Below, piece by piece: positions 1-64,000 of a stretch of 64,000 nt of DNA. This DNA is from Terrimonas sp. (GTDB lineage: Bacteria; Bacteroidota; Bacteroidia; Chitinophagales; Chitinophagaceae): positions 124,001 through 188,000 of the forward strand of contig NZ_QCZJ01000001.1 of assembly GCF_003075435.1 (NCBI RefSeq), written 5' to 3'. The translations under genes and the position numbers were made by a program. Numbering within the stretch: the first letter of the stretch is position 1; each line of letters starts with the position of its first letter. The notes under the pieces are model-generated. The model had not been told where the DNA came from, did not search any database, and was given only the letters and a program-made list of their open reading frames with translations.

Positions 1-2
1 TC

Positions 3-281
3 TTTTGGCTACAAAATATTGAATTAGCAGTAGAACGCGTTAAAATGAGAGTTACAGATGGCGGACATAATATTGACCGTGAAGTAATTGAGAGACGATA
101 TAAAAGAGGAATTAATAACTTGTTTAGTATATACTGGACTATGGTAGATGGACTAATAATCTTTGATAACTCGAGTGGAACCCCTGAGTGGATTGTTCAA
201 AAATTATTCGATGGATTAACAATTATTATTGATAACAAAAAATTTGACATACTAACACATTATTATGAATCCCATAGATAA
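3..281 (+). CDS. Zeta toxin / predicted ABC-type ATPase family, C-terminal fragment
   Basis: This reading frame is already open at the left edge, so only the last 92 codons of the gene are visible. The fragment carries the motif RVxxGGHNIxxEVIERRYKRG followed by a segment ending in DNSSG. In zeta-toxin-like P-loop kinases (COG4185 type) this C-terminal pattern binds the substrate sugar nucleotide. The Walker A region lies outside the window. Family members phosphorylate UDP-N-acetylglucosamine or related nucleotides and usually act as toxins of toxin-antitoxin pairs; that role is inferred here. A small ORF starts inside the last codons of this gene, which suggests translational coupling. Family assignment is fairly sure; toxin function is not. 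Confidence 0.7.
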   Translation, partial: FWLQNIELAVERVKMRVTDGGHNIDREVIERRYKRGINNLFSIYWTMVDGLIIFDNSSGTPEWIVQKLFDGLTIIIDNKKFDILTHYYESHR

Positions 282-438
282 ACAGAAAGAGCTTCACAAT
301 AAAATCTTTTTAGGGTTAAGAAAATCCTTTCAACAATTGATTGAATTCAAAAAGCAAAGAAAATCTGAATTGGTTATATTAAAAGATAATAAAATTGTAA
401 AAGTAAAGCCTGAACAATTTGATTCCTTATCTCATTAA
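265..438 (+). CDS. Small basic protein overlapping the zeta-toxin-like gene
   Basis: A 57-codon ORF starts at an ATG 17 nt before the stop of the preceding zeta-toxin-like gene and runs in another frame. The product is lysine-rich: a predicted amphipathic helix (residues 5-35), then a short strand-like tail with the pattern LVILKDNKIVKVKPEQF. That tail resembles the ends of small proteins often found next to zeta-like kinases in Bacteroidota. It may be a cognate antitoxin or accessory factor, but no known antitoxin family is recognisable. The overlap supports co-translation with the upstream gene. Its stop overlaps the 3' end of the converging membrane-protein gene by 4 nt. Confidence 0.5.
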   Translation: MNPIDKQKELHNKIFLGLRKSFQQLIEFKKQRKSELVILKDNKIVKVKPEQFDSLSH

Positions 439-1673
439 TGAAAGAATAAATACCCCACAAATATAGCCGTAATAATCCCTACCATGTCTGCCAGCAGCAT
501 AGCCGGAATAGCATAACGGGTATTCTTAACCGAAACAGCGCCGAAATAAACAGCGATCACATAAAAAGTAGTATCGCTTGTTCCCTGGAAAATGCACGAC
601 AATCTTCCGATAAAAGAATCAGTACCATAAGTTTCCATGGCTGTTACCATCATACCTCTTGCGCCGGCGCCACTTAAAGGTTTCATTAAAGCGGTAGGCA
701 AGGCTTCAACAAAATCTGTATTCATGCCTGTTAGCCCCAACAGGTACCTCAATCCATCTATAAGATAGGTAAACACCCCGGAATTGCGCAGCACACTAAT
801 AGCAATCAACATAGCAATTAAGTATGGAATAATACGGATAGCTACTTCAAAGCCGCCCTTTGCACCATCAACAAAAGCTTCAAACATATTCACTTTTTTG
901 CGTAAGCCACCGAGGAGAAACAATAGAAAGATCAGTAAAATCAACCCGCTGCTTAAAGTATTGGAGAACAATTTCAGGCCTTCCTTATCAAGTGTAGTCA
1001 GATACCAGACCAGCAAACCAATCAGCGCAGACAAGCCAAGTATCCAGCCCAGTAATACCGGCTGCAGCAAATTTATTTTTTGTTTGAACGACATGATAGT
1101 CAGGGCTGCCAGCGTTGCTACAAACGTTACGATCATGCAGGGCACAAAAATATCTGTTGGGTTAGCTGCCGGAATTTTCATAGAAGCTCTCATAGCAATG
1201 ATGCTTACCGGTATTAAAGTAAGCCCGCTGGCGTGCAAAGCCATAAACATGATCTGCGCATTACTGGCAGTATCTTTATTAGGATTAAGCTCCTGCAGAC
1301 TCTGCATCGCTTTTATACCGAATGGAGTTGCGGCATTATCCAATCCTAAAAGATTAGCAGAAAAGTTCATCATCATCTGCCCCGTAGCCGGATGATTCTT
1401 AGGGATATCAGGAAATAATTTTGAAAAGAAAGGACTTACAATTCTTGACAAAAAACGGATAGCGCCTGCCTTCTCCCCTATACTCATAAAACCCAGGAAT
1501 AAAGCCATTACCCCTACCAGCTTAAGCGAAATATCGAAACCATCATTGGCGGCTTTGAAAATACCTTCCACTAAAGCCGGCAATATCTGCTGATCACCTA
1601 AAAACGCCCATTTAATAAAGGCAACGGCGAATGCCAGCAGAAAAAATGCCAGCCATATATAAGTCAATGTCAT
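435..1673 (-). CDS. Fused SpmA/SpmB nucleoside-recognition (Gate) domain membrane protein
   Basis: The 412-aa product is a polytopic inner-membrane protein with about ten hydrophobic segments. The N-terminal half has the SpmA pattern, including FSANLLGLDNAATPFG near residues 105-120. The C-terminal half is SpmB-like, with a PTALMKPLSGAGARG segment near residue 325. In Bacillus these are two separate spore maturation proteins; Bacteroidota, which do not sporulate, carry them fused. Both halves belong to the nucleoside-recognition/Gate superfamily, whose transported substrate is mostly unknown. The gene stands alone, convergent with the small ORF on its left and divergent from ychF. Fusion and family are clear; the substrate is not. 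Confidence 0.85.
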   Translation of the reverse strand: MTLTYIWLAFFLLAFAVAFIKWAFLGDQQILPALVEGIFKAANDGFDISLKLVGVMALFLGFMSIGEKAGAIRFLSRIVSPFFSKLFPDIPKNHPATGQMMMNFSANLLGLDNAATPFGIKAMQSLQELNPNKDTASNAQIMFMALHASGLTLIPVSIIAMRASMKIPAANPTDIFVPCMIVTFVATLAALTIMSFKQKINLLQPVLLGWILGLSALIGLLVWYLTTLDKEGLKLFSNTLSSGLILLIFLLFLLGGLRKKVNMFEAFVDGAKGGFEVAIRIIPYLIAMLIAISVLRNSGVFTYLIDGLRYLLGLTGMNTDFVEALPTALMKPLSGAGARGMMVTAMETYGTDSFIGRLSCIFQGTSDTTFYVIAVYFGAVSVKNTRYAIPAMLLADMVGIITAIFVGYLFFH

Positions 1674-1718
1674 AGTTGAAGTTAATTGCTAAAAGGTAAA
1701 CGCACAAAATGTTTCCGC

Positions 1719-1754
1719 ATTGTTTTTTAAATCTGTTGTGTAATGTTACCTTTG
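1719..1754 (+). promoter_or_regulatory. Predicted Bacteroidota-type promoter of ychF
   Basis: TACCTTTG at 1747-1754 matches the Bacteroidota -7 consensus TAnnTTTG exactly. An ATTG at 1719-1722 could serve as the -33 element, although the 24-nt spacing is a little long. The ychF ATG lies 32 nt downstream of the -7 box. Confidence 0.5.
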
Positions 1755-1786
1755 CCGCCTCAAAAATTACCCTTAAAGGAATTATT

Positions 1787-2890
1787 ATGGCATTACAAGC
1801 AGGTATTGTGGGGTTGCCCAATGTAGGAAAATCAACTTTATTCAATGCGCTCAGCAGCGCCAAGGCGCAGGCTGCCAATTTTCCATTCTGTACCATTGAG
1901 CCCAATGTGGGCGTAATAACCGTGCCCGATGACAGGCTGATTGAACTGGAAAAGCTGGTTAAACCGAATAAGGTAGTGCCTACAACCGTGGAAATTGTAG
2001 ATATAGCCGGGCTTGTAAAAGGCGCCAGCAAAGGTGAGGGATTGGGTAACCAGTTTTTGGGAAATATACGCGCCACAGATGCCATCATTCATGTGTTGCG
2101 CTGCTTTGATGACGATAATGTGATACATGTTGACGGAAACGTGAACCCGGTAAGGGATAAAGAAATCATTGACACAGAACTGCAGTTGAAAGATCTTGAC
2201 AGTGTGGAGAAAAAGATCAGTAAGTCAGAGAAATCTACCCGTACCAGCGGTGATAAAGAGCAGATAAGAGGACTGGAGATATTGCAGGAGTTGAAGAAAC
2301 ATTTAGAACAGGGCAAAAACGCCAGATCGTTTGCAGTAAGCAAAGAAGACAAGGAGAAGTTTTTTGCTGATCTTTTCCTGCTTACCATAAAACCGGTTAT
2401 TTATGTATGTAATGTGGATGAAAAAAGTGTAGTATCCGGTAATAAGCATACGGAAGCAGTAAGGGAGCTGGTAAAAGATGAAGACGCTGAAATATTACTG
2501 ATAAGCGCCGCTATTGAAAGTGAAATAGCCGTAATGGATAGTTATGAAGACCGGCAGATGTTCCTGGAAGATATGGGCCTAAAGGAAAGCGGTGTGGCAA
2601 GACTTATTCAATCTACCTATCGCCTGCTGCATTTATATACTTATTTTACCGCTGGCGTTCAGGAAGTGCGTGCCTGGACGATTACCAAAGGCATGCTTGC
2701 CCCCCAGGCTGCCGGTGTAATACACAGTGATTTTGAAAAAGGCTTTATCCGCGCTGAAGTTATAAAGTACGCTGATTTTATTCATTACAAATCAGAAGCT
2801 GCCTGCCGCGATGCAGGAAAACTCGCCGTGCAGGGAAAAGATTATGTAGTGGAAGACGGGGATATTATGCATTTCAGGTTTAATGTGTAA
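1787..2890 (+). CDS. ychF: Redox-regulated ribosome-binding ATPase YchF (Obg/OLA1 family)
   Basis: The 367-aa product has the normal YchF length. The P-loop GLPNVGKST is at residues 9-17, the switch region DIAGLVKGASKGEGLGNQF follows, and the NVDE motif replaces the usual NKxD, consistent with the family's preference for ATP over GTP. A C-terminal TGS domain ends with the typical DYVVEDGDIMHFRFNV. YchF binds the 70S ribosome and is linked to translation of leaderless mRNAs and to oxidative stress. The ATG at 1787 is chosen because it is followed at once by the conserved MALQAGIVGLPNVGKS start; the frame extends upstream only through non-conserved sequence. Monocistronic, with its own promoter. 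Confidence 0.97.
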   Translation: MALQAGIVGLPNVGKSTLFNALSSAKAQAANFPFCTIEPNVGVITVPDDRLIELEKLVKPNKVVPTTVEIVDIAGLVKGASKGEGLGNQFLGNIRATDAIIHVLRCFDDDNVIHVDGNVNPVRDKEIIDTELQLKDLDSVEKKISKSEKSTRTSGDKEQIRGLEILQELKKHLEQGKNARSFAVSKEDKEKFFADLFLLTIKPVIYVCNVDEKSVVSGNKHTEAVRELVKDEDAEILLISAAIESEIAVMDSYEDRQMFLEDMGLKESGVARLIQSTYRLLHLYTYFTAGVQEVRAWTITKGMLAPQAAGVIHSDFEKGFIRAEVIKYADFIHYKSEAACRDAGKLAVQGKDYVVEDGDIMHFRFNV

Positions 2891-3092
2891 TAATACCTCT
2901 GCAAACGCATACTATCTCCTGCCTATAAAGACAAGCCTAATAGCAGATATATACTATAATATGCGGGGCAATTTACAATTGTATCAATCGTCTTAGCATG
3001 TGGTGATATTCATAACCTTTTTTTTCTGATATTGTGTCTCTATTTATATATACTGCAGGCAATGCAAAAGATAATGACTAAAGACAATTTCG

Positions 3093-4175
3093 TTGAGCAA
3101 TCTTTTATCACAACCTAAAATAGCCATACTTATTCTTAATTGGAATACCAGTGGATATCTAAAAAGATTTCTACCTTCTGTTCTGAATACAACATACCAG
3201 AATAAACAGATTTATGTTATTGACAACAACTCTACTGATGATTCAGTTGAAGTGCTTGAAAAACATTTCCCGGAAGTACATATTATCCGAATGTTTTCCA
3301 ATAAAGGCTATGCAAGTGGGTATAACCTTTGTTTATCGCAAATAGAAGCGGATTATTTCCTGCTCGTAAATTCAGACATAGAAGTTACACCTTCTTTTAT
3401 AGAACCGGTTATTAAATTAATGGAGGCTGATCCCAAAATAGGAATATGCCAGCCTAAGCTTCTTTCGCTTGATGCAAGAGATAAATTTGAGTATGCTGGG
3501 GCATGTGGGGGTTGGATTGATCAGATTGGGCTTCCTTTTTCAAGAGGGCGTGTATTACTTACAATAGAAAAAGACAAATCTCAATATAATGATACAGAAA
3601 AAATTTTTTGGGCAACCGGCGCCTGTATGTTTTTGAAAGAAGCTGTATATAAAAACATTGGAGGGTTTTACGATTATTACTATATGCACCAGGAAGACAT
3701 AGATTTATGCTGGCGTGCTCAAAATGCCGGATATAAAATTTACGTATGTCCTCAATCTGAAGTTTACCATATAGGAGGAGGAAGTTTATCATGGGAAAAT
3801 CATTTGAAAACATTTTTAACTTTCCGGAATAATTATATTCTGCTTAGCAGGAACCTCCCTCTTATTCAATTACTTTATATAATTCCATTAAGAGTTTTCC
3901 TGGATTTAGGAGGATGTATCTACTTCCTTTTTAGCGGCAAACCGGGTATTAGTAACGCTATGTTTAAAGCACAATTTGCTTATGTATATTGGTTGCTTTT
4001 TGTACTTTCAAAAAGTCTTCCTAAAACAAAGGGGCTTAAAAATTGCTTTGGTGTTTACAGAAATACAATTTTGATCCCTTATTTTCTTAAAAACAAAAGA
4101 AAATTTTCGGAAATTGTTCCATTAAAGTTGAGACACAAAGCTCAGGATGCTAAACTCACTGGTAAAAAAATATAA
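3093..4175 (+). CDS. GT2 family glycosyltransferase (GT-A fold)
   Basis: The 360-aa product begins with a GT-A fold: ILNWNTSGYL at residues 14-23, VIDNNSTDDS at 42-51 and the metal-binding NSDIEV at 93-98. The acceptor-side motif MHQEDIDLCWRAQNAGYK is followed by hydrophobic stretches in the last third. This matches rhamnosyl- or galactosyl-transferase-like GT2 enzymes of cell-surface polysaccharide synthesis; donor and acceptor cannot be read from sequence. The only reasonable start is a TTG at 3093, because an in-frame TGA ends at 3077 and no ATG intervenes, so initiation is uncertain. The next gene starts 29 nt before its stop. The region is visibly more AT-rich than ychF, as is common for glycan loci. 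Confidence 0.88.
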   Translation: MSNLLSQPKIAILILNWNTSGYLKRFLPSVLNTTYQNKQIYVIDNNSTDDSVEVLEKHFPEVHIIRMFSNKGYASGYNLCLSQIEADYFLLVNSDIEVTPSFIEPVIKLMEADPKIGICQPKLLSLDARDKFEYAGACGGWIDQIGLPFSRGRVLLTIEKDKSQYNDTEKIFWATGACMFLKEAVYKNIGGFYDYYYMHQEDIDLCWRAQNAGYKIYVCPQSEVYHIGGGSLSWENHLKTFLTFRNNYILLSRNLPLIQLLYIIPLRVFLDLGGCIYFLFSGKPGISNAMFKAQFAYVYWLLFVLSKSLPKTKGLKNCFGVYRNTILIPYFLKNKRKFSEIVPLKLRHKAQDAKLTGKKI

Positions 4176-5187
4176 CTCACTCAGAAAAAGAAAAATGTTG
4201 AATAACCCATTATTCAGCACAAAAAAAAAGTATGCCTTTATTGGAGCCGGAATACATGGCTTGTCAAACTTATACCCTGTGTTGAGTCATTTTAATATTA
4301 CGCTCAAATATATTTGTACCAATTCCGGGAAAGAATATTCGGCACTCAAAAAGAATTTTCCAGGCTGCATTTTCACCAATAATATCCATTACCTATTAAA
4401 TGACGCTGAGGTTGAAGCCGTATTCGTTTGCAGCGATCCGCAAACTCATTTCGGTATTGTATCCATGCTGGCAAAAGCCGGTAAGAAAATATTCGTTGAA
4501 AAGCCACCATGTCAAACACCGGAAGAACTGGAAACTTTGTTAAAGATCACAGATTTGAATATTTGCAAGGTAGGATTGCAACGCAGATACTGGGCTGGTA
4601 ATAAATATATATTCAAAAAAATAAAGTCGGCAAAAAGTTATACATACAAATTCCTATTGGGCACATATCCCAATGGAAATCCATACACAGAACTTTTCAT
4701 TCATGCACTTGATTATTGTTCATTCCTTTTTGGTCGGTTTACCATAGCCTCTTTTAGTAAACAGGAATATGAAGGCGGACTTACAGTACAAATTCATGCA
4801 GTACATGATAATGGCATCACAGCACTTATTGAAATGTCGACTCATTTCTCCTGGAACAATCCCTCTGATGTTCTTACTATTAGTTGCAGCGAAGAAATTA
4901 TTACTGCGCAGTACCCGGTAAGTGTTAAAGGAACAAAAAAGCCTGCCCGTTTTTTAAATTTACCAACAGAAAGGGTTTTGAGCCAGCCTGAAACCATAAA
5001 AGAATATTTTTCCACCGGCAATCTCGTTATGCCGGTTAAAGAAATGAATACCCTGGTATTACAGGGTTTTTACAAAGAATTAGAAACGTTTATTCTTTTA
5101 GCAGAATCGGAGAACAATGTATGGGATGCTAACGACTTGAAAGGGCTTACTGACCTTTATAAAATTTTACATACCCTGCAACAGTAA
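4147..5187 (+). CDS. Gfo/Idh/MocA family NAD(P)-dependent oxidoreductase
   Basis: The 346-aa product has a Rossmann GAGIHG motif at residues 33-38 and the family EKPP signature at 118-121, followed by a GLQRRYW segment where the C-terminal substrate domain begins. Such enzymes oxidise, reduce or epimerise sugars and sugar nucleotides. Overlap with the GT2 gene implies that both serve one glycan pathway, perhaps making the unusual sugar the transferase uses; this is inference. The first ATG (4147) gives a 29-nt overlap. A second ATG at 4195 would remove a basic 16-residue extension and is equally plausible. The gene converges on the radical SAM gene with only 3 nt between stops. Confidence 0.87.
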   Translation: MLNSLVKKYNSLRKRKMLNNPLFSTKKKYAFIGAGIHGLSNLYPVLSHFNITLKYICTNSGKEYSALKKNFPGCIFTNNIHYLLNDAEVEAVFVCSDPQTHFGIVSMLAKAGKKIFVEKPPCQTPEELETLLKITDLNICKVGLQRRYWAGNKYIFKKIKSAKSYTYKFLLGTYPNGNPYTELFIHALDYCSFLFGRFTIASFSKQEYEGGLTVQIHAVHDNGITALIEMSTHFSWNNPSDVLTISCSEEIITAQYPVSVKGTKKPARFLNLPTERVLSQPETIKEYFSTGNLVMPVKEMNTLVLQGFYKELETFILLAESENNVWDANDLKGLTDLYKILHTLQQ

Positions 5188-5190
5188 TGT

Positions 5191-6348
5191 TCATTTTACA
5201 ACATTATTATACTTTAATTTATCATCACTATCCCACTTATAATAACCAAGCATTTTAGAAGTAGCCCTTCTGCCAAAATACTTTTCAAAAGTACGGTATA
5301 GAATAACATCATATTTTCGGTGATAACTTACCCAGCATTGATTACAGTGTTTTGAATGGTATAACTGCGTATGGGTATTTTGTTCTGAATTAAAAATACT
5401 GTCCAGATCGGCATTGTAAATATTACCAAGTTTTAAACTAAGGTGTTGACAAATTGGCACACTTCCGTCCGGCAAAACAATAGCGCTATCTAAAATACTA
5501 TTACACCCAAGTCTTAACTTACCCTGCACCCATTTATCATACAGTTTAATATAATCGTAATTCTCTGCAAATTCTTTTACAACCAGGGGGATGGCAGCAG
5601 CCGGATTCTTTATCTGCATTTTTTCCTTCACAGCCATTTCATCTTTATGTTGCTGCAACGCTTTGGCCTTCCTGAAAGTAAGTAGCTCTTTATTTTTTAA
5701 TTGACCAAAAACAGAAGAAACAGCATCGTCTATAGTATCAAAAAAAGGGATATTATTATAAATGCCTACGCGTAAAAAAACATTATACTTTTTACAAAGC
5801 TCTGCTACATATTTTAAGTCCTCAAAGTCGTTATAAGGCGATAAAGTGAACATTACAAATATGGGCACAGTATCTTTTAGTGTTTCTATTACTTTTATCA
5901 CACTATTATGCCCATCCTTGCCACGCATATACAAGTATGTCTCTTCGTCTCCATCTAACGAAATATAAAGTCGTTTGGGTTTAAAATCCTGTACCGCTTT
6001 TATTAACGTATCTGGCTTAAGACAATTAGAAAAAATATCAAAATTTTTATGGTTTCTGCTAAACCAATCTAATATTTTAAATGCTTCCGGATGCAGTAAG
6101 AACTCACCTCCTTCCAAACCAACAGAAGTATTGCTATTAATGCATTTGCTTTTCATTAATGAAACAATACGTTCAAAAGGTAAATACTGAGTAGGTCGTT
6201 TGGCCCAGATCAAACAATGTTTACAGCCAGAATCGCAAACATCAGTAGCATATATCATCAAAGATGATAACTTTTTGCGGCGGGGAAATAAACGGTTATG
6301 CAGAAAGTTGTATCCCCTTATTATGTAATCTGACTTTTGAAACATCAT
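5191..6348 (-). CDS. Radical SAM/SPASM domain protein
   Basis: The 385-aa product carries the radical SAM cluster motif CDSGCKHC (Cys38, Cys42, Cys45), a GLEGGEF glycine-rich SAM-binding segment and a YISLDGDEE strand typical of the TIM-barrel core. The C-terminal third has the SPASM-like arrangement LGCNS, VPICQH and HCNQCW, expected to hold a further Fe-S cluster. SPASM enzymes modify peptides, proteins or sugars by radical chemistry; the substrate here is unknown. It lies 17 nt downstream of the GT-C gene on the same strand and probably shares its transcript, so a glycan- or glycoprotein-related role is possible. No small precursor-peptide gene is visible next to it. Confidence 0.88.
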   Translation of the reverse strand: MMFQKSDYIIRGYNFLHNRLFPRRKKLSSLMIYATDVCDSGCKHCLIWAKRPTQYLPFERIVSLMKSKCINSNTSVGLEGGEFLLHPEAFKILDWFSRNHKNFDIFSNCLKPDTLIKAVQDFKPKRLYISLDGDEETYLYMRGKDGHNSVIKVIETLKDTVPIFVMFTLSPYNDFEDLKYVAELCKKYNVFLRVGIYNNIPFFDTIDDAVSSVFGQLKNKELLTFRKAKALQQHKDEMAVKEKMQIKNPAAAIPLVVKEFAENYDYIKLYDKWVQGKLRLGCNSILDSAIVLPDGSVPICQHLSLKLGNIYNADLDSIFNSEQNTHTQLYHSKHCNQCWVSYHRKYDVILYRTFEKYFGRRATSKMLGYYKWDSDDKLKYNNVVK

Positions 6349-6365
6349 AACAATATTACAACAAT

Positions 6366-7853
6366 CTAAAACAAGCGAATCATATCAACTGTATTCCAAT
6401 AAAGAATAGTAGTATTCTCTTTGGGAAAAACACGCTTTTCAAGATTTGATATATTCTCTACCTGCACAGAATCGTTTCCTATAAAAGAAATTTTTGTTAC
6501 AGGAGGCAGCACGAATGCGCCTGTCCCGGTTAACGGGTGAATAACTTCTTTTAATTCGAGATACTCAAGTCTTGTCAACATGTTATTTACCCATATTTTC
6601 CCGGTATCAATATTATTTAGCACCATAGCTTTAGTAAACCCGTTTCTAAAAACAAATGCTCCTTCTATTTCGTCTGGCAGATTTATAAAAACAACATTTT
6701 TACGATTTGCTTCCTTCACATATCCCAAAACCTTACCAGATATTAATGATGCTTTTTCCCAATTTTTATTATTCTGCAACAAACATGTTATAAAATAAAT
6801 ACTCAGCATTGTAACAGCAACAACTTTTCCGCTTATCGTTTTTATCAAAAGCTGTATCAACATGGCAAAAATCATACATAAAAAAACCGATGGAAAATAC
6901 AACAGTCTGTCACTTTCACCTGTACGGGTACTGATGCCAAATAATAATGGGATTGATGACGCTACCACTAAAGCCATTATTAATTTTATAAAAGGGGTGA
7001 GTGCAGCCATACTATACATTTTATATAACCTGAAACTCAAAACAATCAGCGCAACCACAATAGCAACAAAAGTAAAGATGAGCAGGTTTGAGTTTTCTGA
7101 AGGCGGCAGAAAAAACCTACCCATAGTTTTAGCTGCTTTGATGATAATACTTAAAAAATCCACATCCATCATTCTTGCTCCATAATCTCCATATACATTA
7201 CCGGAAACATATGAACGTAACAGGAGATACCCTACCGTTACCAAAAAGGAAATACCCAGAAACAGGAAAGTATTCTTTCTGTTATTTGTTTTATTCCAGG
7301 TTAATATGAAAATAACAAGTGGAAGTAATACTATTGATTCGTAGGCTAATAAACCGGTAAAGTAAAAAGTAATACTCAAAGCAGCTTTTACTACACGCGT
7401 TGAATTACCCAACCATACATATATGCAAAGCAGTGCAAAAAAGCAAGCAATGGAGGCTAATCTGCCTGTAAGCCATACCACAGCTTCATTATGAAAAGGA
7501 TATATCAAAAACAAAAACGCTGAGAGCCAACTGAGCAAATCGTGCTTGTCGTTTTCGGGTTTAAATACATTGGCTATCTTATATACAATAAATACATTGG
7601 CTATATGTATGACCAAATTCAATATATAATAACCTGAACTGTCAAAGCCTCCTAAAAGATAATTAAACTTGAAAGAAATATCTATAAGAGGCCGGAAAAA
7701 CTCTTTAACAATAATGGTTTGTTGAATGCATACCCTGTATAAAGAATCATAATCATCTGACAGGAAATTATTATCCAGGATTGGATAATAAAGTAAAAAA
7801 CCGATGAGCCCAAATACTAAAAAAACAAGCAGGTTGTATTTTAGCTTATTCAT
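6366..7853 (-). CDS. GT-C/PMT-like multi-pass membrane glycosyltransferase
   Basis: The 495-aa product starts with a signal-anchor, then NNFLSDDYDSLYR near residues 28-40 and FFRPL near 52-56. The acidic DDY in the first outer loop is the hallmark of GT-C enzymes of the PMT/TMTC type. YPFHNEAVVWLTGR near residue 118 closely resembles the TMTC/PMT HPxxxEAVxWxxGR motif. About ten transmembrane helices follow, then a soluble C-terminal tail of about 120 residues. Such enzymes transfer a sugar from a polyprenyl-phosphate donor to a protein or glycan outside the membrane. It is the first gene of a likely two-gene transcript with the radical SAM gene. Donor and acceptor are unknown. Confidence 0.72.
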   Translation of the reverse strand: MNKLKYNLLVFLVFGLIGFLLYYPILDNNFLSDDYDSLYRVCIQQTIIVKEFFRPLIDISFKFNYLLGGFDSSGYYILNLVIHIANVFIVYKIANVFKPENDKHDLLSWLSAFLFLIYPFHNEAVVWLTGRLASIACFFALLCIYVWLGNSTRVVKAALSITFYFTGLLAYESIVLLPLVIFILTWNKTNNRKNTFLFLGISFLVTVGYLLLRSYVSGNVYGDYGARMMDVDFLSIIIKAAKTMGRFFLPPSENSNLLIFTFVAIVVALIVLSFRLYKMYSMAALTPFIKLIMALVVASSIPLLFGISTRTGESDRLLYFPSVFLCMIFAMLIQLLIKTISGKVVAVTMLSIYFITCLLQNNKNWEKASLISGKVLGYVKEANRKNVVFINLPDEIEGAFVFRNGFTKAMVLNNIDTGKIWVNNMLTRLEYLELKEVIHPLTGTGAFVLPPVTKISFIGNDSVQVENISNLEKRVFPKENTTILYWNTVDMIRLF

Positions 7854-8017
7854 TTATTTATCCTTTAATTAAATACAGGTAATAATAAGCTTAGAATATA
7901 TTATTACAAAAAGGATTTAATTATTGAAGCTACAATCTCCATAATTGTACTATCTATTTTTATTTCCTTATTTTCAATTTAGAAAAAAAAGAAGCCAAAT
8001 ACAACAAGAAGTTTGAG

Positions 8018-11000
8018 CTATTTCATCAAATACATCTTTCCATATCCCTTATTAAAGTACTGATCGGTATTATCGCCATCCGTTTTATACTTTTCAAGAG
8101 ATTTACCATTAAGATTCGTAATAACCCTGTAAAGATAAACCCCGTTTGCCAACTTCTGCCCGTATTGATCGGTACCATTCCATTTGTATTCAGTTATATT
8201 GCGTCCTATACGAATTGGGCCAAGCTCCTGCATAGTGATTTCTTTTACAATTTTTCCGGTAATGGTTAAAATTTGTATCCTCAAATTTTGAGGTACTTCG
8301 CTCCCGGTTAAGGTAAACACAAACGCCGTTGAAGTAGTAAACGGATTGGGATAATTAAACATGTTTGAGATCATTGGTTTATTAATGATCTTGAAGCTTA
8401 CAGTATATGCGGACTGACCGGCGCTGTTACCGCTTTTATCTTTGGCAGAAACAATTAACTGGTAATCTCCATCGGCAAAAAACGCCGGATTAAAATCAAT
8501 AGTCGCAGTGTTATCTCCAGAACCCTGCCCGGTAGCTGTAGCAGGAGTAAATTTGAGCGTATCACTATTAAACGAAAATGTTTTCAATGAGTTATCCGGG
8601 TAACGAACCTGGACTTTCGCAAGGGAAGTGTCGTCTAAAAGCATGTAATTATTTTCATCCTCTAGCTTTATTAATATATGTGGTTTGGCAGCCACTATAT
8701 CATTATTAAGAATATGAACCCCATCAAAAGTTACATCCAATAAAGGATTTAAATTATCCGGCACAACATAAAATGACTTATACAGGAAGTTATTCAGCAG
8801 ATATTGCTCCGGCTGATCATTACCGGGATTAAATTCAATTCTTATAGTATTGGTTCCCGGATAATTTTTACTGTCAACTTCATATTCAATTCTAACTGAA
8901 TCATTAACAATTACCGCTTTACGACGCGACGAGTCGAGGAAGTGAGTAGCATTATTCTTATCAATTAAGCTGATATGGGTCAGCAAACTATCAAAGGGTA
9001 CATCGCTGATATTTTTAAAGGCAATATTGAATTTAATGATTTCACCTTCCTGCAATGTATCTTTTATATTAAAATATACACTGGGCAATATTGCGCCTTC
9101 AGGTACCGGCTTGTAAAGTATTCGCCAGTAATCTAATTGAAAAGGGGTAAGAAACGTAGAATCTGCATTACGCATTTTCAATTTTAAATACGGGTATTGA
9201 GCAACATTCAAAGAAGATATATCATATTCCCTAGTATCCTTATCAAGTATTTTTATAGAAGTTTCTGTACCCGCCAAATCAATACCAATTATTTCTACAG
9301 ATGCAAAATCCTTATTTTGGGCATCAACAGAATGCCCGCTCCAGATTACTTTTTCCCACTGTTTAGCTGGTCCAAATTTGGGCGAAGTTATATACCCGAC
9401 ACTATCAGGCGTTTTAAAGGTAGTCTCAATATATATTTTTTCACTAAATGTTGTAGCTACCCTGTACAAAGGAGTAAATCTTGTTTTATTTCCTTTTTGA
9501 AAAACAAATATCCATGCCTTTTTTTGATTTACGGAATCAATCCCTTCAAACCCTGCCTCCTTAAGTTTATGATACAAAGAATTATTATGGCCATATAAGG
9601 CAGTATCACCCTTCCATGTACTAGAAAACGAATTAGGGTCATTGTAATCAAAACTTCTTACAATTACATAAGCGCCGTCCGGAATGACATCCATAAAATC
9701 CATCATCTTTTTTCTATCGGCAGCAGTAAGATATTTAAACTCAAAATTATAATTCCTGCTTGCGCCGCAATTAGCACTTGCACTGCCATATAAATATAAG
9801 TTACTTCCATTGTCACTTACATTTTTCCAGGGTTTGAATGTTGCACTGTCAATAACATTAAATACCAGCGAACTACCTACACAAGCACTCGCAATCTTGG
9901 AGTTATTATTAAGAGAAACTACAAAATCTCCATCACTCTGGCAACCTGATTGATAAATACAATTCCGTATATATACGTCGTTATTATTAATAGTATAGTT
10001 CCAGTTGTGGGATGAGCTATCCAAATATATCCTATCGAGCGTTGATTCCTGATGTTGATAAAAGTGAGACTGGTTATATCCTTCCGTATTAACTTTATAC
10101 ATAAATGAATGATCCGCCCATTGATATTCCTCATTATTTGATGGAACAAGTGACACACGCCAGTAATATACAGTACTATCTTTATAAGCAATTTGAGGAT
10201 TAAATTCCAGCAATCCTCCCGGAGAAGAAACCGTTCTTGATACTTTTGCTACGGAATTAAATTTAGCGGTTGTATCTATTTCCATTACATATGACTTCAT
10301 CGGACTTAATGGATAAGCCGTAGATGCGTATAGAAGTTGATTGGGGTTTTTTATAATGGAAAAATTTCCCGGGTAAACAGGGGCAGCTACATCTTCAATA
10401 ATATAAAATGCTTTTGTGACAGTATTATTTACTTCAGATATTTCCTCAATAATGTTATCCGGATCAATACTTACGATCAGTTTATTCTCACCTTTTTCTA
10501 AACCAGGATTAATAGGTACTGTCAATGTAAAGCTATCCTTAGCTCTTATTCCGTCAATTTTTTTATTTAAAACCGTTATCGTCTCCCCCCCGGGCAACAC
10601 TCGTTTTACTATTATTGAAACGGAATCAGAATGAGCCTTTCCAAGATTATATAAGGTTATGTGAACATCAAAATTATTGTCTGTAGCAGATATAAGTGAG
10701 GGGATTTCTATATATGAAGATTCTACAGCATAATCCGGCAAACTAGGCATATATAACTTTACAGCCGGATCGCCATTGAGGGTAATCTCTTCTGCATGTA
10801 ACCTTCCCAGATAATCACCTGGTGCCGCATTTAATAAGTACCGAAAAGATTCCTCAAGCGTTTCACCTAAAGATGCACCGTATTTTTTCCCCGACATGGC
10901 CTTATACAACCCATTTAAATAGATATTTAAATAGCTCACAATTCCAAAATGGGTACTGGCAACAAACCCTATTGCTCCTCTTTGATTGGCAAGCAAATAT

Positions 11001-13054
11001 TTTTCTGACAATGTATTGATTGTCGATAAACGCCCTGATTCGAAATTAAAAATATCACCTGCCAGGCATCCATTAACAAGAAATAAGGGATACTTCTCCT
11101 TGTTCTGATAAGCATATGGATCATCGATATTGAATTCAGTTGTAGAAGAAGACGAATGACCAAAATAATTAACAATACCAATTCCTTCGGCAAAAAGCTG
11201 CCCTAACTGCTCAGCAGTTAACTGGGTAGCAACAGCAGATGTTTTACTGAAGCTTTCAACATTACCGCCATACAATGTGTCCTCAATAATATGCTTTAAA
11301 CTATTCATATAGCCACCAATCTCTTTACTCAGGTCAGCACTTCCCCCCCCAATAGCATGCACAATATTTTTCATCCATGCCCTCCCATCTACTGTTTGAG
11401 GGGCATTTACTCCTACAGCTTCATATTCTTTTACCTTATTCAGGTAGATCTCTACCTCATTTGTGCTTACAACAGATAACCTGCCTATTGGTATCAGACC
11501 AAGCGTTTCATTATCATTTGACGCATATAAATTATCGGATGCCGGATAGCCATATGGCGGCACAAGATTCAACTTATCAAGCAATGCATTGCTTTCATTG
11601 CTCTTTGCCTGCACATATGAAACCCCTTTACCAATTAAAAAAACGTAAGAGGGTGTTGTTGAAAAAACAGACCGTGCATATTTTAAAAATTTCTTTATCG
11701 CAAACGGATGACGTTTGATTCCGAATGCAAACTGATCTGTCAACTGATCAATATCATAAATCCTGCTATCGTAACTTCCGCCCGCTGCAGAACTTCTGTA
11801 AAGCCGGTAGGCTTCTACAGGATTTCCATTGGCCCCGGAATATAATAGTGAATTACTGATAATGAGGTAATTCCCCTGGTTAGCCGCCTGGGAATAGTCA
11901 ACAAAATTTCTTGCCTGTAAACCGGTAGTCATCACTATATTGCTGCCTGCCCGGCTAATCAATACCAGTTTTCTTTTTTGATTTGATGGTAAAAGTGCAA
12001 ACTTAACTATGCCGGGTTCATCAATTACTCCTGTATATCTTTTATGATTAGTTAAATCGTACAGTATTGGCGCCGTAGATCCGTAATTAAAATTTATTCG
12101 TAAATAGTTTCCGCTTGCATTTGCAGAAAGCTCAAAAAGGAAATTTGTATTACTACCAAAATTGAATTGGCGTGGATAGGTTATTTCATACTTTCCAACC
12201 ACCATCCTGTCGTTAGGATTTGCAGAAGTATTTGAAATAGCTACATTAGCGGAGCCACTGTTTAGCGAGCTGGCAGGAAAACTAACCTGTTGCCGCTGAT
12301 CATAAAACGCATCCATAGCTACATCTACCAGGGTAGTACCATTTACTTTAGCAACTATATTCCTGTTATTGGCAGCATTACCTGCTGCGGTTATCGTAAA
12401 GGTAGCATTGGGGCCACTGATGTACGGATATAAGTTAGCCATTGTTTCATTCAAAGGGGTTGAGGGTAAAATATCCCTGCTTGTATATCCTTCCCCTCTG
12501 TCGTATATGGAAGAATATACATATTCGGTAACAATCTGCGCCCACCCTGAATTAATTTTGTTCTTAAAATACTGACCCTCTGTATGCATAAAATACTGTT
12601 CAGCAGGCAATACGTTAGCTGCAACATTGTTTACTTCATCAGTCAATCTTAAATTATTACCTGAAGGATTTACGGTAAGAAAATAAGAGGCGGTATCGGT
12701 TTCAAGACTCCATTTATCACACAACTGAAAATTAATATTGGGGTATAAGCCGGCATCAGTTTTACCATCATTCATTTCTCCCCAAAACTCTATATAATCC
12801 GAACCTCCTAAAGTACCTGAAGCAACGGATGTATATACAGGCACCTGCACGCCGTTTCTCCATAATTGGAATTGCTCTGCAGGCGTATTTGCTAATCCTA
12901 TAGATTGCAAAACGGACTGCGAAATACGATTAAGCGCATTTTTACCAACCGGAAATTTATAATAGGTTTTATTATAATCAATCCACTCATTGTTATACTG
13001 CGCCCTGGCTATATAACAGGTAAGTATGCATATAATGAGTAATAATTTTTTCAT
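8018..13054 (-). CDS. Giant C25 (gingipain-type) protein with T9SS sorting domain; PorU2-like
   Basis: The 1678-aa product has a Sec signal peptide (residues 1-18), an N-terminal beta-rich region and a Peptidase_C25 domain. The presumed catalytic dyad is His633 in YFGHSSSS and Cys663 in LVNGCLAGDIF, with the 30-residue spacing expected of gingipain-like enzymes. CARDB/Ig-like repeats follow from about residue 770. The last 90 residues form a type A T9SS sorting domain starting at NYPNPF, with a FlgD-like NGVYLYRV motif. PorU is the sortase that cleaves T9SS cargo at the outer membrane, normally about 1150-1280 aa. This longer version matches PorU2-type proteins, and because it carries a sorting domain it may itself be T9SS cargo. 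It lies 4 nt downstream of the porV-like gene. Confidence 0.82.
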   Translation of the reverse strand: MKKLLLIICILTCYIARAQYNNEWIDYNKTYYKFPVGKNALNRISQSVLQSIGLANTPAEQFQLWRNGVQVPVYTSVASGTLGGSDYIEFWGEMNDGKTDAGLYPNINFQLCDKWSLETDTASYFLTVNPSGNNLRLTDEVNNVAANVLPAEQYFMHTEGQYFKNKINSGWAQIVTEYVYSSIYDRGEGYTSRDILPSTPLNETMANLYPYISGPNATFTITAAGNAANNRNIVAKVNGTTLVDVAMDAFYDQRQQVSFPASSLNSGSANVAISNTSANPNDRMVVGKYEITYPRQFNFGSNTNFLFELSANASGNYLRINFNYGSTAPILYDLTNHKRYTGVIDEPGIVKFALLPSNQKRKLVLISRAGSNIVMTTGLQARNFVDYSQAANQGNYLIISNSLLYSGANGNPVEAYRLYRSSAAGGSYDSRIYDIDQLTDQFAFGIKRHPFAIKKFLKYARSVFSTTPSYVFLIGKGVSYVQAKSNESNALLDKLNLVPPYGYPASDNLYASNDNETLGLIPIGRLSVVSTNEVEIYLNKVKEYEAVGVNAPQTVDGRAWMKNIVHAIGGGSADLSKEIGGYMNSLKHIIEDTLYGGNVESFSKTSAVATQLTAEQLGQLFAEGIGIVNYFGHSSSSTTEFNIDDPYAYQNKEKYPLFLVNGCLAGDIFNFESGRLSTINTLSEKYLLANQRGAIGFVASTHFGIVSYLNIYLNGLYKAMSGKKYGASLGETLEESFRYLLNAAPGDYLGRLHAEEITLNGDPAVKLYMPSLPDYAVESSYIEIPSLISATDNNFDVHITLYNLGKAHSDSVSIIVKRVLPGGETITVLNKKIDGIRAKDSFTLTVPINPGLEKGENKLIVSIDPDNIIEEISEVNNTVTKAFYIIEDVAAPVYPGNFSIIKNPNQLLYASTAYPLSPMKSYVMEIDTTAKFNSVAKVSRTVSSPGGLLEFNPQIAYKDSTVYYWRVSLVPSNNEEYQWADHSFMYKVNTEGYNQSHFYQHQESTLDRIYLDSSSHNWNYTINNNDVYIRNCIYQSGCQSDGDFVVSLNNNSKIASACVGSSLVFNVIDSATFKPWKNVSDNGSNLYLYGSASANCGASRNYNFEFKYLTAADRKKMMDFMDVIPDGAYVIVRSFDYNDPNSFSSTWKGDTALYGHNNSLYHKLKEAGFEGIDSVNQKKAWIFVFQKGNKTRFTPLYRVATTFSEKIYIETTFKTPDSVGYITSPKFGPAKQWEKVIWSGHSVDAQNKDFASVEIIGIDLAGTETSIKILDKDTREYDISSLNVAQYPYLKLKMRNADSTFLTPFQLDYWRILYKPVPEGAILPSVYFNIKDTLQEGEIIKFNIAFKNISDVPFDSLLTHISLIDKNNATHFLDSSRRKAVIVNDSVRIEYEVDSKNYPGTNTIRIEFNPGNDQPEQYLLNNFLYKSFYVVPDNLNPLLDVTFDGVHILNNDIVAAKPHILIKLEDENNYMLLDDTSLAKVQVRYPDNSLKTFSFNSDTLKFTPATATGQGSGDNTATIDFNPAFFADGDYQLIVSAKDKSGNSAGQSAYTVSFKIINKPMISNMFNYPNPFTTSTAFVFTLTGSEVPQNLRIQILTITGKIVKEITMQELGPIRIGRNITEYKWNGTDQYGQKLANGVYLYRVITNLNGKSLEKYKTDGDNTDQYFNKGYGKMYLMK

Positions 13055-13058
13055 GGGG

Positions 13059-14183
13059 CTATTTTTTTCCGGTTTTCTTTTTATCTGTTTTCACTAAATC
13101 AACACGTATGGAAAATATATGGGTATATAGCGGGTTTGACTGATTGGCCAAATTTGTAAACGCGTAATCAATGGCGAGATGCTTCAGCTTAAAGCCTGCG
13201 CCGAGACTTGGCTGGTATATCCAAACTTTTTTCTGATTGAGCGTATCGCCATCATATAATGCTTTTTGAAAATTGTAAATACCGCCACGGACAAAAATCA
13301 AATTCTTGTAACCCAATTCAACACCTACCCTGGGATCTACACTTACAGGGTCTGCACTTATTACCACATTGCGTTTGCCATCAAAAGTGAGATCGAAATT
13401 TGCTTCTGCCAGAAGGTTAAAATTTTTTCCAAGCTTAAAATCATAAGCACCGCCTAATATAAGCCTGGGTGCGGTAAGCTCCGTTGATTTTACCGGAATT
13501 TCATTATTAGTGAGATACAGTACTTCTTTCTCTTCATCCGTAAAAGTAAAGCTCCACGCATTAAAGGTGGTAGTGATGTCTCTTGCTGCAATTCCCAGCT
13601 TCCATCTTTTATCCTGCATCTGTATGCCCGCATCCAGCCCAAAGCCCCAGGCCTTGGCAAAAGTTCCTACATTGCGGTATATTACTTTTGCGTTTGCGCC
13701 AAAACTGATAAGCCTGCTACCTTTTTGTTTTAAGGTTTGCGCGTACGAAAAAAGAAAGGCGTAATCTGCTGATGAAAATGAACGGATATTATTGTAGTTA
13801 ATAGAACCATCGGGCTCCACTAAATAAAGGGTATTAGGAATATCGTCTACCCCAAACCGTAATAAAGAAAGCGCAATGGTGCGTTTCTTGTCGCTTAATG
13901 GTATTGCTACGCTGCCATAATCATATTTACCTATGCCTGAAAAATATTCGGCATGCATAAAATTTACAACAGGGTAATCTTTAATATTGGTGAGACCAGC
14001 CGGATTCCAGTAACCGGCATTACCATCGCTGGTAGAAGCAACCTGGGCGCCACCCATCCCCAAACCTCTTGCGCCAGCGCCTATATTTAAGAATTCGTTG
14101 GAATATTTTCTGAACTGGGCATTCGCATTATCTGCAATTGCCAACAGGCTAATGATAGCAATACTCAACAAAAAGTGTTTCAT
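13059..14183 (-). CDS. PorV/PorQ family outer-membrane protein
   Basis: The 374-aa product has a signal peptide ending near NANAQ and the family opening FLNIGAGARGLGMGGAQVA, followed by NAGYWNPAGL. The rest is amphipathic beta strands of a FadL-like outer-membrane barrel. PorV and PorQ are T9SS barrel proteins; PorV is the shuttle that hands cargo from the translocon to the PorU sortase. Its 4-nt spacing to the PorU2-like gene fits a shuttle/sortase pair. The ATG at 14183 is preferred because it begins the signal peptide; longer in-frame starts add a non-signal, Cys-rich leader. PorV and PorQ cannot be told apart with certainty here. Confidence 0.85.
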   Translation of the reverse strand: MKHFLLSIAIISLLAIADNANAQFRKYSNEFLNIGAGARGLGMGGAQVASTSDGNAGYWNPAGLTNIKDYPVVNFMHAEYFSGIGKYDYGSVAIPLSDKKRTIALSLLRFGVDDIPNTLYLVEPDGSINYNNIRSFSSADYAFLFSYAQTLKQKGSRLISFGANAKVIYRNVGTFAKAWGFGLDAGIQMQDKRWKLGIAARDITTTFNAWSFTFTDEEKEVLYLTNNEIPVKSTELTAPRLILGGAYDFKLGKNFNLLAEANFDLTFDGKRNVVISADPVSVDPRVGVELGYKNLIFVRGGIYNFQKALYDGDTLNQKKVWIYQPSLGAGFKLKHLAIDYAFTNLANQSNPLYTHIFSIRVDLVKTDKKKTGKK

Positions 14184-14248
14184 CAAATCAATTTTCCTGT
14201 AAGCAAATTTCTGCCCGCCCCGGCAGTTGCCTGAGCAGCAATCTATTA

Positions 14249-14256
14249 CAAATATA
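14249..14256 (-). promoter_or_regulatory. Predicted -7 element for the porV-like/porU2-like operon
   Basis: On the minus strand this reads TATATTTG, an exact TAnnTTTG match, 65 nt upstream of the porV-like ATG. No clear -33 element was found at the usual distance. Confidence 0.35.
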
Positions 14257-14353
14257 CTCAGGTATTTTTTTAGCAGAACATTAAAATTCAAGACTTTAGA
14301 ACGCCATCTCCCTTAAAATATTGTCTTTTTAAACTCCCTTGGCAAACTAACCT

Positions 14354-14361
14354 TACTTTTG
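14354..14361 (+). promoter_or_regulatory. Predicted -7 element for tyrS
   Basis: TACTTTTG matches TAnnTTTG exactly and ends 15 nt before the tyrS ATG, giving a very short leader. The TTG at its end is in frame with tyrS but is better explained as promoter than as start codon. No T-box-like leader fits in this space. Confidence 0.45.
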
Positions 14362-14376
14362 CGCAAAATTGATAAA

Positions 14377-15654
14377 ATGACGCTGATAGAAGAGCTAAAA
14401 TGGCGTGGCATGCTGCAGGATATTATGCCAGGCACAGAAGAACAGTTACAAAAGGAATTAACCACCGGATATATCGGTTTTGACCCTACAGCGGACAGCC
14501 TGCATATAGGAAGCCTTGTGCCTATTATATTACTTGTTCATCTGCAAAAAAACGGGCATAAACCCATTGCACTTATTGGTGGCGCCACCGGTATGATTGG
14601 TGACCCCAGCGGAAAAAGTGAAGAAAGGAACCTTTTGAGTGAAGAGCAACTGAAGATCAATGTAGCCGGCATTAAAAAGCAATTGGAAAAACATCTTGAT
14701 TTTGATACTTCAAAACCTAATGGCGCTGAACTGGTAAATAACTACGATTGGTTCAGCAAAATAGGTTTTATTGAGTTTTTGCGTGATGCAGGAAAACACA
14801 TCACTGTTAATTACATGATGGCGAAAGACAGTGTGAAGAAACGCATAGAAGGTGATACCGGCATTAGTTACACAGAATTTGCTTACCAGTTGATGCAGGG
14901 CTACGATTACTATTGGTTATACACGCACAAACAATGCAAGCTTCAAATGGGTGGAAGTGATCAATGGGGTAATATTACTACAGGAACAGAATTGATAAGA
15001 AGAAAAGCCAATGGTGAGGCGTTCGCATTTACCTGCCCGCTAATTACCAAAGCAGATGGTGGCAAGTTTGGAAAAACAGAAAAAGGAAATGTATGGCTGA
15101 ATGCTGAAAGAACCAGCCCTTACCAGTTTTACCAGTTTTGGTTGAATGCTTCAGATAAAGATGCAGAAAGATGGATTAAAATATTCACGTTTTTAACGCC
15201 TGAAACAATTACCAGTCTTATTGAGCAACACAACCAGAACCCCGGTGCAAGGCAATTGCAAAAAATACTGGCAAAAGAGGTAACTGTTTTTGTACATGGT
15301 GAAGATGGATTAAAAGAAGCAGTAGAAACCACTGAAAAATTATTTTCACAGCAATCCGCGTCGGTTGAAACATTAAGCGCCGATGATCTTGAAAATATGG
15401 AAGGAGTGATAAAGTTTGATTATCCTAAAACAAAAATAAGTGAAGGAATAGATATAGTTTCTTTTCTTGCTGAAACCGGCACTTTTCCGAGCAAAGGCGA
15501 AGCCAGAAAAATGGTGCAAAGCGGCGGCATAAGTATAAACAGGGAAAAAATAAGCGATATAGGCCGTAAAATCAATGCTGCAGACCTTTTACACAATACC
15601 TATGTATTGATACAAAAGGGGAAAAAAAATTATTACCTCGTTAAGGTATTATAA
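14377..15654 (+). CDS. tyrS: Tyrosyl-tRNA synthetase (TyrRS)
   Basis: The 425-aa product is a class Ic aminoacyl-tRNA synthetase charging tRNA-Tyr. The HIGH-type motif is HIGS at residues 43-46, preceded by [20 protein letters not shown], which contacts tyrosine, lies mid-protein, and the KMSKS loop has the form KFGKT. The C-terminal 65 residues form an S4 RNA-binding domain ([11 protein letters not shown], then SINREKISD). The ATG at 14377 is preferred over the in-frame TTG at 14359 because the TTG overlaps the promoter -7 box. Length and motifs are complete. Confidence 0.97.
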
Positions 15655-15662
15655 CAATCAAA

Positions 15663-15694
15663 TTTGGTTTAAACCAGCCAAGTAACTATTTTTG
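15663..15694 (+). promoter_or_regulatory. Bacteroidota-type promoter of tRNA-Gln
   Basis: TTTG at 15663-15666 and TATTTTTG at 15687-15694 match the Bacteroidota -33/-7 elements with a 20-nt spacer, the best promoter match in the window. The mature tRNA starts 23 nt after the -7 box. Confidence 0.6.
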
Positions 15695-15716
15695 CGACCG
15701 CTTTTATAGCAGGTAT

Positions 15717-15787
15717 TGGCCTATAGTATAATGGTAGTACGACAGATTTTGGTTCTGTTTGTCTTGGTTCGAATCCAGGTAGGCCAA
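15717..15787 (+). tRNA. tRNA-Gln (anticodon TTG)
   Basis: The 71-nt gene folds into a full cloverleaf. The acceptor stem TGGCCTA pairs with TAGGCCA over 7 bp. The anticodon stem ACAGA/TCTGT holds the loop TTTTGGT with anticodon TTG, and the T arm CTTGG/CCAGG encloses TTCGAAT. The discriminator is A, and CCA is not encoded. It decodes CAA, and CAG by wobble. It sits alone, about 60 nt downstream of tyrS, with its own promoter. Confidence 0.95.
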
Positions 15788-15999
15788 CAACTTTATTTTC
15801 TCTCTTTTATCAAAGCTATCGCTTTTGCGAGCGTTGTATTAGCCGGAATCCTTCTTTTTTTAGCTGCCCGCTCTCTTAATATCTGAGATAATCCCAAATC
15901 TATTTTCCTGTTATATTTCAGGCAATACATTTTTAAATTCTACCAGATAATATTTAACTTGACTTTCCTGCTCCCCAAACAACAATAACACTGATCTTA

Positions 16000-16007
16000 T
16001 ACATTTG
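16000..16007 (+). promoter_or_regulatory. Predicted -7 element immediately before the response regulator gene
   Basis: TACATTTG matches TAnnTTTG exactly and ends only 4 nt before the ATG at 16012. If used, transcription would start at or within a few bases of the start codon, giving a leaderless or nearly leaderless mRNA. No good -33 element is present at normal spacing. Confidence 0.35.
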
Positions 16008-16011
16008 CACC

Positions 16012-16683
16012 ATGAAAGTGCTCCTAATAGAAGACGACAGGACATTAAACCAGAATATCAGCGAAGCTTTACAGGCAGAATCGTCTGTTGTTACGGCTGT
16101 ATATGATGGTTTTCTTGCTGAAAAAATTTTGCGCAAAGAGCAGTTTGACTGTATCATTCTTGATATCAGCCTACCCGGGAAAAACGGGTTTGAAATATGT
16201 AAAACCTTCAGGGAGTACAACAGCAGTACGCCTGTTATTATGCTCACCGCTTTTTCCGAGCTGGATGATAAGGTACAGGGGTTTAATTGCGGGGCTGATG
16301 ATTATTTGACCAAACCTTTCTACATGCGTGAATTATTATTGCGTATTCATGCATTAACCAAAAGAACAGGCACTAATGATGAGCATAAAGCGCTGATCAG
16401 TGCTGATGATATTACCATTACCCCGCACAACAAAAAAGTAATCCGGCAGGGACAGGAAATTCCGTTAACACCAAGGGAGTTCCAGGTTTTAATGAAACTG
16501 GTTTCAAAAAAAGGGGAACTGGTTTCAAAAAAAGAATTAATAAAAGAGATCTGGGGAACGCATCTGGATGTGAATACCAACACCATAGAAGTATATATCA
16601 ACTTTCTCCGGAATAAAATTGATAAGCCATTCGGAAAACAAAATATTAAAACCAAAACCGGGTATGGGTATTACTTTGAATAG
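16012..16683 (+). CDS. OmpR/PhoB-family response regulator (metal-efflux operon)
   Basis: The 223-aa product has a receiver domain with the acidic pocket EDD (residues 7-9), the phospho-acceptor Asp51 in ILDISLPG, and Lys101 in YLTKPF. A C-terminal winged-helix DNA-binding domain (about 128-223) carries the typical LTPREFQVL and KTGYGYYFE motifs. It directly precedes a sensor kinase gene (the ATG follows the stop with no gap) and then a CusCBA-type pump. It therefore probably activates this operon in response to a metal cation signalled by the kinase. Similar to CusR/CopR in arrangement; the sensed metal is unknown. Confidence 0.93.
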   Translation: MKVLLIEDDRTLNQNISEALQAESSVVTAVYDGFLAEKILRKEQFDCIILDISLPGKNGFEICKTFREYNSSTPVIMLTAFSELDDKVQGFNCGADDYLTKPFYMRELLLRIHALTKRTGTNDEHKALISADDITITPHNKKVIRQGQEIPLTPREFQVLMKLVSKKGELVSKKELIKEIWGTHLDVNTNTIEVYINFLRNKIDKPFGKQNIKTKTGYGYYFE

Positions 16684-18042
16684 ATGAAAATCAGGAATAA
16701 AATAACCATTTATTTTTCAGTAACCATTTTATTGATCACGGGGTTTGCCTTTTTACTGATCTATTTTCTTTATGCATACAACAGGGAGGAAGAGTTCCAG
16801 ATGCGGCAAAAGGAAAAGATCAGCTCAACATTGCAACTCCTTGCCCGAATAAAACAAACAGACAATGAGCTGGTAGAAGAGATCGACAGGCTTACGATCA
16901 ACAGTCTTTTTGATGAAAAACTGCTTTTATTCAATGACAAGAAAGAGCTGATTTATTCAAGCCTTGACGATACTCCTGTTCCCTTTTCAACAGCACTTCT
17001 CTCAAGCCTGAATGCCGGCAACAGGTGGATTGAAACAAAGGACGGGTTATACGATGTGGTAGGTGTCTATATTGAATCGAACGGGCGTGTATATTACGGG
17101 CTCAGCAAGGCTTTTGATAGCTTTGGCTACGCAAAGCTTCGCTACCTCAGGTTTATTCTTTTTATTACTTTCATGGTTATTTCTATCATAATAATACTTG
17201 TATCTTTTTTTCTGTCCGGCAAAATAACACAACCTTTAGCCGCTGTTACACAAAAGATCAGCCATTACAACTTTGACGCCAAATATGAACCCATATATGT
17301 TAACAGTTCAAAAAATGAAGTCAGCATCCTCGCCCGGCAGTTTAACAAACTGATGCAGCGAATGAACGAGGTGTATTCTTTTCAGAAACATGCTATTCAC
17401 CATATATCTCATGAATTAAAAACGCCTATTGCTGTTTTAGTGTCAAATTTTGAACGTATAGAAAATGAAACTGATCCCGTTAAAATAAAATCAGCGATCA
17501 GCATTCAGAAAGAAGACACCAAAAACCTGGGTGGGATCATCAATGCATTACTGGAAATTGCAAAAGCAGAATCAGGCACTGTATCAAAACAGGATCATAT
17601 ACGTATAGACGAAATGATTTTTGATGTGGCAGATGAACTGCAGCATATACACCATGATTTTCTTTTTTCCATTGAATATGAAGCCGAGAAAGAACATGAA
17701 TTAACACTTCCCGCAAATGCGGGATTGCTCAGGTCTGCATTTGTTAACCTGATGCAGAATGCTGTTGCATACAGCAATGATAATAAGGCCGGCATAAAAT
17801 TCACCAATGCTGAAAACGCCATACAGATAAGTATTGAAAACAGGGGAGATATTATTACCGAAAAAGAACACCAATACCTCTTTCAGCATTTTGTGAGGGG
17901 AGAAAACAGCAAGAGAAAAAGAGGATTTGGTTTAGGACTGGTTTTGGTTCATAAAATTATTGCCCTGCATAATGGAACGGTAACTTATAAATCACGCAAT
18001 AACACTTCCAATATTTTTACCATCACACTTCCTTTAAGCTGA
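16684..18042 (+). CDS. HAMP-domain sensor histidine kinase (metal-efflux operon)
   Basis: The 452-aa product has TM1 at about residues 8-31, a periplasmic sensor loop of about 120 residues, and TM2 at about 153-178. A HAMP linker follows, then a HisKA domain with HELKTP (His243), and an HATPase domain with NLMQNAVAYSN (N box) and RKRGFGLGLVLVHKI (G box). It would autophosphorylate at His243 and pass phosphate to Asp51 of the neighbouring regulator. The periplasmic loop lacks an obvious Cys- or Met-rich copper site, so the ligand cannot be named. Translationally coupled to the regulator; pump genes follow after 71 nt. Confidence 0.93.
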   Translation: MKIRNKITIYFSVTILLITGFAFLLIYFLYAYNREEEFQMRQKEKISSTLQLLARIKQTDNELVEEIDRLTINSLFDEKLLLFNDKKELIYSSLDDTPVPFSTALLSSLNAGNRWIETKDGLYDVVGVYIESNGRVYYGLSKAFDSFGYAKLRYLRFILFITFMVISIIIILVSFFLSGKITQPLAAVTQKISHYNFDAKYEPIYVNSSKNEVSILARQFNKLMQRMNEVYSFQKHAIHHISHELKTPIAVLVSNFERIENETDPVKIKSAISIQKEDTKNLGGIINALLEIAKAESGTVSKQDHIRIDEMIFDVADELQHIHHDFLFSIEYEAEKEHELTLPANAGLLRSAFVNLMQNAVAYSNDNKAGIKFTNAENAIQISIENRGDIITEKEHQYLFQHFVRGENSKRKRGFGLGLVLVHKIIALHNGTVTYKSRNNTSNIFTITLPLS

Positions 18043-18113
18043 TTTTTATTGAGTTTAAGAAGTTTTTAAGCCTGCTGTTACAACCTTTGCCGGCAATTGC
18101 AAGCAGGTAAATA

Positions 18114-19367
18114 ATGCATTTTTTAAAAATCACCACCCTGCTTTTGTTGCTGGTTTCCCTTGCAGCAAGAGCACAACAGGATACACTCAACATAAATCTT
18201 CAGCAGGCCGACAGCATCTACCTTATTAATAATTTTTATCTCGTAGCTGCATCAATGAATATTGAAGCCTCGAGGGCAGGAGTAATCCAGGCAAGATTAT
18301 ATCCAAACCCTGTGTTCACAGCAGAGGTAAACGCCTATGACCCGGAGAACAACAAGGTACTTCATATAGGAGGTTCCGGTCAAAAGCTATTGCAGGTAGA
18401 GCAGCTCATATTGCTTGGCGGCAAAAAAAAGTCGGAAATCGAAATGGCAAAAACCAATGCAAAAATTGCTGAGCTTGAGTTTGAGCAATTAGCACGTCAG
18501 CTCAAATTCCGCCTGCACAAAGACTTATTTACCATCGGGCAAAAACAATTGCTCCTCGAAAGATACAACAGCCAGTTAGCATTACTGAATACATTGCTCA
18601 CTGCTTACCAGGTGCAGGCTGACAAAGGAAATGTACCATTAAAAGATGTAGTACGTTTGAAGGGCGCCTACATGAAATTAAATAATGACCGGGCAGAATT
18701 ACTGAAAGATTTTTTTGAAGCACAAGGCAGCCTGCAGGCATTGCTGCAAACCTCTTCCATAGTGCACTTTATTTTCTCAGAAGAAGAAATAGAAAATTAC
18801 ATTAAACTAAAGTCATTACAGGAAATACAAGAAGCGGCATTACAGCATCAGCCGGAGGTATTGATCATGAAGCATAACAAACTGCTGGCTGAACAAAACT
18901 TCCATTACCAGAAACGGCTCGGTATTCCTGATATCAATCTTTTCAGCTCCTATGATCAGCGAAGCGGCGCTTTTAACAACCAGGTAAATGCCGGTGTTTC
19001 CGTTCCCCTGCCTTTATGGAATAAAAACCAGGGAAATATCAGATCATCTCAATTTAAAATAAAGGAAGCAGAATATAATGTAATGGCGCTGCAGCATGAA
19101 ATTGCGGCCGATGTTCAGAACGCTTTCCTGGTTTATACAGAAACCATTGCCGAATACCGCAAAGCATATACACTTTATAATGAAGATTTTGAAATTACTG
19201 TAAGAGGCATGACGGATAATTTCCAAAAGGGGAATGTATCTATCATAGAGTTTATTGATTTTTTTGAAGCATATAATGATGTACTCACAGAATTATCCAG
19301 GATAAAAACACAATTGGTTATTTCAGGTGAGCAGCTTAATCTTTTAACCGGAAAAGACATCTTTTAA
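18114..19367 (+). CDS. TolC-family outer-membrane efflux protein (CusC/CzcC-like)
   Basis: The 417-aa product has a signal peptide (residues 1-20, ending ARAQ) and the coiled-coil-rich alternation expected of a TolC-family channel, including LYPNPVFTAEV and a second repeat with VPLPLWNKNQGNI. It would form the outer-membrane duct of the tripartite metal pump whose adaptor and RND transporter follow at once. Length fits CzcC-like members. The adaptor gene begins 2 nt after its stop, so the genes are surely co-transcribed. Confidence 0.9.
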   Translation: MHFLKITTLLLLLVSLAARAQQDTLNINLQQADSIYLINNFYLVAASMNIEASRAGVIQARLYPNPVFTAEVNAYDPENNKVLHIGGSGQKLLQVEQLILLGGKKKSEIEMAKTNAKIAELEFEQLARQLKFRLHKDLFTIGQKQLLLERYNSQLALLNTLLTAYQVQADKGNVPLKDVVRLKGAYMKLNNDRAELLKDFFEAQGSLQALLQTSSIVHFIFSEEEIENYIKLKSLQEIQEAALQHQPEVLIMKHNKLLAEQNFHYQKRLGIPDINLFSSYDQRSGAFNNQVNAGVSVPLPLWNKNQGNIRSSQFKIKEAEYNVMALQHEIAADVQNAFLVYTETIAEYRKAYTLYNEDFEITVRGMTDNFQKGNVSIIEFIDFFEAYNDVLTELSRIKTQLVISGEQLNLLTGKDIF

Positions 19368-19369
19368 CA

Positions 19370-20461
19370 ATGAAAACTATAACAAACTGTGCCAGGTATA
19401 TATTAGTCTGCGCTGCTTTTTTAATAAGCAGTTGCAAAAACAAACAGGTAAATGAAACTGGTACAGCTTTTTCATTGAGTGATACCATGCTGGCAAAATG
19501 TGCGTTTTCCCACGCGGCCTCAAAAGAACTGAAAAACGAGATCCGGCTCTTTGGAAAACTTGAAGCAGACAACAATAAAACAGCGCAGGTATTTTCTGTG
19601 GTAGGTGGCCTTGTAACCTCCATCAACGTGGGACTGGGCGATTATGTGAAACAGGGAGAGGTGCTGGCAACCATTCAAAGCAGTGAGGTTGCCAATTATG
19701 AGCAACAGCGGCAGGATGCTATAAACGAAGTAGCTGTATCTGAAAAAAAATTACAGGTAGAAAACGATCTTTTCGCAGGAAAGCTGAATACCGAAAAAGA
19801 TGTAAAAGTTGCGGAGGCGGAACTTAATAAGGCAAAGGCGAATCTTGCCAGACTGAAAGAAATTTACAGCATATATAAATTTAAAAAAGGGTCTGTCTTT
19901 CCCGTAGTTGCACCTATCAACGGATTTGTGATCACCAAAAAAATAAATATCAATGAACTACTGCTTTCTGAAGAGCACGAACCATTATTCTCTATTGCAA
20001 ACACCAATGAAATATGGGCGGTAGCATATGTTAATGAAAGCAATATCTCCCAGATAAAAGAAAACTACGAAGCCGATGTAAATACGCTCGCTTTCCCGGA
20101 AATAACCTACAAAGGAAGAATTGAAAAAATTTACAATGTTATTGATGCCAACACAAGGTCAATGAAATTCAGGGTTCGTATTCCCAATAATGATTTTCAA
20201 CTAAAGCCGGATATGAACTGCACAGTCAGCGTTCGCTATGCTGAAAAAGACAGTATGATCGCTGTACCATCTTCAGCAGTAATCTTTGACAAAAGTAAGT
20301 ACTGGGTAATGATATTTAAAGACAGGCATAACCTGGAAACAAGACGTGTTGAACCTTACCGGCAACTGGGTGATACCACTTATATCCAGAGTGGATTAAC
20401 AGAAGGGGAAACCGTTATTTCGAGGAACGGGATGCTGATTTATGATGCTTTAAATGATTAA
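19370..20461 (+). CDS. Efflux RND periplasmic adaptor subunit (CusB/CzcB-like lipoprotein)
   Basis: The 363-aa product carries a lipoprotein signal with lipobox LISSC (Cys22). A membrane-fusion architecture follows: a biotinyl-lipoyl-like half motif (INVGLGDYVKQGEVLATI), an alpha-helical hairpin (about 120-165), the second lipoyl half (VVAPINGFV) and beta-barrel segments. It bridges the inner-membrane RND pump and the TolC-like channel. The three-Met copper site of E. coli CusB is not apparent, so the metal is left open. It lies between the channel and pump genes, 2 nt and 6 nt away. Confidence 0.92.
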   Translation: MKTITNCARYILVCAAFLISSCKNKQVNETGTAFSLSDTMLAKCAFSHAASKELKNEIRLFGKLEADNNKTAQVFSVVGGLVTSINVGLGDYVKQGEVLATIQSSEVANYEQQRQDAINEVAVSEKKLQVENDLFAGKLNTEKDVKVAEAELNKAKANLARLKEIYSIYKFKKGSVFPVVAPINGFVITKKININELLLSEEHEPLFSIANTNEIWAVAYVNESNISQIKENYEADVNTLAFPEITYKGRIEKIYNVIDANTRSMKFRVRIPNNDFQLKPDMNCTVSVRYAEKDSMIAVPSSAVIFDKSKYWVMIFKDRHNLETRRVEPYRQLGDTTYIQSGLTEGETVISRNGMLIYDALND

Positions 20462-20467
20462 ATACCT

Positions 20468-23400
20468 ATGAATAAGTTTATAAAAGGCACTATTTCTTTT
20501 TCCCTGAAAAATAAATTCTTCACCTTTTTCTGGGTAGGGATTATTGTGATTGCAGGATTGTTCAGCTTCCTCAAAATTCCGATTGAGGCTTTTCCTGATG
20601 TAACCAATACCCAGATTATTATTGTAACAGAATGGAATGGCAGAAGCGCCGAGGAAGTAGAAAGATTTGTAACTACCCCCATCGAAATTGCTATGAACAG
20701 TGTGCAACGCAAAACTAATGTGCGCAGCATAACAATGTTTGGGTTATCTGTTATTAAAATAATTTTTGAAGATGATGTTGAAGATTTTTTTGCGAGGCAG
20801 CAGGTGAACAACCAGTTGCGCAATGTATCGCTGCCGGAAGGAATTGATCCGGATGTGCAGCCGCCTTATGGCCCTACCGGAGAAATATTCCGTTATGTAC
20901 TGAAAAGTGAAGTAAGAGATACAAGAGATTTACTGACCATTCAAAACTGGACCATTGACAGGGAGCTCAGGCGGGTGCCGGGCGTTGCTGACGTAGTTGC
21001 ATTTGGCGGCCAGGAAAAGATCTATGAAATATCCGTAAACCCTGTAAAGCTCCAACAATATGATTTAACGCCACTGGAGCTGTACGAAGCTATAGGTAAA
21101 TCGAACCTGAATGTTGGCGGGGACGTTATTGAAAAGAACGGCCAGGCATATGTTGTGCGCGGTATAGGTTTGCTGGATAATATAAAAGACATAGAAAATA
21201 CCATCGTGGATATTTTTAATGGAAATCCGCTGCTGGTAAAAGATGTGGCTATTGTAAATGAAGCAAGCAAACCAAGAGTGGGACAGGTTGGTTTAAATGA
21301 TAACGATGATGTTGTGGAAGGCATTATTGTTATGCGCAAGGGAGAAAATCCCGGCGAAGTACTCAAGCTTGTAAAGGAAAAGATCAATGAGCTGAATACC
21401 CATATTTTACCGTCTGATGTAAAAATGGAAACATTTTATGACCGCGATAACCTGATGGAATATTGTACCAAAACGGTAATGCATAACCTGGCAGAAGGTA
21501 TCATCCTTGTTACCGTGATCGTATTCCTGTTCATGGCCGACTGGCGCACCACGCTTATTGTAGCCATTGTTATTCCTCTCGCATTATTGTTCTCATTTCT
21601 TATGCTCAAACTAAAAGGGATGAGCGCGAACCTGCTTTCCCTCGGCGCAATTGACTTTGGGATCATAATAGACGGAGCGGTTGTAATGGTTGAAGGCATA
21701 TTTGTAGCGCTTGATCATAAAGCACACAAGGTTGGTATGGAAAGATTTAACCGGTTGGCAAAGCTGGGATTGATCAGAACCACAGGTGTACAAATGGGGA
21801 AAGCCATATTCTTTTCCAAACTCATCATCATCTCTGCCCTGTTGCCGATTTTTTCGTTTGAAAAAGTAGAAGGGAAAATGTTTTCTCCCCTGGCCTGGAC
21901 ATTAGGATTTGCCCTCCTGGGTGCACTGATATTTACACTAACGCTTGTGCCTGTATTGTGCTCAATACTGCTCAAAAAAAATGTACGGGAAAAAGAAAAC
22001 TTTTTTACGCACTTTGTAAACAGGCTTGTTCATAAAGCCTTTGGATGGACGTTTGCGAGAAAAAAACTCACCATATTAATAGCAGTAGCCGCGTTCATTG
22101 TTACCATAATATCTACCCGCTGGCTGGGAACAGAATTTCTGCCCCAGCTAAACGAAGGCGCATTATGGGTTGAAGCAAAAATGCCGATGAGCTATTCATT
22201 GCCGCAAACGGTGGATATGGTAAGTGTGTTGAGAAAAGAATTGATGAAATTTCCGGAAGTAAACGGGGTGCTTTCTCAAACAGGACGCAGCAATGACGGA
22301 ACTGACCCCAGTGGATTTTACTATGTACAGATGCAGGTAAATCTCAGGCCTAAAGAAAAATGGGAGCGAAAAATTTCACTGGATGACCTGGTGGAAGAAA
22401 TGGACAGGCAATTAAAAAATTACCAGGGTATTAACTATAATTACTCTCAACCTATCATTGATAATGTGGCTGAAGCAGTAGCAGGAATGAATGCTTCCAA
22501 CGCGGTAAAAATATATGGTGATGATCTTGATAAGCTGGATCAGTATGCCAACCAGGTAATAGAACAGATACAACATGTGCCCGGCATAAAAGATGTAGGC
22601 ATACTCAGGAATATAGGCCAGCCGGAAATAAGCATACTGCTTGATGAAGAAAAAATGGCGATCAATGGCATTACAAAAGCTGAAGCGCAGGCCGTAATTG
22701 AAATGGCTATTGGCGGAAAAACCGCAACACAGAAATATGAAGGAGACAAGAAATTTGATATCAGCATAAGGTATGATAAAAACTACAGGAAAAATGAAGA
22801 AGATATTTTAAGGTTGATGATACCTGCTATTAATGGTAACAGGATTCCGCTAAAAGAAATCGCAAGCATTAAACAGGTTACCGGGCCGGCCTTTATATAC
22901 CGAGATAATACCAAACGGTTTATTGGTGTAAAATTTTCAGTTAGGGAACGCGACCTCGGCAGTACTATTGCTGAGGCACAACAAAATGTAAACGAGCATG
23001 TAAAATTAGGAACAGGATACCGCATTGGCTGGACAGGTGAATTTGAAAACCAGGTACGTGCCAGTGAACGGTTATCGCAGGTTGTGCCGATCAGCCTGGT
23101 TATTATTTTCATCCTGCTCTTTATCATGTTCAATAACGTAAAAGATGCCGGCTATGTTCTGATTAATGTACCTTTTGCATTGATCGGCGGCATACTGGCA
23201 TTGCACATCACCGGGATGAATTTTGGCATCTCCGCGGGTGTAGGTTTCATAGCGTTGTTCGGGATTTGTGTGCAGAACGGTGTTATACTGATATCAGAAT
23301 TTCATAAACAGGTTAAAGCAGAAAAAGATTTAACTATTGCCATAATAAATGCCGTAAAAATAAGAACCAGGCCTGTGGTAATGACAGCATTAATGGCTGC

Positions 23401-23572
23401 TATAGGATTACTTCCCGCTGCAATGAGCACGGGAATAGGCTCTGAAAGCCAGAAACCGCTTGCTATAGTAATTATCGGGGGGCTGGTAACCGCAACTATT
23501 TTTACTTTGCTTGTTTTTCCTATAATCTATTTTAAAGCGCTTCACCTGAGAGAAAAGAGAAAAGCTGTTTAA
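20468..23572 (+). CDS. CusA/CzcA-family heavy-metal efflux RND transporter
   Basis: The 1034-aa product has the normal length and layout of an HME-RND proton antiporter: TM1 near residue 15, two large periplasmic domains, and two six-helix bundles. The HME signature DFGIIIDGAVVMVEG sits in TM4, with the essential acidic residue for proton flow. EAFPDVTNTQ near residue 38 and FGICVQNGVILISEF in the second half are also typical. It expels divalent or monovalent heavy-metal ions from periplasm or cytoplasm. The DFG..DGA..M.E variant is nearer CzcA/CnrA-type pumps for Co/Zn/Ni/Cd, but substrate cannot be fixed by eye. Last gene of the five-gene operon. Confidence 0.95.
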   Translation: MNKFIKGTISFSLKNKFFTFFWVGIIVIAGLFSFLKIPIEAFPDVTNTQIIIVTEWNGRSAEEVERFVTTPIEIAMNSVQRKTNVRSITMFGLSVIKIIFEDDVEDFFARQQVNNQLRNVSLPEGIDPDVQPPYGPTGEIFRYVLKSEVRDTRDLLTIQNWTIDRELRRVPGVADVVAFGGQEKIYEISVNPVKLQQYDLTPLELYEAIGKSNLNVGGDVIEKNGQAYVVRGIGLLDNIKDIENTIVDIFNGNPLLVKDVAIVNEASKPRVGQVGLNDNDDVVEGIIVMRKGENPGEVLKLVKEKINELNTHILPSDVKMETFYDRDNLMEYCTKTVMHNLAEGIILVTVIVFLFMADWRTTLIVAIVIPLALLFSFLMLKLKGMSANLLSLGAIDFGIIIDGAVVMVEGIFVALDHKAHKVGMERFNRLAKLGLIRTTGVQMGKAIFFSKLIIISALLPIFSFEKVEGKMFSPLAWTLGFALLGALIFTLTLVPVLCSILLKKNVREKENFFTHFVNRLVHKAFGWTFARKKLTILIAVAAFIVTIISTRWLGTEFLPQLNEGALWVEAKMPMSYSLPQTVDMVSVLRKELMKFPEVNGVLSQTGRSNDGTDPSGFYYVQMQVNLRPKEKWERKISLDDLVEEMDRQLKNYQGINYNYSQPIIDNVAEAVAGMNASNAVKIYGDDLDKLDQYANQVIEQIQHVPGIKDVGILRNIGQPEISILLDEEKMAINGITKAEAQAVIEMAIGGKTATQKYEGDKKFDISIRYDKNYRKNEEDILRLMIPAINGNRIPLKEIASIKQVTGPAFIYRDNTKRFIGVKFSVRERDLGSTIAEAQQNVNEHVKLGTGYRIGWTGEFENQVRASERLSQVVPISLVIIFILLFIMFNNVKDAGYVLINVPFALIGGILALHITGMNFGISAGVGFIALFGICVQNGVILISEFHKQVKAEKDLTIAIINAVKIRTRPVVMTALMAAIGLLPAAMSTGIGSESQKPLAIVIIGGLVTATIFTLLVFPIIYFKALHLREKRKAV

Positions 23573-23619
23573 TGATGAGATAGTTGCCCCGGAATAATGA
23601 TGATTACAGGCATTGCTTA

Positions 23620-23883
23620 TCATGATGCCAGGATCAATCCTGAAATATCTATTTCATCCAGGTAGGCATCCAGCTCTGAAGGATCTTCAAAAACACGCAG
23701 TATTCTTATCGGAGAATATTCCAGTTCATCCAGGTCGTGAAAAAGCTCTATATACACTGAAGACAGTGCATATAAATAAATCCGGCTGTGCCAGCAAATG
23801 CGTTCCGCCAGGAATACACCATATCTTCTTAATGTATCAGCCTGCTCCTCGTTTGACTGGCGTTTGAATTCAGCGATAGTCAT
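23620..23883 (-). CDS. Conserved small hypothetical protein
   Basis: The 87-aa product begins MTIAEF, has an RYGVFLAER segment and an acidic C-terminal half (FEDPSELDAYLDEIDI). Similar short proteins with this opening occur in Chitinophagaceae as I recall, but no function is known. The ATG at 23883 is preferred over an upstream TTG at 23922. It converges on the cusA-type pump gene with a 47-nt gap. Soluble, no signal peptide, no metal motif. Confidence 0.6.
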   Translation of the reverse strand: MTIAEFKRQSNEEQADTLRRYGVFLAERICWHSRIYLYALSSVYIELFHDLDELEYSPIRILRVFEDPSELDAYLDEIDISGLILAS

Positions 23884-24215
23884 CCCATAATAATTTGAGT
23901 ATACCGCTGTAATTTGAGACAAACAACCTTAAAAAGAGCTTAAAGAGAATATATGATTTTGCACTTTTAAAAAATCTCCGAAGTATAGTGGAGATTGACT
24001 ATATATAACAACCCTTGTGCAGTGTTATAATTAAATGGTATTTGGGAAGAAATCCGGCGCTGAAAAGGGTTGCCTGCTACGCCCACATAATTATTATTTT
24101 CAAACAGTCTAAGGTGATTATTCCGCATAGCCTGTCAACAGTCAATAGTTATAAGCCGGAAAATCCGGGCACATTCAAATATCCGAATACCTATACCTTA
24201 AACCTCACACTTCTC
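23884..24215. other. 332-bp gap with no recognised gene
   Basis: This stretch separates the small hypothetical gene from the dapA 3' end. It is AT-rich with scattered stops; one open frame crosses it, but it resembles nothing and has no start context. No tRNA, clear hairpin terminator or repeat was seen. Confidence 0.5.
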
Positions 24216-25106
24216 TTAAGCCATTACATTTTCATGCAGGTAGTTACCTATTTTTTCGTGCAGTTTATTGCTTACAGGTACCACAGGCAGGCGCAGTACA
24301 TTTTCAATTAACCCCAGATGTGCTAAAAATGACTTTACACCGGCAGGATTATTTTCCACAAAAAGCATCTCGTATACATCCAGCAAACTATCATTTATAG
24401 CAATTGCCTCTTTTAGTTTACCGGCCAGCGCAAAACGAACCATATCCGAGTATTGCCTGGGCATGCAGTTGGCAATCACGCTTATCACACCATCCATACC
24501 ACAGGCAATTTGTGAAAAGCCAAGCGCATCATCACCGCTGGATACTAAAAAATGCTCAGGGCGGTATTTCAATACCTGCATACATTGCATCATATCTCCT
24601 GCGGCTTCTTTTATGCCGGCTATATTGGGTAGTTCAGCTAAACGCAAAGTTGTTTCGGCAGTGAGGTTTCTGCCGGTTCTTCCGGGAACATTATATAATA
24701 ATATTGGTTTGGGCGATGTTTCTGCCAAAGCTTTATAGTGCATATATAAACCCTCCTGCGAAGGCTTGCTGTAATACGGGCTTACGCTCAGCACAGCGGT
24801 TGCATACTTAAGCGGGTATGTTTCAAGATCGTGTATGGTTTCAACAGTATTATTACCACCAATACCAACTACCACTGGCACACGATTGTTTACTTTTTCA
24901 TATGTAAATTCTATGATCTTAAGCTTCTCTTCCTTACTGATGGTTGGAGCTTCGCCTGTTGTGCCCAGCGTTACAATATATTCAACACCATTGCTGATGA
25001 TAAAATCAATTACCCTTTCCAGCGCCGGGTAATCAACACTGTAATCTGCTTTAAATGGAGTAACAATCGCTACACCTGTTCCGCTTAGTTGTGCTCTTAA
25101 TGACAT
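24216..25106 (-). CDS. dapA: 4-hydroxy-tetrahydrodipicolinate synthase
   Basis: The 296-aa product is a (beta/alpha)8 aldolase-type enzyme that condenses pyruvate with aspartate semialdehyde in lysine and diaminopimelate synthesis. The GTTGE motif is at residues 48-52, catalytic Tyr138 is in LLYNVPGRTG, and the Schiff-base Lys166 is in AGIKEAAGD. Length is typical. It is followed upstream (transcriptionally) by a repeat-filled spacer separating it from accA, so it probably has its own promoter there, though no clear TAnnTTTG box was found. Confidence 0.96.
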   Translation of the reverse strand: MSLRAQLSGTGVAIVTPFKADYSVDYPALERVIDFIISNGVEYIVTLGTTGEAPTISKEEKLKIIEFTYEKVNNRVPVVVGIGGNNTVETIHDLETYPLKYATAVLSVSPYYSKPSQEGLYMHYKALAETSPKPILLYNVPGRTGRNLTAETTLRLAELPNIAGIKEAAGDMMQCMQVLKYRPEHFLVSSGDDALGFSQIACGMDGVISVIANCMPRQYSDMVRFALAGKLKEAIAINDSLLDVYEMLFVENNPAGVKSFLAHLGLIENVLRLPVVPVSNKLHEKIGNYLHENVMA

Positions 25107-25137
25107 TTTTGTATGTTGTGATCAAATGATATTTGGC

Positions 25138-25294
25138 TATTAGCTTTCAGCAGTCAGCTATTAGCTTTCAGTTGTCAGCTATCAGCTTTCAGGGCATAGC
25201 TTTCAACTATCGGCTGTTGACTTTAGGTTGTGGGTTGCAAGTTACAGGTTGTGAGTACTGCTGATACCTGACAACTGATACCTGATACCTGACA
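25138..25294. repeat. Degenerate tandem repeat between dapA and accA
   Basis: The spacer holds a run of imperfect units built from AGCTTTCAG, C(A/T)GTCAGCTAT and, further on, GATACCTGACA, with a rough 20-21-nt period. One unit reads GCTATTAGCTTTCAG and the next GCTATCAGCTTTCAG. The same words recur at 29810-29840. This is a recognisable style of intergenic repeat in Bacteroidota; function unknown. The irregular unit length and absence of cas genes rule out CRISPR. Confidence 0.65.
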
Positions 25295-25296
25295 GC

Positions 25297-26277
25297 TTAT
25301 TCCTCTACCTCTTCCCAAAAGCCCATTTTGCTATACTTATTAATCCTGTTATTTATCCTTTCTTCCGCGGGAATTTTCTTCAGCTCTTTTAGCAATCTCA
25401 CTAATACCTGCTTTAAAGACTCTGCGGCTTCTTCGTAATTCCAGTGTGCGCCGCCATAAGGCTCTTCCACTACTTCATCTACCAGTCCAAAACTTTTCAT
25501 GTCAGTTGAGGTAAGCTTTAGCTGCTCGGCAGCTACTTCTTTCTTCTCCCAGCTTCTCCATAAAATAGAACTGCAGTTTTCCGGTGAAATTACCGTATAC
25601 CAGGTATTCTGCAGCATCAGCACTTTATCACCCACACCAATACCCAATGCACCGCCGCTTGCGCCTTCGCCTATTATCACACATATAACAGGCACTTTCA
25701 ACCGCATCATTTCATATATATTTCTCGCAATGGCCTCTCCCTGTCCTCTTTCTTCGGCCTCAGCACCAGGAAATGCACCCGGGGTATCTATAAATGTAAT
25801 GACCGGCTTGTTAAATTTTTCTGCCAGCCTCATTAACCGTAGCGCTTTTCTGTAACCTTCAGGATTAGCCATACCAAAATTACGCAACTGGCGCATTTTT
25901 GTATTGATTCCTTTCTGGTGACCAATGATCATTACGGTTTCCCCGTCCAGCAAACCAAATCCACCTACAATAGCCTTATCATCTCTTACATTTCTATCAC
26001 CAAAAAATTCAATATAATCGGTAAGCATTCTTTTAATATAGGCATTAGTATATGGCCTGTCGGGATGGCGGCTTAACTGTACCTGTTGCCAGGGGGTAAG
26101 ATGTTTTGTTATTTCTTTTCTTCTTTCCAGCAGTGATTGCTCCAGTTGCTGGATAGAGCTTGTATAATCTACTGTAGGATTTTTCTCCGCTATTTCCTTT
26201 ATCTGAGCCAGTTGCTCAAATAATTCTTTAACAGGTTTTTCAAAATCCAGGAATTGTCTTTGCTTAAACTGAGGCAT
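25297..26277 (-). CDS. accA: Acetyl-CoA carboxylase carboxyltransferase subunit alpha
   Basis: The 326-aa product has the AccA helical N-terminus and the crotonase-fold carboxyltransferase core: [36 protein letters not shown] and the oxyanion-forming [15 protein letters not shown]. It pairs with AccD to transfer carboxyl from carboxybiotin to acetyl-CoA, the first step of fatty acid synthesis. Length is normal. No accD is nearby. A TAnnTTTG promoter element lies 22 nt upstream of the ATG. Confidence 0.97.
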
Positions 26278-26299
26278 ACGCTTTATTTATGGCAGTTGA

Positions 26300-26307
26300 C
26301 AAAAGTA
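26300..26307 (-). promoter_or_regulatory. Predicted -7 element for accA
   Basis: Minus-strand TACTTTTG, an exact TAnnTTTG match, 22 nt upstream of the accA ATG. A TTTG (minus strand) at 26335-26338 could be the -33 element with a long 27-nt spacer. Confidence 0.4.
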
Positions 26308-26370
26308 ATATTAATAAAATAAATGGCACCGGAACAAAAATAAGCAAGAGATACCACTAATACACGAATT

Positions 26371-27540
26371 TTAGAATGCCAGTGTTTCTTTTTCCAGCCG
26401 GATCTCCAAAGATTTGTTTTGAGCAGTTTCTACCCTTCCTATTACCTGCGCCTCCACTCCAAATTGTTGAGCAGCTTTAATAATATCAGCTGCTGCTTTT
26501 TCTGTGGTATATACTTCAATCCTGCAACCCATATTAAATACCTGGTACATTTCCCTGTTATCCGCCTTGCTGGCTTTTTGTATAATATTAAAGATAACAG
26601 GAGGTTCAAACAGGTTATCTTTAATAACCTTTACATTGTCAGGTATATACTTCAAACATTTTGTTTGACCGCCACCGCTGCAATGAATAAGCCCGTGCAG
26701 ATCATCAAAATTATTTTCGAGCAATACTTTTAACACAGGCGCATAAGTGCGTGTAGGTGATAACAGCAATTTTCCGATGGTGGTCTTGCTGCCATCTGCG
26801 GTTATTTCATCGGTTAATTTGTGTTCACCTATATATACAATCCGGTCGCTTAGTGTCGGCTCAAATGTTTCAGGATATTTTCCCGCATAATACTTATTCA
26901 GCACATCGTGCCTGGCGCTGGTCAGTCCATTGCTGCCAAGCCCGCTGTTGTATTCATTTTCATAAACGCATTTACCAAAACTCGCAAAACCAACAATCAC
27001 ATCACCAGCCTGTATTTTTTCATTGGTAATGATCTTTTCTTTAGGCCAGCGGGATGTCATGGTTCCATTTACGGCAATGGTTCTAACCACATCGCCTACA
27101 TCAGCAGTTTCGCCGCCGAGGTAATGAATATTTACACCAAGGGTTTTAAGCTGGTCAAATAATTCCTGCGAACCATTGATCACCTGCTCCAGCACTTCAC
27201 CGGGTATCAGCTTTTTATTCCTGTCTATGGTAGAATTGAAAACAAGGTTATCATATACCCCTACACAAAGCAAATCATCGAGATTCATGATGATGGCATC
27301 ATGCGCTATACCTTTCCAAACAGATATATCCCCGGTTTCTTTCCAGTACAGGTAGGCAAGAATACTTTTGGTGCCTGCACCATCGGCATGCATAATGTTT
27401 ACAAAATTTTCATCTGCCCCCAGAAAATCCGGGTACATTTTACAGAATGCTTTAGGATACAAGCCTGCATCTAATTTTTTGATGGCGGTATGTACGTCTT
27501 CTTTCTGCGCGGAAACCCCTCTTTCGTTGTATAAGCTCAT
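26371..27540 (-). CDS. purM: Phosphoribosylformylglycinamidine cyclo-ligase (AIR synthase)
   Basis: The 389-aa product has the PurM/ThiL/SelD ATP-binding architecture: YLYWKETGDISVWKGIAHD, MNLDDLLCVG and HYLGGETADVGD in the N-terminal half, and GLIHCSGGGQTKCLKY in the C-terminal half. It makes aminoimidazole ribonucleotide from FGAM and ATP in purine synthesis. The chain is about 40 residues longer than E. coli PurM, the usual size in Bacteroidota as I recall. It diverges from ribF, the two start codons being 80 nt apart. Confidence 0.93.
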   Translation of the reverse strand: MSLYNERGVSAQKEDVHTAIKKLDAGLYPKAFCKMYPDFLGADENFVNIMHADGAGTKSILAYLYWKETGDISVWKGIAHDAIIMNLDDLLCVGVYDNLVFNSTIDRNKKLIPGEVLEQVINGSQELFDQLKTLGVNIHYLGGETADVGDVVRTIAVNGTMTSRWPKEKIITNEKIQAGDVIVGFASFGKCVYENEYNSGLGSNGLTSARHDVLNKYYAGKYPETFEPTLSDRIVYIGEHKLTDEITADGSKTTIGKLLLSPTRTYAPVLKVLLENNFDDLHGLIHCSGGGQTKCLKYIPDNVKVIKDNLFEPPVIFNIIQKASKADNREMYQVFNMGCRIEVYTTEKAAADIIKAAQQFGVEAQVIGRVETAQNKSLEIRLEKETLAF

Positions 27541-27560
27541 GGTATTTTTTTAAACCGCTG

Positions 27561-27606
27561 CAAAAGTAATTATTCGCGGTTCAAATATCAATTTCCATTA
27601 GTTTTG
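27561..27606. promoter_or_regulatory. Paired divergent promoter elements, purM (-) and ribF (+)
   Basis: The 80-nt space between the two start codons holds a minus-strand TACTTTTG (27561-27568) for purM and a plus-strand TAGTTTTG (27599-27606) for ribF. Both match TAnnTTTG and both lie within about 20 nt of their start codons. The -33 regions of the two promoters would overlap each other. Confidence 0.5.
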
Positions 27607-27620
27607 CAGCCCCAAGAAAT

Positions 27621-28562
27621 GTGAATAAAGCTCTGCAGATACATCCAGACATATCGGCTCTACCTCTTTTTCGCAATGCTGTTGTTACTATCGGCACTTT
27701 TGACGGCGTTCATACAGGTCATAAGCAAATCATCAAACAACTAAAAGAAGAAGCCAAACACATTAACGGTGAAACAGTTATCGTTACTTTTTCCCCGCAT
27801 CCACGCAAGATAGTTAATCCGGGTGCTACTATAGAACTGTTGAACACCCCGGAAGAAAAAGCTGCTTTACTCGCAGCTGAGGGAATTGATCACCTGGTAA
27901 TAGTGCCATTTACAAAAACGTTTGCAGAGCAGCCTGCTTCCGAATATATTACTGTTTTTTTACAGGGAAGATTACATCCCCGGACGGTTATCATCGGTTA
28001 TGACCACCGTTTTGGTAAAAACCGGGAAGGTAATTATCTTATGCTGGAGGCATTTTCGGCACGTTGCGGCTTTGAAGTAAAGGAAATACCTGAAAAAGTA
28101 TTGCTTGAAACCGCGGTAAGCTCAACACGTATAAGAAAAGCAATTGCCGGAGGTGATATTGCCACCGCCAATGCTTTACTGGGTTATGATTATTTTTTTG
28201 AAGGCACTGTGGTTGATGGTAACAAGCTGGGGAGAACACTGGGCTATCCTACGGCGAATATACAGCCATCAGATCCGGAGAAATTAATTCCGGGCTTTGG
28301 CATATATACTGTTGAAGTGGAAGTTAAAGGCAAAAGATACGGCGGAATGATGAGCATTGGTACACGCCCGACAATAGATGATAGCAAAACAAGAACGATT
28401 GAGGTAAATATTTTTGACTTTACTGATGATATTTATGGCGAACCTATAAAAGTATATATAAAAGCCTATCTCCGGCCTGAATTAAAATTTGATGGACTTG
28501 ATGCCTTAAAAGACCAGTTGGCTTTGGACAAGGAAGATTCATTAAGGATTTTAAGAAAATAG
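27621..28562 (+). CDS. ribF: Bifunctional riboflavin kinase / FAD synthetase
   Basis: The 313-aa product has an N-terminal adenylyltransferase domain with GTFDGVHTGHK and STRIRKAI, then a C-terminal riboflavin kinase domain with GRTLGYPTANI and MSIGTRPTI. It converts riboflavin to FMN and FAD. The GTG at 27621 is the only sensible start: the ATG two bases before it is out of frame and reads straight into TGA. Monocistronic; the leader is only about 10 nt by the predicted promoter. Confidence 0.96.
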   Translation: MNKALQIHPDISALPLFRNAVVTIGTFDGVHTGHKQIIKQLKEEAKHINGETVIVTFSPHPRKIVNPGATIELLNTPEEKAALLAAEGIDHLVIVPFTKTFAEQPASEYITVFLQGRLHPRTVIIGYDHRFGKNREGNYLMLEAFSARCGFEVKEIPEKVLLETAVSSTRIRKAIAGGDIATANALLGYDYFFEGTVVDGNKLGRTLGYPTANIQPSDPEKLIPGFGIYTVEVEVKGKRYGGMMSIGTRPTIDDSKTRTIEVNIFDFTDDIYGEPIKVYIKAYLRPELKFDGLDALKDQLALDKEDSLRILRK

Positions 28563-28626
28563 CTGTTATTGAACCACAAAGGGACAGGAACACAAAGTTT
28601 CTCCCTAATTCAAATTCTATTTATTA

Positions 28627-29058
28627 TCAGGTATCGAGTATTTTCCTGTATATTTTCATTAATAATTTTCCTGCAAAAGTTATGATCGTACAAGTTGCAA
28701 ATGGAACAACAGTGATTAATGCAATATGGGTATAATGATCTTTAGTTATATCGTAAATGAAATAAACAATACTTAGCCAAAGCAGACAAAGCCCGACTAT
28801 CTGAAATCCATTCTTCAGTTTTTTATTACGGTTTAGAATAGAAAATATTAAAGATGCCTGTCCCCATAAAATTGTTAATCCAATTACAGAAAAATGGTTC
28901 TCGCCAGTATTAAATGAAAAGTTCAAATTTTCTTTTGTTATGTTGATGAGCGAAAATATTTCAAAGATGAAAAGACATACTATTCCATGCCCGGCCCCAA
29001 CTATGATAAACCCATGACTAATTATAGTCAGGGTTTTTAATTTCCTGTTTGTAATCAT
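28627..29058 (-). CDS. Small four-helix membrane protein of unknown function
   Basis: The 143-aa product has about four predicted transmembrane helices (roughly residues 10-32, 55-73, 85-104 and 113-132) joined by short loops, and ends in a basic tail. No known transporter or enzyme motif is present. The ATG at 29058 is chosen because it starts just before the first helix; an ATG at 29079 is also possible. It diverges from the TRIC-like channel gene. Open frame, hydrophobic pattern and coding-like base use support a real gene. Confidence 0.55.
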   Translation of the reverse strand: MITNRKLKTLTIISHGFIIVGAGHGIVCLFIFEIFSLINITKENLNFSFNTGENHFSVIGLTILWGQASLIFSILNRNKKLKNGFQIVGLCLLWLSIVYFIYDITKDHYTHIALITVVPFATCTIITFAGKLLMKIYRKILDT

Positions 29059-29174
29059 TTTAAAAGTCGGCAATTGCATTTGGTTTAAGCAAAAGAAAGT
29101 GATTCGTGACACGAACCACGGCAAAGGTGCAACAAAAGTTTGCAGATTGTTCAGTTGTTTCCATAAGTTGCATT

Positions 29175-29795
29175 ATGGATAAATTATATTCTCTTTATAC
29201 GTTTATTGACCTTGCCGGTACATTTGCTTTTGCAATCAGCGGAGCTGTAGCGGCCAAACAAAAAGGACTTGACGTATTTGGTATTTTGGTAGTTGCATTT
29301 ACAGTGGCTTGTGGTGGTGGCATCATCAGGGATTTGTGTATTGGCGCAATCCCTCCTGCCGGTTTATCAGATTGGCGTTATTTACTGGTATCAACCATTG
29401 CTACTATTATAGCCATTGGCTTAACTCCATTAATGAAATTGCTTCACCGTCCGGTAATATTGTTTGATGCATTTGGATTATCGCTCTTCGCGGTTTCGGG
29501 CGTTGATAAAACATTGGATTACGGTCATAACAATGAGATAGCGGTTTTGCTGGGCATTATCACCGCAGTAGGCGGCGGCGTAATTCGTGATATATTTCTA
29601 AACCGAATTCCTGTAATTTTTGAAAGAGAAATTTACGCCGCGGCGGCGCTGTTGGGAGCAATTACCGTAATTGCCGGTCACTATTTAAACCTGCCCGATG
29701 ATTGGATAATGCCTGCAGGGTTTATTGTTTGCCTTACAGTGCGTTTACTGGCACTGAAATATCACTGGAAATTACCGGCTTTTTCAGAACGGTAG
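29175..29795 (+). CDS. TRIC/UPF0126 family cation-channel-like membrane protein
   Basis: The 206-aa product has the internal duplication of this family. Two three-helix units each carry the glycine-rich motif: CGGGIIRDLCIG in the first and GGGVIRDIFLN in the second. Bacterial homologues (YadS/YicG) form trimeric channels related to animal TRIC K+ channels, and some have been linked to glycine transport. The ATG at 29175 is preferred because the longer frame upstream is unlike the family. Sits alone between unrelated genes. Confidence 0.88.
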   Translation: MDKLYSLYTFIDLAGTFAFAISGAVAAKQKGLDVFGILVVAFTVACGGGIIRDLCIGAIPPAGLSDWRYLLVSTIATIIAIGLTPLMKLLHRPVILFDAFGLSLFAVSGVDKTLDYGHNNEIAVLLGIITAVGGGVIRDIFLNRIPVIFEREIYAAAALLGAITVIAGHYLNLPDDWIMPAGFIVCLTVRLLALKYHWKLPAFSER

Positions 29796-30601
29796 GGAGG
29801 AATGGGCTTTCAGCTTCCAGCTGTCGGCTATCAGCAGTCAGAAATACACGTTTTACTATTTAACTAATATAATATTATTCCCCGGAAAAGTACAGTCCGG
29901 GCCAGGGATTTCGCTTTTAGAAAAAAGGTTGCGGGCATCGTCATTTCGATCCCGCCCTCGGGAAGATAAAATAAAATACGTGTTGCTCGTTTATAATGAC
30001 ATCATTACGTATGAATTGAAAATCAGGTTTCCTGCGTTGCGCCGTGTGTATAATGATTTAGCATTACAACAAATACTTTTTATAGAATAGCACACGGAAT
30101 ACACTGATGATACTGATAAACACCGATACATTCCGTAAATATCCGCCATATCCGTTTTATCTGTGTTCCATTCTGCGTATTGGGCATGCCCGAAGTTATT
30201 TTTAAATAACCCCTGATATATTTCCTGCCACGAATTCCGGTGTCTGCCCGGCGGGAATGGGTTTGTTACACAAAGAGCCACGAAGGATACACAAAGTTAC
30301 ACAGAGTGTTTTATTATGCTTTGTGGCTCTTTGTGTAGCCTTCGTGTACCTCTGTGAAATAACCAGTGAATATTGCAACCGGTAAGCCGGGAACTTGTAA
30401 GCTGTAACCGGCATCCTGCCGCATAGTGGACAACTGTTTGTAGAAAGAAAGCAAATGTCATCCTTATATTTTTCCTGACACAGGTTGGGTATTCGAAAGG
30501 ACGAGGGAGAGTGTTTGTATTTTACTGCCAGCACTAATACAAAGTGTATAACTATTCAACTTAAAAGCGAAATCCCTGCAGTCCGGGCTTTGCCTATTGT
30601 T
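29796..30601. other. 806-bp intergenic region rich in degenerate repeats
   Basis: No convincing gene is present; the few open frames are short, mutually overlapping and Cys/Tyr-rich. The left end (29810-29840) repeats the GCTTTCAG/CAGCTGTC words seen at 25.1 kb. The middle contains a strong inverted repeat (listed separately). The right end flanks the 3' end of a minus-strand hypothetical gene. The region looks like accumulated mobile or decaying repeat material, not a regulated leader. Confidence 0.55.
30266..30338. repeat. Imperfect inverted repeat of the CACAAAG/CTTTGTG type
   Basis: The left arm at 30266-30285 (TTACACAAAGAGCCACGAAG) pairs with the right arm at 30319-30338 (CTTTGTGGCTCTTTGTGTAG) at 18 of 20 positions, with a 33-nt loop. 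Heptamers CTTTGTG, CTTCGTG and CTCTGTG recur about every 10 nt through the right arm and its flank to 30356. A single related fragment occurs at 28570-28595 (ACCACAAAGGGACAGG). Such elements are dispersed in many Bacteroidota genomes; function is unknown. Confidence 0.7.
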
Positions 30602-31324
30602 TTACGCTGCTGCATTTTCCGTAATATATTTCACCAAACTCCTTTTTGCAATCGGCAAAAGTGTTTCTTCCAGCGGGTAACTCAAATCCGTTTCTATACT
30701 ATATACTGCCGGATTGGGTAATTCAGTTTTATTACGGATAAGTTCGGTTTTTATATTTTCATAGGTGTTCACAAAATTGCGTTGCCATTCTGCAACAAAA
30801 GAAGTTTTAATGCTGCGGTATTTCTCATCATGCTTTTCAAAAATGCTCAGGCGGTAATAGTATACCCTGGTATCACTGTATTTTCCATCACAAAGAAAAA
30901 AATAGCCTTCCCTGTTTTCCAACGGCACTATACCAACCGGTAAAATATTCAGCTTCTCTTCTACAAACTCGTAAATTTCTGCTCCATCTTTTATGGTAGC
31001 GCTCATGTTTTGTATGGCATATTGAATAATATCTTCCAGTTCTTTCATCATTTCATCATCATCCACAATTTTTTCATATAGTATCTGTAGCTTGTCTACA
31101 TCAATATGTGTGAATTTTTTGGGGAACTGCTCCTGCATTAATTGCTTGCTATACTTAAAATGGAGCATATTATTGTAATGAAAAATTATGTCAGAAAGCT
31201 GGGGATACAATTTGTTTTGCGTAAACTCTGTATGTATCTGCTGCAGATAAGCCAGCAGTGTATACTTTTTCAGTTCGAAATCAATGTATCCTTCTGCAAA
31301 CCAGGTTTTGGATAATGTCTTCAT
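30602..31324 (-). CDS. Conserved hypothetical protein divergent from the eCIS operon
   Basis: The 240-aa product is soluble and acidic, mostly helical in its first half (about 1-110), with a strand-rich centre (GIVPLENREGYFFLCDGKYSD) and a helical end. No domain is recognised. I recall proteins with the opening MKTLSKTWFAEGYIDFE in other Chitinophagaceae, in places unrelated to injection systems, so it may be a housekeeping unknown. It reads away from the eCIS operon across a 309-bp gap. No DNA-binding motif is visible, so there is no direct reason to call it a regulator. Confidence 0.6.
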   Translation of the reverse strand: MKTLSKTWFAEGYIDFELKKYTLLAYLQQIHTEFTQNKLYPQLSDIIFHYNNMLHFKYSKQLMQEQFPKKFTHIDVDKLQILYEKIVDDDEMMKELEDIIQYAIQNMSATIKDGAEIYEFVEEKLNILPVGIVPLENREGYFFLCDGKYSDTRVYYYRLSIFEKHDEKYRSIKTSFVAEWQRNFVNTYENIKTELIRNKTELPNPAVYSIETDLSYPLEETLLPIAKRSLVKYITENAAA

Positions 31325-31633
31325 AACTGTAAGGGTTAAGTTTTCCGAATTTAATAAAAAAGCTTCATGAATGCTTCCATTTTATAAATATAATAACTAC
31401 ATTGTAGCCAGATTATTATTCCAATATATTATTATCTGCCTGCTGTACCACATTAATCTCAATGTATTATTTAGACCTTCCGGTTCGTACCTACTCTACC
31501 TATACTGTGTTTGATTAGTCTAATCCCATATTCCCTTGTGGTAACGGTTTTACATACCGTTTCAATATCTTTTTGATTTTACAAAACAGAAAACATGATC
31601 TGAAACACCCTGGTTTAATTACCGGGGAAGTAA
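31325..31633. promoter_or_regulatory. 309-bp control region upstream of the eCIS operon with two inverted repeats
   Basis: This AT-rich gap precedes 27 kb of same-strand genes and must carry or receive the operon's promoter. Two short dyads are present: GATTA-GTC-TAATC at 31513-31525 and AACGGT-N7-ACCGTT at 31543-31561. They could be regulator half-sites. No exact TAnnTTTG box occurs on the plus strand; the nearest is TCTTTTTG at 31568-31575, one mismatch off. Regulation could therefore differ from the housekeeping genes nearby. Confidence 0.35.
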
Positions 31634-32200
31634 ATGCTGATTATGATCTTGCAGGCTATAAATTTTATTAAGTCGAGGCTTAATTCAGCCGGTGTTACCT
31701 CAGAAACCGGCAACATAGGAGAAATTGTTGCGGATGGCGGAGCTGGTCATGCCAACGATCACGTAATTATTTCTTTAATAAATATTGAAGAGAACAGGAT
31801 ATCCAGGGATCCGCATAATTATATAAGGACAGAAACAGGTATCAATAAAAAAAATCCCGCTATCCATCTGAACATTACCATACTCTTCACATCGGTAAGG
31901 CACGAAACCGGGTATGAACGTTCGCTTGAAGAAATAGAGCAGGTGATCAGTTTTTTTCAGAAACAAAATGTTTTTGACAGTACAACCGAAACAGAACTGA
32001 GTGATGCAGGTATTGAAAAGCTCATTTTCGAAATGCTGAGCTTTAACCTTGAACAACTATACCAGCTTTGGTCGATGTTAGGTGGCAGGTATCATCCGTC
32101 TGCCGCGTATCGTATGCGGATGGTGACTATTGACAACGCATCACGCGAAGGCGGACCAATGATCACAGATATAAGAAGTGATTATTATTTAAAATCCTGA
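31634..32200 (+). CDS. DUF4255 (Pvc16-N type) protein, eCIS cap/terminator
   Basis: The 188-aa product follows the DUF4255 pattern: a start near MILQAINFIKSRL, VIISLINIEENRI, the core NPAIHLNITILFTS, and LWSMLGGRYHPSAAYRMRMV. In Afp and PVC particles the homologue (Afp16/Pvc16) caps the end of the sheath-tube and fixes its length. It is the first gene of the eCIS operon, 2 nt before the next gene. The ATG at 31643 (MILQAI) resembles the family start better than the ATG at 31634, so the true protein may be three residues shorter. Confidence 0.88.
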   Translation: MLIMILQAINFIKSRLNSAGVTSETGNIGEIVADGGAGHANDHVIISLINIEENRISRDPHNYIRTETGINKKNPAIHLNITILFTSVRHETGYERSLEEIEQVISFFQKQNVFDSTTETELSDAGIEKLIFEMLSFNLEQLYQLWSMLGGRYHPSAAYRMRMVTIDNASREGGPMITDIRSDYYLKS

Positions 32201-32202
32201 CT

Positions 32203-32763
32203 ATGGCAACGGTAATTGAAACCATACAAACCACGTATATAAAACTCTTTTCAGTAAGGCTGATGCACGAGGCTTATGAAAATACAGGTGCGGCAGGAAG
32301 TACTATAGATAATGCACTGAATATATATGCCGATAAGAAAACAAAAAAATTATTTCTCAGGTATGATATCACTTATAATTATAGTGGCAATATGATTAAT
32401 TGCTTTATAAGGGTTCAGGGAAACAAGCCATACAAAACTATTCCCGCTGATATACATATACGGCTCATCATACAAAAAAACACAGATTTTTTACACAGAA
32501 CGCAGGTTATTGCTGCGGGCAGCGGGCAGGTATATTTATTTACAAACATGAATAATACAGTAGATGCGGGCATTAAACATATCACTAAAAATGCTGCCGG
32601 CGCACAGGATGCTGACCTGCAGGCTGTAGGCATGATCGCTTCAGATGAAAAATGCTTTGGCGTAATAGATATAACAGGCAATGCGCCTGCTAATGATTAT
32701 AAACTTTTTGATACGGCAGGATTGAAGAGCCCTTCATTCGCCCTGCGCTTTATAAAAAAATAA
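32203..32763 (+). CDS. Unrecognised eCIS-operon protein, probably beta-sandwich
   Basis: The 186-aa product has no signal peptide and no named domain that I recognise. Alternating hydrophobic residues suggest a beta-rich fold. Its opening IKLFSVRLMHEAYENTG and the following KKLFLRYDITY loosely resemble small proteins (LFxLRLLHDYY type) encoded in other Bacteroidota contractile-injection loci. It lies 2 nt after the DUF4255 gene and 26 nt before the sheath gene, so it probably belongs to the particle's distal end or to its assembly. Function unknown. Confidence 0.6.
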   Translation: MATVIETIQTTYIKLFSVRLMHEAYENTGAAGSTIDNALNIYADKKTKKLFLRYDITYNYSGNMINCFIRVQGNKPYKTIPADIHIRLIIQKNTDFLHRTQVIAAGSGQVYLFTNMNNTVDAGIKHITKNAAGAQDADLQAVGMIASDEKCFGVIDITGNAPANDYKLFDTAGLKSPSFALRFIKK

Positions 32764-32789
32764 TTGACTTTAAAATAAAACACAACAAC

Positions 32790-34202
32790 ATGGCACAAAT
32801 AAATGAAACTGCATTAAAAACGCCGGGTGTATATGTTAATGAAATTTCATTACTGCCGCCAATTGTGGCCCAGGTAGAAACTGCTATTCCCGCTTTTATC
32901 GGCTATACTGAATTTTCTGATGCAACTACCCAGCGCTTTAAGCCTGTAAAAATATTTTCACTGCTTGATTATATCACACAATTCGGAAAAGGTGAAGAAG
33001 CTGAAATTGCTGTAACTGTTACCAATGCCAGTTTACCTGAGATCACCGCTGTTTTTGTTCCCCCTCTTGAACATACATTATACCATCACATTAAAATGTT
33101 CTTTGCCAATGGCGGCAGCAAATGTTATATTGTTTCTGTCGGCGATTATGCTGAAACTGTAGATGAAGGAGACGATACAACACCATTGGGATTATTAGGC
33201 GGTTTAAAAGCAGTAGAAGCAGAAGATGAGCCTACACTGCTCGTAATTCCTGAGGCTATGCTGCTGAATGAAACAGGATATACAACAGTAGTGCAGGCAA
33301 TGTTAAAACAATGTAATGATCTGCAGGACAGGTTTTCCATACTTGATGTTTTAAGCGGCGATGAATATTCTGATGATATTGTATCTGACCACCGCGACCA
33401 GGTAGGCAATAATTTTCTTAATTACGGCGCCAGCTATTTTCCTTTTTTAAAAACTTCGCTTACTCCCGGGTTTGATGACACAAAAATAAGGCTCACCCAA
33501 TCCGGCGGCGAGCTCAATACCCAGCTGCTTTCCGATTCAGTTGGATCTCCCGCGAAAACCATTAAAGAAAAATACAATGGTATGTATAATGCCATAAAGC
33601 AGGCAATTGGTGAGCAATACTTCACACTTCCGCCTTCAGCAACAATTGCAGGCGTGTATGCTTCGGTTGACGGGCAACGTGGTGTGTGGAAAGCTCCTGC
33701 CAACGTAAGTCTTACTTCAGTAATTGAACCTACCGTTAAAATAGACAATGCCAAACAAGATGACATGAATGATAATCCTGCTACCGGCAAATCAATAAAT
33801 GTTATCCGTTCATTTACCGGCAAAGGCATACTTGTGTGGGGAGCACGTACATTAGAAGGCAACAGCAGCGAGTGGCGATATATTTCTGTACGCAGGCTTT
33901 TTATTATGGTAGAAGAATCAGTTAAAAAAGCAACCGCTGTTTTTGTATTTGAGCCCAATGATGCCAATACCTGGACCAAGGTGAGGGCAATGATAGAAAA
34001 TTATCTTACCGTTTTATGGCGGCAGGGTGCATTAGCAGGCGCCAAACCGGAACACGCATTCTTTGTTAATGTAGGGCTCGGTAAAACAATGACGGCGGAA
34101 GATATTTTAAACGGAAAAATGATCGTGGAAATAGGAATGGCCGCAGTACGCCCTGCAGAGTTTATCATACTCCGTTTTTCTCATAAAATGCAGGAATCAT
34201 AA
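32790..34202 (+). CDS. Contractile tail sheath protein (Afp2-4/Pvc2-4-like)
   Basis: The 470-aa product opens with the sheath signature TPGVYVNEIS (residues 11-20), followed by AIPAFIGYTE. The C-terminal third is the conserved handshake domain: GILVWGARTLEGNSSEWRYI, SVRRLFIMVEESV and the terminal strand RPAEFIILRFSHKM. Sheath subunits form the contractile outer cylinder that drives the inner tube into the target. This is the only sheath gene in the operon, whereas Afp and PVC loci have three. It is a single intact frame of normal length. Confidence 0.96.
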   Translation: MAQINETALKTPGVYVNEISLLPPIVAQVETAIPAFIGYTEFSDATTQRFKPVKIFSLLDYITQFGKGEEAEIAVTVTNASLPEITAVFVPPLEHTLYHHIKMFFANGGSKCYIVSVGDYAETVDEGDDTTPLGLLGGLKAVEAEDEPTLLVIPEAMLLNETGYTTVVQAMLKQCNDLQDRFSILDVLSGDEYSDDIVSDHRDQVGNNFLNYGASYFPFLKTSLTPGFDDTKIRLTQSGGELNTQLLSDSVGSPAKTIKEKYNGMYNAIKQAIGEQYFTLPPSATIAGVYASVDGQRGVWKAPANVSLTSVIEPTVKIDNAKQDDMNDNPATGKSINVIRSFTGKGILVWGARTLEGNSSEWRYISVRRLFIMVEESVKKATAVFVFEPNDANTWTKVRAMIENYLTVLWRQGALAGAKPEHAFFVNVGLGKTMTAEDILNGKMIVEIGMAAVRPAEFIILRFSHKMQES

Positions 34203-34240
34203 ACGGCACTATATATTTTATCACTTAAAAAAATATTGTT

Positions 34241-34672
34241 ATGGCGCAATACCCGATTTCAAAATTTCATTTCCAGGTAGACTGGGGTGGCTCCAGGATA
34301 GGCTTTACTGAAGTAACAGGTTTAGAAGTTTCAACAGATGTAATTGAGTACCGTGAAGGTTCAAGCCCGGAATATCATAAGATCAAAATGCCCGGGATGC
34401 AAAAATTCTCCAACATAACATTAAAGCGCGGCACCTTCCAGGGCGATAATGATTTTTACAACTGGTGGAATACAGTAGCACTCAACACTATTGAAAGAAG
34501 GAATGTTACCATTTCCTTGCTGAATGAAAGCCACGAACCTGTTGTTGTATGGAAAGTAAAAAATGCATGGCCGGTTAAAGTACAATCTACCGATCTTAAA
34601 GCAGATGGAAATGAAGTGGCTATTGAAACACTTGAACTGGCACACGAAGGACTAACTATTCAAAATGAATAA
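34241..34672 (+). CDS. Inner tube protein 1 (gp19/Hcp-like)
   Basis: The 143-aa product opens MAQYPISKFHFQVDWGG and has GFTEVTGLEVSTDVIEYREG and FSNITLKRGTFQGDNDFYNW, the standard T4 gp19-like tube fold used by Afp1/Afp5 and related systems. Hexameric rings of such subunits stack into the hollow tube that carries cargo. It lies 38 nt after the sheath gene and 2 nt before a second tube gene. It is probably the main tube subunit because its length and motifs fit the common Bacteroidota type. Confidence 0.95.
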   Translation: MAQYPISKFHFQVDWGGSRIGFTEVTGLEVSTDVIEYREGSSPEYHKIKMPGMQKFSNITLKRGTFQGDNDFYNWWNTVALNTIERRNVTISLLNESHEPVVVWKVKNAWPVKVQSTDLKADGNEVAIETLELAHEGLTIQNE

Positions 34673-34674
34673 TA

Positions 34675-35109
34675 ATGGCGCAATATCCATTAACAGGATT
34701 TCACTTTTCAGTTTCATTTGATAAGCTGCCCGGCCAATTCAGCTTTCGCGAAGTGAGCGGGCTGGAGGTAGAAATGGAAATGGAATCATTTACCGAAGGT
34801 GGTCAAAACAGGTTTACATGGCAGCTTCCTAAACGCGCAAGGTATACCGACATTACATTGAAACGGGGAAAAATATCCGGCTCAGCAATTGTAAAATGGT
34901 GTAAAGATGCTATGGAAAATTTTACTTTCTTACCTGTTAATATCACAATATCCCTGCTCAATGAACAGCATGAACCCGTTCAATCATGGCATGTAATAAA
35001 TGCTGTTCCGAGGAAATGGTCAATTTCAGATTTTAATGCGGAAGAAAATTCAATTGCCATTGAATCCATTACACTAACATACCAGTATTTTACGATGCTA
35101 ACTACATAA
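34675..35109 (+). CDS. Inner tube protein 2 (baseplate-proximal tube initiator type)
   Basis: The 144-aa product shares the MAQYP opening and fold of its neighbour (FSFREVSGLEVEMEMESFTEGG, TDITLKRGKISGSAI) but differs across most of its length. In Afp and PVC the second and third tube paralogues (Afp5/Pvc5 type) form the adaptor ring between spike hub and main tube. That role is inferred here from gene order, since it precedes the hub and spike genes. Co-transcribed with tube protein 1. Confidence 0.93.
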   Translation: MAQYPLTGFHFSVSFDKLPGQFSFREVSGLEVEMEMESFTEGGQNRFTWQLPKRARYTDITLKRGKISGSAIVKWCKDAMENFTFLPVNITISLLNEQHEPVQSWHVINAVPRKWSISDFNAEENSIAIESITLTYQYFTMLTT

Positions 35110-35119
35110 ATTGAATAGT

Positions 35120-35290
35120 ATGCCAATAGAAATAAAAGAACTACTGATTAAAGCTACAATAAGCACTGACACTGCTCCATCTGCTGATACAACGTTAAGC
35201 CAGGAAGAAATAAACCGGCTGAAAAAGGAGATCACGAAAGAAGTAACAGATAAAGTACTGCGTACACTTCAGCAAAAAAATGAACGATAG
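35120..35290 (+). CDS. DUF5908 family small eCIS protein
   Basis: This 56-aa ORF lies between the tube and LysM genes. It opens MPIEIKELLIKATI, the hallmark start of DUF5908 proteins found at this position in Bacteroidota contractile-injection loci. The rest is a linker and an amphipathic helix (about residues 28-53: EEINRLKKEITKEV). Its function is unknown; size and helix suggest a small adaptor or chaperone for tube or hub proteins. Spacing of 10 nt and 3 nt to its neighbours supports co-translation. Confidence 0.82.
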   Translation: MPIEIKELLIKATISTDTAPSADTTLSQEEINRLKKEITKEVTDKVLRTLQQKNER

Positions 35291-35293
35291 TAT

Positions 35294-35974
35294 ATGCCTG
35301 CAGGACAATTAGAAAAATTATATATAGTGCCATATAAAACGGCAGACTATGCAATCACCAGCATTGCCGCGCCTCCTTTTTTTGCACTTATTAATCCTGA
35401 AACATATACCTACAGGTATAAAATTGAATTCTGTGATACACAGGCGCCCGGCACATCCGGCGTTTCACTCAAGTTCAACAAAATGCCGCCGCAGGAATTC
35501 AATTTTGATTTTTTATTTGATGGCACAGGTATTATACAGGGCGCAATTCCTTCTATTGTGCCGGTGGCAGATCAATTGGATCTTTTCAGAAACCAGGTAC
35601 TATACTACAAAGGAGATATTCATCGTCCTTATTATTTAAAAATACATTGGGGCACATTATTATTTAAAGGTATCCTCACATCAATGGATATCGAATTCAA
35701 ATTGTTTTCTCCCGACGGAACACCATTAAGGGCAGTTGCCAAATGCAGCTTTAAAGGATCTATTGAAGAGAACCTCCGGCTGGCAATGGAAAACAGGATG
35801 AGCCCTGATATTACACATAGCCGTATAGTTAAACAGAGTGATAAAATTTCATTGTTGACCAGGGATATGTACAAGGATCAACAGTATTATATAGATGTAG
35901 CTTCCTTTAACAAATTAGATGCTTTCAGGAAAATAAAAACGGGCACTGCTCTTTTATTTCCTCCTATAAAATAG
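35294..35974 (+). CDS. LysM-containing baseplate hub protein (Afp7/Pvc7-like)
   Basis: The 226-aa product has a beta-rich N-terminal domain (NPETYTYRYKIEFCDTQ, LKFNKMPPQEFNFDFLFDG) and a C-terminal LysM-like segment with QSDKISLLTRDMYKDQQYY and the closing GTALLFPPI. In Afp and PVC the equivalent (Afp7) joins the tube to the VgrG-like spike, its LysM fold acting as a structural adaptor like T4 gp53 rather than as a cell-wall binder. Position directly before the spike gene (6 nt) supports this. Confidence 0.88.
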   Translation: MPAGQLEKLYIVPYKTADYAITSIAAPPFFALINPETYTYRYKIEFCDTQAPGTSGVSLKFNKMPPQEFNFDFLFDGTGIIQGAIPSIVPVADQLDLFRNQVLYYKGDIHRPYYLKIHWGTLLFKGILTSMDIEFKLFSPDGTPLRAVAKCSFKGSIEENLRLAMENRMSPDITHSRIVKQSDKISLLTRDMYKDQQYYIDVASFNKLDAFRKIKTGTALLFPPIK

Positions 35975-35980
35975 ATCAAT

Positions 35981-37813
35981 ATGCCGGATGAAATAATATC
36001 AAAAGTTTTATTACCTGTTACGGAAACAGACCTGGTGACCTACGAAGTTAAAATTGATGGCGCCCCGGTTTCCGGCGTATATGAAATAATCAGCATCAAT
36101 ATACAGGAAGCAGTGAACAAACTTCCTTCCGCATCTCTTGTCATAAGGGATGGTTCGGCAGATGAAGAAACATTCCGGGCAGGTGATTCCGGCACATTTG
36201 CGCCTAAGAAAGAAATCGAGATACATCTTGGCTATCATAGTAAAAATGAAATGGTTTTTAAAGGCATAATCATCGCCAATTCACACAAAGTAAACAATCA
36301 CTGCTGCGAGATGAATATTGAATGCAGGGATAAGAGAGTGAAAATGACGATAACCAACAGTAACCGGATACACGAAAATACTTCTGACGATGACATCATA
36401 GATACACTAATGCAGGACAATAGTTTTCCTGTGGCAGAAAGGCAAATGGCAGGAAGCAATGCAGCAGGCTCTGCCGGTATACCGGAGGATTATTTATCGC
36501 TGGTTCAGGCTAATGTAACAGACTGGGATTTCCTGATTAGCCGCATTGATATAAACAAATCGATGTGCTTACTCCACAATGACAATATGACCATCAAACA
36601 AATTGATCTGTCAGAGCCTCCTGTTCTTTTTCTTACCCATGGAAAAGATATACTGGAACTGCAGGTTGATATGGATGCACGCTCATCTTCTTCAGGCGTT
36701 GAGATCAATGTCTGGGATTACAGCAATCAACAAGTAATAAAAGCAGAAGGTGAATATCCAACCGGCGTTGAAGCAGAAAAAAACCCGTCTCCGGACGAAG
36801 AGCAATCTTCAGATAATGGAGAAACCATTCGCCAGAGTCTTACGGATATCGCTTCAGTATTCAACAAAAAGATCATTCTGACAGCTCCATACCTGAAACA
36901 GGAAAACCTGCAGGCAATTTCAGATTCCAAAATGCTTAAGACTGCACTTACACCTGTTAAAGGGCGCGTAAAATACCTGGGTTCCGCACAGGCATTGCCC
37001 GGCAGTTTCGTGAACATTACTGGTATTGGTAATAAATTCAACGGTAAGCATTTTGTGTCCACCATTCAACATGAATATGCTGATGGCTGCTGGACAACAG
37101 AGGCAGCCCTTGGCTGGGATGAAAATTTCTTTACTGAAAATATCCGCCCTGATCATCCTGCTTCATCCACAGGGCAGTTATCTGCCATACAGGGGTTGCA
37201 TGCAGGCGTAGTCACAAAAATTGAAGATCCCGATAACCAGTACCGCGTTAAAGTAAGGCTGCCATTAATTGATGCTTCAGGTGAAGGATTGTATGCAAGG
37301 ATTGCCACGTTAGATGCAGGTAATAACAGGGGTACATTTTTCAGGCCTGAGATTGATGATGAAGTATTGGTAGGGTTTCTGAATGACGACCCGCATAACC
37401 CTGTTATAATCGGTATGCTGCACAGCAGTAATAAACCAGCTCCTATTGAACCTAAAGATGTCAATCACGAAAAAGGTTATGTTTCCCGCTCCGCGATGAA
37501 AATGATATTTAATGATGAGAAAAAAAGCATAACGATAGCAACGCCAGGCAACAGAACAGTAACATTAGATGATGATAGCGGATCCATTACCGTTAAAGAC
37601 AATAACGGTAATAAAATTATTATGGATGCAGGCGGTATCACAATAGAATCAGCTAAAGATCTCACGTTAAAAGCAGCTAAATCAATTGCACTGTCCGCGC
37701 CGCAGGTTTCCATGAAAGCAGATGCATCAATGACTGTAGAATCAGGAGGAACAATGGCGGTAAAAGGTGGAGGAATAACAGAAGTTAAGGGCTCATTGGT
37801 AAAAATAAATTAA
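35981..37813 (+). CDS. VgrG-like spike protein (Afp8/Pvc8-like)
   Basis: The 610-aa product fuses a gp27-like hub (about residues 1-380) to a gp5-like OB domain that starts near residue 405 (GVVTKIEDPDNQYRVKV) and includes RPEIDDEVLVGFLNDDP. A C-terminal repetitive beta-helix needle (about 510-610) ends with AVKGGGITEVKG. A trimer would form the central spike onto which the PAAR tip fits. No extra effector domain is attached to its end. The PAAR gene follows after 11 nt. Confidence 0.93.
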   Translation: MPDEIISKVLLPVTETDLVTYEVKIDGAPVSGVYEIISINIQEAVNKLPSASLVIRDGSADEETFRAGDSGTFAPKKEIEIHLGYHSKNEMVFKGIIIANSHKVNNHCCEMNIECRDKRVKMTITNSNRIHENTSDDDIIDTLMQDNSFPVAERQMAGSNAAGSAGIPEDYLSLVQANVTDWDFLISRIDINKSMCLLHNDNMTIKQIDLSEPPVLFLTHGKDILELQVDMDARSSSSGVEINVWDYSNQQVIKAEGEYPTGVEAEKNPSPDEEQSSDNGETIRQSLTDIASVFNKKIILTAPYLKQENLQAISDSKMLKTALTPVKGRVKYLGSAQALPGSFVNITGIGNKFNGKHFVSTIQHEYADGCWTTEAALGWDENFFTENIRPDHPASSTGQLSAIQGLHAGVVTKIEDPDNQYRVKVRLPLIDASGEGLYARIATLDAGNNRGTFFRPEIDDEVLVGFLNDDPHNPVIIGMLHSSNKPAPIEPKDVNHEKGYVSRSAMKMIFNDEKKSITIATPGNRTVTLDDDSGSITVKDNNGNKIIMDAGGITIESAKDLTLKAAKSIALSAPQVSMKADASMTVESGGTMAVKGGGITEVKGSLVKIN

Positions 37814-37824
37814 AAAATAAGCAC

Positions 37825-38115
37825 ATGGGTTTTGCAGCAAGAGTAACGGATATGCATATATGCCCGATGGTGAATGGAACAACCCCACATGTTGGCGGCC
37901 CTGTTATGCCGGCGGGTTGCCCCACTGTCTTAATCGGCGGGTTGCCTGCGGCAAGAATGGGTGATTTGTGTATATGTACCGGGCCTCCGGATGTTATTAT
38001 TAAAGGCTCTGCAACAGTATTGATCGGCGGCGTTCCTGCTGCAAGAGCAGGCGACAGTACCGCCCATGGGGGAACAATTATAGCAGGATGTTTTACAGTT
38101 TTAATAGGCGATTAA
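37825..38115 (+). CDS. PAAR-domain spike tip protein (Afp10-like)
   Basis: The 96-aa product is a single PAAR domain: PxxxGxxPHVGGPVxPAGCPTV, GGLPAARMGD and its second half GGVPAARAGDSTAHGG. Conserved Cys and His residues (Cys12, His22, Cys30, His90 region) would bind one metal ion at the sharpened cone tip. It has no extension, so it carries no fused effector. Located between the spike and gp25 genes. Confidence 0.95.
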   Translation: MGFAARVTDMHICPMVNGTTPHVGGPVMPAGCPTVLIGGLPAARMGDLCICTGPPDVIIKGSATVLIGGVPAARAGDSTAHGGTIIAGCFTVLIGD

Positions 38116-38118
38116 ATT

Positions 38119-38532
38119 ATGAGCACAATACAATCATTTTTAGGCAGTGGCTGGGGCTTTCCTCCTGTTTTCAATAAGGTTGAAAAACAGGTTGGCATGT
38201 TAAGCAATGAAGCTGACGTACAAAGCAGCCTGGAGATTTTATTATCAACGCGCCCCGGAGAAAGAATAATGCGCCCGGACTATGGCTGCAATCTTGATGA
38301 ATTATTATTTGAGCCCCTTACTACTACTCTGAAAACGTATATCAAAGATCTTGTATCAACGGCAATCCTGTATCATGAGCCGCGTATAGAAGTAAACAAA
38401 ATTGAACTGGATGATAGTGGCACGCTTGAGGGAAGAATTATTTTATCAATAGAATATACAGTACGCTCTACAAACTCAAGATACAATTTCGTATATCCTT
38501 TTTATAAAAATGAAGGAACGGAAATTAAATAA
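38119..38532 (+). CDS. GPW/gp25 family baseplate wedge protein (Afp9-like)
   Basis: The 137-aa product has the gp25 hallmark pattern STRPGERIMRPDYGCNLDEL near residues 46-65, ending with a beta strand of the type that can join the sheath handshake. gp25 proteins link the inner baseplate ring to the first sheath ring and start sheath polymerisation. The gene begins 3 nt after PAAR and lies 26 nt before the first large wedge gene. Confidence 0.95.
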   Translation: MSTIQSFLGSGWGFPPVFNKVEKQVGMLSNEADVQSSLEILLSTRPGERIMRPDYGCNLDELLFEPLTTTLKTYIKDLVSTAILYHEPRIEVNKIELDDSGTLEGRIILSIEYTVRSTNSRYNFVYPFYKNEGTEIK

Positions 38533-38558
38533 CGCAGAATGGATAATAATTTATAGCA

Positions 38559-41500
38559 ATGCCATGTACTGAAAAAAATATATTGCAAAGGGAAGGCACA
38601 AGTAACCTTAATCGGGTTCTGCAAGCCTTATCTGCAAGCTATGCGCAGCCAGACGAACGGGATACCGCAGACCTGCTGTTGTTTGCGCAACGGTATGCCG
38701 CATATCTTAATTATTATAAGCCTGATAATACACCTGATGGCAACTGGGAGGCATTGATGAAAATGGACATCAGCGTAACCCTCGCGGTATTGATCAAAAC
38801 AGATATCAGGGCGATTGCTGACTACAAAAAATTGTTATACAAAAAAATCAGTTTGGCTGAAACTGAGGCAAATGTAAAAATAGATTTCCGGTTTCTTTTT
38901 GACTGTATTTTTTCGCTGGTTAAAATTATTGATAACCAGTATAAGCTTATTCCCGGCAGCCTGGATTTCAGCACCACGTTTAAAAACGCAATCACGCTAA
39001 AAATGCAATCTGCTTTTTTAAATTTATATACACTATTTAATGATTTTAAAAGCAATGGATGGATTGACAACAGTTCTCCGGTATTAGACAGCGATGCGCC
39101 TTTTGTAGTTTTCAACGCCAATGATTTTGATATCACTGCGTTAAGTGCTGATTGGGGAACGCCGTCAGTTGATCCCATTATAACATTGCCTTCATTTCCC
39201 ATTGTGAAAGATAATATTGTTCATATTATCAATCACAATATTTTCAATGCACAAATTGATATACTATGGAAGGGTATTAGTGAAATCATAACCGCAGCAG
39301 CGCAACTGTTTGAACAAACCTTAGATAATTTTCCCGCTCACACACCTCATTATGCGCTGTTCATCAGTTTTATAAAATTGTTCAGGCACGCGCAGGATCA
39401 ACTCAACATCTATACCAAAAGACATCTTGATTTTTATTATAAGGATACATTGCTTTTGGCAAATAAATCTGCTGTTCCGGATGCCGCGCATATTGTATTC
39501 GGGTTGCAAAAAAATATAATTAAGCACCTTGTTCAAAAAAATACGCTATTCAAAGGAGGGAAAGACAGTACAGGAAAAGAAATAACATATGTGCTCACTG
39601 ATGATATAGTAGTTAATACAGCAACTGTAAATAGCATACAATCCCAGCAAATTCACCCGGTATCCGGTAATCTTATAGCGTCGCCTGTGGCCGCATCTGA
39701 AGACGGACAGGGAAGCGATATAAAAGCAATTGATAAGAGCTGGTTTACTTTCGGAGATATCAATAAATCAAAAATTGCGCAACCTGGTTTTGCTATTGCC
39801 TCCAATCTTTTATTCCTGAAAGAAGGCGCACGGACTATTATTATAGCTGTCCGTTTGAGTGAAAAGCTTGATGGCTTAACCCCCAATCTCAAAACTCCTT
39901 TTCATTGGTTTAAAGGCAGGCTTACTGCTGAAAAAGGCTGGCATGAAATACCCGGGATCGATTTGTTTTTAGCAGGCACTTCCGGATCGGTCAATACATT
40001 TTTATTCACGCTGAGATTATCTCCTGATGATCCGCCTGTTATTCCATATACAGAAACGGTTCACAAAGAAAATTTTGCCGCCGGTCTGCCTGTAGTGCAA
40101 TGTATATTGCAGCAGGATGCAGACAATAACCTGCCCTACCAGTTCATAGCCGGTAAAAAAATTCAATCCGTTACTATAAGTGTTACTGTTAATGGAGTAA
40201 AAGACCTGGCATTGTCGAACGATACAGGCACGCTTGACGCTGCAAAACCTTTTAAACCGTTCGGAGATTTTCCGGATAATGCTGCATCCTTTTATATAGG
40301 CAGCAAAGAAATATTTCAGAAAGAGCTGAACTGGATTGATTTTAATACGGAATGGGAAATTAAAAACGGGCCCGGGGAAACACAGCCCTCCTTATCAAAT
40401 GCGAGATACTTAAGACAATCTAACTGGAATACCGCTTATCCTGTTTCCACGCTTAACAGGTTATCCTTTGCAGTTCCGGGCTCTTTTATTAAAGCAAAGC
40501 AGGATTTTACAGCCAATGAAATATTAAATGCGAATACTAAAGAGGGATTTTTACGATTGCAATTGCAGAGCAGCGCATATTCTTTGTCTTCACACATGAC
40601 AAAAATACAGAACCAATTAAACAGTATTACACTTACGGAGAACGCTAATAAAGTAACATTTTCTACCAGCAAACCCCCTGTTCCTGCAGAAATTTTCCTG
40701 AACAATTTTTCTATAGATTATGCTGCAACCGCCACTATATCATTTACAGATAGTGACAGTGTTAACAACCATCTTTTTTACCACATAACGCCATTTGGAT
40801 TTGCAGAAGTTCACCCGCGATTGATCAGTACAGATAACAATACAGAGCCGGGCGAAAAGATAACATTGCTAAAAAACACGATACACTCCGGTGAATTGTT
40901 TATAGGCCTGGATAATGCTGCGCCTAACCTGGTGATAAATGTACTATTCCAGGTTGCAGATGGCAGCTCTAATCCTTTAAAAAAACCGGAGCAGCTTAAA
41001 TGGTTCTATTTATCGGGACAAAATAACTGGAAATCTTTCGACAAAAAGTTCATTATAGATTACACAAAGCATTTTACACAATCCGGTATTGTAATCATTA
41101 CATTGCCCAGTGACATCAACGCCGATATCACCTTATTTAAAAAAGGATTCTTTTATATTAAGACTACAGCAGGTGCCAATTGCGATGCAGTATGCAAAAT
41201 GATCATGATACAGGCGCAGGCTGCCCGTGTAACATTATTGCAGGATGAGACAAAACAAATTGAATTCAGAGAAACAAGACCGACCTCTTCTATTGCAAAG
41301 CTGGTAAACAGTGATGCTGCCATTAAAACAATCAACCAGCCTTTTGATTCTTTTGATGGCAGAATAAAAGAAACGGATGATCATTTTTATACCAGGGTCA
41401 GCGAAAGACTAAGGCATAAGCAAAGAGCTATTACCATATGGGATTATGAACATATTATTCTTGAAGCCTTTCCTCAAATATTCAAAACAAGGTGTTTAAA

Positions 41501-42089
41501 TCATTCCGGTTTCTATTTTAAAGGAACAGCGGAAGTTTTTTGTGAAAATTATCCCGGTCACGTAACAATAATTACCATACCCGATCAAAAAAATAAAACA
41601 AATATTAATCCTTTACGCCCTTATACTCCCATAGGATTATTGCAGAATATCAATGATTATCTTATCACTATTATTACTCCTTTTGTAAAACTGCATGTAA
41701 AAAATCCGGCGTTTGAAGAAATACAGGTAGACTTCAAAGTTAAATTCTACGACAATCTTGACGAGTCATTTTATATACAATTACTGAACGATGAAATTGA
41801 AAAGTTTCTTTGTCCCTGGGCATACGATTCCCAGGCAGAAATTTCATTTGGCGGAAAAATAAGAAAATCCGCCATCCTGAATTTTATAGAGGAACGTACT
41901 TATGTGGACTATGTTACCTGTTTTAAAATGAACCAGGTGATCAGTCGTAACGGATCAGTGCATACAGAAGAAAAGAAAGATATTGAAGTAGCAGAAGGCA
42001 CTACTTCACGATCACTCCTTGTATCATATTACGATGAACAAACCGGCGTAAAACATATTATTCAATCACCCGCTACCTGCGATTGCTGA
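38559..42089 (+). CDS. Large baseplate J/gp6-like wedge protein (Afp11-like)
   Basis: The 1176-aa product has the layout of Afp11/Pvc11: a helical N-terminus, long beta-rich middle domains, and a conserved C-terminal part with YTRVSERLRHKQRAITIWDY, ILEAFPQIFKTRCLNH and a gp6-like closing region. It forms the wedge of the hexagonal baseplate with the next gene's product. The stop overlaps the next gene's start as TGATG, so the two are translationally coupled. No catalytic motif seen. Confidence 0.85.
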   Translation: MPCTEKNILQREGTSNLNRVLQALSASYAQPDERDTADLLLFAQRYAAYLNYYKPDNTPDGNWEALMKMDISVTLAVLIKTDIRAIADYKKLLYKKISLAETEANVKIDFRFLFDCIFSLVKIIDNQYKLIPGSLDFSTTFKNAITLKMQSAFLNLYTLFNDFKSNGWIDNSSPVLDSDAPFVVFNANDFDITALSADWGTPSVDPIITLPSFPIVKDNIVHIINHNIFNAQIDILWKGISEIITAAAQLFEQTLDNFPAHTPHYALFISFIKLFRHAQDQLNIYTKRHLDFYYKDTLLLANKSAVPDAAHIVFGLQKNIIKHLVQKNTLFKGGKDSTGKEITYVLTDDIVVNTATVNSIQSQQIHPVSGNLIASPVAASEDGQGSDIKAIDKSWFTFGDINKSKIAQPGFAIASNLLFLKEGARTIIIAVRLSEKLDGLTPNLKTPFHWFKGRLTAEKGWHEIPGIDLFLAGTSGSVNTFLFTLRLSPDDPPVIPYTETVHKENFAAGLPVVQCILQQDADNNLPYQFIAGKKIQSVTISVTVNGVKDLALSNDTGTLDAAKPFKPFGDFPDNAASFYIGSKEIFQKELNWIDFNTEWEIKNGPGETQPSLSNARYLRQSNWNTAYPVSTLNRLSFAVPGSFIKAKQDFTANEILNANTKEGFLRLQLQSSAYSLSSHMTKIQNQLNSITLTENANKVTFSTSKPPVPAEIFLNNFSIDYAATATISFTDSDSVNNHLFYHITPFGFAEVHPRLISTDNNTEPGEKITLLKNTIHSGELFIGLDNAAPNLVINVLFQVADGSSNPLKKPEQLKWFYLSGQNNWKSFDKKFIIDYTKHFTQSGIVIITLPSDINADITLFKKGFFYIKTTAGANCDAVCKMIMIQAQAARVTLLQDETKQIEFRETRPTSSIAKLVNSDAAIKTINQPFDSFDGRIKETDDHFYTRVSERLRHKQRAITIWDYEHIILEAFPQIFKTRCLNHSGFYFKGTAEVFCENYPGHVTIITIPDQKNKTNINPLRPYTPIGLLQNINDYLITIITPFVKLHVKNPAFEEIQVDFKVKFYDNLDESFYIQLLNDEIEKFLCPWAYDSQAEISFGGKIRKSAILNFIEERTYVDYVTCFKMNQVISRNGSVHTEEKKDIEVAEGTTSRSLLVSYYDEQTGVKHIIQSPATCDC

Positions 42090-45000
42090 TGGCAGAAGAA
42101 ATTACCATATCAAAAAATACAAGTCGTCCTGCATCGCAGGATTATGAGTTGCTGCGGCAGGAAGGCTTGAAACATATAGAAGACCTTGCGCACGATCTGT
42201 GGACAGATTACAACACACATGATCCCGGTATAACCATTCTTGAAGTGCTTTGCTACGCCATTACAGAATTAGGCTACCGCTGTGGTTTCGATATGAAAGA
42301 TCTGCTCTCCCCCGAAACAACAGGATTACCATATAACCTGCAGGCAATATATACTGCAAAAGAAATACTAACCAATAACCCGCTCACCATTAATGATTAC
42401 AGGAAACTATTGATTGATATAGATGGCATTCACAATGCATGGATGATTGCAGATGATACGCAAACAAATGCTGCGGGTAACCTGCTGCCGGTAAACGAAG
42501 TGCCTGTTTATGCCGACTTTATTAATGATAAACTCACATATACTCCTGCAGATACACCGCTTTTTATTTCCGGTTTATACAAAGTATTATTAGACCTGGA
42601 ACAGGATGATAACTATGGGGATTTGAATACGGGTGATATTATGTTGCCTAATCCGGCCATCAACAATTATGAACCCGGTGCATTTATGTTAACCGCTGAA
42701 CTTCCACCCTGGTTTGATGCTGATCTGGCCTTTGCGGAAAAGGCTGCAGATAAGATCACGGATCATATCAGTTCGGCAACCGTAACGGAAACAGGAGGAC
42801 AATGGAAATGCGAGCTTATGCTGGATGATAGCTCTGCAACAGATTTCATTATTACAGTTGCAAAAAAACCTGCAGGCAGAACGCTCACCACCGCAGACAT
42901 TAATTTAGTAATAAACAGCGCCGGTTTTTTGCATGATGTATTCAGTAGTTACATTGCCAAAATAACTAAAACCATACATATTATACATACAGCTGCTAAA
43001 CGGCTGTATGAAACAAGGAATCTTTGCGAGGATTATATAAGCATTGATACTGTTGCATCGGAAGAAGTAAGCTTTTGCTTTGATGTGGATGTAAAGCCAG
43101 GAATTGATATTGAAAAAGTGCAGTCCGAAATATTTTTTCTTATTGAGCAATATCTCAACCCTTCTGTTGATTTTTATTCCCTGAAAGAACTGCTGGATAA
43201 AAAAATAGCTGTTGACAGTATATTTAACGGTCCCGTATTACAACATGGTTTTATTGATACAATTCAATTAGATCAAACTCAATTGCGTTCTGTTATTCAC
43301 ACATCAGATATTGTTAACCTGCTGATGGATATAGAAGGCGTACTCGCCATCAGGAATTTTGTAATGACAAAGTACGATGCAAACGGCAAAGCCGTACCTG
43401 GTGAAACAGGGCTTACGTGGTGCATGCACATAGCTCCTTTGCATAAGCCTGTGCTGGCAAAGGAAAAATCCAAAATCCTGCTATTCAAAAACCAGTTTCC
43501 ATTCCTGGCACGATACGATGAAGTGCGCGACACTGTTCTGCTCCTGCATGCCCAACATGCAAAAAATAAATTAAACGGGCTTCAACAGGATATACCTGTT
43601 CCGCAGGGCAATAAAAGAGATACGCTTTCCTATTGGCCGGCACAATATGATTTTCCACAAACTTATGGTATAAGCGAAGCCGGATTACCTTCTACTGCCA
43701 CAGAGGAAAGAAAAGCCGCACAAAAGCAACTTAAGGCTTACCTGATGTTTTATGAACAATTATTAGCTGATTTTTTTGCACAGCTCACCCATGCGCCGTA
43801 TTTATTTTCTCTCAACGATATAACACATACTTATTATGCGCAGTTTTTAGCTGACATTAAAGATATTGATCCCGTATATGTAAAAAGCGGATCAACCATA
43901 CAGTTAAAAGATGCTATTGATAATGCTGATTCAACTATTGCAATAAAGAATAAATGGCAGGATTTATATGAGCATAAATTGCTTTTCCAGGACAGGCGGA
44001 GCCGGTTTTTAGATCACCTGTTAGCAAGGTTTTCCGAATCATTTAATGAATATGCATTGATGATGTACAGGATAAACTATGAAAACCTGTCAGAGGAAAA
44101 AATTTCATTCCAGGAACTTTCCCAGGCTAAGATCTGGCTACTGAAAAATTACCCGGAGATCAGCAGCCAGAGAGGAAAAGCATTTAATTATTTTCCTTTA
44201 AAAGATGATGATACATTCACCATCGATACCACAGCCTTGTGGGATGCGCATAATATATCAGGATTAGAAAAAAAGACATGCGCAGTTGCCGGTATATCTG
44301 ATGAAACCAGGCGGTTTTTGTATTGCATAAAAAATATAGAAATCATTTGCGAAGAAGTATCTGTAACCGAAAACGGAGAAGAAAAACTTAAATGCTTTCA
44401 CGTATTTAAGATAACTAACCCGGAAGGAATAAGCATGTATAACAGCAACCCTTACGATACAAAAGCCAAAGCAACAGAAGCTGTGTTGCTGGTTGTAGAA
44501 GCAGGAAAAGAAAAAGATAATTACAGGTATGATGAGGCTGCAAAAAAAATAAGCCTGCTTAACGGCGATGAAGCACTAATGGAAACGAAAGAAAATACCA
44601 TTGAAGCAAACCAGTCTGACGATATAATAAATTCTTTTGTGGCTGCATTTACAGCGCCATGCAACGATCCTGCAGGCTTACATCTTATTGAGCATATTTT
44701 ACTGAGGCCGAGAGACAATCAATTTGCTTTAATGCAGGTATGTCTTCATAAAGGTGAATGCATTTGCGAAATTGATCCATACAGCTTCTGCGCTTCCGTG
44801 GTTTTGCCTTACTGGCCGGAGCATTTTGATAACATGACTTTCAGGGAATATTTTGAAAATAAAATACAGGAAGAAGCGCCTGCGCATATTATGCTGAAAG
44901 TATGCTGGCTGAATAATGACCTTATGCGGGAATTTGAAATCAGGTATAAAAAATGGATTGAAACACTGGCAGACTATACCAAAGACAGAAATACCGTAAA

Positions 45001-45157
45001 TATATTCAGGGCTGCCAATGATGCCATGGTTGAAATATTAAGCCGGTTACATAGTGAATATCCCGTTGCTACGCTGCACGATTGCGATGAAAGCAAAGAA
45101 GGCAGTAACACCGTAGTGCTTGGAAAAACTGTTTTAGGAACATTTAAAAATCAGTAA
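42089..45157 (+). CDS. Second large baseplate wedge protein (Afp12-like)
   Basis: The 1022-aa product starts at the ATG inside the TGATG overlap; an upstream in-frame TTG is less likely. Its N-terminus carries the marker DLWTDYNTHDPGITILEVLC followed by YAITELGYRCGFDMKDLL, typical of Afp12-type wedge proteins. A second conserved block, CNDPAGLHLIEHILLRPR, sits near residue 858. It probably pairs with the preceding protein to build the wedge dimer and its outward arms. No enzyme motif seen. Confidence 0.82.
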   Translation: MAEEITISKNTSRPASQDYELLRQEGLKHIEDLAHDLWTDYNTHDPGITILEVLCYAITELGYRCGFDMKDLLSPETTGLPYNLQAIYTAKEILTNNPLTINDYRKLLIDIDGIHNAWMIADDTQTNAAGNLLPVNEVPVYADFINDKLTYTPADTPLFISGLYKVLLDLEQDDNYGDLNTGDIMLPNPAINNYEPGAFMLTAELPPWFDADLAFAEKAADKITDHISSATVTETGGQWKCELMLDDSSATDFIITVAKKPAGRTLTTADINLVINSAGFLHDVFSSYIAKITKTIHIIHTAAKRLYETRNLCEDYISIDTVASEEVSFCFDVDVKPGIDIEKVQSEIFFLIEQYLNPSVDFYSLKELLDKKIAVDSIFNGPVLQHGFIDTIQLDQTQLRSVIHTSDIVNLLMDIEGVLAIRNFVMTKYDANGKAVPGETGLTWCMHIAPLHKPVLAKEKSKILLFKNQFPFLARYDEVRDTVLLLHAQHAKNKLNGLQQDIPVPQGNKRDTLSYWPAQYDFPQTYGISEAGLPSTATEERKAAQKQLKAYLMFYEQLLADFFAQLTHAPYLFSLNDITHTYYAQFLADIKDIDPVYVKSGSTIQLKDAIDNADSTIAIKNKWQDLYEHKLLFQDRRSRFLDHLLARFSESFNEYALMMYRINYENLSEEKISFQELSQAKIWLLKNYPEISSQRGKAFNYFPLKDDDTFTIDTTALWDAHNISGLEKKTCAVAGISDETRRFLYCIKNIEIICEEVSVTENGEEKLKCFHVFKITNPEGISMYNSNPYDTKAKATEAVLLVVEAGKEKDNYRYDEAAKKISLLNGDEALMETKENTIEANQSDDIINSFVAAFTAPCNDPAGLHLIEHILLRPRDNQFALMQVCLHKGECICEIDPYSFCASVVLPYWPEHFDNMTFREYFENKIQEEAPAHIMLKVCWLNNDLMREFEIRYKKWIETLADYTKDRNTVNIFRAANDAMVEILSRLHSEYPVATLHDCDESKEGSNTVVLGKTVLGTFKNQ

Positions 45158-45159
45158 TT

Positions 45160-48100
45160 ATGTCAATTATAAACACCTATCCGATATTTGAAGCAGACCA
45201 GGTGCTTACTAATGATCACCTGAATAATGTGTTCAATTACTTAGACCAGGAGGACAGGTTAACAAGGATGAAGCTTATTGGCAGTGGAATTGTGTGCGGG
45301 CTGGAGATTCTTCCCGGTTCTTCATCATCTGAAATAATAATCAGTAAAGGTTGCGCCCTTACTTCCCAGGGATTTATGTTATTGCTTTGCCAAAAAAATT
45401 ATACACACTATACTTCATATACACCTCCTGTTCGTCCTAATGATCTGCAATTTATACAGCAGTGTGATGAAAAAGAAGCTAATCCTTTACCTTTTTATGA
45501 TCAGCAGTATAACCAGGGCTTATTACGGCTGGTAGAAAAGGAAGCAGTGGAAAATGAAGACGGCGGGGATGTTATAGCATTATCACAGATGCCGGCTGAT
45601 TTTTTAAACCGGTATGCCGTTGTGTTATTCCTGGAAGCAGAGGAACTTAGCCTGAAAAATTGTGATACCAATGATTGCAACGACAAGGGTAGCCGGATAG
45701 ATTTTGATATTAAGGCATTGCTGGTAGATAAAAATATCCTTGATAAGATCATTAAAATTAATGGGGATGTAATTATAAATAACGCTGTTAATGAGCAACC
45801 CTTATTAAAGAGATATAATGTACCTGTTCAAAAAATTACTACAGCTTCCGATGTGCTGATTGCATTCAGGGATCTTGCAGATCAGCAAACGCTGGCAGAT
45901 ATAGCAAATGCGCTGAAGAAAAGTGTAAGCCGGTATCAATATCTTACTGGCAATGAGAATACTGCTGTTTTCGATACCGCATATGAAGCATTGCTGGCGC
46001 TGCGGGATGATATATTGAAAAACTACCCGTTATTGATACAATATTTCTATGACTATCTCGACGATATAATAAAAGCGTATTATGAATTTGTAAGGAAGGC
46101 TCAGTTTGTACATACCGAATGTTGTATGAATGAAATGAAATTCCCTTTGCATATTATGTTGGGAGAAGCTAATGGAGCAACATCGGGAAATCGTTCTGCT
46201 TACCGGCAATATTTCATTTATTCTCCATTGTTCAATGATCAGAAAAATAAACTGGGCGAAGTTCAGTTACTTTTTACAAGATTAAAACTGCTGCTCACAC
46301 AATTTTCCATAGATAACATGTTTCCGTTTGAAAAACGCCAGGTCAGGATTACGCCGAGCCGTTATGGAAAAGCGCCGTTATCTGACAGATGTATTCCATA
46401 TTACTATGATGTAGCTACAACTGAACAAGAGCTATATCGTTGCTGGAGCTATAAAAAAACAGGCAGTGGCGAAGAATCGCGCAACCTCAGTTATAATGCT
46501 TCGGAATACAGCAGCGCTTTCCCGGTGCTCAATCCTTTGCTTTACGATATTGAGCCATATAATTTTTTCAGAATAGAAGGGCATATCGGTAAAAATATAA
46601 ATGAAGCGATTGCTGTTGTAAAGCAGGAGCAGCAGGATAAAAATCTTCCTTTTGAGGTGGTTGCGCTGAGCGCGGATTATATTGGTGCACTGGTGCGTGG
46701 GGAAGAACCGAAATGCATCATCCAGGATCTTGAATCAGATTACAGGGTTTTAATCGCTGAGTTTGTATGTAAGCTGCATGACGCATATTGCAAAGTTGGC
46801 CGCACCGAGTATAAACCACTGAGCATATTTACGGGAACGGTAACATTAGCTGCAAATGCAGTATCTGCACGTACAGCTACACTGCCTGCAGCGCTTGATA
46901 CAAATCGTGTTTCAGCCATCACGCCGGAAGAAGAGGAAGAAGAAACAAAAATCTTAAAAACCAGTCTTGTACTTAATCCTGAAATAGTATCACATCCTTT
47001 TGTTTCCATATTGGTAAACGAGTTTCATGCTTCAAAAGCATACGTTAAGGGAGATACAATATCAAGGTTATGCAAGCCTGCAAAAGATACTATCGGAGCA
47101 GCATATATCAACATCATACAAAAAAATAACGGGCAGTTCAAAAACCCTGTTGCAGTGAGTACAACAATTTTGGGAACCTACCTGCGCAACGGCTTTTTTG
47201 AATTGATAGATAGTATTGAAAGTATGTTCATTCTGTTAATGAACAATGAATTGGCCGATCTCAATATTACTGCTTTCAAAACTGCTTATGAAAGATACGA
47301 GACAGCTATCGAAAATGTTTCCGTACGGCTTTTACGCATAAATATAAATCCTCAAATATTTTTAAACACCTGCATTACTGAGCAGCTTGAAGCATTAAAA
47401 AATGAATACCTGCGGAGAACAGCGCAATACAGGCTTGCAAAAAATTTCAGTTATTATTTCAGCAGGCATGGCGGCGTAGAGCATAAAGCGGGAGTTCCTA
47501 AAGGAGGTACTTTTATACTGGTTTATCACGAAGAAAGAAAAAGGCAGTTATTTGATGTACGTTCAATATTGATCAACAAAGAGCTGCGATCCATCCTGCT
47601 GCGGCAATTTCCGGGCTTGCTGCAATCAACGCAGAACGTGGATGAGCTGGAAACAAAAACGGAAGAATTGCATACTGCTATACAATTCAAAGAACCGGAG
47701 CTGTATATCCGCATGAATGATGTATTGGGCAAATATCTCGAGGAATGTAAAGACCTGCCGGAAGCCAGCAGAAACGCTTTGGAAGCCATTATTAAACTAC
47801 CGCCGCAAAGAACAGCATTTACGCTTACTGATGGAATGGTTATCGCGGATTTTTATATACCATATATCTGTTGCAGCGATTGTCCGCCGATAGCCTATAT
47901 CATTACACCTCCGCCCGTTCAGGAAGATCAGACACCGGTGCTGCGCATTGCAAAAGATAGTTTTTGCAATTCAGACCAAACAGCATTTGCTATAACTGCA
48001 ACACCTGCCGGAGGCACAATTGAGGGTGAAGGCGTTAAGAGAGCAGCAGATGGCACTTTTGTATTTGTTCCTGCAGGATTAGCCGCCGGATCATACGTAA

Positions 48101-48936
48101 TAAAATATACTGTTGGCCAAAAAACGGCATCAGTTACGGTGCAGGTAACGGCAACGCCTGCTGCTACATTTACAACAACCAAAAAAATCGGTGATGGTAT
48201 TATACGTGTGGAAATTAAAAACGAATCCTCAGGTACAACAGATCAGTCTTCCTACAACTGGTTTTTAGATGATGAACCATTCTCTGACAAAAAAGATCCT
48301 GACCCGCTCACATTTAAACTGCAAACTTTACCACATACTTTGCGGCTCAGGGTATCCAACAGTGGCTGCCCGTCTGAATTTGAAGAAGTGATCAGCCTTG
48401 AAACAGAAACAAGGAAATTAAGCGTTTGCAGTGATGTAAAAGAACAATCGCTCGAAAGCAATATACCCGATGGCGCATCCATTACCATAATAAAAAATGA
48501 TGGAGGTATAATGGATGGCAAGCTGATCATCCATCCATCTGCTATGAATATTACACAAACCACCACATTCAATGTTTCTTATACCATTAACAATAAACAA
48601 AAAGGTGTTGCCATCACTGTAATTTTTGCCAATGCTGATTTTACTATGGAGCTTACAAGCAGTGTAGGTACAAACGCACTGATCATTTCGTTGAAGCTGG
48701 TATCGCTCGATGCTACCATAAGCAAATCAGAATGGCAGCTCATACAGGGCAATAATGTAATTACTAAGCAAGAAAAGGATGTTTTGATCAGTCCGTTCGT
48801 TTTAGGCGATTTTGTTGATATCACACATGCTGTAGCAAGCGCATCGCCCCAAAATTGCGGGAAGACAAAAAATTTCAGGATAACACAGGAAATATTTAAG
48901 CTCAACCTGAATAAAGGACCATTTAAAAATGTGTAA
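45160..48936 (+). CDS. Large eCIS-associated protein with Ig-like C-terminal modules
   Basis: The 1258-aa product begins with a conserved segment, YPIFEADQVLTNDHLNNVFN then GSGIVCGLEILP, seen in Bacteroidota eCIS loci and resembling a baseplate-attachment domain. Residues about 200-860 are mostly helical. From about residue 925 onward there are beta-sandwich modules of Ig/PKD type (GSYVIKYTVGQKTASVTVQV; SSYNWFLDDEPF). Such modules are common in Bacteroidota surface adhesins. I infer a fibre or target-recognition protein hung on the baseplate, but this is not shown. It occupies the place between the Afp12-like and tape-measure genes where Afp/PVC loci carry a fibre gene. Confidence 0.65.
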   Translation: MSIINTYPIFEADQVLTNDHLNNVFNYLDQEDRLTRMKLIGSGIVCGLEILPGSSSSEIIISKGCALTSQGFMLLLCQKNYTHYTSYTPPVRPNDLQFIQQCDEKEANPLPFYDQQYNQGLLRLVEKEAVENEDGGDVIALSQMPADFLNRYAVVLFLEAEELSLKNCDTNDCNDKGSRIDFDIKALLVDKNILDKIIKINGDVIINNAVNEQPLLKRYNVPVQKITTASDVLIAFRDLADQQTLADIANALKKSVSRYQYLTGNENTAVFDTAYEALLALRDDILKNYPLLIQYFYDYLDDIIKAYYEFVRKAQFVHTECCMNEMKFPLHIMLGEANGATSGNRSAYRQYFIYSPLFNDQKNKLGEVQLLFTRLKLLLTQFSIDNMFPFEKRQVRITPSRYGKAPLSDRCIPYYYDVATTEQELYRCWSYKKTGSGEESRNLSYNASEYSSAFPVLNPLLYDIEPYNFFRIEGHIGKNINEAIAVVKQEQQDKNLPFEVVALSADYIGALVRGEEPKCIIQDLESDYRVLIAEFVCKLHDAYCKVGRTEYKPLSIFTGTVTLAANAVSARTATLPAALDTNRVSAITPEEEEEETKILKTSLVLNPEIVSHPFVSILVNEFHASKAYVKGDTISRLCKPAKDTIGAAYINIIQKNNGQFKNPVAVSTTILGTYLRNGFFELIDSIESMFILLMNNELADLNITAFKTAYERYETAIENVSVRLLRININPQIFLNTCITEQLEALKNEYLRRTAQYRLAKNFSYYFSRHGGVEHKAGVPKGGTFILVYHEERKRQLFDVRSILINKELRSILLRQFPGLLQSTQNVDELETKTEELHTAIQFKEPELYIRMNDVLGKYLEECKDLPEASRNALEAIIKLPPQRTAFTLTDGMVIADFYIPYICCSDCPPIAYIITPPPVQEDQTPVLRIAKDSFCNSDQTAFAITATPAGGTIEGEGVKRAADGTFVFVPAGLAAGSYVIKYTVGQKTASVTVQVTATPAATFTTTKKIGDGIIRVEIKNESSGTTDQSSYNWFLDDEPFSDKKDPDPLTFKLQTLPHTLRLRVSNSGCPSEFEEVISLETETRKLSVCSDVKEQSLESNIPDGASITIIKNDGGIMDGKLIIHPSAMNITQTTTFNVSYTINNKQKGVAITVIFANADFTMELTSSVGTNALIISLKLVSLDATISKSEWQLIQGNNVITKQEKDVLISPFVLGDFVDITHAVASASPQNCGKTKNFRITQEIFKLNLNKGPFKNV

Positions 48937-50142
48937 TTGAATAACATTAACCATATTATTGAGCGGCAAAGTATAGCTATAAATTTTGAAGATCCCGGTC
49001 TGCATATCGGCATACAAAACCGTATAGCAGAATTATTTTATACCCGTTTGCAGCCCCGCATGGAAAGCCTGTTTAACGAGATGGCAGATGATGATCATGT
49101 TGCTATAATAGATAAGCTGGAAATAGATTGCGGTCATTTACCCGCAAAGCGTTGGGAAGAGGAGTGGGTTGATTGCGCCATAAGAAAATTAAAAGAGCAA
49201 CTAACTGTTATCTCAAAGAAAAAAATGGGAGCGGCTGATATACAGGCTGATTTTTTATATTTTTTGCAACAGGGTCAACTCCCATGGAACAGCAGGGTAA
49301 AATCTTTAAAAACTTTTGAGCAATCCATTGTATTGGATCATATTTTTTTGGAAGCGCTCAAAAATATTTTACCGGGAAATAATGTTGTTGAAAGATTAAC
49401 GCGCCGGTTTTCAGCAGGGTTTATTCCAAAATTGATATATGCACTAACAGAAAACGAAATACAATATGGACCTGGAAAAGCCGGATCTTTTAATGCTGCT
49501 AACGTACAATTAATTACAGGGCAGCTAAGTGCCCGCCAACTGGAAGTGCATTTAAAAAACCTGGCGAAAGCCATTGCGCCCGGTAAAAAAAATAACAGCA
49601 AACCGGCATCTGATAAAACAGGTACACCGGTTCCTGCAAATCCATATATCGGAAATGCAGGCATTATGCTTCTTCATCCGTTTTTGCCGGCATTGTTTGA
49701 AGCGCTGCATTTAACCATACAACAGCAATGGGTAAACGAAGATGCGCAACATCGTGCGGTTTTAATTACAGCTTATATCACTTCAGGAAAAGAGGATTTA
49801 CCGGAATTTGAGCTGGCGTTAAACAAATTGATATGCGGACTGGACATTTCTGATACACTTCGTCAAATACCGGACGCAATAACTATTGAAACAATATCAG
49901 CATGCGAAGAAATGATCACTACAGCTATACAACATTGGGCAGCTTTAAAAAATACAGGTATTGCCGCTTTCAGAGAAACCTTCCTGCAAAGAGAGGGTAA
50001 AATAACAAGTGTAGATAAAGGATGGCTGTTGCAGGTAGAACAGAAGGGGGTAGATGTGCTGCTGAATAGCTTACCATGGGGAATAGGGGTTATTAAATTT
50101 CCCTGGATGAACAATCTTTTTTTTACAGAATGGAATAGTTGA
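48937..50142 (+). CDS. Contractile injection system tape-measure protein (Afp14-like)
   Basis: The 401-aa product has both conserved ends of CIS tape-measure proteins. The N-terminal block includes FNEMADDDHVAIIDKLEIDCG and WVDCAIRKLKEQL. The C-terminal block includes GNAGIMLLHPFLPALFEAL, LICGLDI, FRETFLQREGKI, LLNSLPWGIGVIKFPWM and a final TEW. The tape measure sets tube length; this one is short because the variable middle is small, predicting a short particle. The start is a TTG immediately after the previous stop, the only option in frame. The CHAP gene follows after 41 nt. Confidence 0.88.
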   Translation: MNNINHIIERQSIAINFEDPGLHIGIQNRIAELFYTRLQPRMESLFNEMADDDHVAIIDKLEIDCGHLPAKRWEEEWVDCAIRKLKEQLTVISKKKMGAADIQADFLYFLQQGQLPWNSRVKSLKTFEQSIVLDHIFLEALKNILPGNNVVERLTRRFSAGFIPKLIYALTENEIQYGPGKAGSFNAANVQLITGQLSARQLEVHLKNLAKAIAPGKKNNSKPASDKTGTPVPANPYIGNAGIMLLHPFLPALFEALHLTIQQQWVNEDAQHRAVLITAYITSGKEDLPEFELALNKLICGLDISDTLRQIPDAITIETISACEEMITTAIQHWAALKNTGIAAFRETFLQREGKITSVDKGWLLQVEQKGVDVLLNSLPWGIGVIKFPWMNNLFFTEWNS

Positions 50143-50183
50143 ACGCATGCAGATGTTAATCAAATTAATATAAACTGGTATTT

Positions 50184-50939
50184 ATGGAATTTTTAAAAAA
50201 AGGAAAGCAGGGTACCGCAGTTATTGAACTCCAGCAAATTTTGCGTGAGCTGGATTATAACATATCAGTAACCGGTGTATTTGATACTGATACCTATAAA
50301 ACCGTCAGGAATTTTCAAAGTAGTCATTTGGATATACATGGCGTGCCATTGGAAGTAGACGGCAAGGTTGGCGATATTACCTGGTGGGCACTAAAAAATC
50401 CGAGAACAAAAATTGTTGGTGGTGTAATTGACTATACAGTAATGCCTCCTGCCGGTGCAGGAGGCACAAGCATTGGAAGAAGCGCTTTACAGTTTGCGAT
50501 AAATGAACTGAGATCAGGTGCAGGTGAAGTAGGCGGTAACAATATGGGTCCCTCGGTAAAAAAATATTTACAACCCTCGGGTGTTCCGGAAGGCAGTTCC
50601 TGGTGTGCTGCATTTATCAGCTGGTGTTTTTTGCAGGCAGCCGGTGGCGACAGAAAAGCGATGCCTTTCAGATATACAGCCGGCGCAAGAAATATTTATA
50701 ATCAATACAAGCAAAAAGGATGGTCTTTTGATGGAAACAGCGATCTGCCGCAGCCGGGAGATATCGTTGCATGGTGGCGTGTAAGCATGCCATCGGGGCT
50801 TGGTCATATAGGGATTGTTCATCACTATGCTGATGGATTTATATATACCATTGAAGGCAATAAAGCAGCGAATGTTGCAGGTTTTTCCTATGTAAAAACA
50901 AGACTTGACAAATTGCTGGGATATGGAAGAGTACAATAA
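50184..50939 (+). CDS. Peptidoglycan-binding domain plus CHAP hydrolase in the eCIS operon
   Basis: The 251-aa product has an N-terminal PG_binding_1 repeat (residues 1-75: GKQGTAVIELQQILREL, VTGVFDTDTYKTVRNFQ) and a C-terminal CHAP domain. The catalytic Cys is in GSSWCAAFISWC and the His in GLGHIGIVHH, with IEGNK closing the site. CHAP enzymes are amidases or endopeptidases that cut peptidoglycan. There is no signal peptide, so it would act from the cytoplasm at lysis, or travel with the particle. It lies between structural and cargo genes, 8 nt before the first DUF4157 gene. Confidence 0.9.
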   Translation: MEFLKKGKQGTAVIELQQILRELDYNISVTGVFDTDTYKTVRNFQSSHLDIHGVPLEVDGKVGDITWWALKNPRTKIVGGVIDYTVMPPAGAGGTSIGRSALQFAINELRSGAGEVGGNNMGPSVKKYLQPSGVPEGSSWCAAFISWCFLQAAGGDRKAMPFRYTAGARNIYNQYKQKGWSFDGNSDLPQPGDIVAWWRVSMPSGLGHIGIVHHYADGFIYTIEGNKAANVAGFSYVKTRLDKLLGYGRVQ

Positions 50940-50947
50940 ACAGGCGT

Positions 50948-53398
50948 ATGCAGCATGCAGTAAAAGAAAATAAAACAGCTATAAGCACAAAAAACGCCGG
51001 ATCTTTTTTCGGGAAGGCTCCGTGCAATTCTTTTTTTGCTCCTGCTGTTGTGCAACCCAAACTTACCATTGGCCCGGTAGATGATCCATATGAACGGGAG
51101 GCGGATAGTGTAGCCGACAGGGTGATGCGAATGACAGATGCTGATGTGCAGCAAAGCAAGCCGGTAGCTGTTCAGAGAAAGTGCGCGGAATGCGAAAAGG
51201 AAGAACAGGTACAAAAAAAAGAGGATAATGATTTTATCACTTCAACGACAGGAAAAAATATTCAAAGATCACCCGGCGATAATGATACTACGGCCGGTAA
51301 TGAAGAAAGCACCCCGGCAACACCATTTTTAAGAATAAGAATAACCTTGCATGATTTGTATGACAGGGAAGATAACGACATGGCAAACTATGGTGAGGCG
51401 AATATTGAGATGATCCGCAGAGGAGTAATATCCCCGGGAGATTATACAGTTCCTTATGCCGCGCTGTGGAATAATAATTACCAGCTTTCAACACGCTGGG
51501 GGCTTGGCAGAATCACAAAGAATGTATACGAAAAAGGAGATAATCTTTTAAAACCAATAAGAGGTATTGTTGGAAAAATTCCCCTTGCCGGCGGGTTTAT
51601 AAGCAGTAAAATAAAATTAAGTAAGCCAGATCTTAAAGGTGGAGACTGGGACAGGTACATAGCTGATAAAACTACCTTAATGGCATTGGGCGGGGCATTG
51701 GACAGGGACAACCCGGCATATAATGCAGGCAGTGGATTTACATTCACCATCAATATTGTTGACTTTCACTTTGATGAAAACAGGTTATTCAGAAAACCTG
51801 TGAACAGTAATTATACTCCACTTTTCCAAATTAGCCGTAAATGCGCACAGTGTGAAGAAGTAGATAAAAAAGCGCAAATGAAAAGCGAAGCCGCAGGCAG
51901 CGGCGGAATAATAGCGCCTTCCATTGTTCATAATGTTATTAACCGGAATGGCCAGCCGCTTGATGCAGTTACAAGAAATTTTATGGAATCCAGGATGGGT
52001 TTTGATTTCGGAAATGTGCAAATACATAATGATTCAGAAGCGCATCAATCTTCATCCGCTATTAATGCGCTGGCATATACCAGCGGTAATCACATAGCAT
52101 TTGGAACAGGGCAATATCAGCCGGATAGCATTGAAGGAAGAAAGTTACTGGCGCATGAATTAATGCATGTGGTACAGCAACAAAGCACTCAGGTGCGTCA
52201 CCGTATCAACCGGTTTTCTGATACCGACCATCATATAGCAGAAGAAATAGCGCTTTCTGATTTATTTACACATGAACAACTGGAGAATATTGAAAGGGGA
52301 AATATGGGGAGAGATTATAGCCAGTTACCTCAGAAGGCTGCCTCGTTACTGGTACCGGGCACTCCTTTCGGCAATTATCACACACATGAACATTTTGATA
52401 ACTTTATTTTTGACAGGGAAAAGAACAAATGGGTAAGCCATAAAGAATATGATAAAATATGGGATGAGGGTAGTAAAGACTGGGTAAAAAGAAAAGCGCC
52501 CTCTTTGGCAGGCGCTCACGCACCACGCATTACGCCAATAGCATATATTGAAAGCCAGTTGATATCTGCAGTTGAAAAAGATGTTCCCGATCCTGCTGCA
52601 TTTATTCATCTTGGCAATGCTTTTCATACTATTGAAGATTTTTTTGCACACTCTAATTTTGTTGAGCTCATACATGAAGATTTTTCTTCCGGTAAGGAAC
52701 TGACTACACATCCGCCCGGGGCTGTTGGCCCATCATCTGAAGATTCTATTCTTAGTAATGTTTCAGATCCTGTTAGCTCCGCTTTCTTTTTAAACCGGTT
52801 TAAAACGCTGCAACAAAGCGCAGAATCAGTATCTCATGGTATTCTGGCTAAAGATTTTCATTCTAACAAATATCATTCAATAGCAATTACCCTTGCAACA
52901 TTGGTAGTGAGAACTATTGGCGGATTATTAAAACATGCTTTTACGCTCGCTACAAAAGACCTGCGCACGGAATATGTTAAAACAGGTATCATGGGATTGG
53001 TAACCGGCTATTTAAGACCTCCGGATATTAAAAATAAATGGTGGGAAAAAATGCTTGAAGAAGACGCAGGCATCACACAAAAAAGAATAAAACTATTGCA
53101 GGAAAAAACGCCTGTAACAGTCAACCAGCTTCCCGGCAGTCCTTTGCGTGCATTTGAAGCTACACGGTTTTCTTCCTGGAAAGCTATTGGATTAGGCACT
53201 TCGGTTTCTGTACCATTAAAGGATAAAACATTTTTCACCGCGGGATTTATGGTGTCACTTCCCGGCACAGGCCAGTTGCCGGATAACTCATTATTAGTTG
53301 CGCCAAAATCTGAATGGGATGCAGGGCAACCTCAGATTATTTGGGGAGCACAGGTTTCAGGTACGTTTGACCTGGCAGATTTAATAAAGAAACATTAA
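50948..53398 (+). CDS. DUF4157 eCIS cargo 1, with HET-C-like domain
   Basis: The 816-aa product has a DUF4157 leader (KLTIGPVDDPYEREADSVAD), a CxxC box RKCAECE (Cys79/Cys82), an unrecognised 200-aa beta-rich domain (about 105-290), a second CxxC box RKCAQCE (Cys299/Cys302), and the DUF4157 core ending in HELMH (403-407). A HET-C-like domain follows, with HTIEDFFAHSNFVEL (His560, Glu563, Asp564, His568). The HET-C fold is related to zinc phospholipase C/P1 nuclease enzymes, whose metal-binding His/Asp set this resembles. A 150-aa C-terminal domain is unknown. No signal peptide. DUF4157 is a known marker of eCIS cargo; toxicity is inferred. Confidence 0.82.
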   Translation: MQHAVKENKTAISTKNAGSFFGKAPCNSFFAPAVVQPKLTIGPVDDPYEREADSVADRVMRMTDADVQQSKPVAVQRKCAECEKEEQVQKKEDNDFITSTTGKNIQRSPGDNDTTAGNEESTPATPFLRIRITLHDLYDREDNDMANYGEANIEMIRRGVISPGDYTVPYAALWNNNYQLSTRWGLGRITKNVYEKGDNLLKPIRGIVGKIPLAGGFISSKIKLSKPDLKGGDWDRYIADKTTLMALGGALDRDNPAYNAGSGFTFTINIVDFHFDENRLFRKPVNSNYTPLFQISRKCAQCEEVDKKAQMKSEAAGSGGIIAPSIVHNVINRNGQPLDAVTRNFMESRMGFDFGNVQIHNDSEAHQSSSAINALAYTSGNHIAFGTGQYQPDSIEGRKLLAHELMHVVQQQSTQVRHRINRFSDTDHHIAEEIALSDLFTHEQLENIERGNMGRDYSQLPQKAASLLVPGTPFGNYHTHEHFDNFIFDREKNKWVSHKEYDKIWDEGSKDWVKRKAPSLAGAHAPRITPIAYIESQLISAVEKDVPDPAAFIHLGNAFHTIEDFFAHSNFVELIHEDFSSGKELTTHPPGAVGPSSEDSILSNVSDPVSSAFFLNRFKTLQQSAESVSHGILAKDFHSNKYHSIAITLATLVVRTIGGLLKHAFTLATKDLRTEYVKTGIMGLVTGYLRPPDIKNKWWEKMLEEDAGITQKRIKLLQEKTPVTVNQLPGSPLRAFEATRFSSWKAIGLGTSVSVPLKDKTFFTAGFMVSLPGTGQLPDNSLLVAPKSEWDAGQPQIIWGAQVSGTFDLADLIKKH

Positions 53399-53406
53399 AC
53401 CTGGTA

Positions 53407-54654
53407 ATGAATGCTATAAAGAAACATATTATTCCCAATGATAAAGCGCCATGCAGGAACACAGCTTTCTTTCAATCCAAACTTACCATCAACCAGCCCG
53501 GCGACAAATACGAACAGGAAGCAGATACAGTGGCAGAGCAGGTTCTTCAATCAAAACAACAACCAGGAGTATCTTTCTTTCAACCAATAAATGTATCTGC
53601 ACTGCAACGCAAATGCGCTCATTGCGAAGAAGAAGAAAAGGCAGTGCAGCGAAAAGAACAAAGCAATGCTTTAATAGAACCACCACAAAACGTAGAACAA
53701 TATGTAGGGGGTCTAAGCAATAAAGGGGCAAGCCTGCCTACTCAGACCAAACAGTTTTTCGAATCAAGAATGGGTTATAATTTCAGTGATGTAAAAGTAC
53801 ATACCGATAGTTTGGCTGCTAAGTCGGCCCAAAATATTAATGCGCTGGCTTATACCACCCGTAATAATATTGTTTTTAACAGCGGGCAATACCAGCCGGA
53901 TACAGACAACGGGAAAAAACTGTTAGCACACGAACTGGCGCATGTAGTGCAGCAAAAAAATAATCCGCAAACAATATTTAGACAATCCGCAGATCAAGTC
54001 CCAAAGATTGGAACAGGAGCATATGCGGCCTACAACCAATGGAATTTAGAAAAAATTGTTGAAACTACACATTGGGCAAATGATGAAAATAAAAACAGAT
54101 TTATTGCAGAATATTTAGAATATTGTTACCTGCATCCAAAATTAAATGATCAATGTATGCAAGCCATTAAGGTAGATCCTGAGTATTCAGTAGATTTTCG
54201 GTTAGGAGATTGTACTAAAGAGCAGAGGTCCAGACTGCGAAAAAGAATAAGTGAAGAATGTAAATCTTCCAAAAGATCTTGTGCAGTTACTGATTCTTGT
54301 AAAGTTTTACGAGAAAAAATAAGCAGAAATACTGCATGCATTGAGGCAAGACAGGCTGAAATGAGCATTTGTTATAAAGGAGGTGATCAAATACATAAAG
54401 ATGTTTTGTCCAAAGAAATTATGGCTCTAACAAATTGCATGCTTTATTTCAGGAAAAAATGTTTCCAATCAACAGATCCGTCACCAATTTTTTATCCCTA
54501 TCCAGAAGGGATAAGAGTAGAAAATGAAGATGAGGATTTTATGAAAAAAATGGAAGAAATTACTGGTTTATCAGGGGCTGCTTTGATTTTATATATTATT
54601 GTATCCGAAGGTTCAAGATTATTTCCACCAAGAAATCTTGTACCAATACCATAG
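53407..54654 (+). CDS. DUF4157 eCIS cargo 2, with Cys-rich C-terminal domain
   Basis: The 415-aa product has the leader TINQPGDKYEQEADTVAEQV, the CxxC box RKCAHCEEEEK (Cys70/Cys73), and a DUF4157 core with RMGYNFSDVKVHTD and HELAHVVQQ (175-183). The C-terminal part (200-370) is rich in cysteines spaced through helices, with the block CIEARQAEMSICYKGGD followed by H. That pattern is familiar from C-termini of polymorphic toxins but I cannot name it. A hydrophobic helix (about 388-402) near the end could insert in a membrane. By eye this C-terminal half is more AT-rich than the N-terminal half, consistent with later acquisition. No catalytic site identified. Confidence 0.8.
   Translation: MNAIKKHIIPNDKAPCRNTAFFQSKLTINQPGDKYEQEADTVAEQVLQSKQQPGVSFFQPINVSALQRKCAHCEEEEKAVQRKEQSNALIEPPQNVEQYVGGLSNKGASLPTQTKQFFESRMGYNFSDVKVHTDSLAAKSAQNINALAYTTRNNIVFNSGQYQPDTDNGKKLLAHELAHVVQQKNNPQTIFRQSADQVPKIGTGAYAAYNQWNLEKIVETTHWANDENKNRFIAEYLEYCYLHPKLNDQCMQAIKVDPEYSVDFRLGDCTKEQRSRLRKRISEECKSSKRSCAVTDSCKVLREKISRNTACIEARQAEMSICYKGGDQIHKDVLSKEIMALTNCMLYFRKKCFQSTDPSPIFYPYPEGIRVENEDEDFMKKMEEITGLSGAALILYIIVSEGSRLFPPRNLVPIP
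53485..53543. repeat. 59-bp leader repeat, copy A
   Basis: This stretch, encoding the TINQPGDKYEQEADTVAEQ leader of cargo 2, is identical base for base to 54778-54836 in cargo 3. A third copy in cargo 4 (56268-56303) differs at one of 36 positions. The identity is at DNA level and includes silent positions, pointing to recent duplication or gene conversion. Confidence 0.9.
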
Positions 54655-54690
54655 ATCTTTAAAACACATAATTATTATCTTCTAATCTGT

Positions 54691-56169
54691 ATGTTCAGCT
54701 TGAATACAATAAAAAATAGCACAGTGAATATCTCGAAAAAAGAAGACAGAAATCTCATTTTTTTTCAACCTAAGTTCACCATCAACCAGCCCGGCGACAA
54801 ATACGAACAGGAAGCAGATACAGTGGCAGAGCAGGTAATGAGAACACCCGGAGAAAATAAACAAATGTTCTTTCAGCCACAAATCACCCCGATTAATACT
54901 ATACAAAAAAAGTGTGCGCATTGTGAGGAAGAAGAAAACAAAGTACAAATGAAAAGCAATGGAGCTGTTGCTATAGAAGCACCAGCTATTGTGCATGATA
55001 CTATTAAAAACACTGGTAATCCTTTAGATGCAGTCACCAAAAATTTTATGGAATCGCGATTTGGATATGATTTCTCAGATGTGCATATCCACAATGATAC
55101 ATTAGCTCATCAATCATCATCTGCTATTAATGCAAAAGCTTATACCAGCGGCAACCATATAGTATTCGGAGCAGAACAATATCAGCCAGGAACCAATGCC
55201 GGCAAACAATTACTGGCGCATGAGCTTACGCATGTGGTTCAGCAAAATAATATAAGCCGCCAGGTACAAAGAGTGCCCTGTTCTGGCTACTCTTTTAAAA
55301 CATTAACTTATGCATCTGTTGCAAATGAGCACGACTTTGCAGCATTGGATGGTTATACGCCCTTAAAAGGCAGGGCATACGATATACTAAGTGATGGGAA
55401 AAAATATTTCTTCTGCTTTAATAATCAAAAAATTTTTGTTAAGTATATTGATACTAAGTTAGTACCCGACCTTAAAAATCAATTGGAAGCAAATTATAAG
55501 ATAAAAATTGAGAAAGGAGGTAAAAACTGGAGCGATGCTGATCTTATCCTGTTGAATGAAGCATTCTCTATGCTAACTACATCAGAAACGGCTTTGATAG
55601 AAAACTACCGCTTCATCAGGGAGAAGCAATCTGCCGTAGTTGATGGGGATGTTATCTGTGGTTTGCACAGTGTTGACATTATCAAAAGAGACTATACCAT
55701 ACAAATAGCTGATGCCTGTATAAAAGATCCTCTGGGAAAAGAAAAAACAAAATTCGGAATAGACTATGGTGTATTCAATATTTTGCATGAAATAGGACAT
55801 GCAATTGAATATGGGCGGTTAAGACTTGCCACAGAAAAATATTACGATGCAAAAAAAGCATTAGAAAAATTCCGGGAACAATTTGACAGGGCTTCCTCTG
55901 CTAATCAAAAAAGCATGACAAAACAACTCGGATCTTTAAAAACTACAATGGATAATGCTTTTGATGAATTGGACCGCGCCCTGGATAAATCTACTTTAGA
56001 TCAATTCAGTAAGTTTATTAAAGGTAAAAGAGCGCTAACCGATTATTCAAAAAAGAATGCGACGGAAGCTTTTGCAGAAGCCTTTGCCATATTCAAAGCT
56101 AATCCTAAAAAATTAGAAAAAGATAACAAGAAATTATTTGATTGGTTTTTTAATGCAGGTTTTAGCTGA
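54691..56169 (+). CDS. DUF4157 eCIS cargo 3, with lethal-factor-like zincin domain
   Basis: The 492-aa product has the shared leader (residues 28-50), the CxxC box KKCAHCEEEENK (Cys75/Cys78), and a DUF4157 core with RFGYDFSDVHIHND and HELTHVVQQ (177-185). A second metalloprotease motif, HEIGHAIEYG (366-375), is followed about 90 residues on by TEAFAEAFAIF (458-468). HExxH plus a downstream EAFAE helix is the pattern of anthrax lethal-factor-type (M34/ATLF) zincins, in which the Glu of the second motif is a zinc ligand. The C-terminal domain is thus a likely active protease. No signal peptide. Substrate unknown. Confidence 0.82.
   Translation: MFSLNTIKNSTVNISKKEDRNLIFFQPKFTINQPGDKYEQEADTVAEQVMRTPGENKQMFFQPQITPINTIQKKCAHCEEEENKVQMKSNGAVAIEAPAIVHDTIKNTGNPLDAVTKNFMESRFGYDFSDVHIHNDTLAHQSSSAINAKAYTSGNHIVFGAEQYQPGTNAGKQLLAHELTHVVQQNNISRQVQRVPCSGYSFKTLTYASVANEHDFAALDGYTPLKGRAYDILSDGKKYFFCFNNQKIFVKYIDTKLVPDLKNQLEANYKIKIEKGGKNWSDADLILLNEAFSMLTTSETALIENYRFIREKQSAVVDGDVICGLHSVDIIKRDYTIQIADACIKDPLGKEKTKFGIDYGVFNILHEIGHAIEYGRLRLATEKYYDAKKALEKFREQFDRASSANQKSMTKQLGSLKTTMDNAFDELDRALDKSTLDQFSKFIKGKRALTDYSKKNATEAFAEAFAIFKANPKKLEKDNKKLFDWFFNAGFS
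54778..54836. repeat. 59-bp leader repeat, copy B
   Basis: Identical to 53485-53543; the distance between the copies is 1293 bp, the full length of one cargo unit. Flanking bases diverge at once on the right (GGTTCT in copy A, GGTAAT in copy B). Confidence 0.9.
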
Positions 56170-56183
56170 TTGAAAAAAATATT

Positions 56184-57377
56184 TTGAAACGTACATATCC
56201 GCATATCATTCCACCTGTTCGGAAAGAAAATGGCAGTGGCATTTTCTTTCCGCCAAAGCTTTATATTAACCAGCCCGGCGACAAATATGAACAGGAAGCA
56301 GATGCTGTATCAACCCGGGTTATGCAAATGCCGGGAAATATCAATACAGGTTCTTTTTTTCATCCCTCATCATCTTCAATGCAGGCTATTCAAAGAAAAT
56401 ACCCGCATTGTGGGGAAGATAAAACACAAACAAGATCATCAACTGCAACACCTGGAGATATGATTGCACCTGCTGCCGTACACAATACGATCAACAACGC
56501 CGGTACCCCGATGGACACAACTACCAAAAACTTTATGGAGTCGCGGTTTGGATATGACTTTGGCCGGGTGCGTATTCATGATGATGCATCAGCTCATCAA
56601 TCATCAGCATCAATAGATGCACTTGCATATACACACCAAAATCATATCGTATTCGGCGCAGGTCAGTACAAGCCGGAAACTGCTGCAGGCAAACAATTGC
56701 TGGCACATGAGCTGGCACATGTTACTTTACATCAGCATCCCAATTTATTAACCAGGCAAAAAAATCCTGTTACAACCGCAACACCAATGCCGGCAGGAGG
56801 TATTGCTCAAAAAGCCGGCGGATTCACCATACAGGTTGGATATATTGCTATTGTTGTTAAACCGGATGTTTATAACTCTGCGAGAGAAAAATCCAAAGAA
56901 GCACATACCTATATGGACATTACCCGATTCACTGTGCCCGATCCTGATTTTGATGTTGATCCTAAAACGAATACAGTCACGAAATTTAAACCTTACCCTG
57001 CTTTACAAATTGAGTTGACGGTGGAAACAAATTATGGTTCTGGCATAAATCCTTCCGGGCCTTCTGATTACGGGTATGGTACAAGACGCGGTGATCCAAA
57101 AACCATCAGTTTTCATGAAGGATCGCATGGCAGCGAATTCATAAGTTATATTCAGAAAGAAATTAAGAAATTCCCTCAACCGGCATTTGAAGGAAAAGCC
57201 GGCATGACAAAAGAAGAATTCAAAAAGAAAGATGATGAATATATCGCAAAGATCGGGGAGATTCAAAAGATGCTGAAGTCCGCCGCAGCTTATGCAACGC
57301 AGGTGGTTGACTGTGCCGGAAAATCCATAGACGCACATAATAAAGGCAAACGTGGTTATCAGAATGTTTGTCCCTGA
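56184..57377 (+). CDS. DUF4157 eCIS cargo 4, with HEGSH-containing C-terminal domain
   Basis: The 397-aa product starts at a TTG. It has the shared leader (YINQPGDKYEQEADAVSTRV), a decayed Cys box RKYPHCGED in which the first Cys is Tyr73, and a DUF4157 core with RFGYDFGRVRIHDD and HELAH (175-179). The C-terminal domain (about 205-397) begins with beta strands and contains GTRRGDPKTISFHEGSHGSEF, with HEGSH at 311-315, then a helical region and a terminal Cys pair (DCAGK, NVCP). HExxH suggests a zinc peptidase, but a third ligand is not obvious, so activity is uncertain. The family is not recognised. Confidence 0.75.
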   Translation: MKRTYPHIIPPVRKENGSGIFFPPKLYINQPGDKYEQEADAVSTRVMQMPGNINTGSFFHPSSSSMQAIQRKYPHCGEDKTQTRSSTATPGDMIAPAAVHNTINNAGTPMDTTTKNFMESRFGYDFGRVRIHDDASAHQSSASIDALAYTHQNHIVFGAGQYKPETAAGKQLLAHELAHVTLHQHPNLLTRQKNPVTTATPMPAGGIAQKAGGFTIQVGYIAIVVKPDVYNSAREKSKEAHTYMDITRFTVPDPDFDVDPKTNTVTKFKPYPALQIELTVETNYGSGINPSGPSDYGYGTRRGDPKTISFHEGSHGSEFISYIQKEIKKFPQPAFEGKAGMTKEEFKKKDDEYIAKIGEIQKMLKSAAAYATQVVDCAGKSIDAHNKGKRGYQNVCP

Positions 57378-57418
57378 TATTATAATTTTCATTATTAAAC
57401 AGATAAACCATATTTATT

Positions 57419-58753
57419 TTGCCACAAAAAATTATCCATACACTTTCCGGGGTTCTTGAAAAAGTAATTGACAGCAGGCTGCAGTTGTTTTTTAAAAAAG
57501 AAAATAATAAAGCATTTGCTTACCCTGCAATCAAATCAAGCAAAAGGGATAAGTCTGCGCTGAATACATTCATCCATGATCACAAATTAAATAACGAAGA
57601 GCTGACAATCCTGCTGCTTGCATTCATGCCGCATGTACAACCCAATTTTCTGGATTCCATTATCCAGCAATACCTTCCCAATGGTGGTGAGTTCCCGGAA
57701 ATAGGCGGTGTAAAAGGAAGCAATCACCGCGGTACCATACCTACCGGTGAAACAGCTTTATTTATTATTGCAGGCAATGATATTGATAAAAGAATAAAAG
57801 CTTCGGCATATTTTTCACCTGATCATTTTTTTGCGAAAGAAAACATACTCTCGCTGGAGCAGGTAAAAGAAGGTGAGCCACGTATGAGCGGCAAGCTTAT
57901 GCTGCAGCAGGAATATGTTGATCTTTTTACTACAGGTATAATAAGCAAGCCGGTATTTGGCGCCGAATTTCCTGCAAAGCTGGTTACTACCAAAATGGAA
58001 TGGAAAGACCTGGTGCTGAATCCCAAAACAGCTTTGCCCATCAGTGATATTAAAATATGGCTGGAACATAACAACCGGCTGATAGATGAATGGAAAATGG
58101 ACAAGCGTATAAAACCCGGATACAGGGCTTTATTTTATGGTCCTTCCGGCACAGGTAAAACGCTAACCGCTACCTTATTGGGCAAACAATTTAAAAAAGA
58201 TGTATACCGCATTGATCTGTCACAGGTTGTTTCAAAATATATAGGAGAAACAGAAAAAAACCTGGAAAAAATATTTGTGAAAGCCGAACATAAAGACTGG
58301 ATATTATTTTTTGATGAAGCTGATGCGCTTTTTGGCAAACGAAGTAATGTGCAGAATGCGCACGATAAATATGCCAACCAGGAAGTATCTTATTTATTAC
58401 AACGGGTGGAAGATTTTCCGGGGTTGATCATCCTTGCTTCTAATTACAAAAGCAATATCGACCAGGCTTTTGTGCGCCGTTTTAACACTATCATCCAGTT
58501 TCCTATACCTGATGCGGAAGAACGTTTTAAATTGTGGGTATCTGCATTGCCGCCCGGCGCAACCCTGGCAGAGGATATCAGTCTTGAAAACATTGCAGCT
58601 AAATATGAACTGACAGGGTCTTCAATAGTAAATGTAATACACTATGTATGCCTTAAAGCAATGGCAAATGATAGCAATATTATTACTAAACCAAGTTTAC
58701 TGGAAGGCATTAAGCGGGAATATGAAAAAGAAGACCGGGTATTTAAACCCTAG
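57419..58753 (+). CDS. AAA+ ATPase of the eCIS (Afp15/Pvc15-like)
   Basis: The 444-aa product has a helical N-terminal region and an AAA+ domain with Walker A GPSGTGKT (241-248), Walker B WILFFDEADALFGKR (about 293-307), sensor 1 IILASNYKSN and arginine finger FVRRFN. Afp15-type ATPases are needed for assembly or cargo loading of eCIS particles and are a standard part of these loci. It is the last gene of the operon, 41 nt after cargo 4. The only in-frame start at the 5' end is a TTG. It converges on the E2 gene with a 36-nt gap. Confidence 0.92.
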   Translation: MPQKIIHTLSGVLEKVIDSRLQLFFKKENNKAFAYPAIKSSKRDKSALNTFIHDHKLNNEELTILLLAFMPHVQPNFLDSIIQQYLPNGGEFPEIGGVKGSNHRGTIPTGETALFIIAGNDIDKRIKASAYFSPDHFFAKENILSLEQVKEGEPRMSGKLMLQQEYVDLFTTGIISKPVFGAEFPAKLVTTKMEWKDLVLNPKTALPISDIKIWLEHNNRLIDEWKMDKRIKPGYRALFYGPSGTGKTLTATLLGKQFKKDVYRIDLSQVVSKYIGETEKNLEKIFVKAEHKDWILFFDEADALFGKRSNVQNAHDKYANQEVSYLLQRVEDFPGLIILASNYKSNIDQAFVRRFNTIIQFPIPDAEERFKLWVSALPPGATLAEDISLENIAAKYELTGSSIVNVIHYVCLKAMANDSNIITKPSLLEGIKREYEKEDRVFKP

Positions 58754-58789
58754 CGCTTGCTCAATCAGAGCATAAAACTCACACTTTTT

Positions 58790-60166
58790 TTAAATTGTTC
58801 TGTGCGTATCAAAAGCCTCCAGCTCATTTGCTACCGCTGTAAGAAAACTTGCACCGATAGAGCCATCAACTATACGGTGATCGTATGACATAGAAAGATA
58901 CATCATATGGCGGATAGCAATACTATCTCCCTGTGCTGTTTCAACTACAACAGGACGTTTTTTTATGGCGCCGATAGCAAGAATAGCTACCTGCGGCTGG
59001 TTAATTATCGGTGTTCCCATCAGGGTTCCGAATGTGCCTACATTGGTTACTGTAAATGTTCCGCCCTGTGTATCGTCGGGCTTTAAGCGGTTATTGCGGG
59101 CTGCATTAGCCAACGCGTTTATTTTTTTGGTAAGACCCGTAAGGTTCAGGTAATCGGCCTCTTTTATAACCGGTACTATCAAATTTCCATTAGGCAATGC
59201 AGTTGCCATACCAATATTAATATCCTTCTTCACAATAATTTTATCACCATCCACACTTGCATTAACCCATGGGAATTTCTTAATACATTTTATGATCGCT
59301 TCAATAAACAGCGGCATAAAGGTTATCTTCTCACCTTCCTGTTTTTCAAAATTCGCTTTTATCTTATCTCTCCATTGCACAAGATTGGTAACGTCACATT
59401 CCGTAAAGCTGGTAACATGCGGGCTGGTTTGCTTGCTTTCCACCATGTGTTTGGCTATCAGCTTACGCATACGGTCCATCTCTATGATCTCTGCATTTCC
59501 GTCATAAGCAACAGCGGGTTTTTCGGCTTCCGGGGTCGTAGCCTGTGTTGATTGTTGCGCAGATTGGGCGGGTTGCGTTGTTGCAGAAGACTGCGTTACA
59601 ACTTTAGGTTCCTGAACAGGCGTATTTACAACATCGGATTTTTTCTTTTCAACCCACTGCAGAATATCTTTCTTGGTAACCCGGCCGTCATTACCTGTGC
59701 CGGGTATATTTTCCAATTCCGCCAGGCTTATCCCTTCATTTGCAGCTATATTTAATACCAGTGGTGAGTAAAACCTTGCTCCGCCGGTTGCTTTAGGAAT
59801 ATCAATATGAATGGGTTGATAAGGCACTTCTTTTGTAACTAAGTCGTCTGCTTCTGTATCTTCTTTAGCAGTTTGACCGGTTTCAGCCTCGGTAGCAGGA
59901 ACAACTGTTGGAAGTGTTCCGTTGGCTTCAGATTGAATTCTTGCAATAACCGTATCTACAGGCACTACATCATTCTCGTTATACAAGATCTCAACCAATG
60001 TACCTTCTACAGCAGACGGTACTTCGCTGTCCACCTTATCAGTGGCAATTTCAAGTATTGTTTCATCGATTTTTACATGGTCGCCCGGCTTCTTGTTCCA
60101 TCGCAGAATGGTGGCTTCAATTATACTTTCTCCTAACTTGGGCATTACCAGGTCTACTATCGCCAT
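58790..60166 (-). CDS. 2-oxo acid dehydrogenase E2 (dihydrolipoyl acyltransferase)
   Basis: The 458-aa product has one N-terminal lipoyl domain with Lys44 in EIATDKVDSEVPS, a linker, a peripheral-subunit-binding domain (AANEGISLAEL, GTGNDGRVTKKDI), an Ala/Gln/Thr-rich linker, and a C-terminal catalytic domain with SYDHRIVDG (427-435; His430 and Asp434). It carries acyl groups on lipoamide within a pyruvate, 2-oxoglutarate or branched-chain complex. No E1 or E3 gene is adjacent, so the complex cannot be told from context; the MPKLGESIIEATI opening fits a branched-chain or generic E2. Unrelated to the eCIS operon that ends beside it. Confidence 0.92.
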   Translation of the reverse strand: MAIVDLVMPKLGESIIEATILRWNKKPGDHVKIDETILEIATDKVDSEVPSAVEGTLVEILYNENDVVPVDTVIARIQSEANGTLPTVVPATEAETGQTAKEDTEADDLVTKEVPYQPIHIDIPKATGGARFYSPLVLNIAANEGISLAELENIPGTGNDGRVTKKDILQWVEKKKSDVVNTPVQEPKVVTQSSATTQPAQSAQQSTQATTPEAEKPAVAYDGNAEIIEMDRMRKLIAKHMVESKQTSPHVTSFTECDVTNLVQWRDKIKANFEKQEGEKITFMPLFIEAIIKCIKKFPWVNASVDGDKIIVKKDINIGMATALPNGNLIVPVIKEADYLNLTGLTKKINALANAARNNRLKPDDTQGGTFTVTNVGTFGTLMGTPIINQPQVAILAIGAIKKRPVVVETAQGDSIAIRHMMYLSMSYDHRIVDGSIGASFLTAVANELEAFDTHRTI

Positions 60167-60190
60167 AACAGATTATATTATCGTTATGTT

Positions 60191-60198
60191 CAAAGGTA
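60191..60198 (-). promoter_or_regulatory. Predicted -7 element for the E2 gene
   Basis: Minus-strand TACCTTTG, an exact TAnnTTTG match, 24 nt upstream of the E2 ATG. A clear -33 element was not found. Confidence 0.4.
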
Positions 60199-60308
60199 AG
60201 TATTGGGCATCAATTGTTGAACATTACATGAGGCTGCAGTTTTACATATTATGCACAGTTTGTGAATTACTGTAATGAATTTTTGATAATATGTGTCTCA
60301 ATTTAAGG

Positions 60309-61139
60309 TCAGTTATTAAAAAAATCCAGCAGCAGTCTTATACCTACAAGCCCCAGGCACACTGCAAGCGATTTAATAATAACTGTTGTTTTTATTTTGT
60401 GCGAAAGAAAAGCGCCTGCCTGGGCGCCGATCATAGCGCCAATGGCCAGCCACACGATCATGTGGAGCACAGCGGGATCGCTATAGTTACCCTGTATGGC
60501 ATGCACAATTATACTTACTGACGACATAATAGCAAGAATAAAATGCGAAGTTGCCGTAGCAATATATACCGGGAAACCAAGCCAGTGCACCATCGCCGGC
60601 ACATGAATAATGCCACCGCCAATTCCTAACAAAGGAGACAGGAAACCAACCAGTATACTTACCAGTATGCCTGCATACCGGCTATATGCATATTTAAATA
60701 CTGTTCTTTCCCTGTCAATAAGTATTTGATGGGTTAAACCCGGAGCGTCAGATTCTCCGCCAATACTTGCAGCCGCGTTCTTTTTTAAAAAAAGAAATAA
60801 AGACAAAGCAATAAGTAAAATGCCAAAAATAATACTGAAAGTATGTGGGGGAATATATTTTGTAACATATACGCCTAATACAGAACCGGGTACTGTAAAC
60901 AGAGCAAATATAATTCCAGCCTTATAATCTATACGTTTTGCCCGGGCATATGCTATTGATCCTGAAATGGCATTGGCTGCAACAAGCGCTATTGATATGG
61001 CAGTAATAATTTCAGGCGTAAGGTTTGGGTGCGTAAAAATAAGCAGCGGCACCAGTATAAAACCGCCACCTGCACCAATAAGCGTTCCTATTGTACCGAT
61101 AAGTAAACCTATGATCAGTAAAACAATTGCATTGTCCAT
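60309..61139 (-). CDS. TauE/SafE family permease
   Basis: The 276-aa product is an eight-helix membrane protein with the internal repeat of the TauE/SafE family: GTLIGAGGGFILVPLL near the N-terminus and GFLSPLLGIGGGIIHVPAMV in the middle. Members export or import sulfite, sulfoacetate or other small organic anions; the substrate here is unknown. The ATG at 61139 starts the family's usual MDNAIVLLIIGLLIG; the longer frame upstream lacks conservation. Monocistronic. Confidence 0.9.
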   Translation of the reverse strand: MDNAIVLLIIGLLIGTIGTLIGAGGGFILVPLLIFTHPNLTPEIITAISIALVAANAISGSIAYARAKRIDYKAGIIFALFTVPGSVLGVYVTKYIPPHTFSIIFGILLIALSLFLFLKKNAAASIGGESDAPGLTHQILIDRERTVFKYAYSRYAGILVSILVGFLSPLLGIGGGIIHVPAMVHWLGFPVYIATATSHFILAIMSSVSIIVHAIQGNYSDPAVLHMIVWLAIGAMIGAQAGAFLSHKIKTTVIIKSLAVCLGLVGIRLLLDFFNN

Positions 61140-61144
61140 TACCT

Positions 61145-61152
61145 CAAAGATA
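61145..61152 (-). promoter_or_regulatory. Predicted -7 element directly before the TauE/SafE gene
   Basis: Minus-strand TATCTTTG matches TAnnTTTG exactly and ends 5 nt before the ATG, again implying an almost leaderless transcript. No -33 match at standard spacing. Confidence 0.35.
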
Positions 61153-61292
61153 TGTAACAGGAAATATTTATAGATTTGGAGAGGAGAAGGTGGAAATACA
61201 AAACACCTTAGCACCGTTATCTTTCCTTAAGAAGACAGGATGAGCTTGCCAACCAGAAGAAGGAGGATAGGAATTATTAAAAATATTAAAAC

Positions 61293-62216
61293 ATGAACAT
61301 TAAAAAGCAGAAGTTGTGTTTTGAATTCATTCTCTTTGGAAAAACTGGGATGGGGTTCTTCAATATTCTTATCTTTTGCTTCATCACCTCAATCAGCATC
61401 GCACAAACTTCCAAATCATCTTTTAATGTTATTGCTTTTTATACTTCAAGAAATGATCTTGCACATATCAGCTTTGTGCATGAAGCCAACCGCTGGTTTC
61501 CTGAAATGGGTAAGCGATATAACTTTAAATATGATTCCACCAACAACTGGAGCAATCTTAACGATAGTTTTCTTGCAAAATACCGGGTAGTGATTTTTTT
61601 AGATACACGCCCTGATGATCCTGATCAACGCGCCGCTTTTGAGCGATATATGAATAAAGGAGGCGCATGGATGGGATTTCATTTTGCCGGGTTTGCACTA
61701 ACACCGTCTGGCTTTCCGCAAAACTGGGATTGGTATCACAATACATTTATCGGGGCTGGCTCATATAAAGGTAACACCTGGCGGCCAACACCGGCTATGC
61801 TGCGTGTGGAAGATAGTACACATCCTGCTGTAAAACATTTGCCCCATATATTCAGATCTTCCCCAAATGAATGGTATAGCTGGGAAAAAGATCTGCGACA
61901 AAATCCTGCTATCAAAGTTTTATTATCTATAGACTCAACCAGTTTTCCGCTTGGCACAGGCCCAAAACCTCACGAAATATGGTATAGCGGCTACTATCCT
62001 GTTGTATGGACAAATACCAACTACAGAATGATCTATATCAATATGGGACATAATGATATAGACTACGAGCATAAAACAAACAAAGAGCTGTCTTTCCAGT
62101 TTGCTAACGAGGTGCAGAACAGGTTAATTATTGATGCGCTGTTATGGCTGGGAAAACTTGCATATTCACCATTCAGGATACAGACCAGTGTTTCATCTAC
62201 AGGAAAGCCATTGTGA
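61293..62216 (+). CDS. Exported ThuA-domain protein
   Basis: The 307-aa product has a long N-terminal signal (hydrophobic core at about residues 20-37, ending SIAQ), then a ThuA domain with VIAFYTSRNDLAH, VIFLDTRPDDP, GGAWMGFHFAG and HNDIDYEH. ThuA-like domains have a class I glutamine-amidotransferase-like fold and are common in Bacteroidota sugar-utilisation proteins; the best-known member acts on trehalose-derived disaccharides. Here it stands alone before recG, so the substrate is unknown. It is probably exported to the periplasm. Confidence 0.85.
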   Translation: MNIKKQKLCFEFILFGKTGMGFFNILIFCFITSISIAQTSKSSFNVIAFYTSRNDLAHISFVHEANRWFPEMGKRYNFKYDSTNNWSNLNDSFLAKYRVVIFLDTRPDDPDQRAAFERYMNKGGAWMGFHFAGFALTPSGFPQNWDWYHNTFIGAGSYKGNTWRPTPAMLRVEDSTHPAVKHLPHIFRSSPNEWYSWEKDLRQNPAIKVLLSIDSTSFPLGTGPKPHEIWYSGYYPVVWTNTNYRMIYINMGHNDIDYEHKTNKELSFQFANEVQNRLIIDALLWLGKLAYSPFRIQTSVSSTGKPL

Positions 62217-62259
62217 AAATAAAACCTGCTGCATCACCGGTATCCTGCTTTCTTTATTT

Positions 62260-64000
62260 TTGCTGATAAAGAAAAACGGTATAACAAAAGACAATTCCAT
62301 ATTATCTAACCCCATTGAATATCTTAAAGGTGTGGGGCCATTAAGAGCTGATCTGTTGAAAAAAGAATTAAACATCTTCATCTTCAAAGATCTGCTGGAA
62401 CATTTTCCCTATCGTCACATTGATAAAACTGAAATAAAAAAAATAAGGCAGATAACGCCTGATATGGAATATATACAGGTAGTCGGAAAAATTATTTCAT
62501 GCGAAATGCTGGGAGAAAAAAGGGGGAAACGCCTGGTTGCCGAATTAAGAGATGAAACAGGCTCGCTTGAGCTCACCTGGTTCCAGGGCATCAGCTGGAT
62601 ACAAAAAAATATACAGGTTGGTCAGTCGTATATTGTTTTTGGCAAACTGTCTTTCTTTATGGGTAACCCACAGATAACACATCCTGAAATGGATGTACTT
62701 ACTATGGAGAAAACAGAAGGAAGGCCTTTTCTTGAACCCATCTACCCTGCCACAGAAAAATTAAAAGCAAGAGGATTGAATGGCAGACAGATAGGCAGGC
62801 TGGTATATACACTTGTTGGTTTATTAAGCGAAAAAGATCTGCCGGAAAATATTCCTGATAATATTGTCGCGGAGCTGCAGCTCCTGCCAAGGTATAATGC
62901 GTATCTGAATATTCATTTCCCCACCGGCCCTGCTATTCATGAAAAAGCATTGGAGCGGCTGAAATTTGAAGAGCTTTTTTTAGCGCAGGTAAGATTAGGG
63001 CTTATACGCTCCAACAGGCATCGCTTTACAAAGGGTATTACATTTGAAACAGTAGGCGATCTTTTCAATACTTTCTACAAACAATATTTACCCTTTGAGC
63101 TTACCGGCGCTCAAAAAAGAGTATTGAAAGAAATACGGCAGGATACAGCAAGAGGCATACAGATGAACCGCCTGCTGCAGGGAGATGTGGGTAGCGGCAA
63201 GACTATTGTTGCATTACTCAGCATGTTGCTTGCAGCAGATAATGGCTACCAAAGCTGCATGATGGCGCCTACGGAAATTCTTGCGCAGCAGCATTACACA
63301 GCATTAAGCGAATTACTGAAAGATATGCCGGTACAGATAGCAATACTTACCGGTTCAACACCTAAAGCCGAGCGGAGAAAGCTGCTTGCTAAAACATTAT
63401 CAGGAGAAATACATATACTAACGGGAACGCATGCCCTGATTGAAGATACTGTTCAGTTTAAAAATCTTGGACTGGCAGTGGTAGATGAGCAACACAGGTT
63501 TGGTGTGGCACAACGCGCCAAATTATGGGAGAAAAATCATGTACCCCCGCATGTGCTGGTTATGACAGCAACGCCTATACCAAGAACGCTTGCCATGACA
63601 GCTTATGGTGATCTTGATTATAGCATAATGGATGAGCTTCCTCCCGGCAGGCAGCCTATCACTACCGTGCATCGCTATGAAAATGCACGACCACAGGTGA
63701 TGGATTTTATAAAAGCGGAAATAGCAAAAGGCAGGCAGGTATATATTATATTTCCATTGATTGAAGAAAGTGAGAAAGTGAATTATGAAAACCTTATGAA
63801 AGGGTATGAAAATGTGAAAGCTTATTTCCCTGAACCTGCTTACTGGATCAGCATGGTGCATGGCAAAATGAATGCAGAACAAAAAGAAGCCAACATGCAA
63901 CGTTTTGTGCAAAGAGATACTCAGATCATGGTATCTACAACGGTAATTGAAGTTGGTGTAAATGTTCCGAATGCAAGTGTAATGGTTATAGAAAGCGCTG
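62260..64000 (+). CDS. recG: ATP-dependent DNA helicase RecG, 5' part (runs off window)
   Basis: The frame stays open from before 62260 to the window end, so about 580 codons are visible. The wedge domain appears first (LSNPIEYLKGVGPLRADLL; LRDETGSLELTWFQG). The helicase core follows: LTGAQKRVLKEI, Walker A GDVGSGKT, TGTHALIEDTVQF, the DEQH box in VVDEQHRFGV and motif III TATPIPRTLAM, then the start of the second helicase domain (VSTTVIEVGVNVPNA). RecG remodels stalled forks and branched DNA. No ATG precedes the conserved start in frame; the TTG at 62260 is the best guess. Stop and C-terminus are outside. Confidence 0.93.
   Translation, partial: MLIKKNGITKDNSILSNPIEYLKGVGPLRADLLKKELNIFIFKDLLEHFPYRHIDKTEIKKIRQITPDMEYIQVVGKIISCEMLGEKRGKRLVAELRDETGSLELTWFQGISWIQKNIQVGQSYIVFGKLSFFMGNPQITHPEMDVLTMEKTEGRPFLEPIYPATEKLKARGLNGRQIGRLVYTLVGLLSEKDLPENIPDNIVAELQLLPRYNAYLNIHFPTGPAIHEKALERLKFEELFLAQVRLGLIRSNRHRFTKGITFETVGDLFNTFYKQYLPFELTGAQKRVLKEIRQDTARGIQMNRLLQGDVGSGKTIVALLSMLLAADNGYQSCMMAPTEILAQQHYTALSELLKDMPVQIAILTGSTPKAERRKLLAKTLSGEIHILTGTHALIEDTVQFKNLGLAVVDEQHRFGVAQRAKLWEKNHVPPHVLVMTATPIPRTLAMTAYGDLDYSIMDELPPGRQPITTVHRYENARPQVMDFIKAEIAKGRQVYIIFPLIEESEKVNYENLMKGYENVKAYFPEPAYWISMVHGKMNAEQKEANMQRFVQRDTQIMVSTTVIEVGVNVPNASVMVIESA

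Follow-up and report, generated by a model that had tools for sequence, protein, structure and literature searches.

Four tandem DUF4157 genes at the 3' end of a Terrimonas eCIS operon: probable particle cargos with a common front end and differing C-termini

The window analysed here, a 64,000-nucleotide stretch of Terrimonas sp. DNA, contains at 50948-57377 four adjacent plus-strand open reading frames (ORFs), O1 to O4, each encoding a leader related to the others and, after it, an eCIS_core (DUF4157) domain. The genes, their domains and their order were observed directly: O1-O4 occupy the 3' end of an eCIS operon, after the tape measure gene (CIS_TMP) and before an AAA ATPase gene, and the four-gene arrangement is far beyond chance. 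We consider it probable that the adjacent eCIS particle carries their products as cargos, four members of a known polymorphic kind in which a constant front end is joined to an exchangeable effector C-terminus. The front end consists of the leader, as a rule a CxxC box, and a small DUF4157 core of zincin fold. The features referred to below are as follows.

48937..50142, + strand: eCIS tape measure protein (PF19268 CIS_TMP, 340.3 bits)
50184..50939, + strand: PG_binding_1 and CHAP protein, between tape measure and cargos (PF05257, 49 bits; PF01471, 40.9 bits)
50948..53398, + strand: O1, 816 aa; leader, Cys box, insert, second Cys box, eCIS_core, Het-C-like C-terminus
51248..51820, + strand: O1 insert between both Cys boxes, about 190 aa
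51956-52189, + strand: O1 eCIS_core, aa 337-414 (PF13699, 105.4 bits)
52190-53395, + strand: O1 Het-C-like C-terminus (PF07217, 24.9 bits, aa 551-578)
52183..54759, + strand: block that as a unit is unlike sister locus L076, covering the O1 C-terminus, the whole of O2 and codons 1-23 of O3
53407..54654, + strand: O2, 415 aa; leader, Cys box (aa 70-73), eCIS_core (103.2 bits), Ntox16 C-terminus
53485..53543, + strand: 59-nt leader tract of O2, identical to the O3 tract
54691..56169, + strand: O3, 492 aa; leader, Cys box (aa 75-78), eCIS_core (109.3 bits), lethal-factor-like C-terminus below cut-off
54778..54836, + strand: 59-nt leader tract of O3, identical to the O2 tract
56184..57377, + strand: O4, 397 aa, TTG start; leader, degenerate Cys box (YPHC), eCIS_core (99.0 bits), FHEGxH C-terminus
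56757-57374, + strand: O4 C-terminal domain, FHEGxH family, with HEGSH at 57114-57128
57419..58753, + strand: AAA ATPase, candidate cargo loader (PF00004, 97 bits)

A first-pass annotation of this DNA had described four tandem DUF4157 genes with one front end and four unrelated C-terminal domains, and both parts of that description held. All four proteins score far above the Pfam cut-off for PF13699 (22 bits), with eCIS_core N-terminal to another domain in each; their front ends share 45-63% identity over 130-193 aa, while no blastp match among the four C-terminal domains was better than E 2.2. The Cys box ascribed to every protein is present in O1 (two CxxC, at aa 79 and aa 299), O2 and O3 (one each), but O4 retains only YPHC; in sister locus L076, the box of the O4 counterpart is intact (CAHC). 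CxxC precedes the core in only 41 of 77 collected proteins, a set with some genes in duplicate, one copy being truncated where the locus ends. The O1 insert is present in L076 and had no other match among 396 order genomes. O1-O4 are without a hydrophobic N-terminal stretch, in agreement with the lack of a signal peptide already noted; over the first 60 aa, the highest Kyte-Doolittle mean of any 15-residue stretch was 0.05-0.93, on a simple scale and not from a trained predictor.

Co-occurrence of DUF4157 cores with eCIS genes was likewise observed directly. Strong cores were found in 40 of 195 family genomes, 37 of which have CIS_TMP; in the remaining three (G060, G123 and G178) Pvc16_N was present, as it was in 11/11 genomes tested. 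Core clusters were linked to eCIS genes in 40 of 46 cases, counting rows at E 2e-19 or better together with one G180 row at 1.1e-11, omitting rows weaker than these, as far as the limit of E 0.001, and counting cores and not genes (G060:C22 and G180:C10 each hold two cores in one ORF). Twelve of the 46 clusters had no CIS_TMP within 25 kb; among these, eCIS genes lay within the fetched stretch at G123, G077:C1 and G178, and Pvc16_N lay about 20-23 kb off at G055, G114 and G060:C22. The six unlinked clusters comprise three on long contigs (G007:C29, G060:C21 and G109:C11) and G043:C485, G145:C94 and G145:C226. DUF4157 proteins at loci free of a contractile system had been named as evidence that would count against a cargo role; they do occur, mildly, at the three long-contig loci, where no eCIS structural gene was found in the 20 kb fetched and eCIS is encoded on another contig of the same genome. 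These three loci leave the cargo reading standing. The AAA ATPase gene adjoins cargo genes in most loci fetched, and the PG_binding_1 and CHAP protein has a 97% identical counterpart in L076. Position, eCIS_core and the lumen loading published for AlgoCIS cargos of the same three-part build lend good support to all four being probable cargos of one contractile particle.

The C-termini, about 210-400 aa each and all with enzyme-like motifs, were then compared with the labels given to them earlier. The HET-C-like label of O1 finds support in a score above the Pfam cut-off (24.9 vs 21 bits) and in the motif residues HxxxDxxxH and Nxx[DE], as given in the available text of Zhang 2012 (PMC3482391), which are present as HTIEDFFAH (aa 560) and NFVE (aa 570); the match, however, is limited to 28 of the 561 profile positions. 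As for O2, its 'Cys-rich' C-terminus does contain 10 Cys, but the proper identity is Ntox16 (PF15523; 51.7 vs 25 bits, aa 267-344, profile positions 3-82 of 85), and DQIH at aa 327 fits the Ntox16 motif [DNE]xxH from the same text (PMC3482391). Searched against PDB sequences, the C-termini of O2 and O3 had no informative match. The O3 C-terminus has HEIGH (HExxH) at aa 366 and a downstream Glu in EAFAEAFA at aa 459, in keeping with its annotation as a lethal-factor-like zincin, although the PF07737 (ATLF) score of 17.1 bits, like the 20.6 bits of its ortholog, is below the cut-off of 27.4. This Glu presumably serves as the downstream Glu of a lethal-factor-like peptidase.

The C-terminal domain of O4, which contains HEGSH, had no family match in Pfam, NCBIfam or PHROGs, and PDB chain sequences gave a best E of 0.26. 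It belongs to a family with an invariant FHEGxH at 20 loci in several phyla, with DUF4157 in the same or the next ORF at 17 of them (the adjoining ORF at L085 and L086) and no DUF4157 in view at three. One of 21 members showed a weak TPR_1 match, and no relative was found in viral contigs or plasmids. The O4 C-terminus is probably a new effector-domain family and probably a zinc-dependent enzyme.

From the gap ahead of O1 to the one behind O4, the spacings are 8, 8, 36, 14 and 41 bp, and the array thus has no room for a separate immunity ORF, confirming that no small immunity-like ORF follows any cargo gene. The adjacent immunity gene, a criterion of classical polymorphic toxins, is absent at O1-O4. 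The further step taken in the first-pass annotation, that this fits targets beyond sister cells, is a weak one: Zhang 2012 (PMC3482391), in the text available, reads missing immunity genes as a sign of distant targets, whereas the findings of Geller 2021 (PMC8213781), as far as the accessible part goes, run counter, most antibacterial eCIS toxins there having no neighbouring immunity gene. It is a real possibility, if somewhat short of an even one, that the cargos are antibacterial and that the producer is spared by release through lysis, by distant immunity genes or by a front end that holds the toxin inactive, protection routes of the kind suggested in that same part of Geller 2021. Against this, the locus carries no particular pointer to bacterial targets.

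Zhang 2012 also proposed a self-cleaving release role for such domains, and DUF4157 might mainly serve to set the C-terminal toxin free, either in the course of export or once it is complete. We regard this as unlikely, on the residues of the core. The HExxHxxQ-E signature is not kept: HExxHxxQ is present in O1-O3 but not in O4, which has no Q, and the best column for a conserved Glu downstream of HExxH reaches 17 of 98 cores, in a region that aligns poorly, so that a shifted Glu is possible. Glu is missing from +15 to +60 in eleven of the 98 cores, O4 included, where composition predicts 7.1. Invariant instead (98/98) is a His roughly 43 residues upstream. The 98 cores were kept from 132 collected core proteins as distinct cores with HExxH found and 65 aa after the motif; HExxH in all 98 is a result of that selection, and the upstream His is not. 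Growth inhibition by Cgo1 is, moreover, independent of its metalloprotease motifs, according to the available part of Danov 2024 (PMC11297309), citing Xu 2022. The O1-O4 cores are assigned to the PVC-metallopeptidases by Pfam score, and a full predicted metal site is without support. In a core model built on a 31-row alignment, of which one row (L079:4577-4981:-) was wrongly placed, the first 20 residues, with the Cys box, had a pLDDT of about 50; the residue counts above come from the separate 98-core set. Foldseek found no solved relative of either of two models, the core model included, at E 0.001. VgrG2b was absent from the fold matches of the core model, which has no bearing on kinship.

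Comparison with L076 made natural exchange directly visible. The window and L076 are 90.0% identical at 49667-52182 and 84.5% at 54760-58747; inside 52183-54759, only pieces of the O2 front end align. The difference is a single block, amounting to the exchange of one C-terminus and the gain or loss of one entire cargo, with its edges at the end of the O1 core and in the leader of O3. The front ends common to the cargos probably serve also as homology arms: the two genomes differ by one block, with the O1 core and the O3 leader as its limits. L076 derives from a metagenome-assembled genome (MAG; G517, 99% completeness, 3% contamination), and the difference could be an assembly artefact, or could reflect several independent events instead of one front-end-bounded exchange. 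We think this rather improbable: L076 lies on one 80.5-kb contig with intact ORFs and flanks unbroken on both sides, both block edges fall at module borders, and a whole-cargo difference is also seen between Chitinophaga isolates (L089 vs L093). These two pairs provide natural variation of the kind expected from the expandable cargo cassette suggested beforehand. The O1 and O2 C-termini were found in no other of 40 core-bearing genomes, and that of O3 was found in no other of 248 order genomes, the sister genome, which lies outside those sets, having O3; judged from these comparisons, C-termini turn over fast.

The identity of 59 nt between the O2 and O3 leaders compares with 11-20 nt in a synonymous-shuffle control. 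General homogenisation of leaders was rejected as a rule, the leader being above the core in just 14 of 25 pairs. Low leader p-values were obtained only here (O2/O3 0.0004, O2/O4 0.0015) and in G007:C29 (0.0017), and leader codon agreement between genomes was near expectation (7485/16389 vs 7219 expected).

That some of O1-O4 are instead adaptors or chaperones, acting in trans for other cargos, has precedents in Sle2, a DUF4157 protein that partners a separate effector in Streptomyces (PMC13277306), in the chaperone role proposed in the available text of Danov 2024 (PMC11297309) and in the neighbouring ORFs of L085 and L086, but is improbable for four proteins that each have their own enzyme-like C-terminus, with turnover between relatives.

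If O1-O4 are cargos, the AAA ATPase directly downstream may handle the leader, as Pvc15 selects leaders (PMC11495950), the protein here having one AAA domain in 444 aa where Pvc15 has two. The DUF4157 core would dock the cargo to the spike or tube, leading to its packing in the lumen; a Streptomyces DUF4157 protein binds spike parts (PMC13277306). Contraction would then inject the cargo, and the C-termini would act in the target cell, O1 as a Het-C-like hydrolase, O2 as an Ntox16 toxin, O3 as a lethal-factor-like zinc peptidase and O4 as a FHEGxH, probably zinc-dependent, enzyme. A fuller proposal is tentative and, taken whole, less probable than not: the front end would be both loading tag and recombination handle; blocks would run from the end of one core to a later leader, a single event thereby exchanging a C-terminus and gaining or losing entire cargos; FHEGxH would be a previously undescribed effector family; and the DUF4157 core would be a half-zincin docking module in which the upstream His replaces the downstream Glu.

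The locus shows on a small scale how a single injection particle comes by several unrelated effectors in nature, and its block borders can be checked again wherever two close relatives are compared. The known eCIS payloads also gain an enzyme-like family that is widespread and uncharacterised. Should loading depend on the front end alone, the four natural fusions differ only in payload and form a ready test set.

Among known systems, the PVC-SS toxins of Zhang 2012 (PMC3482391, available text) resemble O1-O4 in their constant HExxH N-terminal domain (the PVC-metallopeptidase), in variable C-termini that include Het-C, Ntox16 and lethal-factor-like peptidases, often without an immunity gene, and in the recombination proposed there as here. 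In contrast, the Ntox16 listing in that text is without Bacteroidetes, and in a Pfam search the O4 domain matched none of its metallopeptidase toxins represented in Pfam. The AlgoCIS cargos Cgo1 and Cgo2, which fill the particle lumen (Xu 2022, PMC8894135, accessible part), also combine a similar disordered N-terminus, a central DUF4157 and differing C-termini, with genes in the eCIS cluster; there two cargos have demonstrated packing in the particle and release on contraction, and here there are four probable cargos. The eCIS-associated toxins (EATs), as presented in the accessible parts of PMC8213781 and PMC11297309, are similarly encoded at the 3' end of eCIS operons, with DUF4157 preceding the toxin domain and, in many cases, no immunity gene next to them; O1-O4 are not among the EATs tested in those parts. 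The C-terminal metallopeptidase of T6SS VgrG2b (PMC6899460, available text) is classed with DUF4157 and is an HExxH zincin, as are the cores here by class; in VgrG2b, however, the metallopeptidase is the toxin, with Glu E983 as third ligand and an immunity protein, whereas in O1-O4 DUF4157 is an N-terminal module without a conserved downstream Glu. The arrangement is of a kind already known since 2012, and what is added here is the probably new FHEGxH domain family, the block exchange with the sister genome and the 59-nt identical leader tract.

The four DUF4157 cargo ORFs that the first-pass annotation had placed in tandem were recovered at those positions, with intergenic spacings of 8-36 bp, downstream of the genes of an extracellular contractile injection system (eCIS).

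Genes of the locus, in window positions; entries from Pvc16_N to the tape measure are eCIS genes upstream of O1-O4.
31634, Pvc16_N
32790, sheath
34241 and 34675, tubes
35294, CIS_tube
35981, Phage_base_V spike
38119, gp25
48937, tape measure
50184-50939, PG-binding/CHAP protein, between tape measure and cargos
50948-53398, + strand, O1, DUF4157 cargo
53407-54654, + strand, O2, DUF4157 cargo
54691-56169, + strand, O3, DUF4157 cargo
56184-57377, + strand, O4, DUF4157 cargo
57419, AAA ATPase gene, directly 3' of the cargo array and followed by a gene on the opposite strand

The PG-binding/CHAP protein is endolysin-like by PHROGs, 97% identical to its counterpart in the sister locus L076, and possibly a release or penetration enzyme. 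Among 195 genomes of the family, strong matches to eCIS_core (PF13699, formerly DUF4157) were found in 40, forming 46 clusters; the tape measure (CIS_TMP) was present in 37 of these 40 genomes and Pvc16_N in the remaining three. Taken alone, the assignment of O1-O4 as cargo of the adjacent eCIS is very probable, and the whole explanation of them as eCIS cargos is likely. By analogy with Pvc15, the AAA protein would read the cargo leader (PMC11495950), while DUF4157 may dock to the spike, as in Streptomyces work (PMC13277306). The clusters had one core in 20 cases, two in 16, three in 4, four in 5 and five in 1; four separate core genes in an array were also found in genomes G026 and G152, and the O1-O4 array is large but not unique. 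A cargo island elsewhere (L040, G007:C29:5001-25000) holds several DUF4157 ORFs, one with a broken frame, and adjoins an AAA ATPase with 56% identity to that of the window. No eCIS structural gene was found within that stretch; Pvc16_N and an over-cut-off sheath lie on another contig of the same genome, C41.

All four cargos carry eCIS_core (99-109 bits), preceded by an E-x-E/Q-A-D leader motif. The Cys box claimed for each was found in O1 (CxxC twice), O2 and O3 (once each), but is degenerate in O4, though the L076 counterpart of O4 has CxxC. Among 77 collected DUF4157 proteins, a few genes being counted twice, 34 had the strict leader motif, 41 a CxxC ahead of the core and 20 the two together, and HExxH was present in 75. 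The front end of these cargos is typical, and the Cys box, though frequent, is dispensable. Between the two Cys boxes of O1 lies an insert of ~190 aa (51248-51820), also present in L076, with no other match among 396 genomes of the order. Elsewhere in the genome that carries O1-O4, a 99-aa frame gives one further match to eCIS_core, the fifth, which is weak at 25.7 bits (G000:C16:59786-59980, L005).

As proposed, the C-termini are unrelated, blastp finding no kinship among O1-O4. O1, read as HET-C-like, scores above the Het-C cut-off, though the matching segment is short; it also contains the HxxxDxxxH and Nxx[DE] residues listed for Het-C by Zhang 2012 (PMC3482391). The C-terminus of O2 is Ntox16 by profile search (51.7 bits, cut-off 25). 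For the lethal-factor-like zincin of O3, HEIGH and a downstream EAFAEAFA were found, but ATLF scored only 17.1 bits (cut-off 27.4); judged by its motifs, this domain may work like a lethal-factor-type zincin, and is not assigned to ATLF. Searches of Pfam, NCBIfam, PHROGs and PDB sequences gave no match for the C-terminus of O4 (HEGSH), and no name for it was found in the portions of published eCIS and PVC toxin accounts covered; an unnamed domain offers no text to search for, and an earlier mention is possible. Because its FHEGxH family also occurs at L079, L084 and L087 with no DUF4157 in view, it is not confined to eCIS cargos; genes adjoining it at such loci encode a ceramidase in Thalassomonas and metabolic functions in Anaerolineae.

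L076, from Chitinophagaceae MAG SJ21 (JADLCD010000081.1), has a near-identical cluster encoding CHAP, O1', O3', O4' and AAA, with no O2. The flanks align at 90.0% (49667-52182, ending with the O1 core) and 84.5% (54760-58747, starting at the O3 leader motif); between 52182 and 54760 only O2 front-end pieces match L076, whose own 827 bases at the corresponding place are without a match in the window. From this unaligned stretch it follows that the C-terminus of O1' is swapped, being unrelated to that of O1 and having no Pfam match of its own, that O2 is absent, and that O3 and O3' differ in their first 23 residues. The difference is one block and at least one event; at this locus, we lean towards cargo exchange bounded by front ends. 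Two Chitinophaga loci, L089 and L093, are set apart by a single complete DUF4157 cargo of 1185 aa, encoded between the O4-type cargo gene and that of the AAA protein. The body of this extra cargo has 73% DNA identity to an upstream ~1000-aa ORF (L092:51-2330 and L092:7490-9759), a within-array likeness that is a second sign of duplication inside the array.

O2 and O3 have 59 identical leader bases in common, against 11-20 in synonymous shuffles. Their synonymous agreement was 21/24 in the leader versus 21/47 in the core (p 0.0004 by Fisher test; one pair among 25), and over 78 leader bases O3 matches its paralog O2 at 71 and its L076 counterpart at 66. A 33-base core of the tract has three copies in the genome at <=3 mismatches, in O2, O3 and O4. 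To judge from these sequences, the tract fits gene conversion or crossover in the leader; the pattern is absent from most other loci in the 25 pairs compared.

Zhang 2012 (PMC3482391) named the DUF4157-type core PVC-metallopeptidase and described constant N-termini combined with highly variable C-termini, among them Ntox16, HET-C and peptidases of the lethal-factor-like type. The same work suggested recombination and remarked that immunity genes were missing. Geller 2021 (PMC8213781) reported DUF4157 in eCIS from 13 phyla, frequently on the N-terminal side of toxin domains, and most antibacterial toxins to be without immunity neighbours. The first-pass annotation had taken the lack of immunity-like ORFs to fit targets other than sister cells; missing immunity genes do not settle the targets. 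DUF4157 is present in 1130 (51.5%) of the eCIS toxins predicted by Danov 2024 (PMC11297309). Cgo1/Cgo2, which fill the AlgoCIS lumen (Xu 2022, PMC8894135), have the same build as O1-O4. The arrangement as posed, a constant front end with a variable C-terminus, is of an already known kind.
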